Source of the DNA: Flavobacteriia bacterium
Lineage (GTDB): Bacteria > Bacteroidota > Bacteroidia > Flavobacteriales > Weeksellaceae
NCBI GenBank assembly: GCA_015999765.1
Contig: JAECQR010000001.1
Coordinates: forward strand, 558,001 to 622,000
DNA: 64,000 nucleotides
Direction: 5' to 3'
In this document: positions 1-64,000 of the stretch, in pieces
How the letters are laid out: each line of letters opens with the position of its first letter
Position numbering within the stretch: the stretch's first letter is position 1
Position numbers and translations under genes: made by a program
Notes under the pieces: model-generated
Database searches by the model: none
Told to the model about the DNA's origin: nothing
The model's input: only the letters and a program-made list of their open reading frames with translations

Positions 1-213
1 AACTTCTCAGGTAATCCTTCCACAACAACCTGGACGAAAATAGATGCACCAATTGATACAGCTTTGGGCGGCTTTGCGTTCTTTAGCTCTGGTAAAATTA
101 ATATCAACAGTTATGCAAACAAAAAGATTAGAATTGCGTTTAAATATACTTCTACGCCAACAGCTTCCACCACTTGGGAAGTTGATAATCTGAAAGTTTC
201 AGGCAGTAAATAG
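1..213 (+). CDS. C-terminal fragment of a secreted protein, choice-of-anchor-like beta-sandwich domain (5' end outside window)
   Basis: Open frame from base 1 to TAG at 211-213; ends ...KKIRIAFKYTSTPTASTTWEVDNLKVSGSK, typical of choice-of-anchor J/DUF5017-like domains. Confidence 0.6.
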   Translation, partial: NFSGNPSTTTWTKIDAPIDTALGGFAFFSSGKININSYANKKIRIAFKYTSTPTASTTWEVDNLKVSGSK

Positions 214-236
214 TGAATGCTCTATTATAATTAAAG

Positions 237-259
237 GCCGCAGAAATGCGGCATTTTTT
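237..259 (+). terminator. Rho-independent terminator
   Basis: GCCGCA-GAAA-TGCGGC followed by ATTTTTTT. Confidence 0.8.
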
Positions 260-402
260 TGGTTTCATACAGAACCATTTCCTTTATATTGGTAAATGCA
301 TTCGGGTTCTTAATCCAGTTTTCATAAGTGTTTATAGTCAGCATAATTGCATACGCAAACTATAAAGGAAAAAACTGCTATTGTGACCAATTACTAGGAA
401 CG

Positions 403-434
403 AAAAAGCTGCCTCTAGTTAGAGACAGCTTTTT
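403..434. terminator. Bidirectional terminator
   Basis: AAAAAGCTG...CAGCTTTTT with inner CTCTA/AGAG pairing. Confidence 0.7.
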
Positions 435-458
435 ATTTTAATGTTTAAGTTTATTTGC

Positions 459-929
459 TTAAAAACTTACTTCATTCACTTCTTTTCCTCTCTGGAAATT
501 CATTGTTTTTTGGTTACCTTTATAAGCGATATTCACCAAATTAATCTGTCGTGGAAAAGTGCTGAGCATAATGGTATTTTTAATCCTTAACGTGTTAACC
601 TCACTCACACCGCCAGCTTCGAAATAAACCCAGACGGATTCACCGTTAACCTGGCTCCCTGTGAAAGTAAGCGTCTTTGCACTGCCATTCACAAATAAAT
701 CGAAATTGTTGTTCACATATTTTTTAACTTCTGCTTCAAAACCTGCTGTATTGGGGTTTATTTTAACTGCGTCAGAGATATGTTGAGTATTCATTTTCGT
801 TGTAAACTTCAGGGTCTTGCTTCCTTCCACATAATCTACCTTTGTCATCGAGGAATAAAAATCTGCTTCCGCAAAACTTGTTATCACCATCATAGCAAAG
901 ATTCCGATAATATATAAATAATTTTTCAT
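459..929 (-). CDS. Secreted protein, DUF6702-like
   Basis: 156 aa with signal peptide; FYSSMTKVDYVEGSKTLKFTTKMNTQHI motif. Confidence 0.55.
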   Translation of the reverse strand: MKNYLYIIGIFAMMVITSFAEADFYSSMTKVDYVEGSKTLKFTTKMNTQHISDAVKINPNTAGFEAEVKKYVNNNFDLFVNGSAKTLTFTGSQVNGESVWVYFEAGGVSEVNTLRIKNTIMLSTFPRQINLVNIAYKGNQKTMNFQRGKEVNEVSF

Positions 930-970
930 CTGTATAACTTGTTTCAGTATATTCTCAAATATAATGCCAA

Positions 971-1729
971 TTAAAAGTTCACGTTTACCGTGTATTTATC
1001 GTAAAATGCTTTAATATGGGCCACGGCATCATCGGCAGTGTCAACCACCCGGTACAGGCTCAGATCTGCCTCAGAAATCATTCCGTTTTCAAGTAAAGTA
1101 TCTTTAAACCAATCCAGGAGACCTTTCCAATATTTAGACCCCACCAATACGATGGGGAACTTCCCTATTTTATTGGTCTGGATCAATGTCATCGCTTCCA
1201 GCAATTCATCTAAAGTACCGAAACCCCCGGGCATCACAATGAATCCCTGAGAATATTTCACGAACATCACTTTTCTTACAAAGAAGTAATCGAAATCCAT
1301 ACTGTAACCCTTATCAATGAAAGGGTTGAAATGCTGTTCGAAAGGAAGTTCAATATTCAGACCGATGGATTTTCCGCCGCCTTTGTTGGCACCTTTATTT
1401 CCGGCCTCCATAATTCCGGGTCCGCCTCCAGTGATTACACCGAAACCAATTTCGGTAATTTTTTCTGCAATATCAACTGCCAATTCATAGTACTCACTTC
1501 CCGGCTGCAGCCTTGCAGAACCGAAAATAGAAACACAGGGACCAATTTTAGCGAGCCTTTCGTAACCGTCTACGAATTCGGCCATTATTTTGAAGACCAT
1601 CCAACTGTCTTTGGTTATGGTTTCGTCCCAGGTTTTTTCTGTAAAAGAACGCTGAATTTTCTGATCGATTTCAAATTCAGTTCCGGCCGCAGCACGGGTT
1701 GTCCCTTTTCCCCTCTTTATTTTGCTCAT
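971..1729 (-). CDS. LOG family (TIGR00730) Rossmann-fold protein
   Basis: GGGPGIMEAGNKGA and PGGFGTLDELLE motifs. Confidence 0.9.
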   Translation of the reverse strand: MSKIKRGKGTTRAAAGTEFEIDQKIQRSFTEKTWDETITKDSWMVFKIMAEFVDGYERLAKIGPCVSIFGSARLQPGSEYYELAVDIAEKITEIGFGVITGGGPGIMEAGNKGANKGGGKSIGLNIELPFEQHFNPFIDKGYSMDFDYFFVRKVMFVKYSQGFIVMPGGFGTLDELLEAMTLIQTNKIGKFPIVLVGSKYWKGLLDWFKDTLLENGMISEADLSLYRVVDTADDAVAHIKAFYDKYTVNVNF

Positions 1730-1734
1730 TTGTT

Positions 1735-2448
1735 TTATTTAAAATGGTGCTCTGCTTCCAGAACAGATTCCGGTCTTCCGACATCAATCAGTTTAGCCTG
1801 ATGCTCGTATCCGTGGATTTTTTCAGTGTGCATCAAGTCCAGATATTCTTCCATAATAGAAAATTTTCCCGTACGTTTAATTTTATCAAAAATCCTCGGA
1901 TTGATACAGTGTATTCCACTAAAAGCCAATGGTTTGAACCCTTTGTTGAATTCTGCCAGCCGCTGTTCGCCCGTTTCTACATTTACCCAACCGCGCAAAA
2001 TCATTTCAGGATTGAAAAGAAGTTTTCGGGAACTTTTTCTGTCGGAAACCGCTAAAGTAGCGAAATCTTTCTTTTCCTGATGGTATTTTACAAATTCTGT
2101 GATGTTTAAGTCGGTGAGAATGTCGGCGTTAAGGATTAAAAAGTCTTCACCAAAATCCAGAAATTTTCTTGCAAAAACCAAGCCGCCTCCGGTTTCCAAA
2201 AGCTGATCTTTTTCATCGGAAATTTCGATATTGGAACCAAAATTCTGATTGTCTTTTAGAAATTCAATGATCTGATGCCCAAAATGATGGACATTGATTA
2301 CGAAATCATTGATTCCGTAACTCTGTAAATATTTAATATTTCTTTCCAACAGAGGAACACCGTTGACCTTGGCCAAAGCTTTCGGGTGATGGTCGGTAAA
2401 TGGTTTCAGCCGGGTTCCTTTGCCTGCTGCGAAGATGAGTGCCTTCAT
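1735..2448 (-). CDS. NTP-transferase family protein, MurU-like sugar-1-phosphate nucleotidyltransferase
   Basis: N-terminal MKALIFAAGKGTRLKPFTDHHPKALAKVNGVPLLERN. Confidence 0.85.
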   Translation of the reverse strand: MKALIFAAGKGTRLKPFTDHHPKALAKVNGVPLLERNIKYLQSYGINDFVINVHHFGHQIIEFLKDNQNFGSNIEISDEKDQLLETGGGLVFARKFLDFGEDFLILNADILTDLNITEFVKYHQEKKDFATLAVSDRKSSRKLLFNPEMILRGWVNVETGEQRLAEFNKGFKPLAFSGIHCINPRIFDKIKRTGKFSIMEEYLDLMHTEKIHGYEHQAKLIDVGRPESVLEAEHHFK

Positions 2449-2454
2449 GTTTTA

Positions 2455-2862
2455 TTAATCATTCAGTTGTGGCTGTTCATCATGCTGAATAGTAACGGTC
2501 GCCTGCGGATATTTTTCGCGGATAAACGCTGCGGTTTTTTCAGCGCAGTATACCGATCGGTGCTGTCCGCCCGTGCATCCGAAATTGATCTGGAGATGCT
2601 CAAAATTTCTCCCAAGATAATTATCAATATTGATGGATACGATGCTTTTTACCAACTCCAGAAACTTCGGCATTTCGGTTTTGGTTTCCAGAAATTCCTG
2701 CACACCGACATCGCAGCCGGTTTGCGCTTTATATTCCTCAATTCTTCCGGGATTTAGAATTCCGCGGCAGTCGAACGCAAATCCTCCACCGTTTCCTGTT
2801 TCATCTTTGGGTATTCCGCCTTTCTTGTACGAAAAACTGTGTATATCTATTTTAAGACTCAT
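2455..2862 (-). CDS. Standalone RapZ C-terminal-domain-like protein
   Basis: DCRGILNPGR..., INFGCTGGQHRSVYCAE match the RapZ/YvcJ C-terminal domain; no P-loop N-terminal domain. Confidence 0.85.
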   Translation of the reverse strand: MSLKIDIHSFSYKKGGIPKDETGNGGGFAFDCRGILNPGRIEEYKAQTGCDVGVQEFLETKTEMPKFLELVKSIVSINIDNYLGRNFEHLQINFGCTGGQHRSVYCAEKTAAFIREKYPQATVTIQHDEQPQLND

Positions 2863-2867
2863 TTATT

Positions 2868-3914
2868 TTATTGATTTGAACCGTTAATTTCTTTATGGTT
2901 TCTGATTATTGATTCGATTTTATCTTTAACTGAATTTGATTTCAGCGTTGTGATTAATTTTCTAAGTTCCGGATAATGCTGCATTCCATCGCAGGAATTT
3001 GCTAACTGTTCCAGATTTTCAATTCCTTTATCAATGCTCGAAATGAAATGCTGTTTTCTTTGAATAAGTCCGCGGAATCCATAGGCGCCCAAAACCTGCA
3101 TGAAACGAATTACCTGAATGGGTTTTACTGAATTTTTAAGGTCTTTTACTTTGTTTTCATTCTTCCAAAGTGAGAAATAATAACTGAGCATCTCATTTTT
3201 AAAATCATCAGGGAAATTAGCTTTAGCCTGGTAAAGAAATGAAATAACATCGTACATCAGCGGACCTTTCATCGCCGACTGGTAATCGATGAAGAAAACT
3301 TCGTCCTGATTATTTACCATAATGTTTCTCGCCTGAAAATCTCTGATTATTAATCCTTTGGGGCCACAGTTTTCAATTTCTGCAGTAAGGTTTTTAAATT
3401 CTTTCAGTAATGTAGCTTTGTGGTAGGGAATCTCGAGTACGTCGGCAATAAAACTTTTGAAATAGAACAGATCATTCGTCACCGGAAATTCATCATAACT
3501 TTCGTATTCGAACGTTTTACAATAATCGATTGTATCGGCTGTCCGGGTTTGAAGCTGAAATAATTTTTCGATGGTTTGCTTTACCAGAGATTTCGCTCTT
3601 TCATTCAGACCTTCATTTTCAATAATTTCTGAAAGCGTGTTTTTGCCTAAAAATTCCTGTATATAAATTTTACGGTCTTCAGAAATTTTGAAAATCTTTG
3701 GAGTGTTGAGATGTAATTCAGAAAAAACTTCAGAAAAATAGAAAAAACTCTCGTTTTCGGGAATATTTTCGTTCTCGGTGATGATGTACTGTTGATTTGG
3801 TGTGGAGCCCACGAAATTCTTTCTTGCTGAACCGCTTTGGGCTAATGAATAAAAATCCTGCGATTTTCGCCCAATAAATTCTTCGAAAAAGAGTTTTGCG
3901 TTTTCCATACTCAT
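2868..3914 (-). CDS. Aminoglycoside phosphotransferase-family kinase (AmgK-like)
   Basis: LIIRDFQARNIMV and FIDYQSAMKGPLMYDVIS kinase motifs; next to MurU-like gene. Confidence 0.8.
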   Translation of the reverse strand: MSMENAKLFFEEFIGRKSQDFYSLAQSGSARKNFVGSTPNQQYIITENENIPENESFFYFSEVFSELHLNTPKIFKISEDRKIYIQEFLGKNTLSEIIENEGLNERAKSLVKQTIEKLFQLQTRTADTIDYCKTFEYESYDEFPVTNDLFYFKSFIADVLEIPYHKATLLKEFKNLTAEIENCGPKGLIIRDFQARNIMVNNQDEVFFIDYQSAMKGPLMYDVISFLYQAKANFPDDFKNEMLSYYFSLWKNENKVKDLKNSVKPIQVIRFMQVLGAYGFRGLIQRKQHFISSIDKGIENLEQLANSCDGMQHYPELRKLITTLKSNSVKDKIESIIRNHKEINGSNQ

Positions 3915-3953
3915 ACTTTTACAAATATAGGAATTTAGAATTTTTGAAAAGAT

Positions 3954-3961
3954 TATATTTG
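3954..3961 (+). promoter_or_regulatory. Bacteroidetes -7 box TATATTTG, 4 nt before xrtF ATG
   Basis: Exact TAnnTTTG match; ATG at 3966. Confidence 0.6.
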
Positions 3962-3965
3962 CAAT

Positions 3966-4508
3966 ATGTTCAATGATTTCAAGCCTGTTCTGAAAATCCT
4001 GCTACGCTTCGTCATCCTTTATGTGGTGATGGTTTTGGCTTATCAGTTTTACCTGAACCAGTTCAAAAGTATGGGTTTGGATCCCGTCTCTGAATGGGTT
4101 GCTGATCAGGCGGCGTTTATACAGAATTTTTTAGGTTATCAGACTCAAATCGTACCTGGTAAACCTCAGCAGGAAACGGATTGGTTTTACGTTAGCGGCA
4201 GATATGTTTCTCGCATGGTAGAAGGCTGTAACGCGATTTCGGTGATGGTGCTTTTTCTCGCGTTTATTTTCGCTTTTTATCAGGGAATCAAGACCTTTGT
4301 TTTTGCGGGATTGGGTTTTGTCTTCCTTCACGTCATCAATGTACTGCGAATTGCAGGTCTGAATATTCTTTTGGTTGAATGGCCACAATACTCTAAAATC
4401 GGGCACGATTATCTTTTCCCTGCAATTATTTATGGCAGCGTGGTTTTGCTCTGGCTGATCTGGATTAAGTTTTTTGCACTAAAAGATCCTGTACATGAAA
4501 GTGCTTAG
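3966..4508 (+). CDS. xrtF: Exosortase family protein XrtF
   Basis: Multi-pass; EGCNAIS (Cys), INVLRIAGLN (Arg), GHDYLFP (His) exosortase triad. Confidence 0.88.
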   Translation: MFNDFKPVLKILLRFVILYVVMVLAYQFYLNQFKSMGLDPVSEWVADQAAFIQNFLGYQTQIVPGKPQQETDWFYVSGRYVSRMVEGCNAISVMVLFLAFIFAFYQGIKTFVFAGLGFVFLHVINVLRIAGLNILLVEWPQYSKIGHDYLFPAIIYGSVVLLWLIWIKFFALKDPVHESA

Positions 4509-4935
4509 AACTTTACTCATCATTCTCGGAATTTTTGGATTAATTGGAGTGAGAATGGTAGAAGAATCTCTTTTTTACGATCCTTTTCTGAATTATTTTC
4601 ATACAGCAGATAAAAATGCACCGTTTCCTGATTTCGAATGGGCGAAACTGATTGTTAATTATATTTTCAGGTTTTCTCTGAATTTAATCCTGTCGGCGCT
4701 TGTTGTTCATTTGGTATTCAAAAATAAAGAATGGACGATGCAGGCGGTTGTTTTAATTCTGCTGGTTTTTGCGATTACTTATCCTATTTACCTTTACTGC
4801 ATTCATACAAAATTCGAAATCGGCTATCTTTTCTCTTTCTATATGAGGAGATTCGTGATTCAGCCTTTAACTTTACTGCTGATTATTCCTTTATTTTATT
4901 ACAGAAAACAGCTGTTGAAGAAAGTAAGGAATTAG
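4495..4935 (+). CDS. Exosortase F system-associated membrane protein
   Basis: Overlaps xrtF 3' end; ~146 aa multi-pass protein typical of the xrtF partner. Confidence 0.75.
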   Translation: MKVLRTLLIILGIFGLIGVRMVEESLFYDPFLNYFHTADKNAPFPDFEWAKLIVNYIFRFSLNLILSALVVHLVFKNKEWTMQAVVLILLVFAITYPIYLYCIHTKFEIGYLFSFYMRRFVIQPLTLLLIIPLFYYRKQLLKKVRN

Positions 4936-5930
4936 GTGTTCACGTCGTGTTTATCAACGTGCGAAATATTATTTTCGTCCCACTCAATTTTCTTCACAAA
5001 AGGCCGTTCTCGTACCTTGCATTCGGAAAGCTGGCAGATTTCACACGAAAAAGGCTTGCAGTCATCCAGATGGAAATTAAATTCAATCGCCCGGTTCGAG
5101 TTTTCCGCGATTAATTTATATGTTTCTTCCATTTCTTCATGAGCTTTTCTCAGCTCAAAATACCATGGTAATGTTAGATGTGCATCGATATGAAGCCCGC
5201 TTCCGTGCTGTTGAATTCTGGTATTATGAATATCGATCCATTCCCGTTTTCTGTTGTCATTCATGATTTTTGCCAGTCTGGCGAGCATGTCCTGATCGGC
5301 CTCATCCATGATTCCGCTTAAAGCTTTTCGGATGATTTTATAACCGATGAAGATAATATATCCGCCGAATATCAGTGCCACCGCAGCATCGATCCAGTAA
5401 ATCTTGGTAAAGTAAACGAGAACTAAACTTATCACCACGCCCAAAGTTGTAATTGTATCGCTTTGGAGATGTTTTCCCGAACTTTGCAGGACCAACGAAT
5501 TTTGCTGAATTCCCTTTTTCACTGAAATGTAACCCATCAGATAATTAATGGCTGCAGTAGCCGCAATGATGAGCATTCCCCAATCCAGTTTTTTCGGGAT
5601 ATTGCCGTGGAGAAGCGAATCTACAGCCTGAATGATGATGATAACTCCGGCAAAGATGATAAGTGCACCTTCAATTCCGGAAGTAACGAATTCAACTTTT
5701 CCATGACCGTATGGATGGTCAATGTCTTTAGGTTTTGCGGCGAGATAGAGGGAATAAAGTCCCATGAAACCTGCAATGATATTCACGATACTTTCCATCG
5801 CGTCAGAAAATACCGCATCAGAATTGGTAAGATGCCACGCAATTAATTTCCCGATAAAAAGGCCGATTCCTACAATGGCAACAGTTTTCTGAAATGTAAA
5901 ATTAGTCTGTGATGAATTTTGAGTTTCCAC
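4932..5930 (-). CDS. Cation diffusion facilitator family transporter
   Basis: SDAMESIVNI, DHPYGHGKVEF, HxxxD-type CDF motifs; GTG start. Confidence 0.9.
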   Translation of the reverse strand: METQNSSQTNFTFQKTVAIVGIGLFIGKLIAWHLTNSDAVFSDAMESIVNIIAGFMGLYSLYLAAKPKDIDHPYGHGKVEFVTSGIEGALIIFAGVIIIIQAVDSLLHGNIPKKLDWGMLIIAATAAINYLMGYISVKKGIQQNSLVLQSSGKHLQSDTITTLGVVISLVLVYFTKIYWIDAAVALIFGGYIIFIGYKIIRKALSGIMDEADQDMLARLAKIMNDNRKREWIDIHNTRIQQHGSGLHIDAHLTLPWYFELRKAHEEMEETYKLIAENSNRAIEFNFHLDDCKPFSCEICQLSECKVRERPFVKKIEWDENNISHVDKHDVNT

Positions 5931-5983
5931 TGCAATGTTCGATTAAATTAATTAATAATGTTTCAGGCATCTAATAATAAAAA

Positions 5984-6006
5984 AATGCTCACTTACTGTG
6001 AGCATT
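5984..6006 (-). terminator. Terminator of asd
   Basis: AATGCTCAC-TTACT-GTGAGCATT; T-tract on minus strand. Confidence 0.8.
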
Positions 6007-6010
6007 CAGA

Positions 6011-7003
6011 TTAAATTAATTGATTTTTTAAGAGATATTCTGCAATCTGTACCGCGTTAGTGGCGGCGCCTTTTCGAAGGTTATCTGCCACAATCCACAT
6101 GTTGAGGGTGTTGGGTTGCGAACGGTCCCGGCGGATTCTTCCGACAAAAACCTCATCTTTCCCTTCTGAATACAGCGGCATGGGATAAATTTTGTTCGAA
6201 ACATCATCCATCACTACAATTCCAGGTGTTTCCGAAAGGATTCTTCGCACCTCATCCAAATCAAATTCATTTTCAAACTCAATATTCACGCTTTCTGAAT
6301 GCCCGCCCTGAACGGGAACCCGGACCGCAGTCGCTGATAGGTTAAAACCATCGTCGCCCATGATTTTCTTGGGTTCTGTCATAAGTTTCAATTCTTCTTT
6401 CGTGTAGTCATCATCCGCAAAAACATCGCATTGTGGAAGTGCATTTTTGAAGATTTCATAAGGGTAGACTTTAGCAACATCGTTATCGCCGGCAATTTCT
6501 GCATTCAGCTGATCAACAGCATTTTTTCCGGTTCCGGTAACAGACTGATACGTTGAAACGATTACTCTTTTCAAATCATATTTAAGGTTCAGAGGATGAA
6601 GAACCATTACCAACTGAATTGTTGAGCAATTGGGATTTGCAATAATTTTATCGTCTTTCGTAAGTTCAGTTGCGTTGATTTCGGGAACGACCAGTTTTTT
6701 ATCTTCCATCATTCTGAAAGCAGAAGAGTTGTCGATTACCGTAGTTCCGGCTTCAGCAAATTTCGGGGCAAATTCCAGAGAAGTAGTGCCGCCGGCTGAA
6801 AACAGAGCGATTTCCGGCTTCATATCGATGGCGGTCTGCATTGATACGATGGCGTATTCTTTCCCTTTGAAACTGATTTTTTTTCCGACGGATTTTTCTG
6901 ATGCAACAGGAATTAATTCTGTTACAGGGAAGTTTCTTTCTTCCAAAACCTTCAACATTACCTGACCAACCATTCCGGTGGCGCCCACAACTGCTATTTT
7001 CAT
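6011..7003 (-). CDS. asd: Aspartate-semialdehyde dehydrogenase
   Basis: MKIAVVGATGMVGQVM, NPNCSTIQ active-site Cys, VPVQGGHSESV. Confidence 0.95.
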   Translation of the reverse strand: MKIAVVGATGMVGQVMLKVLEERNFPVTELIPVASEKSVGKKISFKGKEYAIVSMQTAIDMKPEIALFSAGGTTSLEFAPKFAEAGTTVIDNSSAFRMMEDKKLVVPEINATELTKDDKIIANPNCSTIQLVMVLHPLNLKYDLKRVIVSTYQSVTGTGKNAVDQLNAEIAGDNDVAKVYPYEIFKNALPQCDVFADDDYTKEELKLMTEPKKIMGDDGFNLSATAVRVPVQGGHSESVNIEFENEFDLDEVRRILSETPGIVVMDDVSNKIYPMPLYSEGKDEVFVGRIRRDRSQPNTLNMWIVADNLRKGAATNAVQIAEYLLKNQLI

Positions 7004-7036
7004 TTTATTTGAATGATAGATATGAATTTTAATAAA

Positions 7037-7474
7037 TTAAGCGCCGAAAAGTCGGTGCCACTGGAATGCCCAAAGCATGAATGCAAGTGCAACGAATCCC
7101 ATAATCAACCAACTCATCTTCATGGTATCATTGGTTTTGAATTTTTTATTGAGGATTGTTAAAAGCACCGCTGCTACAATCATAGCAAAAGGGTGTTCAA
7201 CATAAGTGTTTCTTGCGGTGGAATCGCTCATCAGCGTTCCGGCTTCCGTAGCGGCTTTGAATCCTGGCGAGAAGAAAAACAGCATGATCAGTCCGATAAC
7301 TGCCTGAAGATGGAAAAATATCATCGTGAACAGCGTTGATTTTCTTAAAAGTTTGGAAATTTTACCTGAATATCCGAACATGGTCACAAGCAGTGCCACA
7401 ACAAAAACAGCTGCCAAAAGCAGGATTAAATAAGCAAAACCACGGTGTGCCTGAAGCATGATGTTGAAATCCAT
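7037..7474 (-). CDS. Four-TM membrane protein, cytochrome b-like family
   Basis: 145 aa with 4 hydrophobic segments. Confidence 0.5.
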   Translation of the reverse strand: MDFNIMLQAHRGFAYLILLLAAVFVVALLVTMFGYSGKISKLLRKSTLFTMIFFHLQAVIGLIMLFFFSPGFKAATEAGTLMSDSTARNTYVEHPFAMIVAAVLLTILNKKFKTNDTMKMSWLIMGFVALAFMLWAFQWHRLFGA

Positions 7475-7510
7475 AATATTTTTTTATAAGTTAACTGCAA
7501 ATATAAAAAA

Positions 7511-7534
7511 AATCCCGACGATAAAGTCGGGATT
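7511..7534. terminator. Rho-independent terminator hairpin
   Basis: AATCCCGAC-GATAAA-GTCGGGATT, 9-bp perfect stem next to A-tract. Confidence 0.7.
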
Positions 7535-7568
7535 AATATCAAATCTAAAGTTCAGAACTCTAGGTTTC

Positions 7569-10500
7569 TTAGAATGAATACTTCATACCGAACATTGCAG
7601 ACCAAGTCGTAAATCTTGAACTAGCCGGTCTGTTAGGAGAAGTAACTAAGTCGTTACCGCTTCTTAACATCTGGAATGTTGGGTTTGGAGATAATGCTCC
7701 GGATCGGCCAAGTATTGCAGCACCATAAGAACTTACGTTCTGATCCTGAATTCCCCAATCGGAGTTCAGCATATTACCAAAGTTCAGGATATCTAAAGAA
7801 AGTTGAATTTTATCTCCTTTCTGAACCATATCACTAAACAAATTCTGAGTCAAACGGATATCAACACGGTTTAACCAAGGCATAAGGAACTCGTTTCTTG
7901 GTAAGATCTGTCCTCTGTATCCTTCCAAATCATTGTCTTTAATGAACTTGTCGAATGCTGCCCTCTGCTGATCTGCCGTGAACAGAACGGTAGTATTTGC
8001 ACCACTTCCTGTAGTAATATTGGCAAAGTTCATATCAGCGGTAGAAGTCGGAAGGTAAAGCAAATCATTTGCGATTCCGTCTCCGTTCACATCATTCGAA
8101 TAATAATAAGAATATCTTCCCTGATGAGCTCCTGAATAGTAAGCACCAATTGTAGTACCTGTTTGCTTAATCTCGTAAGTTACGTTAGCAACCACTCTGT
8201 GTGGAACTGCGTAATTAGAGATACTTAAGAAATCCTGGTTCGGAGAATCTACTGTTGGAGAACCTAACCAAGATGAAGATGCATTTGATCCTGAGTTAGA
8301 TGAAACTTCTTCAGCTGCGGAATAGGTGTAGAACGCAGATCCTGAAAGGCCTTTCCAAGGTCTCATCTGAGCTCCGAAAGTTGCAGAAAATGCATATCCT
8401 TTGGTATCTGTATTCGTAAGAATCGTCGCACTGTTTGCTCCGATCGCAGAGTTATAAGTGTAAGATCCAGCATTTGGATAATAAACACGGTCTGCATAAG
8501 TCATTTTTTCCGTTGATGCTTTTCTGTTCGCTCCAAACTGGAATACCGCGTTGATATCTTTAGTGTAAAGAATATCAGTAGTAAGTGTTAAAGGCGAGTT
8601 TGGCACTTTATAATCAATACCTAAACTTGATCTCCATACAGACGGCATTTTGAAATCCTGATCAACAAGAGAGAATGAAGATGGCGCACCAGCTTTTGGA
8701 CTCGTGATGAAAACATTCTCGGCTCCTACAGGAACGTTGTTCAGGTGATAATAAATATCCTGTGGCTGGAAGGTAACATTGTTAATCCATCCGGCAACCT
8801 GTGCGTAAGATCCCGGTTCAATGGTATTCTGAAGTACACCTGCGTTGGTTGGCATGTTAGTTAACCAAACAAAAGGTACACGTCCCGAAAATACACCACT
8901 TCCTCCACGGATTGTTAATGAACGGTCTCCCATTACATCATAATTAAATCCTAAACGTGGGGAAATCATCACTCGGGATTTTGGCCAGCTGCCTGATGAA
9001 TATTTCGTAGCATTACCGTTTTTGTCAAGCAATTCCAGTGCATCAATAGACGGGTTTGCAGTAAGGTCGTTAAGATAGAACGGAAGTTCTGCTCTTACCC
9101 CAACTGTAAAGTTGAATTTATCGTTAACTGCTACCCGGTCCTGTACGTAAGCAGATCCTAAACCGAAGTTTACTCTTGCGTAAGTGTCCTGATTAGCATA
9201 CGGATAAGTAAGACCGAACATGATTGGTGCAACTTCATTTGCAGTACCTGTTGTAAGGAAGTCTGCAACAGAAGCGTATCGGTAATAACCAGTTCCCATA
9301 CGGGTGTATGAGTTACCAAACTTCTGCATTTCGTATGCAACACCACCTGTTAAAGTGTGTTTCCCAGCATTATAAGTCAGGTTATTTGTGATTGAGAAGT
9401 TGTCGTTAACTACATCGTTTAGGTAAGAGAAAAGCTCAGTTCCGAAACTGATATAGTTACCGCCGTTTGCAGAACCATCCCAGATATCAACAAAAGGGAA
9501 AAGAGTATCTGAAGGCGTAGATCTTAAATCCTGAATTTTCGAGTAAGTAAATAATAATTTATTCGAAAGGTTAGAATTAAAAGTAGAGTTTAATTCAGCA
9601 GTTAGTGAAGATACTTTGTTTTCGAAACCATAATTTCCGTTTTCGAAAGTCATTGCTCTGTCACTTACACGGTTCCATGTTGAACGTGGTGAAGGTCCAG
9701 AATTTCCGTTTGCAACCTGCATTGATGTTCCGTTAAGAATGTTGTAACGGATTGCAAATTTATGCTGATCGCTGATGTTCCAGTCTAAACGCGCAAGAAA
9801 TTTGTCGCCCTGCTGTTCAGCTTCGTTTGCATATCCCTGATATCTTCCCGGATCATATCCCCATCTGTTGATCAGGTGATTTCTTACCGCAATAAGATCA
9901 GATTCTTTAACTCTTGAAATATTGTTTGCAGGATCAGAAACTCCATTCTGAGAAGCCTTCCAAAGGTTAGCTCCAGATGCGTTAGCACCGGTTGAAGCTT
10001 CTCTTTCAGCACTGATAAAGAAGAACAATTTATTTTGAACGATAGGCCCACCTACTGTGAAACCATTGGTAACCTGTGCTCCGGAAACTTTTTCAATGTC
10101 ATTCCCGTTAATTTTCCAACCGTTAAGTTCCTTACCGTTATAGTAACCATAAAGTGATCCGTGGAATTTGTTGGTTCCTGATTTGGTAACCGCGTTGATC
10201 CCAGCTCCGGTAAAACCAGACTGTGTAACATCAAAAGGAGCAATATTTACGCTAATTTCCTGAATTGCATCCAAAGAAATTGGCTGTGAATTACCTCCAG
10301 GGATAGGGCTTGAACTTAATCCGAAACCATTGTTGAAGTTTGCACCATCAATTTGAAGGTTGTTGTAACGTGCGTCACGGCCTGCAAATGAGTTGCCGTT
10401 TGCCTGTGGAGTAAGTCTGGTAAACTCAGTGATACTTCTGTTTGCTTGTGGCAAATCCTGAATTTGCTTCTGGCCTACGTTTGTAGCAGCTCCTGTTTTG

Positions 10501-10901
10501 TTCACGTTGGATCTTCCCGCACCAGTGATCAATACTTCTGCAATGTCAGTTGTTTTGGTTTCACCTACAACAGGGTTCAGTACAAAAGGCTGCCCTAATT
10601 CCAGATAAAGATCTTCATACACTTGTGGAGCTTGGCCTGCATAAGTAATTTCTACTCTGTAAGGACCACCAACACGCATGTTTGGTAAGTTAAAGTTGCC
10701 TGCAGAATTTGCGTTGGCTGAGTACACAGTACCCGACGGCATGTGCGTTGCTTTAATAGTTGCGCCCGAGCTTGCCTTACCATCTGCGGTAGTTACAACT
10801 CCGGTCATGTTACTTGTGGTAACCTGCGCGTGCACAGTACCGTAGCCGCAAAATGCGATAGCAGCGATTAACACGGTCTTCTTTAAAGTGTTACTTCTCA
10901 T
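7569..10901 (-). CDS. TonB-dependent receptor, Oar-like, with N-terminal carboxypeptidase-regulatory-like domain
   Basis: Signal peptide; VTTSNMTGVVTTADGKASSGATIKA..., plug domain, C-terminal barrel ending in F. Confidence 0.92.
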   Translation of the reverse strand: MRSNTLKKTVLIAAIAFCGYGTVHAQVTTSNMTGVVTTADGKASSGATIKATHMPSGTVYSANANSAGNFNLPNMRVGGPYRVEITYAGQAPQVYEDLYLELGQPFVLNPVVGETKTTDIAEVLITGAGRSNVNKTGAATNVGQKQIQDLPQANRSITEFTRLTPQANGNSFAGRDARYNNLQIDGANFNNGFGLSSSPIPGGNSQPISLDAIQEISVNIAPFDVTQSGFTGAGINAVTKSGTNKFHGSLYGYYNGKELNGWKINGNDIEKVSGAQVTNGFTVGGPIVQNKLFFFISAEREASTGANASGANLWKASQNGVSDPANNISRVKESDLIAVRNHLINRWGYDPGRYQGYANEAEQQGDKFLARLDWNISDQHKFAIRYNILNGTSMQVANGNSGPSPRSTWNRVSDRAMTFENGNYGFENKVSSLTAELNSTFNSNLSNKLLFTYSKIQDLRSTPSDTLFPFVDIWDGSANGGNYISFGTELFSYLNDVVNDNFSITNNLTYNAGKHTLTGGVAYEMQKFGNSYTRMGTGYYRYASVADFLTTGTANEVAPIMFGLTYPYANQDTYARVNFGLGSAYVQDRVAVNDKFNFTVGVRAELPFYLNDLTANPSIDALELLDKNGNATKYSSGSWPKSRVMISPRLGFNYDVMGDRSLTIRGGSGVFSGRVPFVWLTNMPTNAGVLQNTIEPGSYAQVAGWINNVTFQPQDIYYHLNNVPVGAENVFITSPKAGAPSSFSLVDQDFKMPSVWRSSLGIDYKVPNSPLTLTTDILYTKDINAVFQFGANRKASTEKMTYADRVYYPNAGSYTYNSAIGANSATILTNTDTKGYAFSATFGAQMRPWKGLSGSAFYTYSAAEEVSSNSGSNASSSWLGSPTVDSPNQDFLSISNYAVPHRVVANVTYEIKQTGTTIGAYYSGAHQGRYSYYYSNDVNGDGIANDLLYLPTSTADMNFANITTGSGANTTVLFTADQQRAAFDKFIKDNDLEGYRGQILPRNEFLMPWLNRVDIRLTQNLFSDMVQKGDKIQLSLDILNFGNMLNSDWGIQDQNVSSYGAAILGRSGALSPNPTFQMLRSGNDLVTSPNRPASSRFTTWSAMFGMKYSF

Positions 10902-11003
10902 AGATAAAATTTATACTTTTTTTAAATTTAGATGGCGCAAAAATCGTTAAAAAAATTGGAACTTTTATTACGGATGTGTTAAATTTTAAAATTTTGTTAA
11001 AAA

Positions 11004-11030
11004 ACGCTGTATCCAACAGGGATACAGCGT
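11004..11030 (-). terminator. Terminator of nadB-nadC
   Basis: ACGCTGTATCC/GGATACAGCGT 11-bp stem; T-tract on minus strand. Confidence 0.85.
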
Positions 11031-11116
11031 CTTAAATTTTTTACCCGGTATGTTTTTAAAATATTATTCTTTGCGTACTATGTGTAATAATTCCTATAAA
11101 ACCATTAATTTGACAA

Positions 11117-11977
11117 TTATTTTACCGCCTTCAGACTGAGGTCAATATTCGCTGCAGAGTGGGTTAAAGCGCCAGCAGATATAAAATCAACACCTGTAGC
11201 AGCAACTTCTTTCAACATGTCGCGCGTGATTCCGCCTGAAGCTTCACTCTCGCATTTGCCGCCAATCAGTTTTACTGCTTTTTTCATGCTCTGGGTATCC
11301 ATATTGTCTAGCATAATGCGATCAGCACCTGATTCCAGAGCTTCCTCCACTTCCTGCAGGTTCCGTGTTTCAACTTCTATTTTGAACTTCTTTTTGTTGG
11401 CTTTAATATAATCCCTGGCCATTTTCACCGCATTAGTAATGCTGCCGTTATAATCAATATGATTGTCTTTCAACATTATCATATCGTACAAACCATACCG
11501 GTGATTGGTTCCGCCACCTATTGCCACTGCCCATTTTTCACATATCCTGAAGTTGGGAGTGGTTTTTCGGGTATCCAGCAGTTTGGTTTTGGTTCCCAAT
11601 AACCTGGAGTCCCAATCGTGGGTAAGAGTCGCAATTCCGCTCATGCGCTGCATACAGTTCAAAACTAATCTTTCCGTTGAAAGAATTGACCGTGCACTTC
11701 CTGTTACATAAAAAGCGACGTCGCCGGCTTTTGCGGATTCCCCGTCTTTGATAAGTGCCTCAACTTTTAGATTTTTATCAAACTGCTTGAAGATGATTTC
11801 TGCCAGTTCCACTCCCGCAAGAATACAGTTTTCTTTTACTAAAAGTTGCGCTTTCTGCTCCAGATTTCCAGGAATTGTAGAAAGAGTGGAGTGGTCTCCA
11901 TCTTGAATATCTTCCTCCAGGGCAGATTTTATGAATTGTTTTAGCATTTTATCATTTACGTATGCAGGTCTTTTCAT
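11117..11977 (-). CDS. nadC: Carboxylating nicotinate-nucleotide diphosphorylase
   Basis: TRKTTPNFR, GGGTNHRYGLYDMIMLKDNHID, EVETRNLQEVEEAL motifs. Confidence 0.95.
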   Translation of the reverse strand: MKRPAYVNDKMLKQFIKSALEEDIQDGDHSTLSTIPGNLEQKAQLLVKENCILAGVELAEIIFKQFDKNLKVEALIKDGESAKAGDVAFYVTGSARSILSTERLVLNCMQRMSGIATLTHDWDSRLLGTKTKLLDTRKTTPNFRICEKWAVAIGGGTNHRYGLYDMIMLKDNHIDYNGSITNAVKMARDYIKANKKKFKIEVETRNLQEVEEALESGADRIMLDNMDTQSMKKAVKLIGGKCESEASGGITRDMLKEVAATGVDFISAGALTHSAANIDLSLKAVK

Positions 11978-12018
11978 GTTTTATTTTTTTAGGCCAATGA
12001 GCCGAATTTAAAGTTGTT

Positions 12019-13593
12019 TTATACCAGATCTTTGTTGAAAAACGCACCTTTATTCTCCTTCATCGCGATGGAATGCTTGATGATGAGATAAGAAATATTC
12101 ACCAGATTTCGAAGTTCTGAAAGTTGTGGAGACATAATGGAATAATTATAAAGTTCAGTTACCGCTTCATAAATTTCACGCTGCTTCTTTTTAGCAAGTT
12201 GCAGCCTTTCATTGCTGCGGACAATACTTACAAGATCGCTCATCATTTCCTGAAGTTGGCGGCGCAGATAAGAAACCAGTACCATTTCGTCCATCATTTT
12301 CATGCCTTCTTCGTTCCATTCAGGAACCGCCTTTAAATCATCAAAATTAAAATCATTGATATTTAAAAGTTCTACCGTTTGCAACGCAGCATTGTGACCG
12401 AACACCATTCCTTCTAATAATGAATTGGATGCCAATCTGTTAGCGCCGTGCAGTCCGGAATTGGTACATTCGCCTACGGCAAAGAGGTTTTTAATGGAAC
12501 TTTGTCCGTTCATATCTGTCTCTATACCGCCCATCAGATAGTGGCAGGCAGGAACAACCGGAATCAATTGCCTGAACGGGTCAATCCCTTCGTTAAGGCA
12601 TTTCTGGTAAATATTGGGGAAATGTTCTTTGAATTTTTCCTGATCCATTTCGCGGCAGTCTAGACCTACATAATCGTCTCCGGAGATTTTTAGCTCATTG
12701 TCAATGGCTCTTGCAACAATGTCTCGAGAGGCCAATTCTTCACGCTCATCATATTTCTGCATGAATTTTTCTCCGCTTTTGGTCCGGAGTTTCGCACCAT
12801 CACCACGCACGGCTTCCGAAATCAGAAACAACATTCCGTCTCTTTTTGAATATAGAGCAGTGGGATGAAACTGATAATACTGCATGTTTGAAACTTTACC
12901 GCGGGCTCGGTGTACAAAGGCAATTCCGTCGCCTGTAGCAATTACGGGATTTGTAGTGTTTTTATAAACATGACCGGCTCCTCCAGTGGCCACGAGCGTT
13001 ATTTTTGCAGTAATTTTCTTGATTTTCTTTTCTTTCTCATCCAAAATATAAGCGCCGTAACAGGAAATATTTTCTGTATTCAGTTCTTTTCCGGGAACAT
13101 GATGCTGCGTGATTAAATCCACCACATAATGGTGCGCCAGCATTTCGATGTTAGGTGATTTTTTAATGGTTTCCAGAAGTGCGCGTTCTATTTCGGCGCC
13201 GGTGATGTCTTTGTGATGCACAATTCGGTTTTCGGTATGTCCGCCTTCACGGCCGAGTTTGAAGTCTCCACCAGTTTCCATATCGAAGTTCGTACCCCAG
13301 TTCACCAGTTCCTGAAATCTCGCGGGACCTTCTTTGATGACCATTTCTACAACATCTCTTTTATTTTCGCCGTCGCCGGCTCGCATGGTATCGTCAATAT
13401 GTTTCTGGAAATTGTCGTTATCAAAATCGGTTACTACGGCAAGGCCGCCCTGTGCGTACTTGGTGTTGCTTTCGTCTTCATCGGCTTTGGTGACGATGAT
13501 GATTTTGGCTTCGGGCATTTTTTCAGAGACTTTTATCGCGTAGGAAAGCCCCGAAATTCCGGAGCCAATGACCAGTACATCTGCTTTAATCAT
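12019..13593 (-). CDS. nadB: L-aspartate oxidase
   Basis: VIGSGISGLSYA, TKYAQGGLAVV, GREGGHTENRIVHHKDITG; adjacent nadC. Confidence 0.95.
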   Translation of the reverse strand: MIKADVLVIGSGISGLSYAIKVSEKMPEAKIIIVTKADEDESNTKYAQGGLAVVTDFDNDNFQKHIDDTMRAGDGENKRDVVEMVIKEGPARFQELVNWGTNFDMETGGDFKLGREGGHTENRIVHHKDITGAEIERALLETIKKSPNIEMLAHHYVVDLITQHHVPGKELNTENISCYGAYILDEKEKKIKKITAKITLVATGGAGHVYKNTTNPVIATGDGIAFVHRARGKVSNMQYYQFHPTALYSKRDGMLFLISEAVRGDGAKLRTKSGEKFMQKYDEREELASRDIVARAIDNELKISGDDYVGLDCREMDQEKFKEHFPNIYQKCLNEGIDPFRQLIPVVPACHYLMGGIETDMNGQSSIKNLFAVGECTNSGLHGANRLASNSLLEGMVFGHNAALQTVELLNINDFNFDDLKAVPEWNEEGMKMMDEMVLVSYLRRQLQEMMSDLVSIVRSNERLQLAKKKQREIYEAVTELYNYSIMSPQLSELRNLVNISYLIIKHSIAMKENKGAFFNKDLV

Positions 13594-13599
13594 AGATTT

Positions 13600-14223
13600 T
13601 TAAATGAATTTAAATAATTTCTCGTCCGGTTTCCTTACTTTTTTCATCTTCTGAAATTCATCATTCGGCGAACGGTAACCTAATGCCAACGTAACAGCGA
13701 CACTTTCTTTTTCGGTGTCGATATTCAGAGTTTTTTCGATATTTTCTTTTATGAAACCTTCCATGGGACAAGAATCGATCTGCTCCAGTGCTGCCGCAAA
13801 AATAAGGTTTCCTAAAACGATGTAGGTCTGCTTTTCTGCCCAAAGATGAACGTTCTTATTAGTTTCGGTATAAGTATCAATATTTTTTCGGAACATTCCG
13901 AGATTTTCCACAGGAATTTCCCGTATTTCCGAGATATGCCTGAAATAACCGTCAACGTAATTTGCCTCAATATTTTTTTTAGAAACAATTACGATTAAAT
14001 GCGAGCAGGTAGAAATCTGGGAGGGATTATGAAATGAAGGAACAAGATTTTTAAGCATCTCATTGGATTCAACTACAAAAATTTTATACGGCTGAAGGCC
14101 CAGTGAGCTTGCAGAAAGTTTTCCGGCTTCCAGAATATTCCGAAGAACTTCAGGAGAAACCTTTTTCGAAGGGTCAAATTTCTTTACCGAATATCTTTTT
14201 TGAAGCGCCTGTAAGTAATCCAT
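13600..14223 (-). CDS. NAD(P)H-dependent oxidoreductase (nitroreductase family)
   Basis: YSVKKFDPSKKVSPEVLRNILEAGKLSASSLGLQPYKIFVV. Confidence 0.9.
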   Translation of the reverse strand: MDYLQALQKRYSVKKFDPSKKVSPEVLRNILEAGKLSASSLGLQPYKIFVVESNEMLKNLVPSFHNPSQISTCSHLIVIVSKKNIEANYVDGYFRHISEIREIPVENLGMFRKNIDTYTETNKNVHLWAEKQTYIVLGNLIFAAALEQIDSCPMEGFIKENIEKTLNIDTEKESVAVTLALGYRSPNDEFQKMKKVRKPDEKLFKFI

Positions 14224-14227
14224 TTAA

Positions 14228-14235
14228 CAAAGATA
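14228..14235 (-). promoter_or_regulatory. -7 box TATCTTTG, 4 nt before nitroreductase ATG
   Basis: Plus-strand CAAAGATA; exact TAnnTTTG. Confidence 0.6.
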
Positions 14236-14304
14236 GGAAAAGTCGGAAAACAGAGGACTGAAGTGACGGTAAAGTTGAGCAGTAAAGAACAATAAGTGAT
14301 GAAA

Positions 14305-14787
14305 TCAGAAAAGGCCGCCGCCCTTTTGATTTTCGAAATAGGTATCGATTTCCGTGTTATCTGATTGAGCAGCTTTTACTGCGAGCTGGTCGCAGATTTC
14401 GTTTTCAGGATGGCCTGCATGGCCTTTAATCCAGTGAAAAGTGGTTTTGTGCGTTTTGAGTAGCGGAACCATGCGCTTCCATAAGTCAGGATTTTTTACA
14501 TTTTTAAACCCTTTTTTAATCCAGCCGAAAATCCATTTCTGATTAATTGCGTCAGAAACATACTTGCTGTCGGTGTAAATATGGATGTCGTTTTCGGTAG
14601 ATCTTAATTTCTCCAGAGCTACAATCACTGCGAGAAGTTCCATACGATTGTTCGTAGTAAGACGAAATCCTTTGGAAAACTGTTTCTGGTAGTTTTTTTC
14701 CGGTACTTTCATCACAATTCCGTAGCCGCCTTTTCCCGGATTTCCGCTGCAGGCTCCGTCGGTGAAGATTTCAATTCTAAGACTCAT
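14305..14787 (-). CDS. rnhA: Ribonuclease HI
   Basis: EIFTDGACSGNPGKGGYG, TTNNRMELLAV, YTDSKYVSDAI, WIKGHAGHPENE. Confidence 0.95.
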   Translation of the reverse strand: MSLRIEIFTDGACSGNPGKGGYGIVMKVPEKNYQKQFSKGFRLTTNNRMELLAVIVALEKLRSTENDIHIYTDSKYVSDAINQKWIFGWIKKGFKNVKNPDLWKRMVPLLKTHKTTFHWIKGHAGHPENEICDQLAVKAAQSDNTEIDTYFENQKGGGLF

Positions 14788-14789
14788 AT

Positions 14790-16379
14790 TTAATATTCGA
14801 AATCGTCATCATCATCCAAATCATTCATCGATGAGCCGGAGAGATTTTGGTTGCTCGGTAAATCGAAAGCTGCACCCGGATCGATGGTAGCTTTTATCTT
14901 TTCGAAACCGCTAGGTTCATCCTGCTGACCGAAGTTAGAGGGCTGATAACCGTAACCGCTTCCGAAAAGGTCGAGGTCGGCAAATTTCGCAATATTCTTG
15001 TGGAAAGACATTCTTACATCTGCAGTTGCACCGTTACGGTGTTTTGCGATGATGAGCTCTGCCTGGTTTTCTGTGGAAGATTCTGCACCGTCTTCATCGT
15101 TATCCCACGTCGTAATTTTATAATATTCCGGACGGAAAATGAACGAGACAATATCGGCGTCCTGCTCAATCGCTCCGGATTCCCTAAGGTCAGAAAGCAT
15201 CGGTCTTTTTCCGGGACGCGTTTCCACACTTCTTGAAAGCTGCGAAAGTGCGATTACAGGAACATTGAGTTCTTTTGCAATGGCTTTCAGGGAACGGGAA
15301 ATCATTGCGATTTCCTGCTCACGGTTTCCTGCTCCGCCTTTTCCGGAGTTGGCCGTCATTAACTGTAAATAATCGACCATGATGATTCTTACACCGTGCT
15401 GCATAACGAGTCTACGGCATTTTGCCCTGAAATCAAAAACCGAAAGTGAAGGCGTTTCGTCAATAAACAAAGGCGCATTTTCAAGTTCTGATACGTTAGA
15501 GAACAGCCTTTGCCATTCTTCATCACTCATCTGCCCTTTACGGAGTTTTTCTGAGGAAATTCCGGTTTCGGAAGCAATCATTCTGGTGATCAACTGTACC
15601 GAAGCCATCTCCAAAGAAAATAAGGCTAAAGGAATTTTGTGTTCAACAGCGATATTTCTCGCCATTGAAAGCAGGAACGCAGTTTTACCCATGGCCGGAC
15701 GCGCCGCGATAATAATTAAATCGGAATTCTGCCAGCCGCCGGTTTCTTTGTCGATATCTCTGAATCCTGATGGAATTCCGGAGATTCCCTCCTTGTCTTT
15801 CAAAGCTTTTATGGTGTCAATGGCCTGTTTTACCAAGGTATTTGCAGTGTCGAAACCTTTTTTGATGGTTCCGTTTGTGATTTCAAAAAATGACTGCTCT
15901 GCTTTGTCAAGCAGTTCGAAAACATCGGTCGATTCTTTGTAAGAACTGTCGATGACGTTCGCCGAAACATTGATAAGACTTCTTAAGATAAATTTCTCAA
16001 GAATGACACGGACATGATATTCGATATGAGCACTGGACGAAACCCCCATCGTTAAATCAATGATATAATGATCACCTCCCGCAAAACCCAGCTTTTCAGT
16101 TTTTTTAAGCTCCTGAATTACGGTCATTAAATCCACAGGATGGTTTCCTTCAAACAGTTTCAGGATCGCACGGAAGATTTCCTGATGTCTTGGATCGTAA
16201 AAAACTTCGGGTGTCAGTAAATCGATGGAATAATCGAGACCTTTTTTATCGATAAGAAAAGTACCGATAACAAGTTTCTCGAAATCTACTGCATTGGGCG
16301 GCATTTTGCCATCGGAAATTGAGAGTTCTTTTGCGAAATTACCGTGAATGAGGGACGATAATGTTTCCTTCTGTGTCAT
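14790..16379 (-). CDS. dnaB: Replicative DNA helicase
   Basis: Walker A AARPAMGKTAF, DYLQLM, LSQLSRSVETRPGKRPMLSDLRESGAIEQDAD. Confidence 0.97.
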   Translation of the reverse strand: MTQKETLSSLIHGNFAKELSISDGKMPPNAVDFEKLVIGTFLIDKKGLDYSIDLLTPEVFYDPRHQEIFRAILKLFEGNHPVDLMTVIQELKKTEKLGFAGGDHYIIDLTMGVSSSAHIEYHVRVILEKFILRSLINVSANVIDSSYKESTDVFELLDKAEQSFFEITNGTIKKGFDTANTLVKQAIDTIKALKDKEGISGIPSGFRDIDKETGGWQNSDLIIIAARPAMGKTAFLLSMARNIAVEHKIPLALFSLEMASVQLITRMIASETGISSEKLRKGQMSDEEWQRLFSNVSELENAPLFIDETPSLSVFDFRAKCRRLVMQHGVRIIMVDYLQLMTANSGKGGAGNREQEIAMISRSLKAIAKELNVPVIALSQLSRSVETRPGKRPMLSDLRESGAIEQDADIVSFIFRPEYYKITTWDNDEDGAESSTENQAELIIAKHRNGATADVRMSFHKNIAKFADLDLFGSGYGYQPSNFGQQDEPSGFEKIKATIDPGAAFDLPSNQNLSGSSMNDLDDDDDFEY

Positions 16380-16383
16380 GGGA

Positions 16384-16391
16384 CAAAGATA
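16384..16391 (-). promoter_or_regulatory. -7 box TATCTTTG, 4 nt before dnaB ATG
   Basis: Plus-strand CAAAGATA; exact TAnnTTTG. Confidence 0.6.
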
Positions 16392-16519
16392 GAATATTAA
16401 TCTTTTCGGGACCGTGATTGTGCAGAAGAAAAGCTAAAAATTCAGAAAACTTTGCACTCATCACCTTTAGGCATTGGTTTAAATCTGTTGATAAATCTGG
16501 ATAACTTTTTAACAGAATT

Positions 16520-17758
16520 TTAATAATTCATTTTCCTGAGTTTGGGAACGGTTGTGCCTACCAATAAGGCGATTAATACCGTCATGCTTCCGCCAAAAAC
16601 TACAGAACGCACCACACCCAGCAACTTTGCTGCTACACCACTTTCGAATTGTCCCATTTCATTACTCGACATAATGAAAATTGAATTCACACTCAAAACC
16701 CTTCCCCGTAAATGATCAGGTGTTTTCAGCTGAACAATAGTGCCACGGATGACGACCGAGATTCCATCAAGCATACCGCTGCAGACCAGAAGGAAGAAGG
16801 AAAGCCAGTATAATTCCGAAAGGCCAAATCCGATAATACACAGCCCAAATCCTGCAACGGCGACCAGTAGTATTTTGCCCTGGTTTTTCTTTAAAGGAAC
16901 AAATGCAAGGAAAGCTATAATACACATCGAACCGATATCTGAAGCGGCATTCAACAACCCGAAACCTTCGGAACCCACCTTTAGAATATCTGTCGCAAAT
17001 ACTGGAATCATAGCGACTGCGCCACCGAAAAGTACCGCAAACATATCAAGACAAAGTGCTCCCAGAATTTCTTTGGTTTTATAGATGTATGAAATTCCTT
17101 CGCGCATGCTTTGTACCACGCCAATTTCTCTTGAGGAATTCTGCGAAGGATGCCGATTGAGGGTCCAAAAAAATATCGAAGCAAAAATCATTAATCCCAC
17201 AACCACCAGAATCGTCCCCGAAATATCGATCCAGTGAATCAAAAATCCTCCGAGCGCGTGACCTGCTACGGAAGCCGTGAGAAATGTTCCCTGATTAAGG
17301 GTAATCGCATTGGGTAAAGTTTCTTTTGAAACGATTTTAGGAATCATTGAGGGGATGATGGGCCCCAAAAATGCGCGGCAGAATCCGGTGAAGAAAATCA
17401 CCATATAAATAAAATATGAAATTTCCTTGTTGCTGAAATGCAGAAGTTGATGTCCGAGAAATGCGGGAATCAACAGTAAACTGATAAGAATTACATAAGC
17501 GTAATTACAGATGATGAGCAGTTTTTTCTTTTCGGAATTATCGATAACGTGTCCGGCGTAAAGCGCTGTAGAAACTGCAGGAATTACTTCTGATAGTCCA
17601 ATTAACCCAATAGCGAAGGGATCCTTTGTTAATTGGTAAATCCACCAGCCCATCACCGTGGCTAACATTCTGAAAGACAAAACAAGAAAAAACCGGCCGG
17701 TCATTAAATTCCGGAATTCCGGGATTTTCAGGGTTTGAATAGGCGTGAGTGAAATCAT
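16520..17758 (-). CDS. MFS transporter (EntS-like)
   Basis: 12-TM pattern; VQLKTPDHLRGRVLSVNSIF motif. Confidence 0.85.
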   Translation of the reverse strand: MISLTPIQTLKIPEFRNLMTGRFFLVLSFRMLATVMGWWIYQLTKDPFAIGLIGLSEVIPAVSTALYAGHVIDNSEKKKLLIICNYAYVILISLLLIPAFLGHQLLHFSNKEISYFIYMVIFFTGFCRAFLGPIIPSMIPKIVSKETLPNAITLNQGTFLTASVAGHALGGFLIHWIDISGTILVVVGLMIFASIFFWTLNRHPSQNSSREIGVVQSMREGISYIYKTKEILGALCLDMFAVLFGGAVAMIPVFATDILKVGSEGFGLLNAASDIGSMCIIAFLAFVPLKKNQGKILLVAVAGFGLCIIGFGLSELYWLSFFLLVCSGMLDGISVVIRGTIVQLKTPDHLRGRVLSVNSIFIMSSNEMGQFESGVAAKLLGVVRSVVFGGSMTVLIALLVGTTVPKLRKMNY

Positions 17759-17762
17759 GGTG

Positions 17763-17770
17763 CAAATGTA
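17763..17770 (-). promoter_or_regulatory. -7 box TACATTTG, 4 nt before MFS ATG
   Basis: Plus-strand CAAATGTA. Confidence 0.55.
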
Positions 17771-17832
17771 ATTTTTAGCAGCAATATCTCATCGAAAAGG
17801 AAGCGACTTTTTTCAGAAACAAAAATTAAAAT

Positions 17833-17840
17833 TACCTTTG
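17833..17840 (+). promoter_or_regulatory. -7 box TACCTTTG, 4 nt before SMR gene ATG
   Basis: TTTT-N19-TACCTTTG-N4-ATG. Confidence 0.6.
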
Positions 17841-17844
17841 AAAA

Positions 17845-18183
17845 ATGAACTGGATTATCCTTATTATCGGTGGCTTATTTGAAACCGGCTTTGCAATGTG
17901 TCTCGGGAAAGCTCAGGAAACAACCGGAAAAGAAAGTTATTTCTGGTGGGCAGGCTTTGCCATCTCTCTTTTTCTGAGTATGTTTTTGCTTTATAAAGCT
18001 ATTTCCTTTGGTGCGCAACCCATTCCTGTAGGAACTGCGTACGCCGTATGGACCGGAATTGGAGCAGTAGGAGCGGTGTTTATGGGAATCTTTGTTTTCA
18101 ATGAGCCTGTAACCTTGTGGCGGATGTTTTTTGTATTTACTTTAATTGCTTCAGTAATCGGTCTGAAGGTGGTTAGTAATTAA
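17845..18183 (+). CDS. sugE: SMR transporter, Gdx/SugE subtype
   Basis: PVGTAYAVWTGIGAVGAVFMGI; conserved N-terminal Glu in GGLFETGFA. Confidence 0.88.
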   Translation: MNWIILIIGGLFETGFAMCLGKAQETTGKESYFWWAGFAISLFLSMFLLYKAISFGAQPIPVGTAYAVWTGIGAVGAVFMGIFVFNEPVTLWRMFFVFTLIASVIGLKVVSN

Positions 18184-18226
18184 CCCATTGCCAGCCGGAT
18201 CATAAATCCTAGTAATTTTCAAAAAA

Positions 18227-18249
18227 AATCCGGACACACGGCCCGGATT
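18227..18249. terminator. Bidirectional terminator
   Basis: AATCCGG...CCGGATT between convergent genes, A- and T-rich flanks. Confidence 0.7.
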
Positions 18250-18270
18250 ATTTTATAGTGAGATTAAAAT

Positions 18271-19227
18271 CTATTTCTTAATAAATTTAGTGCTCAATGT
18301 TTTACCGTTAAGAGTTGTTACATTTATGATGTAAATCCCTTTGGCCAGAGTTGCGATATTAATTTTATCACTGTTTCCTTTCAACACAATTTTTCCGTCA
18401 GCTGAATAAATTACTCCTGATTTCAGTTTCTCATTTTTGGTGAAAATATAGAGTTCGTCAGCAGCCTGAGTTACGGTAACATCTTTAATCGTACTGTAGG
18501 ATTCTGTAGTTCCCAGATTGTTATCACCTTCGATGGAGAATGCCAAACCATCAAATGTTGAATCTTCCGTTAATGTTGAAATATTAGTCCAATCCGTTGC
18601 ACCTGCGCCAAATGCGTCAGAAGGATCCAGTAATTTGGCAAAATCCGAATTCACAGTTCCCACGCTCCAGTTCCATCTTTCTGTAGCGGAATAGCCCGCA
18701 AGGTTAAGTTTAGGAGCAAAAACTACCCAATATTTTGTGCCAGAAGCCAGTGTTGGTGCCGCACCCATGGCTTCTACAAGGTCAACATTATAAACATAAT
18801 AACCGGCTGCAGGAGTAGTAATGGTAAAAGCGGTAGAAGTTTGAGTAAGATCTATTTTGGCAATATATGGATTCGCATCACCCGGTTTGCCTGAAGGTTT
18901 TCCGCCGTTATCGGTATAAATATACATCAGCATTCCTCTGTTAAGCGTAGGAAGTGTAGCGGCATTCTGAAAGCCTACAAAAGAAAATTTCTTCGCCGAA
19001 ACATCACCTGTTAAGGTAAAATCGTCGGCAGCAATAACATAATTACCAGTTGATAAAATATCCGAAACGATACCACTTGTTGAAGTAGGTACCTGCTCGT
19101 ATAAAACGGCGGCAGGTCTTTGTGAGTTTTGTACAGGAGTCTGATTAGCGGAAACTGCACTAATACTTTGAGCACTAATAACTGTGAGTGTAAAAAGTGA
19201 TGCAGCTACAACATAAAGTTTTTTCAT
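18271..19227 (-). CDS. T9SS type A sorting domain-containing secreted protein
   Basis: Signal peptide; C-terminal LKSGVIYSADGKIVLKGNSDKINIATLAKGIYIINVTTLNGKTLSTKFIKK. Confidence 0.88.
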   Translation of the reverse strand: MKKLYVVAASLFTLTVISAQSISAVSANQTPVQNSQRPAAVLYEQVPTSTSGIVSDILSTGNYVIAADDFTLTGDVSAKKFSFVGFQNAATLPTLNRGMLMYIYTDNGGKPSGKPGDANPYIAKIDLTQTSTAFTITTPAAGYYVYNVDLVEAMGAAPTLASGTKYWVVFAPKLNLAGYSATERWNWSVGTVNSDFAKLLDPSDAFGAGATDWTNISTLTEDSTFDGLAFSIEGDNNLGTTESYSTIKDVTVTQAADELYIFTKNEKLKSGVIYSADGKIVLKGNSDKINIATLAKGIYIINVTTLNGKTLSTKFIKK

Positions 19228-19377
19228 TTTATAATTTTTGATTAAGTTGGTGAAATTATAAAAATTATGTTAAATAAGCGGCATTTATTTTGCTAAAAAT
19301 GCCCGGATTATTGATTCTCCGGCGGTTAGAAAAAACGATTTTATTAGAAATTAAAGATGCGACATTGTATTTCGGGC

Positions 19378-20877
19378 TTAAAATTTAAATCCGCTTAAAA
19401 AATCGCCAATTTTTCTGTCATTTGCGAGTCTTGGAATTTTATTTTGTCCGCCAAGTTTTCCTTCAGATTTTGCATAATCCTGAAATGCATTTTTCTTCAG
19501 TTTGGTAATTATTAAAGGCTGCAGAATATTTCCAGAAATTAAATCGTCGTAATAAGTATTTCGCTTCCGCATTTCATCGTCGAGATTTTTCCCGAAGCTT
19601 TCCAGATCTTCAGGTTCTTTTTCAAACTCGATAAACCATTCATGATAAGGGAGCCCTTCGGCAGGATTTACCTGTGGAGCAAGGTGAAACTCAGTAATCT
19701 GTGCCGGGAATTTCTCCACAGTAGCTTTCATCGCTTCTTCCACTTCAAATGCGATAACGTGTTCGCCAAAAGCAGAAGTGAAATGTTTTGTTCTTCCGGA
19801 AACTACGATTCTGTATGGTTTTTTTGAAATAAACCGTACAACATCTCCAATCGAATATGCCCAAAGTCCTGAATTTGTGGTTAAAATCAGCGCGTAATCT
19901 TTATGAAGTTCAATGTCTTTTAAAGTGAGTCTTTTTGCTTCCGGTTTTCCGTATTCCTCCAGCGGAACGAATTCATAAAAAATTCCGTGGTTGGTTAAAA
20001 GCAATAAGCCTTCTTTCTGATAATCGTCCTGAAACGCAAAAAACCCTTCACTCGCAGGAAAAGTCTGTATCGTGTCCACCGGTTTCCCGAGAAGTTCATT
20101 CATCTTTTCCCGGTAAGGTTCAAAGTTGACGCCGCCGGTAATGATCAATTGAAGATTTGGGAAAAGCTCCGTAATTTTCTTTCCGTTCCTTTCAATCAGT
20201 TTTTCAAAATACATAATCAGCCACGGCGGAATTCCCGAAATTAAGGTCATGTTTTGCTTTTCGGTTTCTTTTACAATTTCATCAACTTTGGTTTCCCAGT
20301 CTTCGATGAGGTTTGTTGTTTCGCTTGGTAAGCGGTTTTTCTGCAGATAATTCGGGATATGATGGGCAACAATTCCCGAAAGTCTGCCGGTTTTTATACC
20401 GTTGATTTCTTCAAGCTCAGGACTTCCCTGAAGGAAAATCATTTTCCCGGAAACGAAATCTGAATTATTTTTCTGACTGATATAATGAAATATCGCACTT
20501 TGCGCCGCAGCAAGCTGATACGGCATTCCTTCTTTTGAAATCGGGATGTATTTTGACCCGGAAGTGGTTCCGGAAGTTTTCGCAAAATATTCGGGAGTTT
20601 CGGTCCAGAGGATATTTCGCTGGCCTTTTTTTACTTTTTCGATATAAGGTTTTAAATCCTCGTAGTCGGCAATTTTTACCTGATCCTGAAAATCCTGAAT
20701 GTTTTTGATATCTTCAAACTGATGTTCTCTACCAAACAAAGTTTTTTCGGCAGTTTTTACCAGAGAAATCAAGAGTTTTTCCTGATCTTCAACAGCGTTC
20801 TGTTTAAAACTTTCGGTTTGTTTTACGTGCTTCCTGGCCCAGAGTAAAGCAATTTTTTTCTTTATGAAATTTAGCAT
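19378..20877 (-). CDS. GH3 auxin-responsive promoter family protein (acyl-adenylate-type)
   Basis: AKTSGTTSGSKYIPIS, ASEGFFAFQ, GDVVRFISKKPYRIVVSGRTKHFTSAFGEHV. Confidence 0.92.
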   Translation of the reverse strand: MLNFIKKKIALLWARKHVKQTESFKQNAVEDQEKLLISLVKTAEKTLFGREHQFEDIKNIQDFQDQVKIADYEDLKPYIEKVKKGQRNILWTETPEYFAKTSGTTSGSKYIPISKEGMPYQLAAAQSAIFHYISQKNNSDFVSGKMIFLQGSPELEEINGIKTGRLSGIVAHHIPNYLQKNRLPSETTNLIEDWETKVDEIVKETEKQNMTLISGIPPWLIMYFEKLIERNGKKITELFPNLQLIITGGVNFEPYREKMNELLGKPVDTIQTFPASEGFFAFQDDYQKEGLLLLTNHGIFYEFVPLEEYGKPEAKRLTLKDIELHKDYALILTTNSGLWAYSIGDVVRFISKKPYRIVVSGRTKHFTSAFGEHVIAFEVEEAMKATVEKFPAQITEFHLAPQVNPAEGLPYHEWFIEFEKEPEDLESFGKNLDDEMRKRNTYYDDLISGNILQPLIITKLKKNAFQDYAKSEGKLGGQNKIPRLANDRKIGDFLSGFKF

Positions 20878-20881
20878 GAAG

Positions 20882-20889
20882 CAAATTTA
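20882..20889 (-). promoter_or_regulatory. -7 box TAAATTTG, 4 nt before GH3-family ATG
   Basis: Plus-strand CAAATTTA. Confidence 0.55.
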
Positions 20890-20896
20890 AAAGTTT

Positions 20897-21484
20897 TTAG
20901 AAACAAAGTCTTAAACCTAAAGAAAAATTTAACAATGTAGCTTTGGAGTAGTATTTTTCAATTTTTGGATCATCCATTTCTGTAAAAGTATGCATAAAAT
21001 AGAGCCGCGGACCACCAACAAGAACAAGGCTGTTGTTTTTGGTAACGCTGTACAGTGCTTTTCCGCCTAGGAAAAAAGTGTTGCCGCCTTCGGTAAATTT
21101 CTCAATCCTGTAATCGGAATAGCTTTTCAGCTGTGAAAATCCACCGCCGATATTTCCTTCAAAACTCAGTTTTTGATTCACATCATACCGGTAAAGTGCA
21201 TAAATATCAAATAAGGTAAGCTGCGGATTGTGCAGATCGCCAAACACGGAAACATCAGAAACTTCGGAATATCCTTTGTTGAATTCGATTCCTAAACCAA
21301 AGTTTTTATAAAAAGTTCCGGTGAAGCCTGCCCCAAATCCGGTAAAGGTTGTGGTTCCGTCCGCGATAAAATTATTGCCCAATCCGGTAAACGTATTTCC
21401 TTTAAGCTCAAAAGCAAATCTTTCTGAATCCTGAGAAAAGCAGAAGGTGGATATCAGTATAAATAAAAGTAAAATATTTCTCAT
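20897..21484 (-). CDS. Small outer-membrane beta-barrel-like protein (copy A)
   Basis: Signal peptide, alternating beta strands, C-terminal YYSKATLLNFSLGLRLCF. Confidence 0.6.
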   Translation of the reverse strand: MRNILLLFILISTFCFSQDSERFAFELKGNTFTGLGNNFIADGTTTFTGFGAGFTGTFYKNFGLGIEFNKGYSEVSDVSVFGDLHNPQLTLFDIYALYRYDVNQKLSFEGNIGGGFSQLKSYSDYRIEKFTEGGNTFFLGGKALYSVTKNNSLVLVGGPRLYFMHTFTEMDDPKIEKYYSKATLLNFSLGLRLCF

Positions 21485-21855
21485 GGTTCGAGCTGAATTT
21501 GGGGAAACTTAAAAGCAATGTTTTTTGCCGGAAGAATAATAGATAGGGAATCGTATGCGAGTCTGCACTCTGGATCATTCGACGAAAACGCAACAATTTT
21601 TCGGTTTAAAACCAATGATTTTTCTTTTGTAGTTCCGGGTCCGCCGAGTTTAAAATTCCCCTGTGCATCCGTTTGGGTTTCGGAGATTAAAATGTCGTCA
21701 GCAAAAAGTTTTACCGGGATATTCGGCGTATTTGATGAACTTATTTTTCCTTCAGCATAAATTCGGGAATTGCTCACATATTCCGGTTGACAGCCGTTGG
21801 GTGACATTAAAAATGTAAGGGGCAAAACAGCCGAGAAAATAAAGCGGTGTATCAT
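21481..21855 (-). CDS. Small lipoprotein-like secreted protein (copy A)
   Basis: Signal with Cys (SPNGC); AEGKISS...LFADDILISETQTDAQGNFKLGGP. Confidence 0.55.
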   Translation of the reverse strand: MIHRFIFSAVLPLTFLMSPNGCQPEYVSNSRIYAEGKISSSNTPNIPVKLFADDILISETQTDAQGNFKLGGPGTTKEKSLVLNRKIVAFSSNDPECRLAYDSLSIILPAKNIAFKFPQIQLEP

Positions 21856-21897
21856 AATATGTTTTTTTAGGTAGTTTTTTCGGGAACAGAACGAAAG

Positions 21898-22497
21898 CTA
21901 AAAATTATATCGGTAACCTACGCTTAGACTCACAAATGTAGAATTACTGTAGTATTTACGGATCTCCGGATTTTCATTGTAAATGTTGCCGTAGTAGAAG
22001 TTGGCTTTCAAAGCTACAAAAACCTGCTGAGGTCCGTCTAAAGTATAAATTGCTTTGCCACCAAGATGGAAGCCCATTGCGTTGTTTTTAAGTTTTTCAC
22101 TTTTGTCGAGATAAAGGTTGGTAAGGCGGTAATAACTGAATCCTGCCATTTCCTCGACCATAAAATCGTCCGAAATGTTTTCTCGGTGCGTTAAAAATAC
22201 ATCCACAACAGTCATTCTTGGCGAACCGATATTGCCGTACAAATTCTGCTCACCATATTTCACGTTCGAGAACAGCTCACTGTAATCCAGACCAATCCCA
22301 AAATTAATCGGAGTCATTAAATTCCCTCCGAAACCGAAACCGTAAAAAGGCTGCAGATTCTTTGCGAGAGAATTGTTTCCCAATGGTTTCATTGCCAAAA
22401 CCTTTACATCGATATTCGAAACTACATCCAAACCTTTTTTCTTTTGAGAAAACAGAATGGCAGACGTGAATATCAGCAATAAAATCAATGTTCTCAT
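21898..22497 (-). CDS. Small outer-membrane beta-barrel-like protein (copy B, paralog of 20897-21484)
   Basis: Signal peptide; C-terminal YYSNSTFVSLSVGYRYNF. Confidence 0.6.
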   Translation of the reverse strand: MRTLILLLIFTSAILFSQKKKGLDVVSNIDVKVLAMKPLGNNSLAKNLQPFYGFGFGGNLMTPINFGIGLDYSELFSNVKYGEQNLYGNIGSPRMTVVDVFLTHRENISDDFMVEEMAGFSYYRLTNLYLDKSEKLKNNAMGFHLGGKAIYTLDGPQQVFVALKANFYYGNIYNENPEIRKYYSNSTFVSLSVGYRYNF

Positions 22498-22871
22498 TTC
22501 TCAAGCATGATTTCGTTAAACTTTATATAGGTAATTCCGGCCGGAACATCGATTTTGAAACCGTCATCTGATAAAGTAAGACCGGATTTTTCTGTATCGA
22601 AGGATTTAATTTTATCTGTAGAAATCAGTGAAAATCCTGAATTCCCAATAGGTCCGGAAACTTTGAATCCGCCACCGGACTCCAGCATTGTTTCGGCAAC
22701 CATTACATTATCGCTGAGGATTCTTAAAAAAAATGTATTGTAATTTACGGACGCCGACACAATTTTTCCTTCTGCGTAGGCGCGGGGATTTTCACTTGAG
22801 TCAGTATTGCAGCCTTGAAAAAAAAGTGCGCTAAACAATAAAACCGAAACTACATTGAGTTTTATTTTCAT
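22494..22871 (-). CDS. Small lipoprotein (copy B, paralog of 21481-21855)
   Basis: Lipobox LFFQGC; AEGKIVSAS...ILSDNVMVAETMLESGGGFKVSGP. Confidence 0.6.
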   Translation of the reverse strand: MKIKLNVVSVLLFSALFFQGCNTDSSENPRAYAEGKIVSASVNYNTFFLRILSDNVMVAETMLESGGGFKVSGPIGNSGFSLISTDKIKSFDTEKSGLTLSDDGFKIDVPAGITYIKFNEIMLEK

Positions 22872-22898
22872 CAGGAAATATTTTTTTTAAAAATACAA

Positions 22899-22927
22899 AA
22901 ACTGCCTCAATAAAATTGAAGCAGTTT
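22899..22927 (-). terminator. Terminator of downstream lipoprotein gene
   Basis: AAACTGC-c-TCAAT...ATTGA-a-GCAGTTT, T-tract on minus strand. Confidence 0.75.
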
Positions 22928-22947
22928 CGGTTAGTATGAAGATTGGG

Positions 22948-23376
22948 TTACCTTACAGCATTTGCTGTCCAGGTTTTTCCGTCTTTGGAATAAAGAATTT
23001 TAAGGTCTTTGTTATCGATTCGGATATATGAAGTAGCAGTAGAACCAACCATTACCAAGGTGTTATCACCCGTTTTTTCAAACTCAACGCCATTAAGATC
23101 TGGAATTCCATCAGAAAATCTGAAATTATACTTTGTACCGCTAGCAATTTTGGTTACAAAAACGCTACCGTTATCTTTCGAAATGGAAGTTGTGCCGTCG
23201 TTATAAGAAATACTTCCGTTGTAGGTTCCTGCAAAGAAATCGTTGTCGGCTGGATCGTCATCGCGGCTACAGGATGTAAGTAAGGTGACTGAGAATACCA
23301 GCATCAAAATACCCAGAAATCTAACTGCATTTTTGAATGTTGAATTTTTCTTTGATTTTAAGTTTGTAATTTTCAT
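22948..23376 (-). CDS. Lipoprotein of unknown function (start placed at internal ATG; ORF track extends to 23415)
   Basis: Signal peptide VTLLTSCSRDDD lipobox; MKITNL start preferred. Confidence 0.55.
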   Translation of the reverse strand: MKITNLKSKKNSTFKNAVRFLGILMLVFSVTLLTSCSRDDDPADNDFFAGTYNGSISYNDGTTSISKDNGSVFVTKIASGTKYNFRFSDGIPDLNGVEFEKTGDNTLVMVGSTATSYIRIDNKDLKILYSKDGKTWTANAVR

Positions 23377-23559
23377 AATACTTTTTTTAAATGTTAATGT
23401 TGTGGGTTTTTTCAAACATTATGCCATCAACTCATAATTGATTTGTTTTAACTTTAATTAGCAATATTTTTCAAAATGATATGGATTTTATTTTTTAAGA
23501 GATTAAAAAATAGCTTTTCTGTAATTCGAGGTAAAATTTACATTCTCAGAAATATACCT

Positions 23560-23567
23560 TAAATTTG
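23560..23567 (+). promoter_or_regulatory. -7 box TAAATTTG upstream of mfd
   Basis: TTTA-N19-TAAATTTG. Confidence 0.5.
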
Positions 23568-23577
23568 TGCATTCAGA

Positions 23578-23607
23578 ACGGTTTCGGAATTTCCCGAAAT
23601 CGTTTTT
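23578..23607 (+). promoter_or_regulatory. Terminator-like hairpin in mfd leader
   Basis: ACGGTTTCGG-loop-CCGAAATCGT followed by TTTT. Confidence 0.45.
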
Positions 23608-23650
23608 GCCGTTTGTTTTTTTACGAAACGGTTTAAATTTTAATTAAAGA

Positions 23651-26600
23651 ATGCAGTTAAAAGCCATACACGAAACTTTTCTTCCCGATATGTTGCGAAA
23701 CGAATTCGGCAGAGAAATCTTTAAGAATATAGAAACACATCAGCACATCTCTGTGAAAGGATTTGCCGGTTCGTCGCCCTCAGTTTTTGCGGCAGAATTA
23801 TTTCTTACGCAAAAGAAAACCATACTGTATCTTATTGAGGATAAGGAAGAATCACTTTATGTGACTTCCGAAATGGAGGACTTATTGGGTAAGGAGAACA
23901 TTCTTTATTTCCCGGCAACTCATTTGGAGCCTTACCAGATCGAGAAAACCCAGAATGCAAATCTCGTCCTTAGAACTGAAGTGCTGAACAAGTTGAACTC
24001 CGCAAAAAGACCAAAAGTAATCGTTGCCGGATTTTCAGCATTGTCGGAGAAAGTCCTGAAGAAAGAAGACTTCAAAGCGATTTCTCATCAGATTAAAGTA
24101 GGCGAAAGTTTAGACTTTGATTTTACAGAAGAATTGCTGCAGCAGTTCAATTTCAACTTAACAGATTTTGTTTCGGAGCCCGGTGAGTTTTCTGTGCGCG
24201 GAGGCATTGTAGATGTTTTTTCATACTCGAATGAAGAACCTTACCGAATTACGTTTTTCGGAAACGAGATCGAAAGCATCAAAACCTTCAACATTGAAAC
24301 CCAGCTAACCAACGGAAAAGTAAATGAATTTCAGTTGGTTTCGAATATGAATTTCGCGGTTTCCGGAAATAAAGTTTCTCTGTTTGAACTTTTACCGAAA
24401 GACAGTTTCGTTGTTTCTAAAAACGCTTTTTTAGGCGTAAAGAAAAACCGAGATTTCTACGCGAAAGCCGAAGAAAGATTTGAAACGCTGAGCAAAGAAA
24501 TCAGTCACAGAGCGCCGGCCGAACTCTTTTTAACAGATGAGGATTTGCTGAAGGACTATCAGAAATTCAGAAGCATTGATTTCACCTTAGAAGAATTACG
24601 GATTCCGGATAATTTCACCGTTCAGATTAACCAAACCCCGCAGCCGACTTTTCATAAAAACTTTGAACTTCTCATTGAGGATTTGGTTGAAAAACGCGAT
24701 TCCGATTATGATATCTGGATTTCTTTTTCCACAGAAAAACAAAAGGAAAGACTTGAATCCATCTTTGAAGAATTGGGAAGTTTCGGTTTAGGTGAGCAGG
24801 AATTACCTTTCAAATCCTTTAAATCTGAACTGCATGAAGGGTTTCTGGATCTTGACCATAAAATATCGGTGTATACCGATCACCAGATTTTCGACCGTTA
24901 TCAAAGATTCAAATCGAAGAATACTTTCGCCAAATCCGAACAGCTCACACTGAAGGATTTGATGCAGATGAAAGTGGGCGATTACATCACGCACATCGAT
25001 CACGGAATTGGGAAATTCATGGGATTGGTGAAAGTGAACAATAATGGGAAAGTTCAGGAATGTTTTAAACTCGTTTACAAAAACGGAGATTTACTGTATG
25101 TAAGCATTCATTCGCTTCATAAGATCTCAAAATATAATGGCCCCGACGGTCGCGAAATCGTGTTGAGTAAACTCGGTTCTCCCGCCTGGAAATCCTTAAA
25201 ACAGAAAACAAAAGCCAAAGTAAAGCAGATCGCTTTCGACTTAATAAGGTTGTATGCGCAGCGGAAAACCGCCAAAGGTTTTGCTTTCACCCCGGACACT
25301 TATCTCCAGAACGAACTCGAAGCCAGTTTTATTTACGAAGACACACCTGATCAGGAGAAGGCGACCGTCGACGTAAAAAAAGACATGGAAAATGATACCG
25401 TGATGGATCGTCTGATCTGTGGCGACGTAGGTTTCGGGAAAACAGAAATTGCAGTAAGAGCTGCTTTCAAAGCGGCAACTGACGGGAAACAGGTTGCGAT
25501 TTTGGTTCCGACCACTATTTTAGCATTTCAGCATTTCCGGAGTTTTAAAGAAAGACTCAAAGATTTCCCGGTGAATATTTCCTACATGAACCGCTTCAGA
25601 ACCGCGAAACAGAAAGCGGAAACACTGAAAGGACTGGAAGACGGAAAAGTAGATATCGTAATCGGGACGCATCAGTTGGTGGGAAGTTCGGTGAAATTTA
25701 AAGATTTGGGGCTTTTAATTATTGATGAAGAACATAAATTCGGAGTTTCAGTAAAAGACAAACTCAAAACTTTGAAGAATAACATTGATACACTGACTTT
25801 AACCGCAACCCCAATTCCAAGAACGCTGCAGTTTTCCTTAATGGCCGCGAGGGATTTGTCCGTCATTAAAACACCGCCGCCAAACCGCCAGCCGGTTGAT
25901 ACAAGCATAATCGGCTTCAGTGAAGAAATTATCCGCGATGCGGTTTCTTACGAAATTCAGCGTGATGGACAGGTGTATTTCATTAACAACAGAATCGAAA
26001 ATCTTAAAGATATCGCAGGCCTTATTCAAAGGTTAGTTCCGGACGCAAAAGTAATTACCGGCCACGGACAGATGGAAGGAAAGCAGCTGGAACGGAATGT
26101 CCTTGATTTTATGGAAGGGAAATACGATGTTCTGGTTTCCACAACAATCGTTGAAAGTGGAGTGGATGTTCCGAATGCAAACACGATTTTCATCAATGAT
26201 GCACAGCGTTTCGGGATGGCAGATCTGCACCAGATGCGCGGAAGAGTCGGGCGTAGCAACCGGAAAGCTTTCTGTTATCTCATCACGCCGCCTTTCGATA
26301 TGATGACTTCTGATGCAAGAAAAAGATTGGAAGCCATTGAGCAGTTTTCGGATCTGGGAAGCGGTTTTCAGATTGCGATGAAAGACTTGGAAATACGGGC
26401 TGCGGGAGATTTGCTGGGCGGCGAGCAGAGCGGTTTTATTAATGAGATGGGTTTTGATACGTACCAGAAAATCATGCAGGAAGCACTCGAAGAATTACAG
26501 AATGATGAAGAATTTGGTGAACTTTTCGAAAATGAAGAAGACCGTAAAAAACTCTTTAAATCAACCAAAGAAGTAAATATCGATACGGATCTTGAATTGA

Positions 26601-27031
26601 TGCTTCCCGATTCTTATGTTCAGAGTATTGAAGAAAGACTTTCGCTTTATCAGAAACTGGCGGAAATTCAGAATAAAGAAGAACTTCAGAAATTTGAAAA
26701 CGAACTGACAGACCGTTTCGGTAAATTACCTTCTGAAGCCAGAAATCTTCTGAAATCGGTAGAATTAAAGTGGATTGCCGCAGAAATCGGTTTTGATAAA
26801 ATCGTAGTGAAAAACGGAGTTTTTCTCGGATATTTCCCGCCAAATCCTCAGGACAAATTTTACCAGAGCGAAAAGTTCAGGCATATCATTTCCTATTTAA
26901 GTCAGAATCCGAAGGATGCTACTTTGAAGGAGAAGCATTCCGCGGACGGTAATCAGCTGATGATGCGCAAAGAAAATGTGCAGCATGTGGATGAGGTGAA
27001 TGCGGTTTTAGAGAGGATTCTCTCGAAATAA
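23651..27031 (+). CDS. mfd: Transcription-repair coupling factor
   Basis: RID-like HIDHGIGKFMGL, helicase motifs GDVGFGKTEIAVRAAFKA, DEEHKFGV, LTATPIPRTL, QMRGRVGRS. Confidence 0.97.
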   Translation: MQLKAIHETFLPDMLRNEFGREIFKNIETHQHISVKGFAGSSPSVFAAELFLTQKKTILYLIEDKEESLYVTSEMEDLLGKENILYFPATHLEPYQIEKTQNANLVLRTEVLNKLNSAKRPKVIVAGFSALSEKVLKKEDFKAISHQIKVGESLDFDFTEELLQQFNFNLTDFVSEPGEFSVRGGIVDVFSYSNEEPYRITFFGNEIESIKTFNIETQLTNGKVNEFQLVSNMNFAVSGNKVSLFELLPKDSFVVSKNAFLGVKKNRDFYAKAEERFETLSKEISHRAPAELFLTDEDLLKDYQKFRSIDFTLEELRIPDNFTVQINQTPQPTFHKNFELLIEDLVEKRDSDYDIWISFSTEKQKERLESIFEELGSFGLGEQELPFKSFKSELHEGFLDLDHKISVYTDHQIFDRYQRFKSKNTFAKSEQLTLKDLMQMKVGDYITHIDHGIGKFMGLVKVNNNGKVQECFKLVYKNGDLLYVSIHSLHKISKYNGPDGREIVLSKLGSPAWKSLKQKTKAKVKQIAFDLIRLYAQRKTAKGFAFTPDTYLQNELEASFIYEDTPDQEKATVDVKKDMENDTVMDRLICGDVGFGKTEIAVRAAFKAATDGKQVAILVPTTILAFQHFRSFKERLKDFPVNISYMNRFRTAKQKAETLKGLEDGKVDIVIGTHQLVGSSVKFKDLGLLIIDEEHKFGVSVKDKLKTLKNNIDTLTLTATPIPRTLQFSLMAARDLSVIKTPPPNRQPVDTSIIGFSEEIIRDAVSYEIQRDGQVYFINNRIENLKDIAGLIQRLVPDAKVITGHGQMEGKQLERNVLDFMEGKYDVLVSTTIVESGVDVPNANTIFINDAQRFGMADLHQMRGRVGRSNRKAFCYLITPPFDMMTSDARKRLEAIEQFSDLGSGFQIAMKDLEIRAAGDLLGGEQSGFINEMGFDTYQKIMQEALEELQNDEEFGELFENEEDRKKLFKSTKEVNIDTDLELMLPDSYVQSIEERLSLYQKLAEIQNKEELQKFENELTDRFGKLPSEARNLLKSVELKWIAAEIGFDKIVVKNGVFLGYFPPNPQDKFYQSEKFRHIISYLSQNPKDATLKEKHSADGNQLMMRKENVQHVDEVNAVLERILSK

Positions 27032-27084
27032 TGAATAAGTTAAGATCTCAAAAAAAAGTTTACTTTTGTTAAAATTAAATTCTG

Positions 27085-27978
27085 ATGAATAAAGTCCTGC
27101 ATGTTTTCTCTTTCCTGTTTGCCATCATGGTTTTGTACTCTTGTGAATCAAGCCGCGCAGAAAACGGTGATTTACTTAACGGTATTGATGGAACCGGAAC
27201 CCCGCCCGGAACTGGCGGCGGGTCAAGTACAGACAAAGTTTTAAAGAAAGTGATCATTGTAGACAGCGAGGGGATTTCATCAGTATTTACGTATAATTAT
27301 ACGGCCGGTAAACTTACCACTGCACATTTTGAAGGTGACGGTGAAAAGACAGATTACACCTTATCCTACGAGAATAATTTACTTTCTAAGCTAACTATTC
27401 TTCAAGACGACGGCAGTACTGAACTTACTACGACACTCAATTTAACGTACAATGGCGGTAAGGTTGCAATGGCCTCCGGAAATATGACGGGCGGCGGACA
27501 GGAACTCATGAGAAATGAGACAAATTTTCTTTATGATTCAACCGGTAAACTAAAAAAAGTGGACACCGTAATGCTTATGGAAGATCTGGATAATCCGGGA
27601 ACATACAAGCCTGCAACCAAAATGGTGAGCGACCTGTTGTTTACCGGAAACAACCTGTCTCAATGGAAAATGACGATGACCACGATTGCCCCACCGCCAA
27701 TTGTGATTCCGCCGATTGTTTTTGACATTAAATTAAGTAATTACGACAGCAATAAAAACCCTTGGGCGACGCTTCCTGTGGAATTTACCATTGCAGGCGC
27801 TCATTTTATGACAGGAACCAACGCGTTCACAGGATTATCTATGAATAATTACAAAACCGTATCGGTTACGTCTTCAGCGGGCAACGATGGCGGAACGTAT
27901 GCATATACGTACGACAATGCTGGTTACCCGACCAAAGCCGTCTCCACAGCGGGTACATTTACCTTCGAATATCAATAA
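27085..27978 (+). CDS. Lipoprotein with YD-like repeat character
   Basis: Lipobox VLYSCESS; repeated (Y/F)(T)Y...GK(L/V) strands. Confidence 0.6.
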   Translation: MNKVLHVFSFLFAIMVLYSCESSRAENGDLLNGIDGTGTPPGTGGGSSTDKVLKKVIIVDSEGISSVFTYNYTAGKLTTAHFEGDGEKTDYTLSYENNLLSKLTILQDDGSTELTTTLNLTYNGGKVAMASGNMTGGGQELMRNETNFLYDSTGKLKKVDTVMLMEDLDNPGTYKPATKMVSDLLFTGNNLSQWKMTMTTIAPPPIVIPPIVFDIKLSNYDSNKNPWATLPVEFTIAGAHFMTGTNAFTGLSMNNYKTVSVTSSAGNDGGTYAYTYDNAGYPTKAVSTAGTFTFEYQ

Positions 27979-27984
27979 AAATCA

Positions 27985-28548
27985 ATGAAATACCTTATCG
28001 TCGGTCTCGGCAACAAAGGAGATGAATATACTGAAACCCGGCATAACGTCGGGTTTAAAGTTGCTGAAAAAATCGCCGAAACTATTGAAGCTCCGTTTAA
28101 ATCTTCAAACTTCGGTTTAGTTGCTGAAGGAAAATATAAAGGCAGAAAAGTCTTTATTCTTAAGCCTGATACTTACATGAATCTTTCAGGAAATGCGGTG
28201 AAATTCTGGCTTCAGAAAGAGAATATTCCTTTGGAGAATTTAATGATTGTCACGGATGATCTTGCTTTGCCTTTCGGAACTTTAAGAATGAAAATGAAAG
28301 GTTCCGACGCCGGACACAACGGTTTGAAAAGCATTCAGGAACAGCTTCAGACTCAGAATTATCCACGATTACGTTTTGGGATTTCTGCAGATTTCTCCGA
28401 AGGGAAGCAGGTAGATTATGTTCTTGGAAAATGGGAAAGTGAGGAAAAAGAAAAACTTCCCGAAAGAATCGAGAAGTTTTCCAAAGCATGTCTGTCATTC
28501 GTTTTCGCGGGAATACAGAATACGATGACCGCTTTTAACGGGAAATAG
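27985..28548 (+). CDS. pth: Peptidyl-tRNA hydrolase
   Basis: MKYLIVGLGNKGDEYTETRHNVGF, KPDTYMNLSG, GSDAGHNGLKSI. Confidence 0.97.
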   Translation: MKYLIVGLGNKGDEYTETRHNVGFKVAEKIAETIEAPFKSSNFGLVAEGKYKGRKVFILKPDTYMNLSGNAVKFWLQKENIPLENLMIVTDDLALPFGTLRMKMKGSDAGHNGLKSIQEQLQTQNYPRLRFGISADFSEGKQVDYVLGKWESEEKEKLPERIEKFSKACLSFVFAGIQNTMTAFNGK

Positions 28549-29227
28549 CCATTTCGAAGGTCTGCGCTTCCAATTCCGCTTCCATATTTTCGTCTAGCCA
28601 TGTTACAATTCCGCTTTCGACGCAATAGTTGGCACCCACAATTTTAATTTTTCCGTCTTTCTCCAGTTGATTCAGCGTAGTACTCTGCTGACGGATATCC
28701 TCCATCGTTTTCCGGATATTGCAAACGTTAAGTCTTTCCAGAAGATCGCTGTTTGACGACGAACGTTCTTCGCCTTCTTTAATCAAACCGTCAATACAGC
28801 CCTGAAAATGACCAACAAGATGGTTAAGGTTTTCCATGCCCATTCCTTCAATGCTTTGTGCGTCCAAACCGCCTTTCAGAGCGCCGCATTTAGTGTGCCC
28901 GAGGACCACTACCAATTTGGAACCGGCAACATTACAGCCAAACTCCATAGAACCAAGAATATCTTTATTCACAAAGTTTCCGGCGATTCTTACGCTGAAA
29001 ATATCGCCTAAGCCCTGATCAAAAATCAGTTCTGCAGAAGTACGGCTGTCGATACAGCTAAGTATTACTGCAAATGGCCACTGCCCGGCGCGCGTATCGT
29101 TTACCTGCTCGAGCAGATTGCGGTTCATTTTTAGGTTCTGCACAAAGCGTTGGTTTCCTTCTTTAAGAAAATTAAGTGCTTTTTCTGGTGTTGTTGTAGA
29201 TTGTGTTTCTAAGGTATGTGCTTTCAT
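28535..29227 (-). CDS. Beta-carbonic anhydrase
   Basis: CIDSRTSAE...VLGHTKCGAL zinc-ligand motifs. Confidence 0.92.
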   Translation of the reverse strand: MKAHTLETQSTTTPEKALNFLKEGNQRFVQNLKMNRNLLEQVNDTRAGQWPFAVILSCIDSRTSAELIFDQGLGDIFSVRIAGNFVNKDILGSMEFGCNVAGSKLVVVLGHTKCGALKGGLDAQSIEGMGMENLNHLVGHFQGCIDGLIKEGEERSSSNSDLLERLNVCNIRKTMEDIRQQSTTLNQLEKDGKIKIVGANYCVESGIVTWLDENMEAELEAQTFEMAISR

Positions 29228-29262
29228 TTATTTATTTTAAAGTTGATGTTGATTTTTTTAAG

Positions 29263-30858
29263 TTACATGGCTCTTCTGTGGGCAATGATGATGTGTGAAT
29301 CTTCGTCGTCAGCGTATTCCTGATAAGAGGTTTTGAAACCAACTAGCCTCACTTCAATATCCTCTTCTTTTGCACGGATATTGGCAAATTCCTGAATCAT
29401 TTCAAGAATGTCGGTCGCGATGTAGGATGTTGATCTCGCATCAATACAAACCTGTGAGTTTGGTTTGATATTTTTCAGCGTTTTTTTAATGGCCGCTTTG
29501 TTTAGAAAAGAAACCTCTTCCGCAAGTTTTATGTTGATTTCATCAGCATCGTCAAGCTCTTCGCGACTCAGATAGTATGCCCGTTTCATGTTTCCCTGAA
29601 GGATATAGAAAACCGAAATCAATAATCCAATTCCCACACCCTTCAGTAAATCAAGCGAAACTACTGCGACTACTGTCGCGATGAAAGGGATAAACTGGTA
29701 TTTTCCTTTATGCCAGAAATGCATCACCGTTGCCGGTTTCGCCAGTTTGTAACCTACCAGAAGTAAAACCGCGGCCAAAGTAGCGAGTGGAATCATATTC
29801 AGAATAAAGGGAATCGTAAGAACGCAAATCAGCAATAGCCCACCATGAATAACGGTAGATAGTTTAGAAGTTGCTCCCGCATTCGCATTGGCAGAACTTC
29901 TTACCACCACTGATGTCATGGGCAAACCACCAATCGCCGAAGAAAGCAGATTTCCGATTCCCTGCGCGCGGAGTTCGAGATTGGTATCTGTAATTCTTCT
30001 CCGCGTATCCAGACGGTCAGAAGCTTCAATACAAAGCAGCGTTTCAATGGACGCTACAATAGCGATGGTTGCGCCCACAATCCAAACTTTTGGATTAAGG
30101 AATCCCTGCAGATCAGGGAAAACAAGCATGTTTTTAAAATCTGCCGCACTTTGCGGAACAGGAAGGGAAACCAAATGGTCTGAACCAATCGCAAGTGAAC
30201 TACCGGAAAGAATGAAGATATAATTCAGCAGAATCCCTGCACCTACTGCTACCAAAGCTCCGGGAATCATTTTGAGTTTTTTCAGCGCTGGAAATTTATC
30301 CCAGGCCAAAAGAATCGTGATGGAGACTAAGGTAACGATTACTGCACCAGGATGAATTCCCGCAGCTAATTCGGTAAAATAATTGGGGTTAAAACCATTG
30401 GCGAAAAGCGTCTGGTTTCCTTCAAAATCCTTATCAAAACCCAATGCATGAGGGATCTGCGTTAAGATGATGATGATGCCAATCCCGGCCAGCATTCCTT
30501 CAATAACGTTGGTGGGGAAATAATTTGAAATACTTCCAGCTCTGATGAATCCTAAAATCAGCTGAAGAATCCCGGCAATAATTCCGGCGCAAAGGAAAAG
30601 TTCGAATGCGCCTAAATCGGTAATAGCAGTAAGTACAATAGCGGTTAATCCCGCTGCGGGTCCGCTGACCGAGATATTCGAATTGCTGAGGTAACCGACC
30701 ACCAAACCGCCGATAATTCCTGCAATAATCCCGGAAAGTGGTGGTGCGCCGGAGGCTAATGCAATCCCAAGACACAGTGGGAGTGCTACTAAAAATACGA
30801 CGAGTCCTGAAGGGAAATTTTCTTTAATCCCTCCATATATAGAAAGTGTTTTTTTCAT
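29263..30858 (-). CDS. SulP family inorganic anion transporter with STAS domain
   Basis: NFPSGLVVFLVALPLCLGIALASGAPPLSGIIAGIIGG; C-terminal STAS-like region. Confidence 0.93.
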   Translation of the reverse strand: MKKTLSIYGGIKENFPSGLVVFLVALPLCLGIALASGAPPLSGIIAGIIGGLVVGYLSNSNISVSGPAAGLTAIVLTAITDLGAFELFLCAGIIAGILQLILGFIRAGSISNYFPTNVIEGMLAGIGIIIILTQIPHALGFDKDFEGNQTLFANGFNPNYFTELAAGIHPGAVIVTLVSITILLAWDKFPALKKLKMIPGALVAVGAGILLNYIFILSGSSLAIGSDHLVSLPVPQSAADFKNMLVFPDLQGFLNPKVWIVGATIAIVASIETLLCIEASDRLDTRRRITDTNLELRAQGIGNLLSSAIGGLPMTSVVVRSSANANAGATSKLSTVIHGGLLLICVLTIPFILNMIPLATLAAVLLLVGYKLAKPATVMHFWHKGKYQFIPFIATVVAVVSLDLLKGVGIGLLISVFYILQGNMKRAYYLSREELDDADEINIKLAEEVSFLNKAAIKKTLKNIKPNSQVCIDARSTSYIATDILEMIQEFANIRAKEEDIEVRLVGFKTSYQEYADDEDSHIIIAHRRAM

Positions 30859-31026
30859 TTTTTTTGAAAAATTGTGCTGCCTTTAGCCACAGCTGGCCGT
30901 TTGGAATTTCGTACAGGAAATATCCGGACACAGTTTGTGACTACAGCGGTTGAAATGTAATTTTTGATACAGAACGGTTTGCCAGCACTTAAAAAAGTGT
31001 GGAATGTTCATTAAAAACAATAAAAA

Positions 31027-31320
31027 TTAAACTTCGGGAGGCGGGGAAAATATGGTAAGAAAAGGGGAAAGGTGTACAGAATCATCTGCACAGATAAATG
31101 AATTTGCTGAGAAATCTCTTTCGAAAAACTTCAGAAAGTCATGAACACTAAGTGTTTCAGGGACAGTTTTTTCGTTGATTACCAGCGGTGAGTGTTGGGT
31201 TTCTTCTTCGGAAATAATCATATTAGTCGCCGGCAAATCCCAATTGAAAAACGGGGCAATAGTTGGTAATGCCATGAAATTCAAAAAGACCGTCAACGTT
31301 ATGATGCTCCAAAGTTTCAT
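31027..31320 (-). CDS. Small secreted/membrane-anchored protein of unknown function
   Basis: 97 aa with N-terminal hydrophobic segment; 5 bp downstream of carbonic anhydrase gene. Confidence 0.5.
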   Translation of the reverse strand: MKLWSIITLTVFLNFMALPTIAPFFNWDLPATNMIISEEETQHSPLVINEKTVPETLSVHDFLKFFERDFSANSFICADDSVHLSPFLTIFSPPPEV

Positions 31321-31325
31321 ATTAA

Positions 31326-32006
31326 TCAGATGAGGTTTTTATTTTTTTTCCTGCTCATTACCCATTCTGAGTTGGTTAGATTGTAAATCTTCTGAATATC
31401 TTTCAGAATACTTTCAAAATCAATTTCCAGATCAATGATCTTACCTGTTTTCAGATCGAAAACCCAGCCGTGAACAATTGGATATTCATCGACCAGATAC
31501 TGTTCCTGAACCACAGCCATTTTAATAACGTTGATACACTGTTCCTGAACATTGAGTTCTACAAGGCGGTCGTAACGTTTCTGACCGTCTTCAATTGCAT
31601 CCAATTCAGCCTGATGCAGTCTGTAAACATCGCGTATATTCCTGAGCCATGGATTCATCAGGCCAAGATCCTGAGGAGTCATTGCAGCTTTTACACCGCC
31701 ACATCCGTAGTGTCCGCAAACGATGATGTGTTTTACTTTCAGGTGCTCAACGGCGTACTGAATCACAGCTGTAGCACTCATGTCCAGCGTGTTAACGACG
31801 TTTGCAACGTTTCGGGTTACAAATACTTCACCGGGTTTCAGACCCATCATTTCCTCTGCCGAAACACGGCTGTCTGAACATCCAATATAAAGATAATCAG
31901 GAGTTTGTGATGCAGAGAGGGTTTTGAAAAAGTCTTTGTCCTCTGTGAGTTTTGATTCAACCCATTTTTTATTGTTCTCGAAAATAACTTCGTACGATTT
32001 TTTCAT
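31326..32006 (-). CDS. can: Beta-carbonic anhydrase
   Basis: YIGCSDSRVSAEE...IIVCGHYGCGGVKAA. Confidence 0.95.
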   Translation of the reverse strand: MKKSYEVIFENNKKWVESKLTEDKDFFKTLSASQTPDYLYIGCSDSRVSAEEMMGLKPGEVFVTRNVANVVNTLDMSATAVIQYAVEHLKVKHIIVCGHYGCGGVKAAMTPQDLGLMNPWLRNIRDVYRLHQAELDAIEDGQKRYDRLVELNVQEQCINVIKMAVVQEQYLVDEYPIVHGWVFDLKTGKIIDLEIDFESILKDIQKIYNLTNSEWVMSRKKNKNLI

Positions 32007-32133
32007 AAATAACTGTTTCAGGGTTTAATTATATTATTTCGCATAAGTTGTTTTCTAATTCAATAGACTAAATCAATAATGCAAAAATAGATGTTCAGAT
32101 TTAAAAAAACCAGTATTTAACAAAAATTTAATA

Positions 32134-32688
32134 TTAAATTTTGTGATTAATATAGCCATGAGTGGCATTTCCGTTTGGGGTGATTTCGGCGGGATTTCCG
32201 ATTACGACTGAATTTTCAGGAACATCGCAGTTTACATAAGCGTTGGGAGCAATCAGTACATTATTACCGATTGTGATATTTCCCACGATTACAGCGTTCG
32301 GTCCGATCCAAACTTCATCACCAATTTCCGGAACACCCTCAGTTTTTCCACGGTTCGTCTGAGCGATCGTTACGCCCTGCGCAATGTTGCAGTTTCTGCC
32401 GATTTTGGTCTTTGGATTAATGACCAATGCGCCCCAATGTCCCAGATAAAAACCTTCTCCAATCTGCGTTTCAGGATAGATCTGGAACCCATATTTAATC
32501 TGATGATGACGCAAAACCAATCTCCAGAACGCTCCTAATATAGATTTTTTTCTGTACTGTTGGCATTTCCTTAAAATATAGATGAAATGAAGATTGGGGT
32601 TAATGCATTTGGCCCAAATTTCGGGAGAAGACAGCATTTTTCCGCTCTCCCGGTAAAAATCTTTCTGTATGGTTGTATAATTGGGCAT
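32134..32688 (-). CDS. Serine acetyltransferase-like left-handed beta-helix acyltransferase
   Basis: Hexapeptide repeats IGRNCNIAQGVTIAQ, IGDEVWIGPNAVIVGNITIGNNVLIAPNAYV. Confidence 0.85.
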   Translation of the reverse strand: MPNYTTIQKDFYRESGKMLSSPEIWAKCINPNLHFIYILRKCQQYRKKSILGAFWRLVLRHHQIKYGFQIYPETQIGEGFYLGHWGALVINPKTKIGRNCNIAQGVTIAQTNRGKTEGVPEIGDEVWIGPNAVIVGNITIGNNVLIAPNAYVNCDVPENSVVIGNPAEITPNGNATHGYINHKI

Positions 32689-32692
32689 ATCG

Positions 32693-32700
32693 CAAAGTTA
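32693..32700 (-). promoter_or_regulatory. -7 box TAACTTTG, 4 nt before acyltransferase ATG
   Basis: Plus-strand CAAAGTTA. Confidence 0.5.
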
Positions 32701-32713
32701 AGTGAAAATTGCT

Positions 32714-33877
32714 TTATAGTTCATCAATTATATGAGTGATTTTCTGTACTGAATTTTCAAGGTTGAAGGGCATTGTGTAAGTTTCCAATGCTTGAGTATA
32801 ACCGTAAAGACTTTCGGGATGGATGAGCGCTTTTTTCATTCCCGCATAAATTCCTTCTTCAGAATTCTCTACCATTAAGCCCAGTTTTCCGTCGGCAAGC
32901 ATTTCTTTCACACCAGAAACATCAGTCGCAATAATGGGTTTCTTAAGCACAATGGCTTCAAACAAAACAGTCGGGAATCCTTCATATCTGGAACCTAAAA
33001 TATAAAAATCTGCTTTTTTGAAATACGGATAAGGATTATCTGTAAATCCCAGCATCGTGGCGGTTCGGTCAAGCCCAAGATCGGTCTTAAGTTTTTTTAT
33101 ATTTTCAAAATCGTACCCGTCGCCGATAATCAGCAAGTGATGCTGAAGGCCTTCGTTCAAAAGTTTTTGATGCACTTTTAAAAGCCTGTCGAAACCTTTT
33201 TGAGGGAAGACGGTTCCTACCGAAACAAAAGTTTTCAGGCTACCGAATTCATAATTGGTTACCTGAGCTTTTGATTTACTTATAATTTCATCAGTGTCTA
33301 ATGGGTTGTAGATTCTTACAATCTTTTTTTTTTCTGACTGATTAACTGCTATGTTTTCAAAATCATGATGAATTTTATCTGAAATGACCATGATTTTATC
33401 AAAACCAAAAAACTTCCGGAGTTCTTCATCATTATAGTTTTTAAATTCAGTCTTTTTTAGGTCATTATGAATCCAGATGATTTTTTTGGATGATTTTAAA
33501 GGGGAAGATAAAATCTCGTCGCGCATCCCATGAATCGCAGCAAATTCGATGTCGTACTGTTTTCCTTTCAGGATTTTTGAATAAAGGATGCGAGGAAATC
33601 TCTTCATCAATGACTGATATATGACCCGGAACGCTTTGACAGGAATGTCCTGAATTCGGTTGGTGGTGATCATTTCGCCTTTGTTGAGGTAGAGAATATT
33701 GATCCAATTGGGTACTTCTGCCAGATATTTCCCGGAATACAGGTTCAGCAGGAGATCGATTTCGTACCTGTCTTGCGGCAGGTTTTTCAGGAACGTCACC
33801 AGGACTTTCTCTGCGCCGCCATGACGCAGGGATCCGATCCGGATGAGGATTTTCTTTTTTTCAGTAAGGTTTTTCAT
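32714..33877 (-). CDS. Glycosyltransferase, GT4-like
   Basis: RIGSLRHGGAEKVLVTFL, GSRYEGFPTVLFEAIVLKKPIIATDVSGVKEM. Confidence 0.92.
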   Translation of the reverse strand: MKNLTEKKKILIRIGSLRHGGAEKVLVTFLKNLPQDRYEIDLLLNLYSGKYLAEVPNWINILYLNKGEMITTNRIQDIPVKAFRVIYQSLMKRFPRILYSKILKGKQYDIEFAAIHGMRDEILSSPLKSSKKIIWIHNDLKKTEFKNYNDEELRKFFGFDKIMVISDKIHHDFENIAVNQSEKKKIVRIYNPLDTDEIISKSKAQVTNYEFGSLKTFVSVGTVFPQKGFDRLLKVHQKLLNEGLQHHLLIIGDGYDFENIKKLKTDLGLDRTATMLGFTDNPYPYFKKADFYILGSRYEGFPTVLFEAIVLKKPIIATDVSGVKEMLADGKLGLMVENSEEGIYAGMKKALIHPESLYGYTQALETYTMPFNLENSVQKITHIIDEL

Positions 33878-33911
33878 TCTTTACCCTTTCCTTTGACATT
33901 CCTTTGCGCTG

Positions 33912-34472
33912 TTATTTCACAGGTTTGTACGTGTGTGGAAGATGTTTTTTTATGTATGCTTCAAGTTTGTGTCTCTCCGACTCAAGTTCGCGCGGATACA
34001 GAACATTATTTGCAAGAAGTTTATCGCCATATTCTTCAACAGTACAGATGTATTTCGCGGGAACTCCTGCGAAAACGGTACCTTCAGGCATTGAAGTGGT
34101 TAAGACGGATCCCGCACCCAAAACGCAGTTGTCCTTCATTTCTACCCCCGGCATCAGGGTACAATCTGCGCCGATGAGGCATTGTTTCCCGATTTTTATC
34201 CTCCCGAAAGTTCTTACATCTTTATATTTTTCATAGAAATGAAGCGCATTCTGCCCGCCATCGTGGTTTACAAATCTTACGTTGTTTGAAAAAGTTGTTT
34301 CATCCCCAATCTCAATAAGGAACGGTTCCGTTCCGAACTGTGGCACTTCCACAAATCTCACTTTTTTTCCTACTTTAAGTCCTTTTGCCAGACAGATTTT
34401 AAGGTAAATCTGCTGAATAAAATATTGGTAGGATGTATGAATTTTGAGAATGATTCTATACAGAAAAATCAT
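33912..34472 (-). CDS. Left-handed beta-helix acyltransferase
   Basis: IGKQCLIGADCTLMPGVEMKDNCVLGAGSVLTTSMPEGTVFAGVPAKYI. Confidence 0.88.
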   Translation of the reverse strand: MIFLYRIILKIHTSYQYFIQQIYLKICLAKGLKVGKKVRFVEVPQFGTEPFLIEIGDETTFSNNVRFVNHDGGQNALHFYEKYKDVRTFGRIKIGKQCLIGADCTLMPGVEMKDNCVLGAGSVLTTSMPEGTVFAGVPAKYICTVEEYGDKLLANNVLYPRELESERHKLEAYIKKHLPHTYKPVK

Positions 34473-34474
34473 GT

Positions 34475-35647
34475 TTATTTTTTTACTAAATTAAGGATGA
34501 TTTCTTCAACTTCATTAAAAATCTTTCGGTTATCGAACTGTTCATCGATGTTGCTGAGGTTGTCTTTCAAGTTCTGAACAAAGGTTTTGTCGGTTAAAAA
34601 TTTCTTCATCGCCTCATAAATTTCTGATGTTTCATAACGGATCAAATGACCGGTTTTGCCGTCTTCGATCATCAGATCAACATCGCCAACCCTTGTTGCT
34701 ATAATAGGTTTCTGCAAAATAAGTCCTTCTGCAATCACGAGAGGCCAGGCTTCGGACTCGGAAGGCATGATGAAGAAATCTGCATTTTTACTGTAAGGAT
34801 AAGGATTCATTCTGTTGCCTGCGAGAACAAAAGTTTTTTCAACTCCAAGTTTTTTCTGCTGTGTTAAAAGATTCGGGAGTTCCTCGCCGTCGCCAATTAC
34901 CATTACAGAATGTTGAAAACCCTCTTTCAGAAGTAGATGATGAGCGTCCATCAGTTTATGGTAGCCTTTCCTGGTATGAAGCCTGCCGACCGAAATAAAA
35001 ACAGGTTTAGGAGGCAAATCAGTGATTTTTTCTTGACTCTTTTTACGGATTTCCTCAATCGGAATTGCATTGATAATCACGCTTTCCGGCGGGTATTGCA
35101 GTTTTGGATATATCTCGTGCATGATCGTCCTGATTTTCTCTGAACAGTAAATCATATGATTGAACTGGGAAATCTGCTCCAGAATTTTCGGGACCAATGG
35201 CTGAAGTTTCGGCAAATCGATTTCAGAATGAAACCAGCCTATTTTCTTTGAATTTTTATTGGAAGAATTCAGTACAGACCCGAAATCATTGTACGTCATT
35301 GCGATTTCAACATCATATTCATCTTTCAGAATTCCTTTATCGATAATTTCCGGATGTTTATTGAACCTCTCAAGTTTTATTTTCCTTTGAAAAAACTGAA
35401 GTTTCGCCAGCAGAGTGTTTGTAGAAAAGTCTTCTTTTCCTTTAGTCAGAAATACTTTCCGTATATGCGCGGGAAATTCGTTACGAAGTTCGCCCTGGTT
35501 GAGATTCAGGAGAACAGTCATCTCAAATTTTTCCGGATCCAGATTGTTTAGAACACTCAGCATCACTTTCTCAACGCCGCCCATTTCCATGGACCTGTGA
35601 CGGAAGAGGATTTTAATTTTGTTTGGAGAGGACTTTTTATTTCGCAT
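34475..35647 (-). CDS. Glycosyltransferase, GT4-like (paralog of 32714-33877)
   Basis: FRHRSMEMGGVEKVMLSVL, PSESEAWPLVIAEGLILQKPIIATRVGDVDLMI. Confidence 0.92.
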   Translation of the reverse strand: MRNKKSSPNKIKILFRHRSMEMGGVEKVMLSVLNNLDPEKFEMTVLLNLNQGELRNEFPAHIRKVFLTKGKEDFSTNTLLAKLQFFQRKIKLERFNKHPEIIDKGILKDEYDVEIAMTYNDFGSVLNSSNKNSKKIGWFHSEIDLPKLQPLVPKILEQISQFNHMIYCSEKIRTIMHEIYPKLQYPPESVIINAIPIEEIRKKSQEKITDLPPKPVFISVGRLHTRKGYHKLMDAHHLLLKEGFQHSVMVIGDGEELPNLLTQQKKLGVEKTFVLAGNRMNPYPYSKNADFFIMPSESEAWPLVIAEGLILQKPIIATRVGDVDLMIEDGKTGHLIRYETSEIYEAMKKFLTDKTFVQNLKDNLSNIDEQFDNRKIFNEVEEIILNLVKK

Positions 35648-36689
35648 ATCTCTTTCGGATAAAATGATTGAGCGGTTCCTCGATGTATTTGAACATTAAA
35701 ACCGATAAGGCCGTAATGATGACAAAAATAACCGCGACGTTCTCTGCAATATAGTCATAAATCAGGATTGGAATGAAGCCTTTGTGGATGAGGTAGAAAA
35801 CATACGAACTTTTGCCCAATAAAGTCATGGTGTCGGTAGACAAAAACCGGCTTACCAAAGTGCGTTCGTGTATAAGTCCCCACAATAACGGTGCAATTCC
35901 CAATACTGATAAAACAAGGACCTGTGTTGCCCGGAGGAGATCATGACTCCCGTGAGCCCATGGATTCATTATTAAATAAAGTAAGATAAATCCGATTCCG
36001 AAATAAGTCGCAAAACCATTCGGGAGCATAAGTTTTTTATGCTTTTTAAGTAGCAGAGCCAAAGCGATACCGGCAAAAAACTCAAAAATATAGACGGCAA
36101 TATTAGTCTGCATAAATCCCCATGAATTCGCAGCGACATTCGCGGTATTTTTCAGTAACAAACCGAAGATAAAAATTATTAACGGGAGCAGATATAGCCA
36201 TAATCTGTTGCGTTTAATGAGGATGAAATAAAAAGGTGCAGTAATATAAAAAAGTTCTTCCAGAGTTAATGTCCACCCCTGAGAAATGCCCGCCGTAAAG
36301 AAATACTCCGTGAAAAGCGCTTTGGTCATTGTAAAACTTAAAATGGCTTCTACGGTTTTTTCAGTATTCCAGAGTTGATTTCGAATATAAAAATCTACAA
36401 ATACACCTGCTGTAATGATGAAATACATGGGATATATCCGCGAAAAACGGTTAACGATATATTTCCGGAAATTTAGCTGATGTTGGTCGAAGTATCTATA
36501 TGTTATCAAAAATCCGCTCAGCACGAAAAACATATCTACTCCGATATGCCATTCTCTGATGAAATTTTTAATAAAATCCGGAAAAGCAGGATTGCTGAAC
36601 GGAAAGAAATGAAGGACAAAAATCATCCCGGCCGCAATTGCCCTGAAGCCTGTAAGCGCCGGCATAAAAACCTTTGAGCTGCTATTCAT
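35637..36689 (-). CDS. Acyltransferase family 3 (O-acetyltransferase)
   Basis: TGFRAIAAGMIFVLHFF, DMFFVLSGFLITYRYF. Confidence 0.92.
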   Translation of the reverse strand: MNSSSKVFMPALTGFRAIAAGMIFVLHFFPFSNPAFPDFIKNFIREWHIGVDMFFVLSGFLITYRYFDQHQLNFRKYIVNRFSRIYPMYFIITAGVFVDFYIRNQLWNTEKTVEAILSFTMTKALFTEYFFTAGISQGWTLTLEELFYITAPFYFILIKRNRLWLYLLPLIIFIFGLLLKNTANVAANSWGFMQTNIAVYIFEFFAGIALALLLKKHKKLMLPNGFATYFGIGFILLYLIMNPWAHGSHDLLRATQVLVLSVLGIAPLLWGLIHERTLVSRFLSTDTMTLLGKSSYVFYLIHKGFIPILIYDYIAENVAVIFVIITALSVLMFKYIEEPLNHFIRKRYAK

Positions 36690-36694
36690 GTACT

Positions 36695-37525
36695 TTAAGC
36701 AAAATTTTGAAGAATGATTTTGAGCTTTTTAACCAATCGGAATGGAATTTTATTCTGGTAATTCAACAGATCGAAGATTTCCTGAGGATGTGCATAAGTT
36801 TCAGGAACGTTTTTCCCGTTGATTTCGGTGATTCCTCTTCTTTTGAAAGCTTCAAAAATAACTTTTGCGAAATTCTTTTTGGCTTTTACTTTTGAAGCGT
36901 GCTGCGAAATTCCTTTTGCGTGTCGCCGGTAAAAATACAGGTTTCGAGGAATGAAAGTAACGTCACCTTTTTCCAGAACTTTCAAATATAAATCCTGGTC
37001 AACAGCAGATTTTAAGGTGGGATCCAATCCCACAGTTTCATCGTAAACCGCTTTTTTAAAGGTAAAAAAGTGGTGAATCTGTATAGGCAGATTAAAGAAA
37101 AAACGGTCGTTAAGAATTTTCTGTATCTTCTTGAAATCGCTTACGGGATTAAGTTTGGGATCGCAGAATGTAATTTTCGAATAGGTTGCGACAATATTGT
37201 TTTCCCGGTATTCCTTCACTGAAAACTCTAATGCCTGTTCTTGAAGCGCATCGTCAGGATCCAGAAAGCCACAGATTTCACCTGTTGCTAATTTCAGGGC
37301 TTTCCGCTTGGTGTAACCACATCCCTGATTGCTTGCATTGGTAAAAATTTTAAATCTTGAGTCACCCTTGGTTAGACTTTCGATGAGTTGTAACGAATTA
37401 TCCGTAGAGCAGTCATCCACAATAATAGCTTCCCAATCAAAATAGGTTTGCGAAATGATGGAATAATAACAGTCTGAAAAAAATCTGCCGTTGTTGTAGT
37501 TGGCAATAAGGATCGAAAATTTCAT
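36695..37525 (-). CDS. Glycosyltransferase family 2
   Basis: MKFSILIANYNNGRFF...DDCSTDNS...FLDPDD. Confidence 0.92.
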   Translation of the reverse strand: MKFSILIANYNNGRFFSDCYYSIISQTYFDWEAIIVDDCSTDNSLQLIESLTKGDSRFKIFTNASNQGCGYTKRKALKLATGEICGFLDPDDALQEQALEFSVKEYRENNIVATYSKITFCDPKLNPVSDFKKIQKILNDRFFFNLPIQIHHFFTFKKAVYDETVGLDPTLKSAVDQDLYLKVLEKGDVTFIPRNLYFYRRHAKGISQHASKVKAKKNFAKVIFEAFKRRGITEINGKNVPETYAHPQEIFDLLNYQNKIPFRLVKKLKIILQNFA

Positions 37526-37595
37526 GAAGAAGTACTAAATAAATTTAAGGTAGAAAAACCAAATGATTCCCAAAGATAGGAGTTTTATCCGCAGG

Positions 37596-38426
37596 CTAAT
37601 TGAAAAAAGCAACCAAAATTCTCTTCCTGATTCTGTAAAAAAAGGAGTTCTGATATTTGAGCAAATCAAAAATCTCCTGCGCGTTGGTATATGTCCCAGG
37701 AATTTTTTTGCCATGTATCGTTTTCAGACCGCGCCGCTGCATCGCATTCCAAATCACCATTCCCCACAGCTCGTAAGACTTTTTTTTGTTATCGTTTTGG
37801 GAGATTCCGCCGGCATGGGTGCGGTAAAGATAATTCGTATCGCTGATGAATTTCACATTACCTTTTTCATACATTTTAAGATAAAGATCCTGATCTTCGG
37901 AAATTCGTAATTCCTGATTTATTTTCTCGGTCTGAAGATAAATATCCCTTCTGAAACATACAAAATGATTGATGACAATGGGACAGTTAAAAAAATAAGG
38001 ATTATTATTTGCTACCTGTTTTGCGGATTGAAACGGTGCTACAGGTTGAAGATTTTTATCGCACTTCATAAAACGCGAATAAGTAAGAACCGTTTTTTTG
38101 TCTTTACTGAAAATCTCGACTGATTTTTCGATGGCGGTAGGCAGAATCGCGTCATCCGGATCTACAAAGCCGCAAATGTCACCTGTAGCCAGTTCAATAA
38201 GTTTTGATTTTATGACACCAACGCCAGCATTTTCAGCATTTTCGTAAATCCGGAAACGGGAATCATCCCCAATCAATTCCCGGATGATCTGCAGAGAATT
38301 GTCTGTGGATTTATCATCAAGAATAATAGCTTCCCAATTGTCGTACGATTGAGAAACGATAGACTGATAGCAATCCCGGAAAAATTTCCCGTTGTTATAA
38401 TTGGCGACAAGGACAGAAAATTTCAT
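37596..38426 (-). CDS. Glycosyltransferase family 2 (tandem paralog, same 276 aa length)
   Basis: MKFSVLVANYNNGKFF...DDKSTDNS...FVDPDD. Confidence 0.92.
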   Translation of the reverse strand: MKFSVLVANYNNGKFFRDCYQSIVSQSYDNWEAIILDDKSTDNSLQIIRELIGDDSRFRIYENAENAGVGVIKSKLIELATGDICGFVDPDDAILPTAIEKSVEIFSKDKKTVLTYSRFMKCDKNLQPVAPFQSAKQVANNNPYFFNCPIVINHFVCFRRDIYLQTEKINQELRISEDQDLYLKMYEKGNVKFISDTNYLYRTHAGGISQNDNKKKSYELWGMVIWNAMQRRGLKTIHGKKIPGTYTNAQEIFDLLKYQNSFFYRIRKRILVAFFN

Positions 38427-38510
38427 GATCTCATAGGTATTAAATTAGCATCCTCATCAATCCTTTCATTTACAAATATAACCGTTTTCTGCATGTTTGG
38501 GATTTTTACT

Positions 38511-38518
38511 TATTTTTG
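38511..38518 (+). promoter_or_regulatory. -7 box TATTTTTG upstream of reversed methyltransferase
   Basis: TCTG-N19-TATTTTTG. Confidence 0.4.
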
Positions 38519-38535
38519 TTGAATAATAAACATAA

Positions 38536-39309
38536 GTGAGCGAATTAAAACGAGTTGCCAAAACCCTTGTGGGCTATATAAAACGCCCGGATCTGTATCC
38601 TGAACTGGGCAGGAAAATCATAAAAAATATATTCAACAGAAAAAGTGCTTTTCGCGGAAAAGCGCGCACTACAGAATGGGCCCAGTCACTTGCAGTAAAT
38701 CAGAAAATGGCAGTGGAGCAGCTTTTCGGAATTAAATTCGAAACCTTTCAAAACCTGTTCTCAGAAGAGTTGTATGATGCTTCGAAGAGAGAAAAAGAGT
38801 GCCCAATCAAGATGGGAGGAGCCGGTGCGCTGGAACTTATTTATTACGCCTGCGAATTTACCAATGCCGAAAGTGTTGTAGAAACGGGAGTAGCTTACGG
38901 GTGGTCTTCATTAGCAGCATTACTTTCTTTACAGAAAAGAAACGGAACACTGTATAGTTCGGATATGCCATACCTGAGTCAGGATGGTGACCGTTATGTA
39001 GGTATTGTCGTTCCGGATCAATTAAAAGAACACTGGAAGCTTTTCCGTCATGCTGACAAAGAATCATTGCCTAAGATTTTCGGTGAAATGGATCAGCCAG
39101 ATGTCATTCACTATGATTCCGACAAAAGTTATGAGGGAAGAACCTGGGCTTATGGTGAACTGTATCAACATTTGAGAAGAGGCGGCGTATTCATCAGCGA
39201 TGATATCGGCGATAACGCTGCGTTTCAGGATTTCTGTACAAGCAATACTATTTCGCCTACTGTTGTGGAATTTGAAGGCAAATTTGTCGGCCTTTTCGTG
39301 AAAAATTAA
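38536..39309 (+). CDS. Class I SAM-dependent methyltransferase (Methyltransf_24-like)
   Basis: VVETGVAYGWSSLAALLSL, DVIHYDSDKSYEGR, RRGGVFISDDI; GTG start. Confidence 0.8.
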   Translation: MSELKRVAKTLVGYIKRPDLYPELGRKIIKNIFNRKSAFRGKARTTEWAQSLAVNQKMAVEQLFGIKFETFQNLFSEELYDASKREKECPIKMGGAGALELIYYACEFTNAESVVETGVAYGWSSLAALLSLQKRNGTLYSSDMPYLSQDGDRYVGIVVPDQLKEHWKLFRHADKESLPKIFGEMDQPDVIHYDSDKSYEGRTWAYGELYQHLRRGGVFISDDIGDNAAFQDFCTSNTISPTVVEFEGKFVGLFVKN

Positions 39310-40250
39310 ATTGAGAAAAGGTTATCCCTGAAATTAATATTATACAGGCCTGAACGGATACTTCTGTAATCCGTAATCAGATACTTCATAATCATCATCC
39401 ACTTTTTTAACGGTGAAGCGTTTGCAATTTCCCAACTTCTGTGCATCCGATTGATATGTAGCTTGATGTCCGTGGGCATTGTGGATTCATTTAGAGCCCA
39501 GCTGTTCACTTCGCGCCAGAGTAAAACCCGTGTGGAAGCCGGATTTATTTTCTTCGAATCAACCTGTGTAATTCTGTTGTTTTCGTGAACACCCCGCACC
39601 GCTACTGCCTGATCCAGAATGCCTGGATACAAATCTAAATAATAGGAAATCCTGAAAAGAAATTCCGTGTCCTGATGCAACCTCAGATGAGTTTTCATCA
39701 TGGGGCTTACCTGATCAAGCGAAGATTTTCTTAGTGTTAACGTGTCAATACTGAAAAGCCCAAAACTTCCGTTCATTCCAAGTTGTCCGCGGAAAACCTC
39801 TTTTGGCGGATTTTTTTTGTAAACCGTAGTAAGCCGGTCACCATAGATCTTGTAATGCTGTTCTTTGGCTTTTTTAGTGTAATAATGCACGCCCAAAGCT
39901 CCATAAACACCATTAACATTTTGGTTTTTAAAAAGTTCTTTTTCTGCATCAAAACGGTTTGGGAGATAATAATCGTCTGCATCCAGAAACGCAATAAAAT
40001 CACCTGTTGCTTTTGCCAGACCTAAATTTCGGCTGGCTCCGGCGCCATGATTTCCTTGGTCGGGATGCTGGAAAAGCTTAACGCGTTCATGTTTTTCCGC
40101 TAATTCTTTGCAGACTTCCAAAGCATTATCCGGCGACTTGTCTTCCACCAAAATTATTTCGAAAACTTCGTCAAGCTGCAAAGCAGATTCCACGGCTTGG
40201 GAAACGTACTTTTCAGCATTGTATACAGGAATAATGACGGAAATTTTCAT
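39306..40250 (-). CDS. Glycosyltransferase family 2
   Basis: MKISVIIPVYNAEKYV, EDKSPDNA, FLDADDYYLPNRFDAE. Confidence 0.92.
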   Translation of the reverse strand: MKISVIIPVYNAEKYVSQAVESALQLDEVFEIILVEDKSPDNALEVCKELAEKHERVKLFQHPDQGNHGAGASRNLGLAKATGDFIAFLDADDYYLPNRFDAEKELFKNQNVNGVYGALGVHYYTKKAKEQHYKIYGDRLTTVYKKNPPKEVFRGQLGMNGSFGLFSIDTLTLRKSSLDQVSPMMKTHLRLHQDTEFLFRISYYLDLYPGILDQAVAVRGVHENNRITQVDSKKINPASTRVLLWREVNSWALNESTMPTDIKLHINRMHRSWEIANASPLKKWMMIMKYLITDYRSIRSGLYNINFRDNLFSI

Positions 40251-40256
40251 AATACT

Positions 40257-41192
40257 TTATCTGTTCAGGTAGGTAAAACGGTATCTGGTTTTCAGAATTT
40301 TTGGGTCTTTAAGTGTTGCTGCGAAAATATTAAAATATTTCGTCACGCCTTTATTTAAAGACAGTTCAAATGATTTTTTTGTCAAAAAGAGATGGTCTTT
40401 ATATTCCTTTTTAATGTTTTTGTCCTTAGCCCATTCGTATACAGAATTCCACAACTGCAACTGTCTCTGATTGTATTTTTCCGAATATCTTTTTATTTTG
40501 GTAATCCGGTTGTCATCATGAACTCCCCGAATTGCTATTGCTTCATTGATGTTTCCCGATCTCAAACGACAATGCCAGGCAAGTTTAATAATGAAATCGG
40601 TGTCCTGATGAACCCGCAGCTTTTCATTGAACTTCAGATTATTTTTTCTGATGCTTTCAGTTCTCGCAGTCAGGCCGTTGAGGTGAAAAAAACTTCCGAA
40701 AGTTTTTTCGAGACCGAGTAATCCATAGAAAACTTCTTTACCTTCGGCCGGATGATTTACTGTAGTAAGGTCAGTATTTTTAAATTTTTTCTGAAATTCA
40801 GCCCTGCCTTTTTCGGTGAGAAAAGCGGTTCCAATAGCACCAAAAACACCTTCCGTGTTTTTATTGCTAAAAAGTTCTTTTTCAGCATCAAATCTGTTTG
40901 AAAGATAATAATCGTCTGCATCTAAAAACGCGATAAAGTCTCCGGATGCTATTTGCAGTCCAAGATTCCGTGAGGCTCCCGCGCCGTGGTTCGCCTTGTC
41001 AGGATGCTGATAAAGTTTTACCTTATCCAATAACGACGACAGTTCTCTGCAGACTTCCAAAGAATGATCTGTTGAGCCGTCTTCAATCAGGAGGATCTCT
41101 TTTACATCATTCAATTCTACTGCAGATTCCACCGCTTTTCTTAGAAAAGATGCAGCATTGTAAACCGGCATGATGACAGAGATATTCAGCAT
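40257..41192 (-). CDS. Glycosyltransferase family 2 (paralog)
   Basis: ISVIMPVYNAASFL, FLDADDYYLSNRFDAEKELF. Confidence 0.92.
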   Translation of the reverse strand: MLNISVIMPVYNAASFLRKAVESAVELNDVKEILLIEDGSTDHSLEVCRELSSLLDKVKLYQHPDKANHGAGASRNLGLQIASGDFIAFLDADDYYLSNRFDAEKELFSNKNTEGVFGAIGTAFLTEKGRAEFQKKFKNTDLTTVNHPAEGKEVFYGLLGLEKTFGSFFHLNGLTARTESIRKNNLKFNEKLRVHQDTDFIIKLAWHCRLRSGNINEAIAIRGVHDDNRITKIKRYSEKYNQRQLQLWNSVYEWAKDKNIKKEYKDHLFLTKKSFELSLNKGVTKYFNIFAATLKDPKILKTRYRFTYLNR

Positions 41193-41201
41193 ATAGAATG
41201 A

Positions 41202-42998
41202 CTAGAGGTATGTTTTGTAATTATAAGCCCAAAGCGCCAGCTGAAGCAGATTCCAGTGTTTTTTGTCTTTATTCAGGAATTTCTGAGCAGCACTAAAATC
41301 AATAAATTCAAAAATTTTCTGTGTCTTATCTTTCAGCAAAACATTTGACAGTTCCATTAGTCCCTGTTCTTCAAACCAACGCTCCACGGAAGATCCAAAG
41401 CCCTGTTTCTTTCTGTTTCTAATGCTTTCGGTCCAATAACTCTGCATGGATTCGCGGAGAATGATTTTATCATTATCGCCGTCGAGTTTTAAATTTTCAG
41501 GCAACTGAATACAGAATTCTGCAAAATCTTTATCAAGAAACGGGGTGCGGACTTCAAGGGAATTCGCCATCGCCATCCTGTCGGATTTTACGAGCATATT
41601 TCCGGGAACGTATTTTTCCATATCGGTGCGCATAATGTCGTTCAGGGAATCCGGATTCGCTTTGAAACTGTATGGCTGATGATATCTTGAAGTGAGGCCA
41701 AGCGAGGTTATTTCTTTTGGACTGAAATAATTCCGCACGATGTTCTGATGGAAATCCAGGATGTTTTTGTAGGTAGTATTCTGTTGGGTTAGAAAAGAAG
41801 TTTCGCGGAATTTTCCGAATTGTTTCAAACCAAATTTTATCAGTGCATTATTATAGCTGAAATGATTTTTCAGTTGATTTTCAACCTGATAAAAACTGTA
41901 TCCGCCGAAAAGTTCGTCACCTACGTCACCTGCCAAAACCACTTTCAAATGTCTTGCGGCAGCTTCACATATTTTAAACTGGGGCGTAAAGCTCATGTCC
42001 GCTAAAGGTTCATCGAAAAAGGGAGAAATTTTCTGCAATTCGGAGGCAATGTCGCCACGGTTTTCATAGATTTCAATATGATTGGTGTGGTGTTTTGCTG
42101 CAATTTCATCAGCATATTTCAGCTCACTGTCTTCACCGGAATATCCGAAACTGATCGTTGTCTGTTTGGGTTTAAATTCATTCACCATTGCTACAATTGT
42201 TGAAGAATCCAGTCCGCCACTTAAAAAACTTCCCACTTCTACATCGGCTACCAGCTGTTTCCGAACCGCGTTTTTGAGTAAGGCGGTAAATTCTTCCTTC
42301 GCTTCCGACAAAGAAATGTGAAGATCGTTTTTCGGAATGCTGTAATATCTTTCAACCTTAATTTTTCCATCCGAAAAAATCAGAACATGAGCAGGCGGAA
42401 GCGTCTTGATATTTTTATAAATGCTTTGGTAAGCGCTTACATAACCATATTGAAGATAATGATAAAGCGCCTCCTGGCTCACCTCCGGTTTTACCAAACC
42501 GGAAGCGAGAATTGCTTTGATTTCTGAAGCAAATATAAATTCGCCGTTTTTTCCGATCGTGTAATAAAACGGTTTTTCACCGAAGCGGTCGCGTGCGCAG
42601 AAGAGTTCCTGTTTTTGTTCATCCCAAATGGCAAACGCGAACATTCCGGGAAGTTCGTTCAGCAAATCCTTTCCTTTTTGCTGATACATTGCCAGAATGA
42701 TTTCAGTGTCGGAAGTTCCGCGGTACGGATAGTCCGAATATTTTTTCTTTAAATCCTGAAAGCCATAAATTTCCCCATTCAGCACGATACACTCATTTTT
42801 CGTATCTGAAAACATGGGCTGTTTTCCGTTTTCCGACAAATCGATGATCGAAAGCCGGCGGTGACCGAGGGCAGCGTTAGGAAAAAACTCGTGATGTTTG
42901 GCGTCCGGTCCGCGGTGCGCGATCGCAAGTGTCATTTGCTGAATTTCTTCAGTATAGTTTCTTGCGTTTGGGGCGATGATTCCGGCGATTCCACACAT
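41202..42998 (-). CDS. asnB: Asparagine synthase (glutamine-hydrolyzing)-like amidotransferase
   Basis: MCGIAGIIAP N-terminal Cys; SFLSGGLDSSTIVA PP-loop; PFLDKDFAEF. Confidence 0.93.
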   Translation of the reverse strand: MCGIAGIIAPNARNYTEEIQQMTLAIAHRGPDAKHHEFFPNAALGHRRLSIIDLSENGKQPMFSDTKNECIVLNGEIYGFQDLKKKYSDYPYRGTSDTEIILAMYQQKGKDLLNELPGMFAFAIWDEQKQELFCARDRFGEKPFYYTIGKNGEFIFASEIKAILASGLVKPEVSQEALYHYLQYGYVSAYQSIYKNIKTLPPAHVLIFSDGKIKVERYYSIPKNDLHISLSEAKEEFTALLKNAVRKQLVADVEVGSFLSGGLDSSTIVAMVNEFKPKQTTISFGYSGEDSELKYADEIAAKHHTNHIEIYENRGDIASELQKISPFFDEPLADMSFTPQFKICEAAARHLKVVLAGDVGDELFGGYSFYQVENQLKNHFSYNNALIKFGLKQFGKFRETSFLTQQNTTYKNILDFHQNIVRNYFSPKEITSLGLTSRYHQPYSFKANPDSLNDIMRTDMEKYVPGNMLVKSDRMAMANSLEVRTPFLDKDFAEFCIQLPENLKLDGDNDKIILRESMQSYWTESIRNRKKQGFGSSVERWFEEQGLMELSNVLLKDKTQKIFEFIDFSAAQKFLNKDKKHWNLLQLALWAYNYKTYL

Positions 42999-42999
42999 A

Positions 43000-43944
43000 T
43001 TATTCTGTATTATTTTTCAGCGCAAAGTACCGGTATCTGGTTTTCAGCAGTTGCGGATTCGCAACTGCATAGCGCGCAAAGTTGATGAATTTTTTTGGTC
43101 CGCTCTCCGAAGCGGTTTTGGAAGAAAGATATTTGAGTTTAAAAAAAGTACGGTAGGATAACGGAACATTTTGTTGCCTGCTCCATCGGTACAGCGAATG
43201 GTACAGTTTCATATTGTGACGAAAGTATTCTGCGGAGTTATTCTGCAGTCTGGTAATGGAATTACTGTCGTGTGCAGTTCTGATCGCGACTCCTTCTTTA
43301 ATAATTCCGGTTTTAAGATAGCAGTGATAAGCAAGGCGGATAATGAATTCTTTGTCTTCCATTAAAGTGAGGTCTTCATTAATACGCAGCTGGTGTATGT
43401 TCAGGGCTTCTTTTTTAACCGTAAGTGCAATGAGAGAAAAGAAAGTGCCGAACCTGTTGGGTTCCTGGATAAGTTCTCCAAATATTTTGGGGCCTTCAGA
43501 CTCATACTGCACAGTGCAAAGCGTATTTGTACCGAATTTCTTTTCATAGGCATTCTTTCCTTGCTCCCCAAGAAAATCTGCATCTATTCCGCCAAAAACG
43601 CCGTCAACTTTGGGGTCTTGAAAGATTTTCCGCTCAGCATCAAACCTGTTTGGTAGCCAGTAATCATCAGCATCAAGAAATGTAATAAAATCGTGGGTAG
43701 CATTGTCGATACCTAAATTGCGTGAAGCAGAGACGCCCCTGTTTTGGTTATCAGGATGAGTAAGTACTTTTATTTTGGGGTGCTTTTGTGCTAAAGAAGT
43801 GCAGATTTTCAGTGACCGGTCTTTTGATCCATCATCAATCAACAGCACTTCCTGAACTTCCTGGAATTGAAGGACCGATGCTACCGCTTTTTCGATATAT
43901 TTTTGGGCGTTATAAACCGGAATTATTACACTGATGTTCATCAT
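43000..43944 (-). CDS. Glycosyltransferase family 2 (paralog)
   Basis: NISVIIPVYNAQKYI, FLDADDYWLPNRFDAERKIF. Confidence 0.92.
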   Translation of the reverse strand: MMNISVIIPVYNAQKYIEKAVASVLQFQEVQEVLLIDDGSKDRSLKICTSLAQKHPKIKVLTHPDNQNRGVSASRNLGIDNATHDFITFLDADDYWLPNRFDAERKIFQDPKVDGVFGGIDADFLGEQGKNAYEKKFGTNTLCTVQYESEGPKIFGELIQEPNRFGTFFSLIALTVKKEALNIHQLRINEDLTLMEDKEFIIRLAYHCYLKTGIIKEGVAIRTAHDSNSITRLQNNSAEYFRHNMKLYHSLYRWSRQQNVPLSYRTFFKLKYLSSKTASESGPKKFINFARYAVANPQLLKTRYRYFALKNNTE

Positions 43945-44756
43945 TGCCGCAAAATTAATCTTTTAAAAATTTTCGGAAGCCGCTTAAAGTTATGAGACCA
44001 CGTTTTCCATATCAAAATTTCCGGGGTATGCTCCAGTGGGATCCCAAATTCTTTAAAATTTATGCTTGAAAACGCTTTTGTTTGAAGGGTAGCGTTCATC
44101 AGATTCTGCGAATGAATCAGCTGAATGAAAAGTGGTTTTTGGTCATAACTTACAACATTCTGGTAGTTTCGGAAGTTGGTGTGCCGTTCATTCATGATCG
44201 TTTTGAACGCAGTAACATTTTCAATTATACTTACAAATGGATTGGCGACAGCGTAAAATTCATTTACCAATACTTTGTTTCTTTTGATAAGACTCATCTG
44301 TAGACCCCGCCGTAAATCAATAACCAAATTATGAACCGGTTTATAAAGAGACTGAATTGTATCTAGAAAATCTTCATGCAAGAAATCGTCATTATCAATA
44401 TCCGTACTGATCACAAACTGCGTGTCTTTCTGAAAATATTTCTCGAAAATTTCTACAATACCCGCATTGATCTCGCCTCCATCACGTACAAATACCGGCA
44501 TAAAATTCGGAAATTCGTGTTGAAGATTTCTTACAATCTGTAGGTATTTGGTTTTGGTATTTACATCAAAAAAAACGAGCCAGACGAAATTTTTATTTTT
44601 CTGATTTTTAAAAGAGGGAAATGTGTATTTCTGAAATAATTCAAACCGGTGTTCATGCCATTCATCAGTAAGCGGCGTATGTCCGGCCCGGGTTTGTGCC
44701 CAGTTTTCTGTGGGCACGTTGAAGCGGGTAGTGATGATATGGATGAATGCTGACAT
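43941..44756 (-). CDS. Putative rhamnosyltransferase-like glycosyltransferase (PF11316-like)
   Basis: HIITTRFNVPTENW...HRFELFQKYTFPSFKNQKNKNFVWLVFFD...ISTDIDNDD. Confidence 0.75.
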   Translation of the reverse strand: MSAFIHIITTRFNVPTENWAQTRAGHTPLTDEWHEHRFELFQKYTFPSFKNQKNKNFVWLVFFDVNTKTKYLQIVRNLQHEFPNFMPVFVRDGGEINAGIVEIFEKYFQKDTQFVISTDIDNDDFLHEDFLDTIQSLYKPVHNLVIDLRRGLQMSLIKRNKVLVNEFYAVANPFVSIIENVTAFKTIMNERHTNFRNYQNVVSYDQKPLFIQLIHSQNLMNATLQTKAFSSINFKEFGIPLEHTPEILIWKTWSHNFKRLPKIFKRLILRQ

Positions 44757-44757
44757 T

Positions 44758-45555
44758 TTATAGAGTTTCTATAATCCTTAGTTTGAAAAAGCTCAGATAC
44801 AAACGCATAATTTTTAAATAACTAGAGAGGCCTAAGTTTTTAGGTAAAAACTGGAGTGTTTTTTTTATTGAGTTAATATTAAATGGGTAAAACTTAAAGT
44901 AGTAGCTAACGAATTTTAAAAAAGCTGTTTCTTCTAAAGCTATGTTATAAATATTCTGGAAATTACTGCCGATTTTTTTTCTGATATAAAGGTTATTATC
45001 TAACCAAACTTTATCCGGATTCCCGCTGGAGAAATGTTCAATTTTGATATCCGTAACCACAAAATTGGTAAAAACCTTTGCGGCACGTAAACTGATGTCG
45101 GTGTCGTAGCCATGGAACCCCGGTATGTTATGATCAAATTTAAGCTTGTCAAAATTTTCAGAGGTTATTCCAAGGAAAACTCCGTCGAGAGCTAAAGCTT
45201 TTGATTTAATTTTATCTGTCTGAACTTTAGTTTCAGGGGCAACAAACCATCCGGATGGTGCTGCAGGAACATAATTTGAACCTGCGATGCCAATAATTCC
45301 AATGTTTTTATCCGATAAATGTTCTATAAACGGCTTGCCCCAATTTTCTGTTAGAAATCTTACGTCATCATGAACAAAAAGTAAAAATGGATATTGGCAC
45401 TGGTTCCGGCCGGAATTGTAAGCTTCTCCAATTGAATATTTTCCTGGATTATAGACTCCAATAATTTCGAAAACTTCACCACAAGTTTCTGCAATACTTG
45501 TGCTAACGTTTGCGAAGTTTTCTTTGTTAGAATAAGAAATAACTATTGAAATCAT
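44758..45555 (-). CDS. StrF-like glycosyltransferase (start placed at MISIVI; ORF track extends to 45585)
   Basis: MISIVISYSNKENF...SIGEAYNSGRNQCQYPFLLFVHDDV. Confidence 0.75.
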   Translation of the reverse strand: MISIVISYSNKENFANVSTSIAETCGEVFEIIGVYNPGKYSIGEAYNSGRNQCQYPFLLFVHDDVRFLTENWGKPFIEHLSDKNIGIIGIAGSNYVPAAPSGWFVAPETKVQTDKIKSKALALDGVFLGITSENFDKLKFDHNIPGFHGYDTDISLRAAKVFTNFVVTDIKIEHFSSGNPDKVWLDNNLYIRKKIGSNFQNIYNIALEETAFLKFVSYYFKFYPFNINSIKKTLQFLPKNLGLSSYLKIMRLYLSFFKLRIIETL

Positions 45556-45588
45556 TTTTCTTTTACCTCCATTAATGATGAACACACA

Positions 45589-46431
45589 CTATCTCCTGTA
45601 GCAGAAAATATTCAGCTGCACATTGAAAGAATTTTTGGGCTCCGACTTCATAAATGGATATTGAATTAAATCGGAGGCCATTTTAATATAATACTCAAAC
45701 CCTGCTTTTTTGATGAGGTTTAGAATTTCGCCAAGCATCTGCTCTTCATTTTTTACGGAATGATATTCTAGGAACAGATATTCAACATTCTGCAGATGGT
45801 CTCCTAAATGAAAAAAAAGTTCGTTTTCTGCCCCTTCTATATCAATTTTAAGAAAATCAACCTTTGTTTCAAGATATTTCCTTAAATCTATTGCTTCCAC
45901 ATTGATGGTGTTGTTTCCTTTACCAAAATCAGTTACTAAAGAACCCGACAAACCGCCTTGCGAATAGAAAGTCAGCGGTGTATCTTCATGCCAGACTGCT
46001 TTTTCTAAAACCTGAATATTGCTGTTTTTAAGCTCTTCAGCGTTCTTTTTTAAAATACTGAAAAGATCATGGTCCGGTTCAAACGCAATAATACGTGCAT
46101 CGGGATATAGCCGATTAAAATAAAGCATGCTTAATCCTATATTGGCACCGCAATCTATAATTAACGGACTTTTATTCTGGGTATGAAATTTATATACTTT
46201 CTGGTGAAAAATCTCTTCTAAAGAATGAAGTAAAGCCCCGCCGTTATTGTAATAAAAATTAGATCCGTAAACCGTTACTGAATCCAGATTTGGATAAGGG
46301 TGAGATTTTAATTTCTTTTTGTCTTTTTCGGTGATTTTAAGTTTAGGATCAATAGAATTTACGGCAATATTTTCTCTGTAAAACTCATTCAGTATCCAGT
46401 AGATCTGCTTAATTGTTTGTATCATGCTCAT
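45589..46431 (-). CDS. FkbM family methyltransferase
   Basis: IIDCGANIGLSMLYFNRLYPDARIIAFEPDHDLF, VDFLKIDIEGAENELF. Confidence 0.9.
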   Translation of the reverse strand: MSMIQTIKQIYWILNEFYRENIAVNSIDPKLKITEKDKKKLKSHPYPNLDSVTVYGSNFYYNNGGALLHSLEEIFHQKVYKFHTQNKSPLIIDCGANIGLSMLYFNRLYPDARIIAFEPDHDLFSILKKNAEELKNSNIQVLEKAVWHEDTPLTFYSQGGLSGSLVTDFGKGNNTINVEAIDLRKYLETKVDFLKIDIEGAENELFFHLGDHLQNVEYLFLEYHSVKNEEQMLGEILNLIKKAGFEYYIKMASDLIQYPFMKSEPKNSFNVQLNIFCYRR

Positions 46432-46437
46432 GGTTAT

Positions 46438-47346
46438 TTACAGTTTTACTTTGTCGAAAAGTATTCGGTAATAAATAAGTGGAATCTTCACTAAACTTTT
46501 ATAATCTTTGAGTAGCCAATAATATTTAACTAAATTAAGTTTTAAATCTGAAAAGTGATGATGAAAGGCAAAACTTATCTGCTGATTAATTTTATCTGAT
46601 ATAAATTCTTTTGGCAGAAGATGATGATATTTATTGATAAAATAGGTGTCAAAAATAATGGCATTCCGCTGTTTCTCAAGAAAGAGTTGACTGGAACCGG
46701 AAATGCTTTCTGAACTTATCCGTACTTCTACCTGGGCATCGGCAATAAAATATACCGGCGTATTGCCGGCGATCTCAAATACCGCCAGGTCATCTGTTCC
46801 CCACGCCAAAGGTAAATGTCTGAACTTCACCTTTTCGTAAGCGGAAGTTCGGAATATGTGTTCGGATAGGCTGGATCGCTGTCCTTTGATGTATTTTTCT
46901 TTCCAGTTGTCCAGCGCCAGAAGAAGTTTTGGCTGAGCGGTATATTCCTTAAATGGTTTTCCGTACTCATCAATCCAACGTTGCGAGAATTTAATGACGT
47001 TGCTTTTGTTCTGTTCAACTTCATCCAGGTTTGTATAAAACTCCGCTACAAAATTCTCGCTAATGACATCGTCATCGCCTAAAATTTGAAACCATTCACT
47101 AATTTCGCTATCCTGAATGCATCTTTCCCATTGTTTTACGAGGTTTTGGGAGCCAAGATTTTCTGTATATTCTTTATAATTAAACGCTGTTGTTTTCAGT
47201 GTTTCCTTAATGAGATTTTCGGGATTTTCGGGACTAGCATCATTACCGATAAACAGTTTGAAATTTTTGCAGGTTTGCCGTTCTAAAGACCGCAAAGTTT
47301 CTTTAAAAAAAGAGATTTTATAATATGGAATTATTATGGTGAGCAA
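46438..47346 (-). CDS. Glycosyltransferase family 2
   Basis: MLTIIIPYYKISFFKETLRSLERQT...NDASPEN...LGDDDV. Confidence 0.88.
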   Translation of the reverse strand: MLTIIIPYYKISFFKETLRSLERQTCKNFKLFIGNDASPENPENLIKETLKTTAFNYKEYTENLGSQNLVKQWERCIQDSEISEWFQILGDDDVISENFVAEFYTNLDEVEQNKSNVIKFSQRWIDEYGKPFKEYTAQPKLLLALDNWKEKYIKGQRSSLSEHIFRTSAYEKVKFRHLPLAWGTDDLAVFEIAGNTPVYFIADAQVEVRISSESISGSSQLFLEKQRNAIIFDTYFINKYHHLLPKEFISDKINQQISFAFHHHFSDLKLNLVKYYWLLKDYKSLVKIPLIYYRILFDKVKL

Positions 47347-47349
47347 ATC

Positions 47350-48120
47350 CTATTTTTTATTAAGTACGGCGATAATATAACCGGCATCCAATTCTTCCAC
47401 TTTTAAGTCATGCGCTGCTTTTATGCCTTCAAAAAACTTGGGGTCAGATTTTGTGATTCTTTTTCCCAATCGGTTCTTTATTCTGTTTGTAAGCGTATAT
47501 TCAGGGTAGTTTCCTTCAATTACTGCATTCTGAATGAATGTATCTTTCAGAATGAAATGTTCCTGGAGTAATTTTGTAAAGTCACTGTAGCTCCATTCAA
47601 TTTCATGATATGGGTTATGATTTGGTTTTATTGTAGTTTTCTTTGAGATTGGTGTTGAAATTATAAATGTCCCGTCTTCCGCCAGGTTTTGGTTAATATT
47701 TTTCAGAAATAATATATAATCGTCAAGATGTTCAACCGTTTCATAACTGATGATGACATCGAAAGGAGTTGCACTGGAAAATTTGGTAGCGTCGTCTACA
47801 AAACGGTTCACCAGGTGATGGGCATACCGAAAATTTCCATAACGAACAGCATCTGCATCCAAATCTACTCCTGTAACCTTTAAAGCATTTCCCTGCTCTG
47901 CAATTAAAAAAGAGCCATATCCGCTTCCACAGGCAATGTCTAAAACATTTTTGTTATTTACGAACTGTAATGCGAATCGGTACCGTTCTATGTGCTCTAT
48001 TTCGTATTTAGGGTGCAGGAAGCCCTTGACCCATCGCTCAGCTTCGCCTTTCAGTACTAAATCCGCAAGTGTCTTTAACTCATATTTTGTACAGAATAAT
48101 TCTTCTTCAATTTCATTCAT
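47350..48120 (-). CDS. Class I SAM-dependent methyltransferase (start placed at ATGAATGA overlap; ORF track extends to 48192)
   Basis: VLDIACGSGYGSFLIAE, DVIISYETVEHLDDY. Confidence 0.88.
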   Translation of the reverse strand: MNEIEEELFCTKYELKTLADLVLKGEAERWVKGFLHPKYEIEHIERYRFALQFVNNKNVLDIACGSGYGSFLIAEQGNALKVTGVDLDADAVRYGNFRYAHHLVNRFVDDATKFSSATPFDVIISYETVEHLDDYILFLKNINQNLAEDGTFIISTPISKKTTIKPNHNPYHEIEWSYSDFTKLLQEHFILKDTFIQNAVIEGNYPEYTLTNRIKNRLGKRITKSDPKFFEGIKAAHDLKVEELDAGYIIAVLNKK

Positions 48121-49354
48121 ATTTTTTCCAATTTTGGTTGACGATAAAATACCCTTGCGAATAATCGGGTGATTCATTTCTGTAAGAATCAATGACTCTC
48201 ATTTTTAAGCCTTTATCGTAATAATCAAATGTTTCCTGATTGTTTCCTAAAAAAATTTCTACTATATAATCTCCTGCCTTCAAAGGAAAATTATTTATTG
48301 TACAGATAATTCTGTTTTCTCCAGGGATTAACTGAAACGATCTGTCTTGATGTTGAGAAAAGGGAGTAATTAATCTGTTGTTGTAACTGTCATTTATACC
48401 GATTCCTATTTTTACATTTTCCTGTTTGCTTTCTGCTTCAATAACGAATTCCAAGGCGGCGTCTTCGCCAGATACTATATTGGAATTTGTATCTGATATC
48501 TGATAACTGAGAAATTCTTTTAAGAATATTTTCTTGTCATAGTTAGGAGATACCTGTTCGGATGTTATTAAATCCTGGCTGTACAAATTGATAATATTAC
48601 TTACAGGCCCCTGGTCAATTAACTCGCCTTTTTTTAGTAAAATACCAGTATTACATAATTTACTAATGCTGCTCATATTATGACTCACAAACAGCACCGT
48701 TCTTCCTTCGCCTTTACTTACATCGCCCATTTTGCCAAGGCATTTTTTCTGGAATTCAGCATCACCTACTGCTAAAACTTCGTCTACAATAAGGATTTCG
48801 GATTCCAAATGCGCCGCAACTGCAAACGCCAAACGAACATACATCCCGGAAGAATATCTCTTTACGGGAGTATCAATATATCTTTCAACCCCAGAGAAAT
48901 CAACAATTTCATCAAATTTTCTAGTGATTTCTTTTCTCGTCATTCCCAGAATCGCACCGTTCAGATAAATGTTTTCGCGACCCGTCATTTCCGGATGGAA
49001 ACCGGTTCCAACTTCCAAAAGCGAGGCAATACGACCGTTGGTATAAATTTTTCCGGTAGTGGGTTTCGTCACTTTGCTTAAAAGCTTCAAAAGGGTAGAT
49101 TTTCCGGCACCGTTTCTCCCTATAATGCCTACTGCATCGCCCTGTTCGATCTCAAAATTAATGTCGCGAAGGGACCAGACATATTCGGAGGTTCCTCTCG
49201 AGCTCCTGTCATTCGCTTCGCCGATTTTCAGATAAGGATCTTCCTTGCCGCGGATCTGCGCCCAGAAACGGTTCAGGTCATGGGAGAGCGTGCCCGTCCC
49301 TACCTGTCCGAGGCGGTATTGTTTGGAGATGTTTTCTGCTTTTAGTGCGAGCAT
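48113..49354 (-). CDS. wzt: Polysaccharide ABC transporter ATP-binding protein with Wzt-like C-terminal domain
   Basis: GIIGRNGAGKSTLLKLLSKVTKPTTG, RYSSGMYVRLAFAVAA, plus ~140 aa C-terminal beta domain. Confidence 0.93.
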   Translation of the reverse strand: MLALKAENISKQYRLGQVGTGTLSHDLNRFWAQIRGKEDPYLKIGEANDRSSRGTSEYVWSLRDINFEIEQGDAVGIIGRNGAGKSTLLKLLSKVTKPTTGKIYTNGRIASLLEVGTGFHPEMTGRENIYLNGAILGMTRKEITRKFDEIVDFSGVERYIDTPVKRYSSGMYVRLAFAVAAHLESEILIVDEVLAVGDAEFQKKCLGKMGDVSKGEGRTVLFVSHNMSSISKLCNTGILLKKGELIDQGPVSNIINLYSQDLITSEQVSPNYDKKIFLKEFLSYQISDTNSNIVSGEDAALEFVIEAESKQENVKIGIGINDSYNNRLITPFSQHQDRSFQLIPGENRIICTINNFPLKAGDYIVEIFLGNNQETFDYYDKGLKMRVIDSYRNESPDYSQGYFIVNQNWKKYE

Positions 49355-49417
49355 TGTTGGAGGTTATGGAGGTTATGGAAGTGATGGAAGTGATGGGGGT
49401 TATGGAGGTTATGATGG
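49355..49417 (-). repeat. Seven 9-bp tandem units between four-helix-bundle gene and wzt
   Basis: Minus strand: CCATCATAA CCTCCATAA CCCCCATCA CTTCCATCA CTTCCATAA CCTCCATAA CCTCCAACA then ATG of wzt. Confidence 0.9.
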
Positions 49418-49777
49418 TTTGTTTTTTATTGATTTGATGAGGTTTGAGAGCATTATTCTAATGAAAATGATCTTGTTGCGAATTTCTTCTGATTCATTTA
49501 TATAATTCAGGTTTTGGGCAATTTCATACTGTGTTTCCAGTTCTGCTAAGGAGCCAAGTGAAATGTACAGATATTGAAGAAGTTCTCTGTTTCCTTTTCT
49601 GGCGCATCCTTCTGCTATATTTGAAGGAATTGAAATGGCACATCTTCGTATCTGTGAAATAAGTCCGTATTTTTCATTTTCCGGAAAGCAATCTGATAGA
49701 CGATAAATTTCTGTGACTAAATCCATCGATTCCTGCCAAACTTTCAAATCTTTATGAGATCTTATGTCGCTATTCAT
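49409..49777 (-). CDS. Four helix bundle protein, S23/IVP (23S rRNA-intervening-sequence protein) family
   Basis: HKDLKVWQESMDLVTEIYRLSDCFPENEKYGLISQIRRCAISIPSNIAEGCARKGNRELLQYLYISLGSLAELETQYEIA. Confidence 0.93.
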   Translation of the reverse strand: MNSDIRSHKDLKVWQESMDLVTEIYRLSDCFPENEKYGLISQIRRCAISIPSNIAEGCARKGNRELLQYLYISLGSLAELETQYEIAQNLNYINESEEIRNKIIFIRIMLSNLIKSIKNKPS

Positions 49778-49814
49778 TTGACAAATTTTATCTGATATTA
49801 AATATTTTTCACAT

Positions 49815-49877
49815 CATCACTAACATATCCATCTTTACTTCTATAACTTTCATCACCCTCTTCACTTCATCACCTCA
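49815..49877 (-). repeat. Degenerate 9-bp repeats, inverted relative to 49355-49417, between wzm and four-helix-bundle gene
   Basis: Minus strand: GTGATGAA GTGAAGAGG GTGATGAAA GTTATAGAA GTAAAGATG GATATGTTA GTGATGATG. Confidence 0.65.
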
Positions 49878-50726
49878 TTATACAGTGTCCATAAAACTCT
49901 TTTCCACTTTGTTAAAGACTAAAGTGCCTATTGCGAGTAAAACGAAGATGATGGAGGAGCTTATTAATAAAAGCATCGGTGAGAAATCACCAGAGCCTAA
50001 CCAGCCATATTTGAAACATTCGAAAATTCCGGTAAGCGGATTATACATCGCGATTTTTTTCCATATTCCGGAAAGTGATGACAGGGGATAAATTACCGGT
50101 GTTGCGTACATAAAAAGACTTACCCCGAACCCCAATAGCATCTGTAAATCCCGGTATTTTGTGGTAAGTGACGAAACCAGCATCCCTGCACCCATCGCGA
50201 AAGCGGCCATTAACAGGACAAGAAAAGGTGTCGCCAATAACCATAGATTGGGATTGATATCGCCCTGAATCAGATAATAAATCCAAACCAAAAGGAAAAG
50301 GATAAACTGCACGCCAAAACGCATCAGATTAGAAATAACGATGGTGATCGGCATTACGAGACGCGGAAAGTACACTTTCCCGAAAATCGAAGCATTCGTC
50401 GTGAAAACCGACGAGGCACTTGTTAATGAGGTCGAAAAATAATTCCACAGCGTTACTCCGGAAAGATAAAATAGAATTTGTGGCAAACCATCTGTAGATA
50501 ACCCTGCAATTTTACCGAAGACGACAACGAAAACAATTGTTGTTAAAACAGGATTGATAAAAAACCAGACCGGACCCAATATCGTCTGCTTGAACGAAGA
50601 AACGAAATCCCGCTTCACAAACATGTAAACCAGATCCTTGTACCGCCAGACTTCCGCCAGTTTCAGGTCAAAAAGTGAATGCTTAGCCTCAATGGTTTCG
50701 GTCCATTGCTGTTGGGGTTCGCTCAT
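49878..50726 (-). CDS. wzm: Polysaccharide ABC transporter permease
   Basis: DLVYMFVKRDFVSSFKQTILGPVWFFINPVLTTIVFVVVFG; ABC-2 type permease. Confidence 0.93.
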   Translation of the reverse strand: MSEPQQQWTETIEAKHSLFDLKLAEVWRYKDLVYMFVKRDFVSSFKQTILGPVWFFINPVLTTIVFVVVFGKIAGLSTDGLPQILFYLSGVTLWNYFSTSLTSASSVFTTNASIFGKVYFPRLVMPITIVISNLMRFGVQFILFLLVWIYYLIQGDINPNLWLLATPFLVLLMAAFAMGAGMLVSSLTTKYRDLQMLLGFGVSLFMYATPVIYPLSSLSGIWKKIAMYNPLTGIFECFKYGWLGSGDFSPMLLLISSSIIFVLLAIGTLVFNKVEKSFMDTV

Positions 50727-50763
50727 TTGTGAAAGAATAAATTTTTATCAAAAATAGGGTAAA

Positions 50764-51741
50764 TTATTGAAATTTACGGATGCGAGTGCGACTCAGAAGA
50801 AGTGAAGTGAGAAATAGAGGAATATACAGCCGTATTTCGTAAAGTATTCCGGAGTAAAAACACATTAAAATGTAGGGAATAGAAAGAAGATGGAAAATGA
50901 TAATATTCCTGATGGAATCTCTGTCTTTTGCCACCATAAAAGGAAAAACAAAAAATACTAAACCGAATAATAACCCCAAAATGTTCTTAGGCTGAGTGAA
51001 ATTCTGTACTAAAAGATTACCGTCGCTGGTAGAAAAACTTTCGTTCATCAATCTCATGCCCAGATAAGCCACAAGAAACGAGATTCCTAAAACAGCAACC
51101 GGAATAATCGATTGCTTTTTAAGGCCAAATTTCGCCAAAAGTAATGTAGCCGCCAGCGAAATTGAAAGCGCTGAAGACTCTCTGTTTAAGGTTGAAATCA
51201 GCAGAATAAATCCCAGAACAATCAACTGCCCTGTTGAGCTTTTATTTAAATATTTAATGAGGATTAAGAGAAAGAGCATGAGAAAAAAATAGCTCGAGAT
51301 ATCATAAGGAACTATTACAAACTGAGACAGTCCGACAGTTAAAATGCTGAACGCTATCAAAAGAATTTTTTCTGATGAGGTTGCAACGAAGTTTTTAGTT
51401 TCAGTAATTAAAACCATCACCGCGGAGGTTAAAACCAGGAAAAATGTATTCAGCAAAAAGAAGGAGATATACATTTTTGGTTCTGCATCTGCGTCGAAAA
51501 ATTTCAGTTTAAAAATCGAATAATCGATGTCTAATGTTGAAAGGAATTCGTAAATCCATATCACGAAATAACCGCTTAAGATGCGGTATTGGTAGATCCC
51601 AGAACTGAACTGTTGCTGGAAATCTGTGTAATTTAAAATCTTCGAAGAATAAATATTTCCAAAAGAAAAATAAACAAAGCTGTTGACCGTGAAAGCCAGC
51701 AGCGCTGCAAAAATCAGTTTGGAAAATAAATTCAGTTTCAA
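50764..51741 (-). CDS. Polytopic membrane protein of unknown function in polysaccharide locus
   Basis: ~9 hydrophobic segments; no recognised family. Confidence 0.7.
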   Translation of the reverse strand: MKLNLFSKLIFAALLAFTVNSFVYFSFGNIYSSKILNYTDFQQQFSSGIYQYRILSGYFVIWIYEFLSTLDIDYSIFKLKFFDADAEPKMYISFFLLNTFFLVLTSAVMVLITETKNFVATSSEKILLIAFSILTVGLSQFVIVPYDISSYFFLMLFLLILIKYLNKSSTGQLIVLGFILLISTLNRESSALSISLAATLLLAKFGLKKQSIIPVAVLGISFLVAYLGMRLMNESFSTSDGNLLVQNFTQPKNILGLLFGLVFFVFPFMVAKDRDSIRNIIIFHLLSIPYILMCFYSGILYEIRLYIPLFLTSLLLSRTRIRKFQ

Positions 51742-51764
51742 ATTTTGTATGTTGTCTTGTTGTT

Positions 51765-53075
51765 TTATTCCACCGTTTTCCTGCCAATCGATTTGTAATA
51801 AAAGCCAGAATCTTCAACCTGCTCCAGTGCAAACATATTTCGGCCGTCGAAAATGGCTTTGTGATTCATTTTTTCGGCCATAAGGCTGAAGTTCGGATTC
51901 TTGAATTCGCTCCATTCAGTTGCGATCAAAAGGCAGTCGGCATTTTCCAGTGCCGAATACATATCCGGCGCGTAAGAGATTTTGTCCCCCAGTATTTTTC
52001 TTACATTTTCCTCAGCAATTGCATCGTAAGCATTTATTGAAGCCCCTTTCTCTAGTAAAATTTTAATATTGTCAAGCGACGAAGCTTCGCGGATATCATC
52101 AGTATTCGCTTTAAAAGCCAGTCCCCACAACGCAATTTTCTTACCCTGAAGATTTCCGCCAAAATATTTTTCAATTTCCGAAACCAGAATTACTTTCTGC
52201 GCCTGGTTTACATTTTCGGTCGCTTCCAGAATTTGGAAATCAAAGTTTTCTTTTTTTCCTGATTTAATCAAAGCTTTCACGTCTTTTGGAAAACAGCTTC
52301 CGCCGTAACCGATTCCCGGAAAGAGGAAACGGTGACCGATCCTGTCATCAGAACCCATTCCGAGACGCACTTTGTCCACATCTGCGCCAACTTTCTCGCA
52401 ATAATTAGCGATTTCGTTCATGAAAGTAATTTTGACGGCGAGAAAAGAATTTGCAGCGTATTTGGTAAGTTCCGAAGATTTCTCATCCATAAAAATAATC
52501 GGAATTCCGGTGTTGGTGAATGGCTGATAAATCTTTGCCATAATTTCTTTAGCCCGTTCCGATTCGCTTCCTACAACAACTCTTGCCGGATTCATAGAAT
52601 CTTCCACCGCAAAACCTTCACGCAGAAATTCGGGATTGGAAACGACATCGAAAGGAATATCAGTTTTAGCAGCAATAGTTTCCCGAACGATATCTGCAGT
52701 TCCTACCGGAACCGTGGATTTGTTTACGATTACTTTGTATGCTGTCATCATATCACCAATATTGTTGGCAACATTCAATACATAGGAAAGGTCAGCAGAG
52801 CCATCTTCGCCGGGTGGAGTGGGCAGCGCCAGATAAATGACTTCACTTTGGTCTAAAGCTTTCTTTAAATCGGTGGTGAAGAATAACCGCTGCGCCTGGA
52901 TGTTTCTCAGAAACATTTCTTCAAGCCCTGGTTCATAAATAGGAACGATTCCCTTTTTCATGGTTTCAACTTTTTCCGCATCGATGTCGACACAAAAAAC
53001 ATTGTTCCCCAATTCGGCTAAGGTTGTTCCCGTAACAAGGCCTACGTATCCCGTCCCTACAATTGTAATATTCAA
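51765..53075 (-). CDS. ugd: UDP-glucose 6-dehydrogenase (TTG start)
   Basis: NITIVGTGYVGLVTGTTLAELGN, GYGGSCFPKDVKAL, WGLAFKANTDDIREA. Confidence 0.95.
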   Translation of the reverse strand: MNITIVGTGYVGLVTGTTLAELGNNVFCVDIDAEKVETMKKGIVPIYEPGLEEMFLRNIQAQRLFFTTDLKKALDQSEVIYLALPTPPGEDGSADLSYVLNVANNIGDMMTAYKVIVNKSTVPVGTADIVRETIAAKTDIPFDVVSNPEFLREGFAVEDSMNPARVVVGSESERAKEIMAKIYQPFTNTGIPIIFMDEKSSELTKYAANSFLAVKITFMNEIANYCEKVGADVDKVRLGMGSDDRIGHRFLFPGIGYGGSCFPKDVKALIKSGKKENFDFQILEATENVNQAQKVILVSEIEKYFGGNLQGKKIALWGLAFKANTDDIREASSLDNIKILLEKGASINAYDAIAEENVRKILGDKISYAPDMYSALENADCLLIATEWSEFKNPNFSLMAEKMNHKAIFDGRNMFALEQVEDSGFYYKSIGRKTVE

Positions 53076-53156
53076 AATTAATCGTTTTAAAACTCATGCA
53101 AATATAAATAAATTAGCGCTTGTTGCTGATTATGAATAAGTGATTCTTTAAGGAGT

Positions 53157-53187
53157 TTTGCAGTATTATCAAAAATGTGTATATTTG
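53157..53187 (+). promoter_or_regulatory. Promoter of rimP-nusA-infB
   Basis: TTTG-N19-TATATTTG, exact Bacteroidetes consensus. Confidence 0.75.
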
Positions 53188-53207
53188 CATCGGATTTACG
53201 GATAAAC

Positions 53208-53243
53208 ATGAAAAGGCCTTCGCAAGAATGCCTTTTTTCGTAA
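53208..53243 (+). promoter_or_regulatory. Candidate attenuator: leader mini-ORF overlapping terminator-like hairpin
   Basis: ATG AAA AGG CCT TCG CAA GAA TGC CTT TTT TCG TAA; AAAAGGC-CTT-cgc-AAG-aat-GCCTTTTTT. Confidence 0.4.
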
Positions 53244-53257
53244 CTCAAATTAAGGAT

Positions 53258-53725
53258 ATGGAATTTAGAAAGAAGATAGAAGAACTGCTGAGCGGTTTTC
53301 TGGAAGAAAGAAAAGATTTATTTCTGGTCGATTTGAAATTTTCGGCGGCCGACGATATTACGGTAATTCTTGATGGAGATCAGGGAGTTACACTGCAGGA
53401 TTGTCTTGATGCAAGCCGTGCAATTGAATTTAATGTAGACCGCGAAGAACATGATTTTGCTCTTCAGGTGATGAGTGCAGGTTTAAGCGAGCCTTTAACC
53501 ACACCACGACAGTACAGAAAAAATATTGGACGAGAACTCGATCTTTTAATGACAGATTCTACCAAAATTGAAGGTGAACTTGCAAAAGTAGAAGAGGATA
53601 AAATCACACTCATCTTAAGATACCGTAAACCGAAAGAGATCGGGAAAGGAAAAGTAGATGTGGTTGAAGAGAAAGAAATTCCGTACACCGAGATTAAAAA
53701 AGCACTCGTAACAATAAAATTTTAA
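53258..53725 (+). CDS. rimP: Ribosome maturation factor RimP (start placed at MEFRKKIEEL; ORF track begins inside the promoter at 53177)
   Basis: FLVDLKFSAADDITVILDGDQGVTLQDCLDASRAIE; followed by nusA, infB. Confidence 0.92.
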   Translation: MEFRKKIEELLSGFLEERKDLFLVDLKFSAADDITVILDGDQGVTLQDCLDASRAIEFNVDREEHDFALQVMSAGLSEPLTTPRQYRKNIGRELDLLMTDSTKIEGELAKVEEDKITLILRYRKPKEIGKGKVDVVEEKEIPYTEIKKALVTIKF

Positions 53726-53780
53726 TAACAAATAGATGAAAAGATGCCTTGGCAGCTGACATCACTTATCACTTATACAT

Positions 53781-55028
53781 ATGGACGGTTTAGCATTAAT
53801 TGAAGCATTTGGCGATTTCAAGGAAGAAAAAAGCATCAGCAAGATTGATCTGATGGCGATTATCGAAGACTCGCTTAAGACTTTATTAAGAAAGAGATTT
53901 GATTCTGATGATCATTTCGACGTTATCGTAAACCCTGACAAGGGAGATTTCCAGATATTTTTGAATAAAACCATCGTTGAAGATGATATGTCCGAAGATG
54001 ATGATTTAGAAATCGAAATCTCAGAGGCAAAGAAAATTGACCCTACTTTTGAAGTTGGCGAAGATTTTACTGTTGAAATTCCGATTGAAAAATTAGGGAG
54101 AAGAAGTATCCTTACGCTGAAGCAGATTTTATCTACCAAACTTCAGGAGCATAACAATGCTGTTTTGTATGAGGAATTCAAGGATAAGATTGGCGAAATT
54201 GTTGTAGGTGAAGTTCACCACATCCGTCACAAGCACGTCATTCTGCTTGATGATGAAGATAACGAGTTCATATTGCCTAAAGAAAACCAGATTCCTTCCG
54301 ATTTCTTTAAAAAAGGTGAAAGCATTCGTGCAATCGTAGAAAGTGTTGATTTTAAAGGGTCAAAACCTCAGATCATCGTTTCCAGAACAGCTCCGAAATT
54401 TTTGGAGAAATTGCTTGAGCTTGAAATTCCTGAAATCCAGGACGGCACCATTATTCTTAAAAAAGTGGTGAGAATTCCGGGTGAAAAAGCTAAGATTGCA
54501 GTAGATGCCTATGATGACAGAATTGATCCGGTAGGAGCTTGTGTTGGAGTTAAAGGATCCAGAATTCATGGTGTAGTACGTGAACTGAAGAATGAAAATA
54601 TTGATGTAATTCAGTGGTCCAAAAACCCTGAAATCATGGTGAAAAGAGCCTTAGGAAATATCACCATTAATAAGATTGATATTAATCCGGAAACCATGTA
54701 TGCAATGGTTTACACCCCTGTGGAAGAAATTTCAAGAGTGATCGGAAAACAGGGACAGAATATCAGACTGGCGTCCTGGTTAAGCGGCTACGAGATTGAT
54801 GTGTACAGAGAATCCAGCGAAGATGATGACGTAGAACTGAAAGAATTCGCAGGTTCAGATGCTGGAGATATCGAGCAGTGGATCATCGACGAATTCCAGA
54901 AAGTGGGCCTTACCACCGCAAAAAGTATTTTAGATAAAGATACCGAAGCACTTCTGAAAATGGTTGACCTGGAAGAAGAAACGATTGAAGAAGTAAAACA
55001 GATTTTGAAGGAGGAGTTTGAAGACTAA
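53781..55028 (+). CDS. nusA: Transcription termination/antitermination factor NusA
   Basis: S1/KH organisation: PVGACVGVKGSRIHGVVRELKNENIDVIQW, RVIGKQGQNIRLASWL. Confidence 0.97.
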   Translation: MDGLALIEAFGDFKEEKSISKIDLMAIIEDSLKTLLRKRFDSDDHFDVIVNPDKGDFQIFLNKTIVEDDMSEDDDLEIEISEAKKIDPTFEVGEDFTVEIPIEKLGRRSILTLKQILSTKLQEHNNAVLYEEFKDKIGEIVVGEVHHIRHKHVILLDDEDNEFILPKENQIPSDFFKKGESIRAIVESVDFKGSKPQIIVSRTAPKFLEKLLELEIPEIQDGTIILKKVVRIPGEKAKIAVDAYDDRIDPVGACVGVKGSRIHGVVRELKNENIDVIQWSKNPEIMVKRALGNITINKIDINPETMYAMVYTPVEEISRVIGKQGQNIRLASWLSGYEIDVYRESSEDDDVELKEFAGSDAGDIEQWIIDEFQKVGLTTAKSILDKDTEALLKMVDLEEETIEEVKQILKEEFED

Positions 55029-55101
55029 TCCCTGAAAATACCCAGAGTAATGTTAAAATAAGTAACTTTACCAAAAATTAAAACAAAAGTATAAATTATA
55101 C

Positions 55102-57963
55102 ATGCCCAAAATTAGATTAAACAAAGCGGTTAAGGAATTTAATATTTCGATGACAAGACTGGTAGAATTTCTTCAGTCCAAAGGAATCGAAGTAGAAAGC
55201 AATCCGAACGCTCAATTGGAAGAATCGGCATATTCTGCATTAGAAGCTGAGTTCGCAAAAGACGGTGAACAGAGAAAAGCTTCTCATGAGGTCGTGATGA
55301 TTAAAGTTCCGGAAGAAAAACTGGAAATTGAACCTTCAAAACCTGAGGTAATAAGAGCCAAAACAAGTCTGAGACCCGAAACAAAAGTTTTGGGTAAGAT
55401 TGATTTGGAGCCTAAGAAGCCTGAAGTTCCGGCAGCAAAAGAACCGGAACCGGAAGTTAAGGAAGCGCCAGTGGTACTTCATACTCCTGCTGCCGAAAAA
55501 CAGGAATTTAAGGTTTTAGATAAAATCGACCTTTCGCAAATTGAAGGCAATAAGCCTAAATCTTCTAAAAAAGATCAACCAGCAAAAGAAGAGGAGAAGC
55601 CTGTGGCAAAAGCTGAAGAAGCTCCTGCTCCAAAGGTTGAAACTCCCGCTCCGGCTGTAGAAAAATCTCCTGCACCTGTGGAAGAGGTTCCAGCTACAGA
55701 AGAAGCCCAGTCCGATAAAATTGAAACAGTTTATCAAAAGCTGGAAGGGGTGAAGATTTTAAAGCAAACCGTTGACCTTTCCCAGTTCAATAAACCGAAA
55801 CCTCAGGGAGGAGCCAACAGTGCGGCTGCAAAGAAGAAAAGAAAACGTATTGAAAAACCTAATGCACCGGGCACAGGAACAACTGGACAAGGTGGAACCC
55901 AACAGGGTAACCGTCCACCAGGTCAGGGTGGCAACCGTCCGCCAGGACAGGGAAATAACCGTCCGGGTCAGGGTGGCAACAGACCGGGCTATCAAGGCGG
56001 CGGAAACGCCGGAAAAGGTGGCAGCCGAAGAGGTGCTCCTACGATGCCTGTGGAATTGACCGATGAACAGGTTAAAAATCAGATTAAAGAAACTTTAGAA
56101 AAACTGACCAGTAAAGGCGGTAAAAATAAAGGAGCAAAATACAGAAAAGAGAAAAGAGTCTACAGAAGAGAGCAGGATGAACTCCAGCAGGAAATGGATG
56201 CTGCCGACAGAACGCTGAAGGTTACGGAATTTATTACCGTAGGCGAATTGGCGAGTTTAATGAACGTAAGCCCGACAGAAGTAATTTCTGCATGTTTCTC
56301 TTTAGGCGTTATGGTAACTATGAATCAGCGTTTAGAAGCTGATACGTTGTTGCTTGTAGCCGATGAATTCGGTTATAAAATTGAATTCTCCGATGCAGAT
56401 CTTGAAGAATCTGCGATTGAAGAAGATACTGATACCGCAGAGGATTTATTGCCGCGTGCGCCAATCGTTACCGTAATGGGACACGTTGACCACGGTAAAA
56501 CTTCTTTACTCGATTATATCAGAAAAACTAACGTAATTGCCGGTGAATCCGGAGGTATTACCCAACACATCGGTGCTTATAACGTTAAGCTGGAAAACGG
56601 TCAGCGAATTACATTCCTTGATACTCCGGGTCACGAAGCATTTACCGCGATGAGAGCCAGAGGTGCACAGATTACCGATATTGCTATTATCGTAATTGCT
56701 GCCGATGATGATGTGATGCCGCAGACGAAAGAAGCAATTTCCCACGCACAGGCAGCGGGAGTTCCGATGATTATTGCGCTGAACAAAGTAGATAAACCAA
56801 ACTCGAACCCTGATAATATCCGCCAGCAACTTTCTGCCATGAATGTTTTGGTAGAAGAATGGGGCGGTAATATTCAGTGTCAGGAAGTTTCTGCGAAATT
56901 TGGTAATAATATGGATGCTTTGCTTGAAAAAGTATTGCTTCAGGCAGAAATGTTGGAATTAAAGGCCAATCCTAACAAAAATGCTCAGGGAGTTGTGATC
57001 GAAGCTTCTTTGGATAAAGGAAGAGGATACATTTCCACGATCCTTGTTCAGAGCGGAACTCTTAAAGTAGGTGATTACATTCTTGCCGGAAAAAATCACG
57101 GTAAAGTGAAGGCTATGCTTGATGAAAGAGGGAAACCGATGGAGACTGCTGGTCCTTCAATTCCAGTTACTATTCTGGGTCTTGACGGCGCGCCTACTGC
57201 AGGAGACAAGTTCAGAGTTTTTGAAGATGAAAGAGAGGCGAAAACAATCGCAACCAAGCGTGAACAGTTACAGAGAGAGCAGTCGATCAGAACTAAGAAA
57301 CACCTTACGTTGGATGAACTGGGCAGACGTATTGCTTTGGGAGATTTCAAAGAACTCAATATTATCCTTAAAGGTGACGTTGACGGTTCTGTGGAGGCGC
57401 TTTCAGATCAGTTACAAAGGCTTTCAACCGAAGAGATCAGCATCAATATCATTCATAAAGGAGTTGGTCAGATTACCGAATCCGACGTACTTCTTGCAGC
57501 TGCATCCGATGCGATTATGATTGGATTCAACGTAAGAGCTGGTGTAAATGCAAAAGATCTTGCTGACAAAGAAGAAATCGAAATCAGAACTTACTCAATC
57601 ATCTATAAGGCCATCGATGAAGTGAAGGAAGCGATGGAAGGTATGCTGTCTCCGGAAATTCAGGAGCAGGTGATCGGTAACGTAGAAATACGTGAAACCT
57701 TTAAGATCACTAAAGTCGGTACTATTGCAGGATGTATGGTTCTCACCGGAAAAGTAACCCGAAATTCCAAAATCCGATTACTGCGCGACGGTATCGTTAA
57801 ATTTGATGGCGAACTCGAAAGTTTGAAGCGTTTCAAAGACGATGTGAAGGAAGTAACCAAAGGTTATGAATGTGGACTGAATATTAAAGGATACAACGAC
57901 ATTGAAGTTGGTGATATTCTGGAAGTGTATGAAGAAGTGGCGGTTAAGAAAAAATTAAAGTAA
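55102..57963 (+). CDS. infB: Translation initiation factor IF-2
   Basis: [49 protein letters not shown]. Confidence 0.98.
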
Positions 57964-57981
57964 CCATCAACTATATAAAAG

Positions 57982-58010
57982 AAGCCTGCAGAAATGCAGG
58001 CTTTTTTTTA
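57982..58010 (+). terminator. Terminator of rimP-nusA-infB
   Basis: AAGCCTGCA-GAAA-TGCAGGCTT TTTTTT. Confidence 0.9.
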
Positions 58011-58142
58011 TGCTGGAAATGGCTTATTGTTAAATTTTAAAAAAAAGTTGAATTGTAAATTTTTTATTTTTTTTTTGATTTGTCTGCAATAAAGAAAATT
58101 AAAAAATGGAATCATTAACACAATCTTATGACTTTCTTTAAA

Positions 58143-58158
58143 ACCGTATGAATACGGT
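58143..58158. promoter_or_regulatory. Palindrome ACCGTAT-GA-ATACGGT upstream of susC
   Basis: Perfect 7-bp inverted repeat in intergenic region. Confidence 0.5.
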
Positions 58159-58189
58159 ATTCCCTTGTTTTTTAGAATGCCTTTACAGG

Positions 58190-58221
58190 TTTGCTAATGT
58201 TAATTAAAATTAACATATTTG
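58190..58221 (+). promoter_or_regulatory. susC promoter with palindromic operator TGTTAA-N6-TTAACA (58198-58215)
   Basis: TTTG-N20-CATATTTG; palindrome lies inside the spacer. Confidence 0.6.
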
Positions 58222-58248
58222 CGCTAATAATATTAAAAAAGTGTTAAT

Positions 58249-61200
58249 ATGAATGTAAAGTTTAAAGTGCTAGGAGCAGGAGTCCTTTTCTTTTTAGGAG
58301 GAGGTATTGCATTAGCCCAAACTGATTCAACAAGGGTAGCTGAAGTTGATGAAGTAGTAATCGTTGGATATACTGCTGTAAAGAAAGAAGATTACACAGG
58401 ATCCGTTTCTAAAGTAGGTAGCGAAAACATTTCTAAGAAAAATGTATCCAATGTCGCGCAAGCCTTAACGGGTGAAGCCGCTGGTGTTAGAGTAATTACA
58501 ACATCAGGTCAGCCAGGGTCAGAGCCTTCTATCAGAATTAGAGGTTTTGGTTCAGTTAGTGGTAACAGAGAGCCATTATACGTGTTAGATGGCATTCCTT
58601 TTAATGGAAACGTTTCGGCAATCAACCCAGATGACATCGAAAACATGACTGTACTGAAGGACGCAACTGCAACTGCTATTTACGGTTCCAGAGGTGCGAA
58701 TGGTGTAGTATTGATTCAGACCAAAAAAGGTAAATCTGGAAGAGATGTGGTAACTATTGATACCAGAATTGGTTTCAATGCACCGCTTATTCCTCGATAT
58801 GACGTAATCCGTAGTCCTGAGCAATATATCGGTCTTTCCTGGGAAGCCCTTTACAACCAAGGGAAACTCAGCGGAAGTGCAGATCCAATTGCGTATGCAA
58901 ACGCACGTTTGTTCTCTACCGCAGGTATCAGAACACAGTACAATATGTGGAATGCCAATGCAGCACAACTTATCGACCCAAATACACGTACAGTAAGAGA
59001 TGGTGTTTCCAGAAAATACAGTCCGGAAGACTGGAGAGATTACGGTTTCCAAACATCAATGAGATCCGAAACCAACTTCAGCATCAGCGGTGGTGAGGGT
59101 AAAACTACTTACTATACAGGTATCGGTTATTTGAAGGATGAAGGTTATACCATCAACTCTAAGTATGAGCGTTACAGTGGTAGATTAAACCTTACTCACC
59201 AGGCAAAATCCTGGTTGAAAGGTGAATTCAACATGGGTTATGCTTATTCTGATACCGACAGAAACGGACAGACAGAAGACAGTGGAAGTATTTTCTGGTT
59301 CGTAGATAACATCCCATCAATCTATCCTTTATTCTTAAGAAATGCACAGGGAGGATTTGTTGCAGATCAATATTATGGCGGTAACCAGTTCGATTACGGT
59401 AATGGTAGAGGTTTCGGAGCTTTAACCAACTCTATTGCTGATGCGACGTACAATCTGGATAACAGAAAAAAACACGAAATCAACGCCAACTTTTTCTTGA
59501 AAGCTGATATTACCAAACAATTGAGTTTCGAAACAAGACTTGGTGGTCAGTATTATAATAACTCCAGAAACGATTATAGTAACCCATATTACGGAAGTTC
59601 CGCTTCGCAGTTTGGCTCATTGTATAAAGTTCGTACAGAGTTATTCTCTCATAACTTCTTGCAATTGTTGCGTTATATGAACCGTTTCGGAAACCATGGT
59701 GTTCAGGCATTTGTGGCACACGAAAGTACAGACTGGAAGTACAACTACCTTTCTGCATCTAAATACGGTCTTGTAATTCCGGATGGTGGCGAATTCAACA
59801 ACGCTATTAACCAGAACCCGGCTTATTCTTACATGTATAACTATGCACTCGAAAGTTATTTTGGCCAGGCTATGTATGATTACGCAGGAAAATATTTACT
59901 TTCTGCAAGTGTTAGAAGAGACGGTACTTCCAGATTCTTAAATGACAAATGGGATACGTTCTACTCCGTAGGCGCAGGTTGGGTTGTAAACAAAGAGAAC
60001 TTTATGCAGGATAACAGCGTTTTCGATAAGCTTAAATTCAAAGCAAGCTACGGAACTGTCGGTGATCAGGCTGGTGTAGGTTATTACCCGGGATACAATG
60101 TATATAATCCTGGTAACTTTATGGGTATTCCAGGCGGTGCATTTGATAGAATTGGATATCCTGATTTGACTTGGGAAAAATCCAAAACTTTTGATGCCGG
60201 TATGGAATTCACCTTATTCAAAAGCAGAATCATTGAAGGTGCTGTAGATTATTATCACAAAACTACCGATAATTTGATTTTTGATAACAGACTTGCTCCT
60301 TCTACGGGTAATGCTATTATGAAAGTAAACGATGGTCTTTTGGTTAACCAGGGTATTGAATTTACTTTAACCGGTCACGTAGTTAATAAAGAAGATTTCT
60401 ACGTAGATCTTTCACTAAACGGTGAGTGGTTAAACAATAAATTAACCAGAATGCCAATTGATGCCACTACAGGTCTTCCAAAAATTATTGATCTTGCAGA
60501 ATCAGGATTCGGTAGATCAGAAGGACACTCGCTTTATGATTTCTATATGAGAGAATGGGCAGGAGTAAATCCACTAACCGGTGCTGCAATGTGGAACGTG
60601 AGTTATACCGATAACAACGGTAACGGTAAATTTGATGGTGGTGAACAAATTGGATCTTTGACAGAATTTTTGGCACAGAACCCGGGAGCTACTGTTCTAG
60701 AAGCAACTACCGAAGTTTATACGCAGGCAACTCAAAAATATGTAGGTAAATCTGCAATCCCAGATCTTAGAGGTGCTTTTTCATTGAATGCTGGCTATAA
60801 AGCAATATCTTTATCTGCACAGTTCCTTTACGGAATCGGCGGTTATGCTTACGACGGAGCTTATGGCGCATTGATGCATAACAGTGTAATTGGTAATAAT
60901 AACTGGCATACAGATATTATGGACAGATGGCAGAATCCTGGTGATATAACTGATGTTCCTAGATTAACAAGTAACAGAACAGGTGATACCAACTATAACA
61001 GCATGTCAACCAGATTCTTAACAAAATCTGATTATCTTGTCCTTAACAACGTGAGGTTAGCGTATAATTTGCCAAACAAATATTTTACAGGACTAGGATT
61101 AAACGGACTTACTATTTCATTAACAGGTGATAACTTATGGATCCAAACGAAGAGAAAAGGATTCAACCCTACCACTTCTGAAACAGGAAACAGTAATACT

Positions 61201-61254
61201 TACAGATATTCACCACTTTCCACCATCACGTTTGGTGTAAAAACAAACTTCTAA
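58249..61254 (+). CDS. SusC/RagA family TonB-linked outer membrane protein
   Basis: VDEVVIVGYTAVKKEDYTGSVSKV, EPLYVLDGIPFNGNVSAINPDDIENMTVLKDATATAIYGSRGANGVVLIQTKKGK. Confidence 0.95.
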   Translation: MNVKFKVLGAGVLFFLGGGIALAQTDSTRVAEVDEVVIVGYTAVKKEDYTGSVSKVGSENISKKNVSNVAQALTGEAAGVRVITTSGQPGSEPSIRIRGFGSVSGNREPLYVLDGIPFNGNVSAINPDDIENMTVLKDATATAIYGSRGANGVVLIQTKKGKSGRDVVTIDTRIGFNAPLIPRYDVIRSPEQYIGLSWEALYNQGKLSGSADPIAYANARLFSTAGIRTQYNMWNANAAQLIDPNTRTVRDGVSRKYSPEDWRDYGFQTSMRSETNFSISGGEGKTTYYTGIGYLKDEGYTINSKYERYSGRLNLTHQAKSWLKGEFNMGYAYSDTDRNGQTEDSGSIFWFVDNIPSIYPLFLRNAQGGFVADQYYGGNQFDYGNGRGFGALTNSIADATYNLDNRKKHEINANFFLKADITKQLSFETRLGGQYYNNSRNDYSNPYYGSSASQFGSLYKVRTELFSHNFLQLLRYMNRFGNHGVQAFVAHESTDWKYNYLSASKYGLVIPDGGEFNNAINQNPAYSYMYNYALESYFGQAMYDYAGKYLLSASVRRDGTSRFLNDKWDTFYSVGAGWVVNKENFMQDNSVFDKLKFKASYGTVGDQAGVGYYPGYNVYNPGNFMGIPGGAFDRIGYPDLTWEKSKTFDAGMEFTLFKSRIIEGAVDYYHKTTDNLIFDNRLAPSTGNAIMKVNDGLLVNQGIEFTLTGHVVNKEDFYVDLSLNGEWLNNKLTRMPIDATTGLPKIIDLAESGFGRSEGHSLYDFYMREWAGVNPLTGAAMWNVSYTDNNGNGKFDGGEQIGSLTEFLAQNPGATVLEATTEVYTQATQKYVGKSAIPDLRGAFSLNAGYKAISLSAQFLYGIGGYAYDGAYGALMHNSVIGNNNWHTDIMDRWQNPGDITDVPRLTSNRTGDTNYNSMSTRFLTKSDYLVLNNVRLAYNLPNKYFTGLGLNGLTISLTGDNLWIQTKRKGFNPTTSETGNSNTYRYSPLSTITFGVKTNF

Positions 61255-61267
61255 ATTTTACTCGAAA

Positions 61268-62764
61268 ATGAAAAAAATACTTGTATTAAGTTCCCTAATG
61301 GGACTGCTTTTAACTACAACTTCTTGTAGAGAAGAGTTTTTGCAAAGCGAGCCAACGGAGACATTGGCAAATCCACCAGCTCAGGCTAAACTGAACGGAC
61401 TTTACCTGATGATGGTAAATACCGGTACAGGGGGTACTACAGGTCACGATGATTACGGACAAAAAGGTTACGACCTTGTATCTGATATGTTGTCAGCAGA
61501 TATGGTACTTAGCGGTGTAACTTATGGTTGGTACAGAAATATCGCTAACCTTACAGCGACTACCGATTTTACAAATAACTCAAACTATATGCCCTGGAGA
61601 TATTACTACAGGATTGCATACGCTGCCAATGATGTTATTGCAGGTTTAGGAGGAAACGATGCTGTTCCCGCTACTGCTGCAGATAAATCTGCAATGGGTC
61701 AGGCGAAAGCAATGCGTGCCTATGCGTACTTTTACCTTACCCAGTATTTCACTCCAAAATATGATCCGGCGGCTCCGGCAATTCCTTTGTATATCGATGC
61801 AGGAGTACAGGCTCTGCCAAAAGCAAAACAGTCTGAAATCTATGCTCAGATTGTAAAAGATCTTACCGAAGCGGTTACATTGTTAAATGGTTTTGGCCGT
61901 GCGAACAAGGGGATGATTAACCAGGATGTAGCGAAAGGACTATTGGCGTACACGTATGCAGCAATGGGCGAAAATGCAAAAGCAGCTACTTTGTCTCAGG
62001 AGATTATGGCGAAGTTCCCTAAAACTACAAAAGAAGAAACTGTATTTGATGAAACTTCAGGCTCTGGAGGTGGATTCAATGATCTTAAGACCAACAGCTG
62101 GATGTGGGGCTTTGACCTTACAGAAGCTAACGATTTGGACTTAATCAGCTGGTGGGGTCAGGCAGATATCTTCAGCTATTCTTACTCATGGGTAGGAGAT
62201 GCGAAGTCTATCGATCTTGATTTGTACAACGCTATCAGAACTGATGATATCAGAAAGAATCAGTTCGTATCTGTGAACGAGACTGCCTCAGGATTTACTA
62301 CTGCTCCTGCAGATGCGCCGGGAACTTTTGATTATCCAGCAGTTCCTGCAAATAAGTTCTATGCACCAGGAAGAGCTATTGGAGGGCAGAGGATAATTAC
62401 GACCGATTATTTATTTATGCGTGCGGATGAATTCCATTTGTTAGCAGCAGAAACATTGGCTAAATCCGGAAACGAAGGTCAGGCAAAAACCATCCTGAAA
62501 AGCTTCCTTACCCAGAGGATTACTGATGTAAGCTATATCGACGGTTTATCCGGTACTGCATTACTGAACGAAATTTACCTGCAGACCAAGATTGAACTTT
62601 GGGGTGAAGGTAAAAGTTACTTAGCAATGAAGAGAAATAAGGCAACGATCAAGAGAGGGCCTAACCACCTGTTCTTCGCTGGCCAGACTTTTAATTATGA
62701 TGATGACAGGCTGTCGTATGATATTCCACAAGCGGAAATCAACAACAATCCTAAACTTAAATAG
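61268..62764 (+). CDS. RagB/SusD family nutrient-binding outer membrane lipoprotein
   Basis: Lipobox TTTSC; LQSEPTETL; MRADEFHLLAAETLAKSG. Confidence 0.93.
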   Translation: MKKILVLSSLMGLLLTTTSCREEFLQSEPTETLANPPAQAKLNGLYLMMVNTGTGGTTGHDDYGQKGYDLVSDMLSADMVLSGVTYGWYRNIANLTATTDFTNNSNYMPWRYYYRIAYAANDVIAGLGGNDAVPATAADKSAMGQAKAMRAYAYFYLTQYFTPKYDPAAPAIPLYIDAGVQALPKAKQSEIYAQIVKDLTEAVTLLNGFGRANKGMINQDVAKGLLAYTYAAMGENAKAATLSQEIMAKFPKTTKEETVFDETSGSGGGFNDLKTNSWMWGFDLTEANDLDLISWWGQADIFSYSYSWVGDAKSIDLDLYNAIRTDDIRKNQFVSVNETASGFTTAPADAPGTFDYPAVPANKFYAPGRAIGGQRIITTDYLFMRADEFHLLAAETLAKSGNEGQAKTILKSFLTQRITDVSYIDGLSGTALLNEIYLQTKIELWGEGKSYLAMKRNKATIKRGPNHLFFAGQTFNYDDDRLSYDIPQAEINNNPKLK

Positions 62765-62789
62765 TCAACCTATTTGGTTAAATTTTTTC

Positions 62790-62818
62790 AAAGGAGCAGA
62801 TTTATCTGCTCCTTTTTT
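62790..62818 (+). terminator. Terminator after susD
   Basis: AAAGGAGCAGA-TTTA-TCTGCTCCTTT TTT. Confidence 0.9.
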
Positions 62819-63032
62819 GTTTGAAATAATCTCAATTTAATTAATGAGCTGCTGTATTTATAATAGTTCTAAATTGCTATAAATCGAATAAAATTTTCTC
62901 AACAAAACCTAAGGGTGAGCTCTGTGATTTATCAATAACACAAAAATATTGTTATATAAATGGTTTTTGGGTTTTTTGATTGTTATAATCCCATATTTTA
63001 ACCGATATTATTATCAATATTAATTTAAACAG

Positions 63033-63063
63033 TTTGTAGTGTTAAAAAAAATTAACATATTTG
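63033..63063 (+). promoter_or_regulatory. Second susC promoter with palindromic operator TGTTAA-N6-TTAACA (63040-63057)
   Basis: TTTG-N19-CATATTTG; same layout as 58190-58221. Confidence 0.6.
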
Positions 63064-63090
63064 CCGCTATAATATTAAAAAAGTGTTAAT

Positions 63091-64000
63091 ATGAATGTGA
63101 AGTTAAGAGTATTAAGTATTGGGGCAATCTTTTTTGCCGCCCAGCACTTGTCGGCCCAGAGCGACACTGCCAAAGTTCAGAATATTGATGAAGTAGTGGT
63201 AGTCGCTTATGGAACGCAAAAAAAATCAACATTAACAGGTTCTAACCTTCAAGTAGGTGCGAAAGAAATTGAAAACAGGCCAGTCTCTAATGTCCTTCAG
63301 GCTCTGGACGGAGCCGGAGCAGGTATTCAGGTTGCTGCATCTTCCGGTCAGCCAGGTGATGGCCCTGCAATTAGAATCCGTGGCGCAGGTTCATTCCTGG
63401 CGAGCAACTCACCTTTGATTGTAGTAGATGGTGTACCGTTTTCAGGAAACTTAAATTCGATTAATCCAAATGATATTGAAAGTCTAAACGTTCTAAAAGA
63501 CGCTGCTTCCACTTCATTATATGGCTCTTCGGCAGCTAACGGGGTAATCCTGGTAACTACTAAAAGAGGGAAGAAGAATTCCTCGCGGGTAACTCTTAAT
63601 TCAAGTACAGGTATCATTGGTAGATTTGTACAGGAATATGACCGTGTTGGCCCTAAAGATTACTATGCGCTGACATGGGAAGCAATGAGAAATGGAAGAT
63701 TGCTCACTTCAGGCCAGACTTTGGCTACTGCTAATGCTTATGCTACTGCGAATCTAATCTCAGGTAACCTCAAAACGAACGTATTCAATGTTCCGGATAA
63801 CCAATTGATAGTGGATGGTGTTTTTAATCCAAATGCGCAATTGAAGTATAACGATTTCGATTGGGCAGATGCAATCATGGGAACAGGTTTGCGTAACGAA
63901 CACAGCATCTCATACTCTGGAGGTAATGATAAAAGTACTTTTTACTCATCTCTAAATTACATGAAGGAAGAAGGTTATGTAATAAAATCCGACTTCGAGA
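63091..64000 (+). CDS. SusC/RagA family TonB-linked outer membrane protein, truncated by window end (absent from ORF track)
   Basis: MNVKLRVLSIGAIFFAAQHLSAQSDTAKVQNIDEVVVVAYGTQKKSTLTGSN...DIESLNVLKDAASTSLYGSSAANGVILVTTKRGK. Confidence 0.93.
   Translation, partial: MNVKLRVLSIGAIFFAAQHLSAQSDTAKVQNIDEVVVVAYGTQKKSTLTGSNLQVGAKEIENRPVSNVLQALDGAGAGIQVAASSGQPGDGPAIRIRGAGSFLASNSPLIVVDGVPFSGNLNSINPNDIESLNVLKDAASTSLYGSSAANGVILVTTKRGKKNSSRVTLNSSTGIIGRFVQEYDRVGPKDYYALTWEAMRNGRLLTSGQTLATANAYATANLISGNLKTNVFNVPDNQLIVDGVFNPNAQLKYNDFDWADAIMGTGLRNEHSISYSGGNDKSTFYSSLNYMKEEGYVIKSDFE

Follow-up and report, generated by a model that had tools for sequence, protein, structure and literature searches.

The S23 cassette between wzm and wzt

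The analyzed window is a 64-kb stretch of DNA from a Flavobacteriia bacterium, in which the spacer between the operon genes wzm and wzt is occupied entirely, from stop codon to start codon, by a cassette that consists of an S23/IVP gene and two repeat tracts (Table 1). All three genes are encoded on the same strand, with wzm upstream and wzt downstream of S23; the 5′ arm of the cassette directly adjoins the wzm stop codon and the 3′ arm ends only a few nucleotides short of the wzt start codon. The product of the middle gene matches the PF05635 profile (E = 3e-37, 127.4 bits, curated cut-off 33.8), TIGR02436 (E = 1e-36, 125.3 bits, curated cut-off 24) and its relative of known structure, PDB 2gsc (E = 8e-28); the entries 2gsc and 2rld include five chains each. 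In the preliminary description of this locus the gene had already been assigned to the S23/IVP family, as these profiles bear out, with a length of 123 amino acids that has to be corrected to 122.

Table 1. Features of the wzm-wzt region, in coordinates of the window
Feature	Position	Strand	Basis
wzm, ABC-2 permease, 282 aa	49878..50726	-	ORF; PF01061 match
5′ spacer, degenerate 8-9 bp tandem arm	49778..49877	-	sequence, arm alignment, closing stem in fold
S23/IVP four-helix-bundle gene, 122 aa	49409..49777	-	PF05635, TIGR02436
3′ spacer, 9-bp tandem arm	49355..49408	-	TRF score 77
wzt, ABC ATPase + Wzt C-terminal domain, 413 aa	48113..49354	-	PF00005, PF14524

The 3′ tract is the top tandem array of the 64-kb window according to TRF, with 6.2 copies of a 9-bp unit (49358-49413); a period of 9 bp is unusual among S23 loci. 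On the S23-sense strand, the best-paired part of the 5′ arm (49824-49868) is G-rich and that of the 3′ arm (49360-49404) is C-rich, and alignment of the former with the reverse complement of the latter yields 31 matches in 45 columns. The local complementarity of the locus is 13.0, compared to 11.5 and 13.5 for the 95th and 99th percentiles of gene flanks in the same genome. Taken alone, this value is moderate, that is, unusual to a limited degree, and the case accordingly rests on the comparison with other S23 loci. In the predicted RNA fold of the whole cassette (z = -3.4), which none of 100 shuffled sequences equalled, both tracts build the closing stem in the minimum free energy (MFE) structure as well as in the centroid, so that the proposed complementarity of the two flanks and the expectation of better folding than in shuffled controls both held. 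None of 400 spacer pairs drawn at random from the genome equalled the arm duplex (-32.4 kcal/mol), but 26 of 400 composition-shuffled 3′ arms did.

Paired tandem arms at S23 loci in diverse bacteria

S23 genes outside rRNA generally have paired arms. Inverted tandem arms flank most of the sampled S23 genes in the host genus and across Bacteroidota, as well as most of those sampled in Planctomycetota, Acidobacteriota, Proteobacteria, Clostridia, Chloroflexi, CPR and Cyanobacteria. The genome that contains the window (hereafter G000) encodes nine S23 genes, flanked by paired tracts in which the repeat unit changes between loci. Over 77 loci from 19 genomes, the complementarity of a locus's own arms averages 15.9, versus 8.6 for swapped partners, and 62% of the loci exceed 13.5, the 99th percentile for other genes of the genome. 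The same separation is found in the phylum-wide sample of Bacteroidota (13.8 for own and 8.2 for swapped arms) and in other phyla (19.5 versus 8.0, p = 2e-23, 46 loci), with other genes on the latter contigs at 8.1. TRF scores of at least 38 are reached by 39 of the 77 downstream S23 flanks, compared to 19 of 802 other gene flanks of the window's own genome, only 3 of which attain a score of 50. In MFE folds computed family-wide, about 25 bases of the 5′ spacer are predicted to pair with the cognate 3′ spacer and 9-11 with a swapped one.

Inverted periodic flanks were thus found where the preliminary description had suggested looking for them, at other S23 loci, but neither its GTKATGRAR motif nor its 9-bp period is general: the repeat unit is locus-specific and the usual period is 7 bp, sometimes 8. 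Periods of 7 and 8 predominate in Bacteroidota, and the cross-phylum loci have a period of 7 in 45 and of 8 in 3 of 48 cases, with the inward-reading strand G-rich in 42, against 3. The two most variable heptad phases are not adjacent (a 5+2 design) more often than expected by chance.

S23/IVP genes were detected in 156 of the 197 sampled Bacteroidota genomes, about four fifths, and none was found in the phage collection. Clear arms are present at five of the six named S23 loci on cyanobacterial plasmids. Among these loci, Anabaena sp. 90 has AGGTGAC arms between cas6 and cas4, and plasmid pNe_5 of Nostoc edaphicum has near-perfect TAGGGAG arms around an S23 gene located between nrdB and nrdA, which encode ribonucleotide reductase subunits; this gene is antisense to its neighbors and is among the few clear cases of opposite orientation.

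Operon junctions, patchy distribution and selection

S23 is co-directional with both neighbors in 154 of 162 loci, of which 149 come from the host genus and which fall into 49 site clusters; counts over orthologous loci are not independent and site-level summaries were used where possible, with site clusters, gene calls and start codons assigned by simple automatic procedures. Judging from the neighbor sequences, the occupied junctions include groES-groEL, carA-carB, trpE-trpG, suf genes, rmlB-rmlA and thiolase-acyl-CoA dehydrogenase. The fit to the spacer is tight, the 5′ arm beginning a median of 1 nt past the upstream stop codon and the 3′ arm finishing a median of 7 nt ahead of the downstream start codon. 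In strains with an empty carA-carB junction, carA ends with FKAK followed by the stop codon; in several strains in which the junction is filled, carA reads into the arm and gains from it a new C-terminus and a new stop codon.

At any given junction the cassette is patchy. In agreement with the earlier statement that wzm and wzt are normally adjacent, S23 is absent from 25 of the 28 readable congeneric wzm-wzt junctions and present in three, and is therefore not fixed at this site; the nearest genome, with a wzm 98% identical to that in the window, has an empty spacer of 35 nt. The cassette through the S23 stop codon is 100% identical between G000 and G033, whereas identity is 83% in the 150 nt of wzm next to it, a pattern which indicates that the cassette is shared horizontally between the two species. 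Parts of wzt show mosaic identity between the same two genomes, which makes recombination of the flanking DNA a likely vehicle. The 3′ arm of G033 contains three 9-bp units more than that of G000, and the copy number differs in G003 as well; given that the cassettes of G000 and G033 are otherwise identical, the arms slip faster than the gene mutates.

The median dN/dS among S23 orthologs is 0.067 (77 pairs, 19 sites), and the value for the window gene and its G003 ortholog is 0.07; the protein is under strong purifying selection. Some copies are dead, with internal stops. The S23 gene in the trpE-trpG junction of G000 contains an in-frame TAA between intact arms and is probably a pseudogene. 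A copy in the carA-carB junction of G035 is internally deleted and has arms that do not match, the 5′ arm being of the CAGATGT and the 3′ arm of the AAGANTC type, and is thus a dead hybrid. Upstream of an RsmD-like gene in G000 (contig C9), the 3′ end of S23 recurs within the 5′ arm, with a G-rich tract on one side and a C-rich tract on the other, an arrangement reminiscent of the deletion of a tandem copy.

The earlier proposal of a mobile unit is supported by the patchy presence, the empty sites and the horizontally shared cassette; active transposition was not seen, the closest pair of S23 genes inside one genome being 66% identical. Filled and empty junctions at both wzm-wzt and carA-carB differ across the entire spacer, and no target-site duplication could be delimited.

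Relationship to known elements

The 23S rRNA intervening sequences (IVSs) of Leptospira, Coxiella and Brucella and the operon cassettes have in common an S23 ORF enclosed by complementary, stem-forming termini, and in the predicted fold the window cassette has termini of this kind, which close a stem around the S23 ORF. The Coxiella IVS is reported to be selfish, to have a terminal stem of 28 bp and to be cut by RNase III; upstream of its S23 ORF are GACAGAT heptamers the number of which varies by strain, and its S23p is probably not produced and seems expendable (PMC4990558). Variable heptamers next to the ORF link the Coxiella IVS with the operon cassettes, and rRNA IVSs are sporadic and horizontally shared (PMC4990558), as the cassettes are. 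The likeness to rRNA IVSs, pointed out in the preliminary description, is strengthened by these heptamers and by the stem-like arms of other S23 genes. The operon cassettes differ in that the host transcript is an mRNA, interrupted between two cistrons, that both arms are tandem arrays with a locus-specific unit, and that their S23 is under strong purifying selection, unlike the Coxiella S23p. Whereas rRNA IVSs are located in helix 9, 25 or 45, the window cassette lies between wzm and wzt, and no rRNA match was detected at 14 other S23 loci. For S23 with heptamer arms in operons, the open-access literature yielded only the paper on the Coxiella IVS (PMC4990558).

Several repeat families resemble the arms. 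In the trnL group I intron of Nostoc, the P6b stem consists of heptamers of Class I (TDNGATT) or Class II (NNTGAGT) that undergo changes in copy number and wholesale swaps of the repeat class, and the origin of which is stated to be unknown (PMC4476775). Like the S23 arms, these are complementary 7-nt repeats on both sides of a stem; unlike the S23 cassettes, they lie inside an intron and no S23 gene is described (PMC4476775). TAACTGA repeats are found next to start codons in Beggiatoaceae, Cyanobacteria and Bacteroidetes (PMC4679880), and GGGAATC repeats in Xanthomonas and Nostoc, in Xanthomonas often as convergent pairs that form inverted repeats (PMC4692102). Both are, like the arms, intergenic 7-nt tandem repeats adjacent to start or stop codons (PMC4679880, PMC4692102), and a term search of the two papers found no S23 or enclosed gene. 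The Nostoc trnL stems, the TAACTGA repeats and the paired GGGAATC repeats look like arms without an S23 gene and might, by this analogy, offer a lead.

The Avd protein of diversity-generating retroelements belongs to the same four-helix-bundle superfamily as S23. The window S23 matches the Avd profile NF033474 weakly (20.2 bits versus a cut-off of 80) and thus falls outside Avd. An obligate reverse transcriptase partner was considered but is not supported, as no RVT_1 match was detected in G000 with its nine S23 genes. With insertion sequences and MITEs, the S23 cassettes share inverted ends and patchy intergenic insertions but differ in that their ends vary by copy and they carry no transposase; terminal inverted repeats common to the copies are lacking, given that arms swapped between loci do not pair.

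Nature of the element

The preliminary description of the locus is confirmed as an observation and partly supported as an interpretation. In our assessment, the cassette is probably a mobile intervening sequence, an "IVP element," that persists where breakage of the transcript is harmless, such that rRNA IVSs and operon cassettes constitute one class. It would comprise the S23/IVP gene and left and right arms of short tandem repeats, mutually inverted and with a unit of usually 7 bp, here 9. The arms would pair in the operon transcript as a long imperfect stem, looping out the S23 message, and, by analogy with 23S rRNA IVSs, RNase III could cut this stem in the mRNA. A break in an mRNA between two cistrons, like a break in rRNA at certain helix tips, would do little harm, and the near harmlessness of both would explain the survival of the element in these two kinds of place. 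The S23 ring, which in the Xanthomonas relative of solved structure is built of five four-helix bundles, would most likely bind the repeat arms of its own element. Spread would occur mainly when the surrounding DNA recombines; occasionally the element would jump to a new junction, and, judging by RVT_1, this would not require that the same genome encode a reverse transcriptase. Several findings weigh against this reading: the results on arm pairing given below, the probable expendability of S23p in Coxiella, the absence of any fresh transposition, the lack of a target-site duplication that could be delimited and the 9-bp period of the window locus.

The arms follow the ancestry of S23. Orthologs at one site share arms; between sites, arms are more similar the higher the S23 identity, going from a background of 7.2 to 8.8 at 55-65% and to 13.8 at 65-80% identity, the last value resting on five pairs. 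At carA-carB, there are two S23 subclades and two arm types, each type on both sides of the gene. Two other origins of the arms were considered and rejected: derivation from the ends of the flanking genes, to which similarity was the same for own and swapped arms, and new synthesis at each insertion, as S23 genes that are related have related arms even when their sites differ.

The two arms of a locus are inverted copies in register with one another, scoring 20.3 in the best register compared to 15.4 when shifted by one or two units. Arm mismatches show no G.U enrichment in the sense RNA; if anything, the reverse holds, with 63 G.U versus 87 A.C pairs (site-averaged) and 42 versus 50 in the cross-phylum set, and antisense arm duplexes are slightly stronger than sense ones. 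Compensatory co-evolution of arms is not seen among close orthologs, for which cross-species pairing is as good as pairing within species. Taken together, these two results mean that the signal does not show selection acting on mRNA pairing; the lack of G.U enrichment does not favor selection on an mRNA stem, and G.U tolerance as a mark of such selection was not found.

This last result, along with the in-register copying of the arms beyond a shared consensus and their travel with S23 to other sites, would suit an element that acts at the DNA level, in which the arms would be terminal inverted repeats for transposition (cruciform or hairpin ends), S23 a putative DNA-binding accessory protein and the RNA stem a by-product. 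However, the copies do not have arm sequences in common, in contrast to terminal inverted repeats recognized by a single transposase. Moreover, the element encodes no transposase, the bias toward the sense orientation is strong and there are no recent copies within a genome, and we regard this alternative as unlikely. Another possibility, which we consider rather improbable, is that S23 is a self-binding regulator that helps the host, a pentamer for which the repeats would form a multivalent binding site and which would control the mRNA of its own operon. Such a role would agree with the strong purifying selection on S23, with the five chains in solved relatives and the pentameric structure of the S23 protein XCC0516 (PMC4990558), and with the dependence of repeat units on the S23 lineage, but a regulatory role that is conserved is not suggested by the patchiness at any one junction or by host operons that are unrelated to one another. 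Ordinary slippage, by which intergenic tandem tracts would arise anyway, with S23 simply lying beside them, is exceedingly improbable: although tracts occur in some S23-free spacers (L083, L084, L087, L090 and atpA-atpG) and heptamer repeats without a reported S23 exist (PMC4679880, PMC4692102), it is contradicted by the own-versus-swapped complementarity across phyla, by the excess of TRF scores of at least 38 in downstream S23 flanks, by the scarcity of comparable S23-free tract pairs (about one in 298 spacers) and by the lack of resemblance between the arms and flanking gene ends.

Arms without S23 and wider implications

S23 is a small gene known hitherto chiefly from the extra segments of rRNA; under the reading as an IVP element, the rRNA intervening sequence appears to be a single instance of a far more widespread traveling cassette. 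A broader proposal, which we advance tentatively and hold to be possible, somewhat short of even odds, is that S23/IVP elements are a distinct and nearly universal class of mobile intervening sequences with self-matching heptad arms that evolve with S23; within this class the rRNA IVSs would occupy a single niche, and the orphan heptamers of cyanobacteria, Beggiatoaceae and Xanthomonas would be arms that remained after S23 was lost. The S23/IVP family is functionally uncharacterized, and a fixed anatomy would extend the biology of rRNA IVSs to mRNA, give several families of heptamer repeats that lack an explanation an origin open to testing, and supply a candidate ligand for the S23 pentamer. 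It would also flag many genes annotated as "four helix bundle protein" in essential operons (groES-groEL, carA-carB, suf, trp and rml) as traveling elements rather than operon members.

The de novo scan of 298 spacers of the window's own genome gave about one clear S23-free arm pair, in the spacer between atpA-like and atpG-like genes (G000:C10:312055-312140), where GTTGATGGTTTTGGTTGG faces CCAACCAACAACCGACAACC across a loop of approximately 15 nt with no S23. This pair has the look of a cassette from which the gene has been lost, or of a precursor; the sampled relatives likewise showed no S23 at the atpA-atpG-like junction. Tracts are present also in some of the S23-free wzm-wzt spacers. In one of these, L083 of genome G040, complementary tandem arms surround a short sequence that is not S23 and contains GATTCCTTCGCTGCGCTCGGAATGACA, and this sequence looks like a dispersed repeat.
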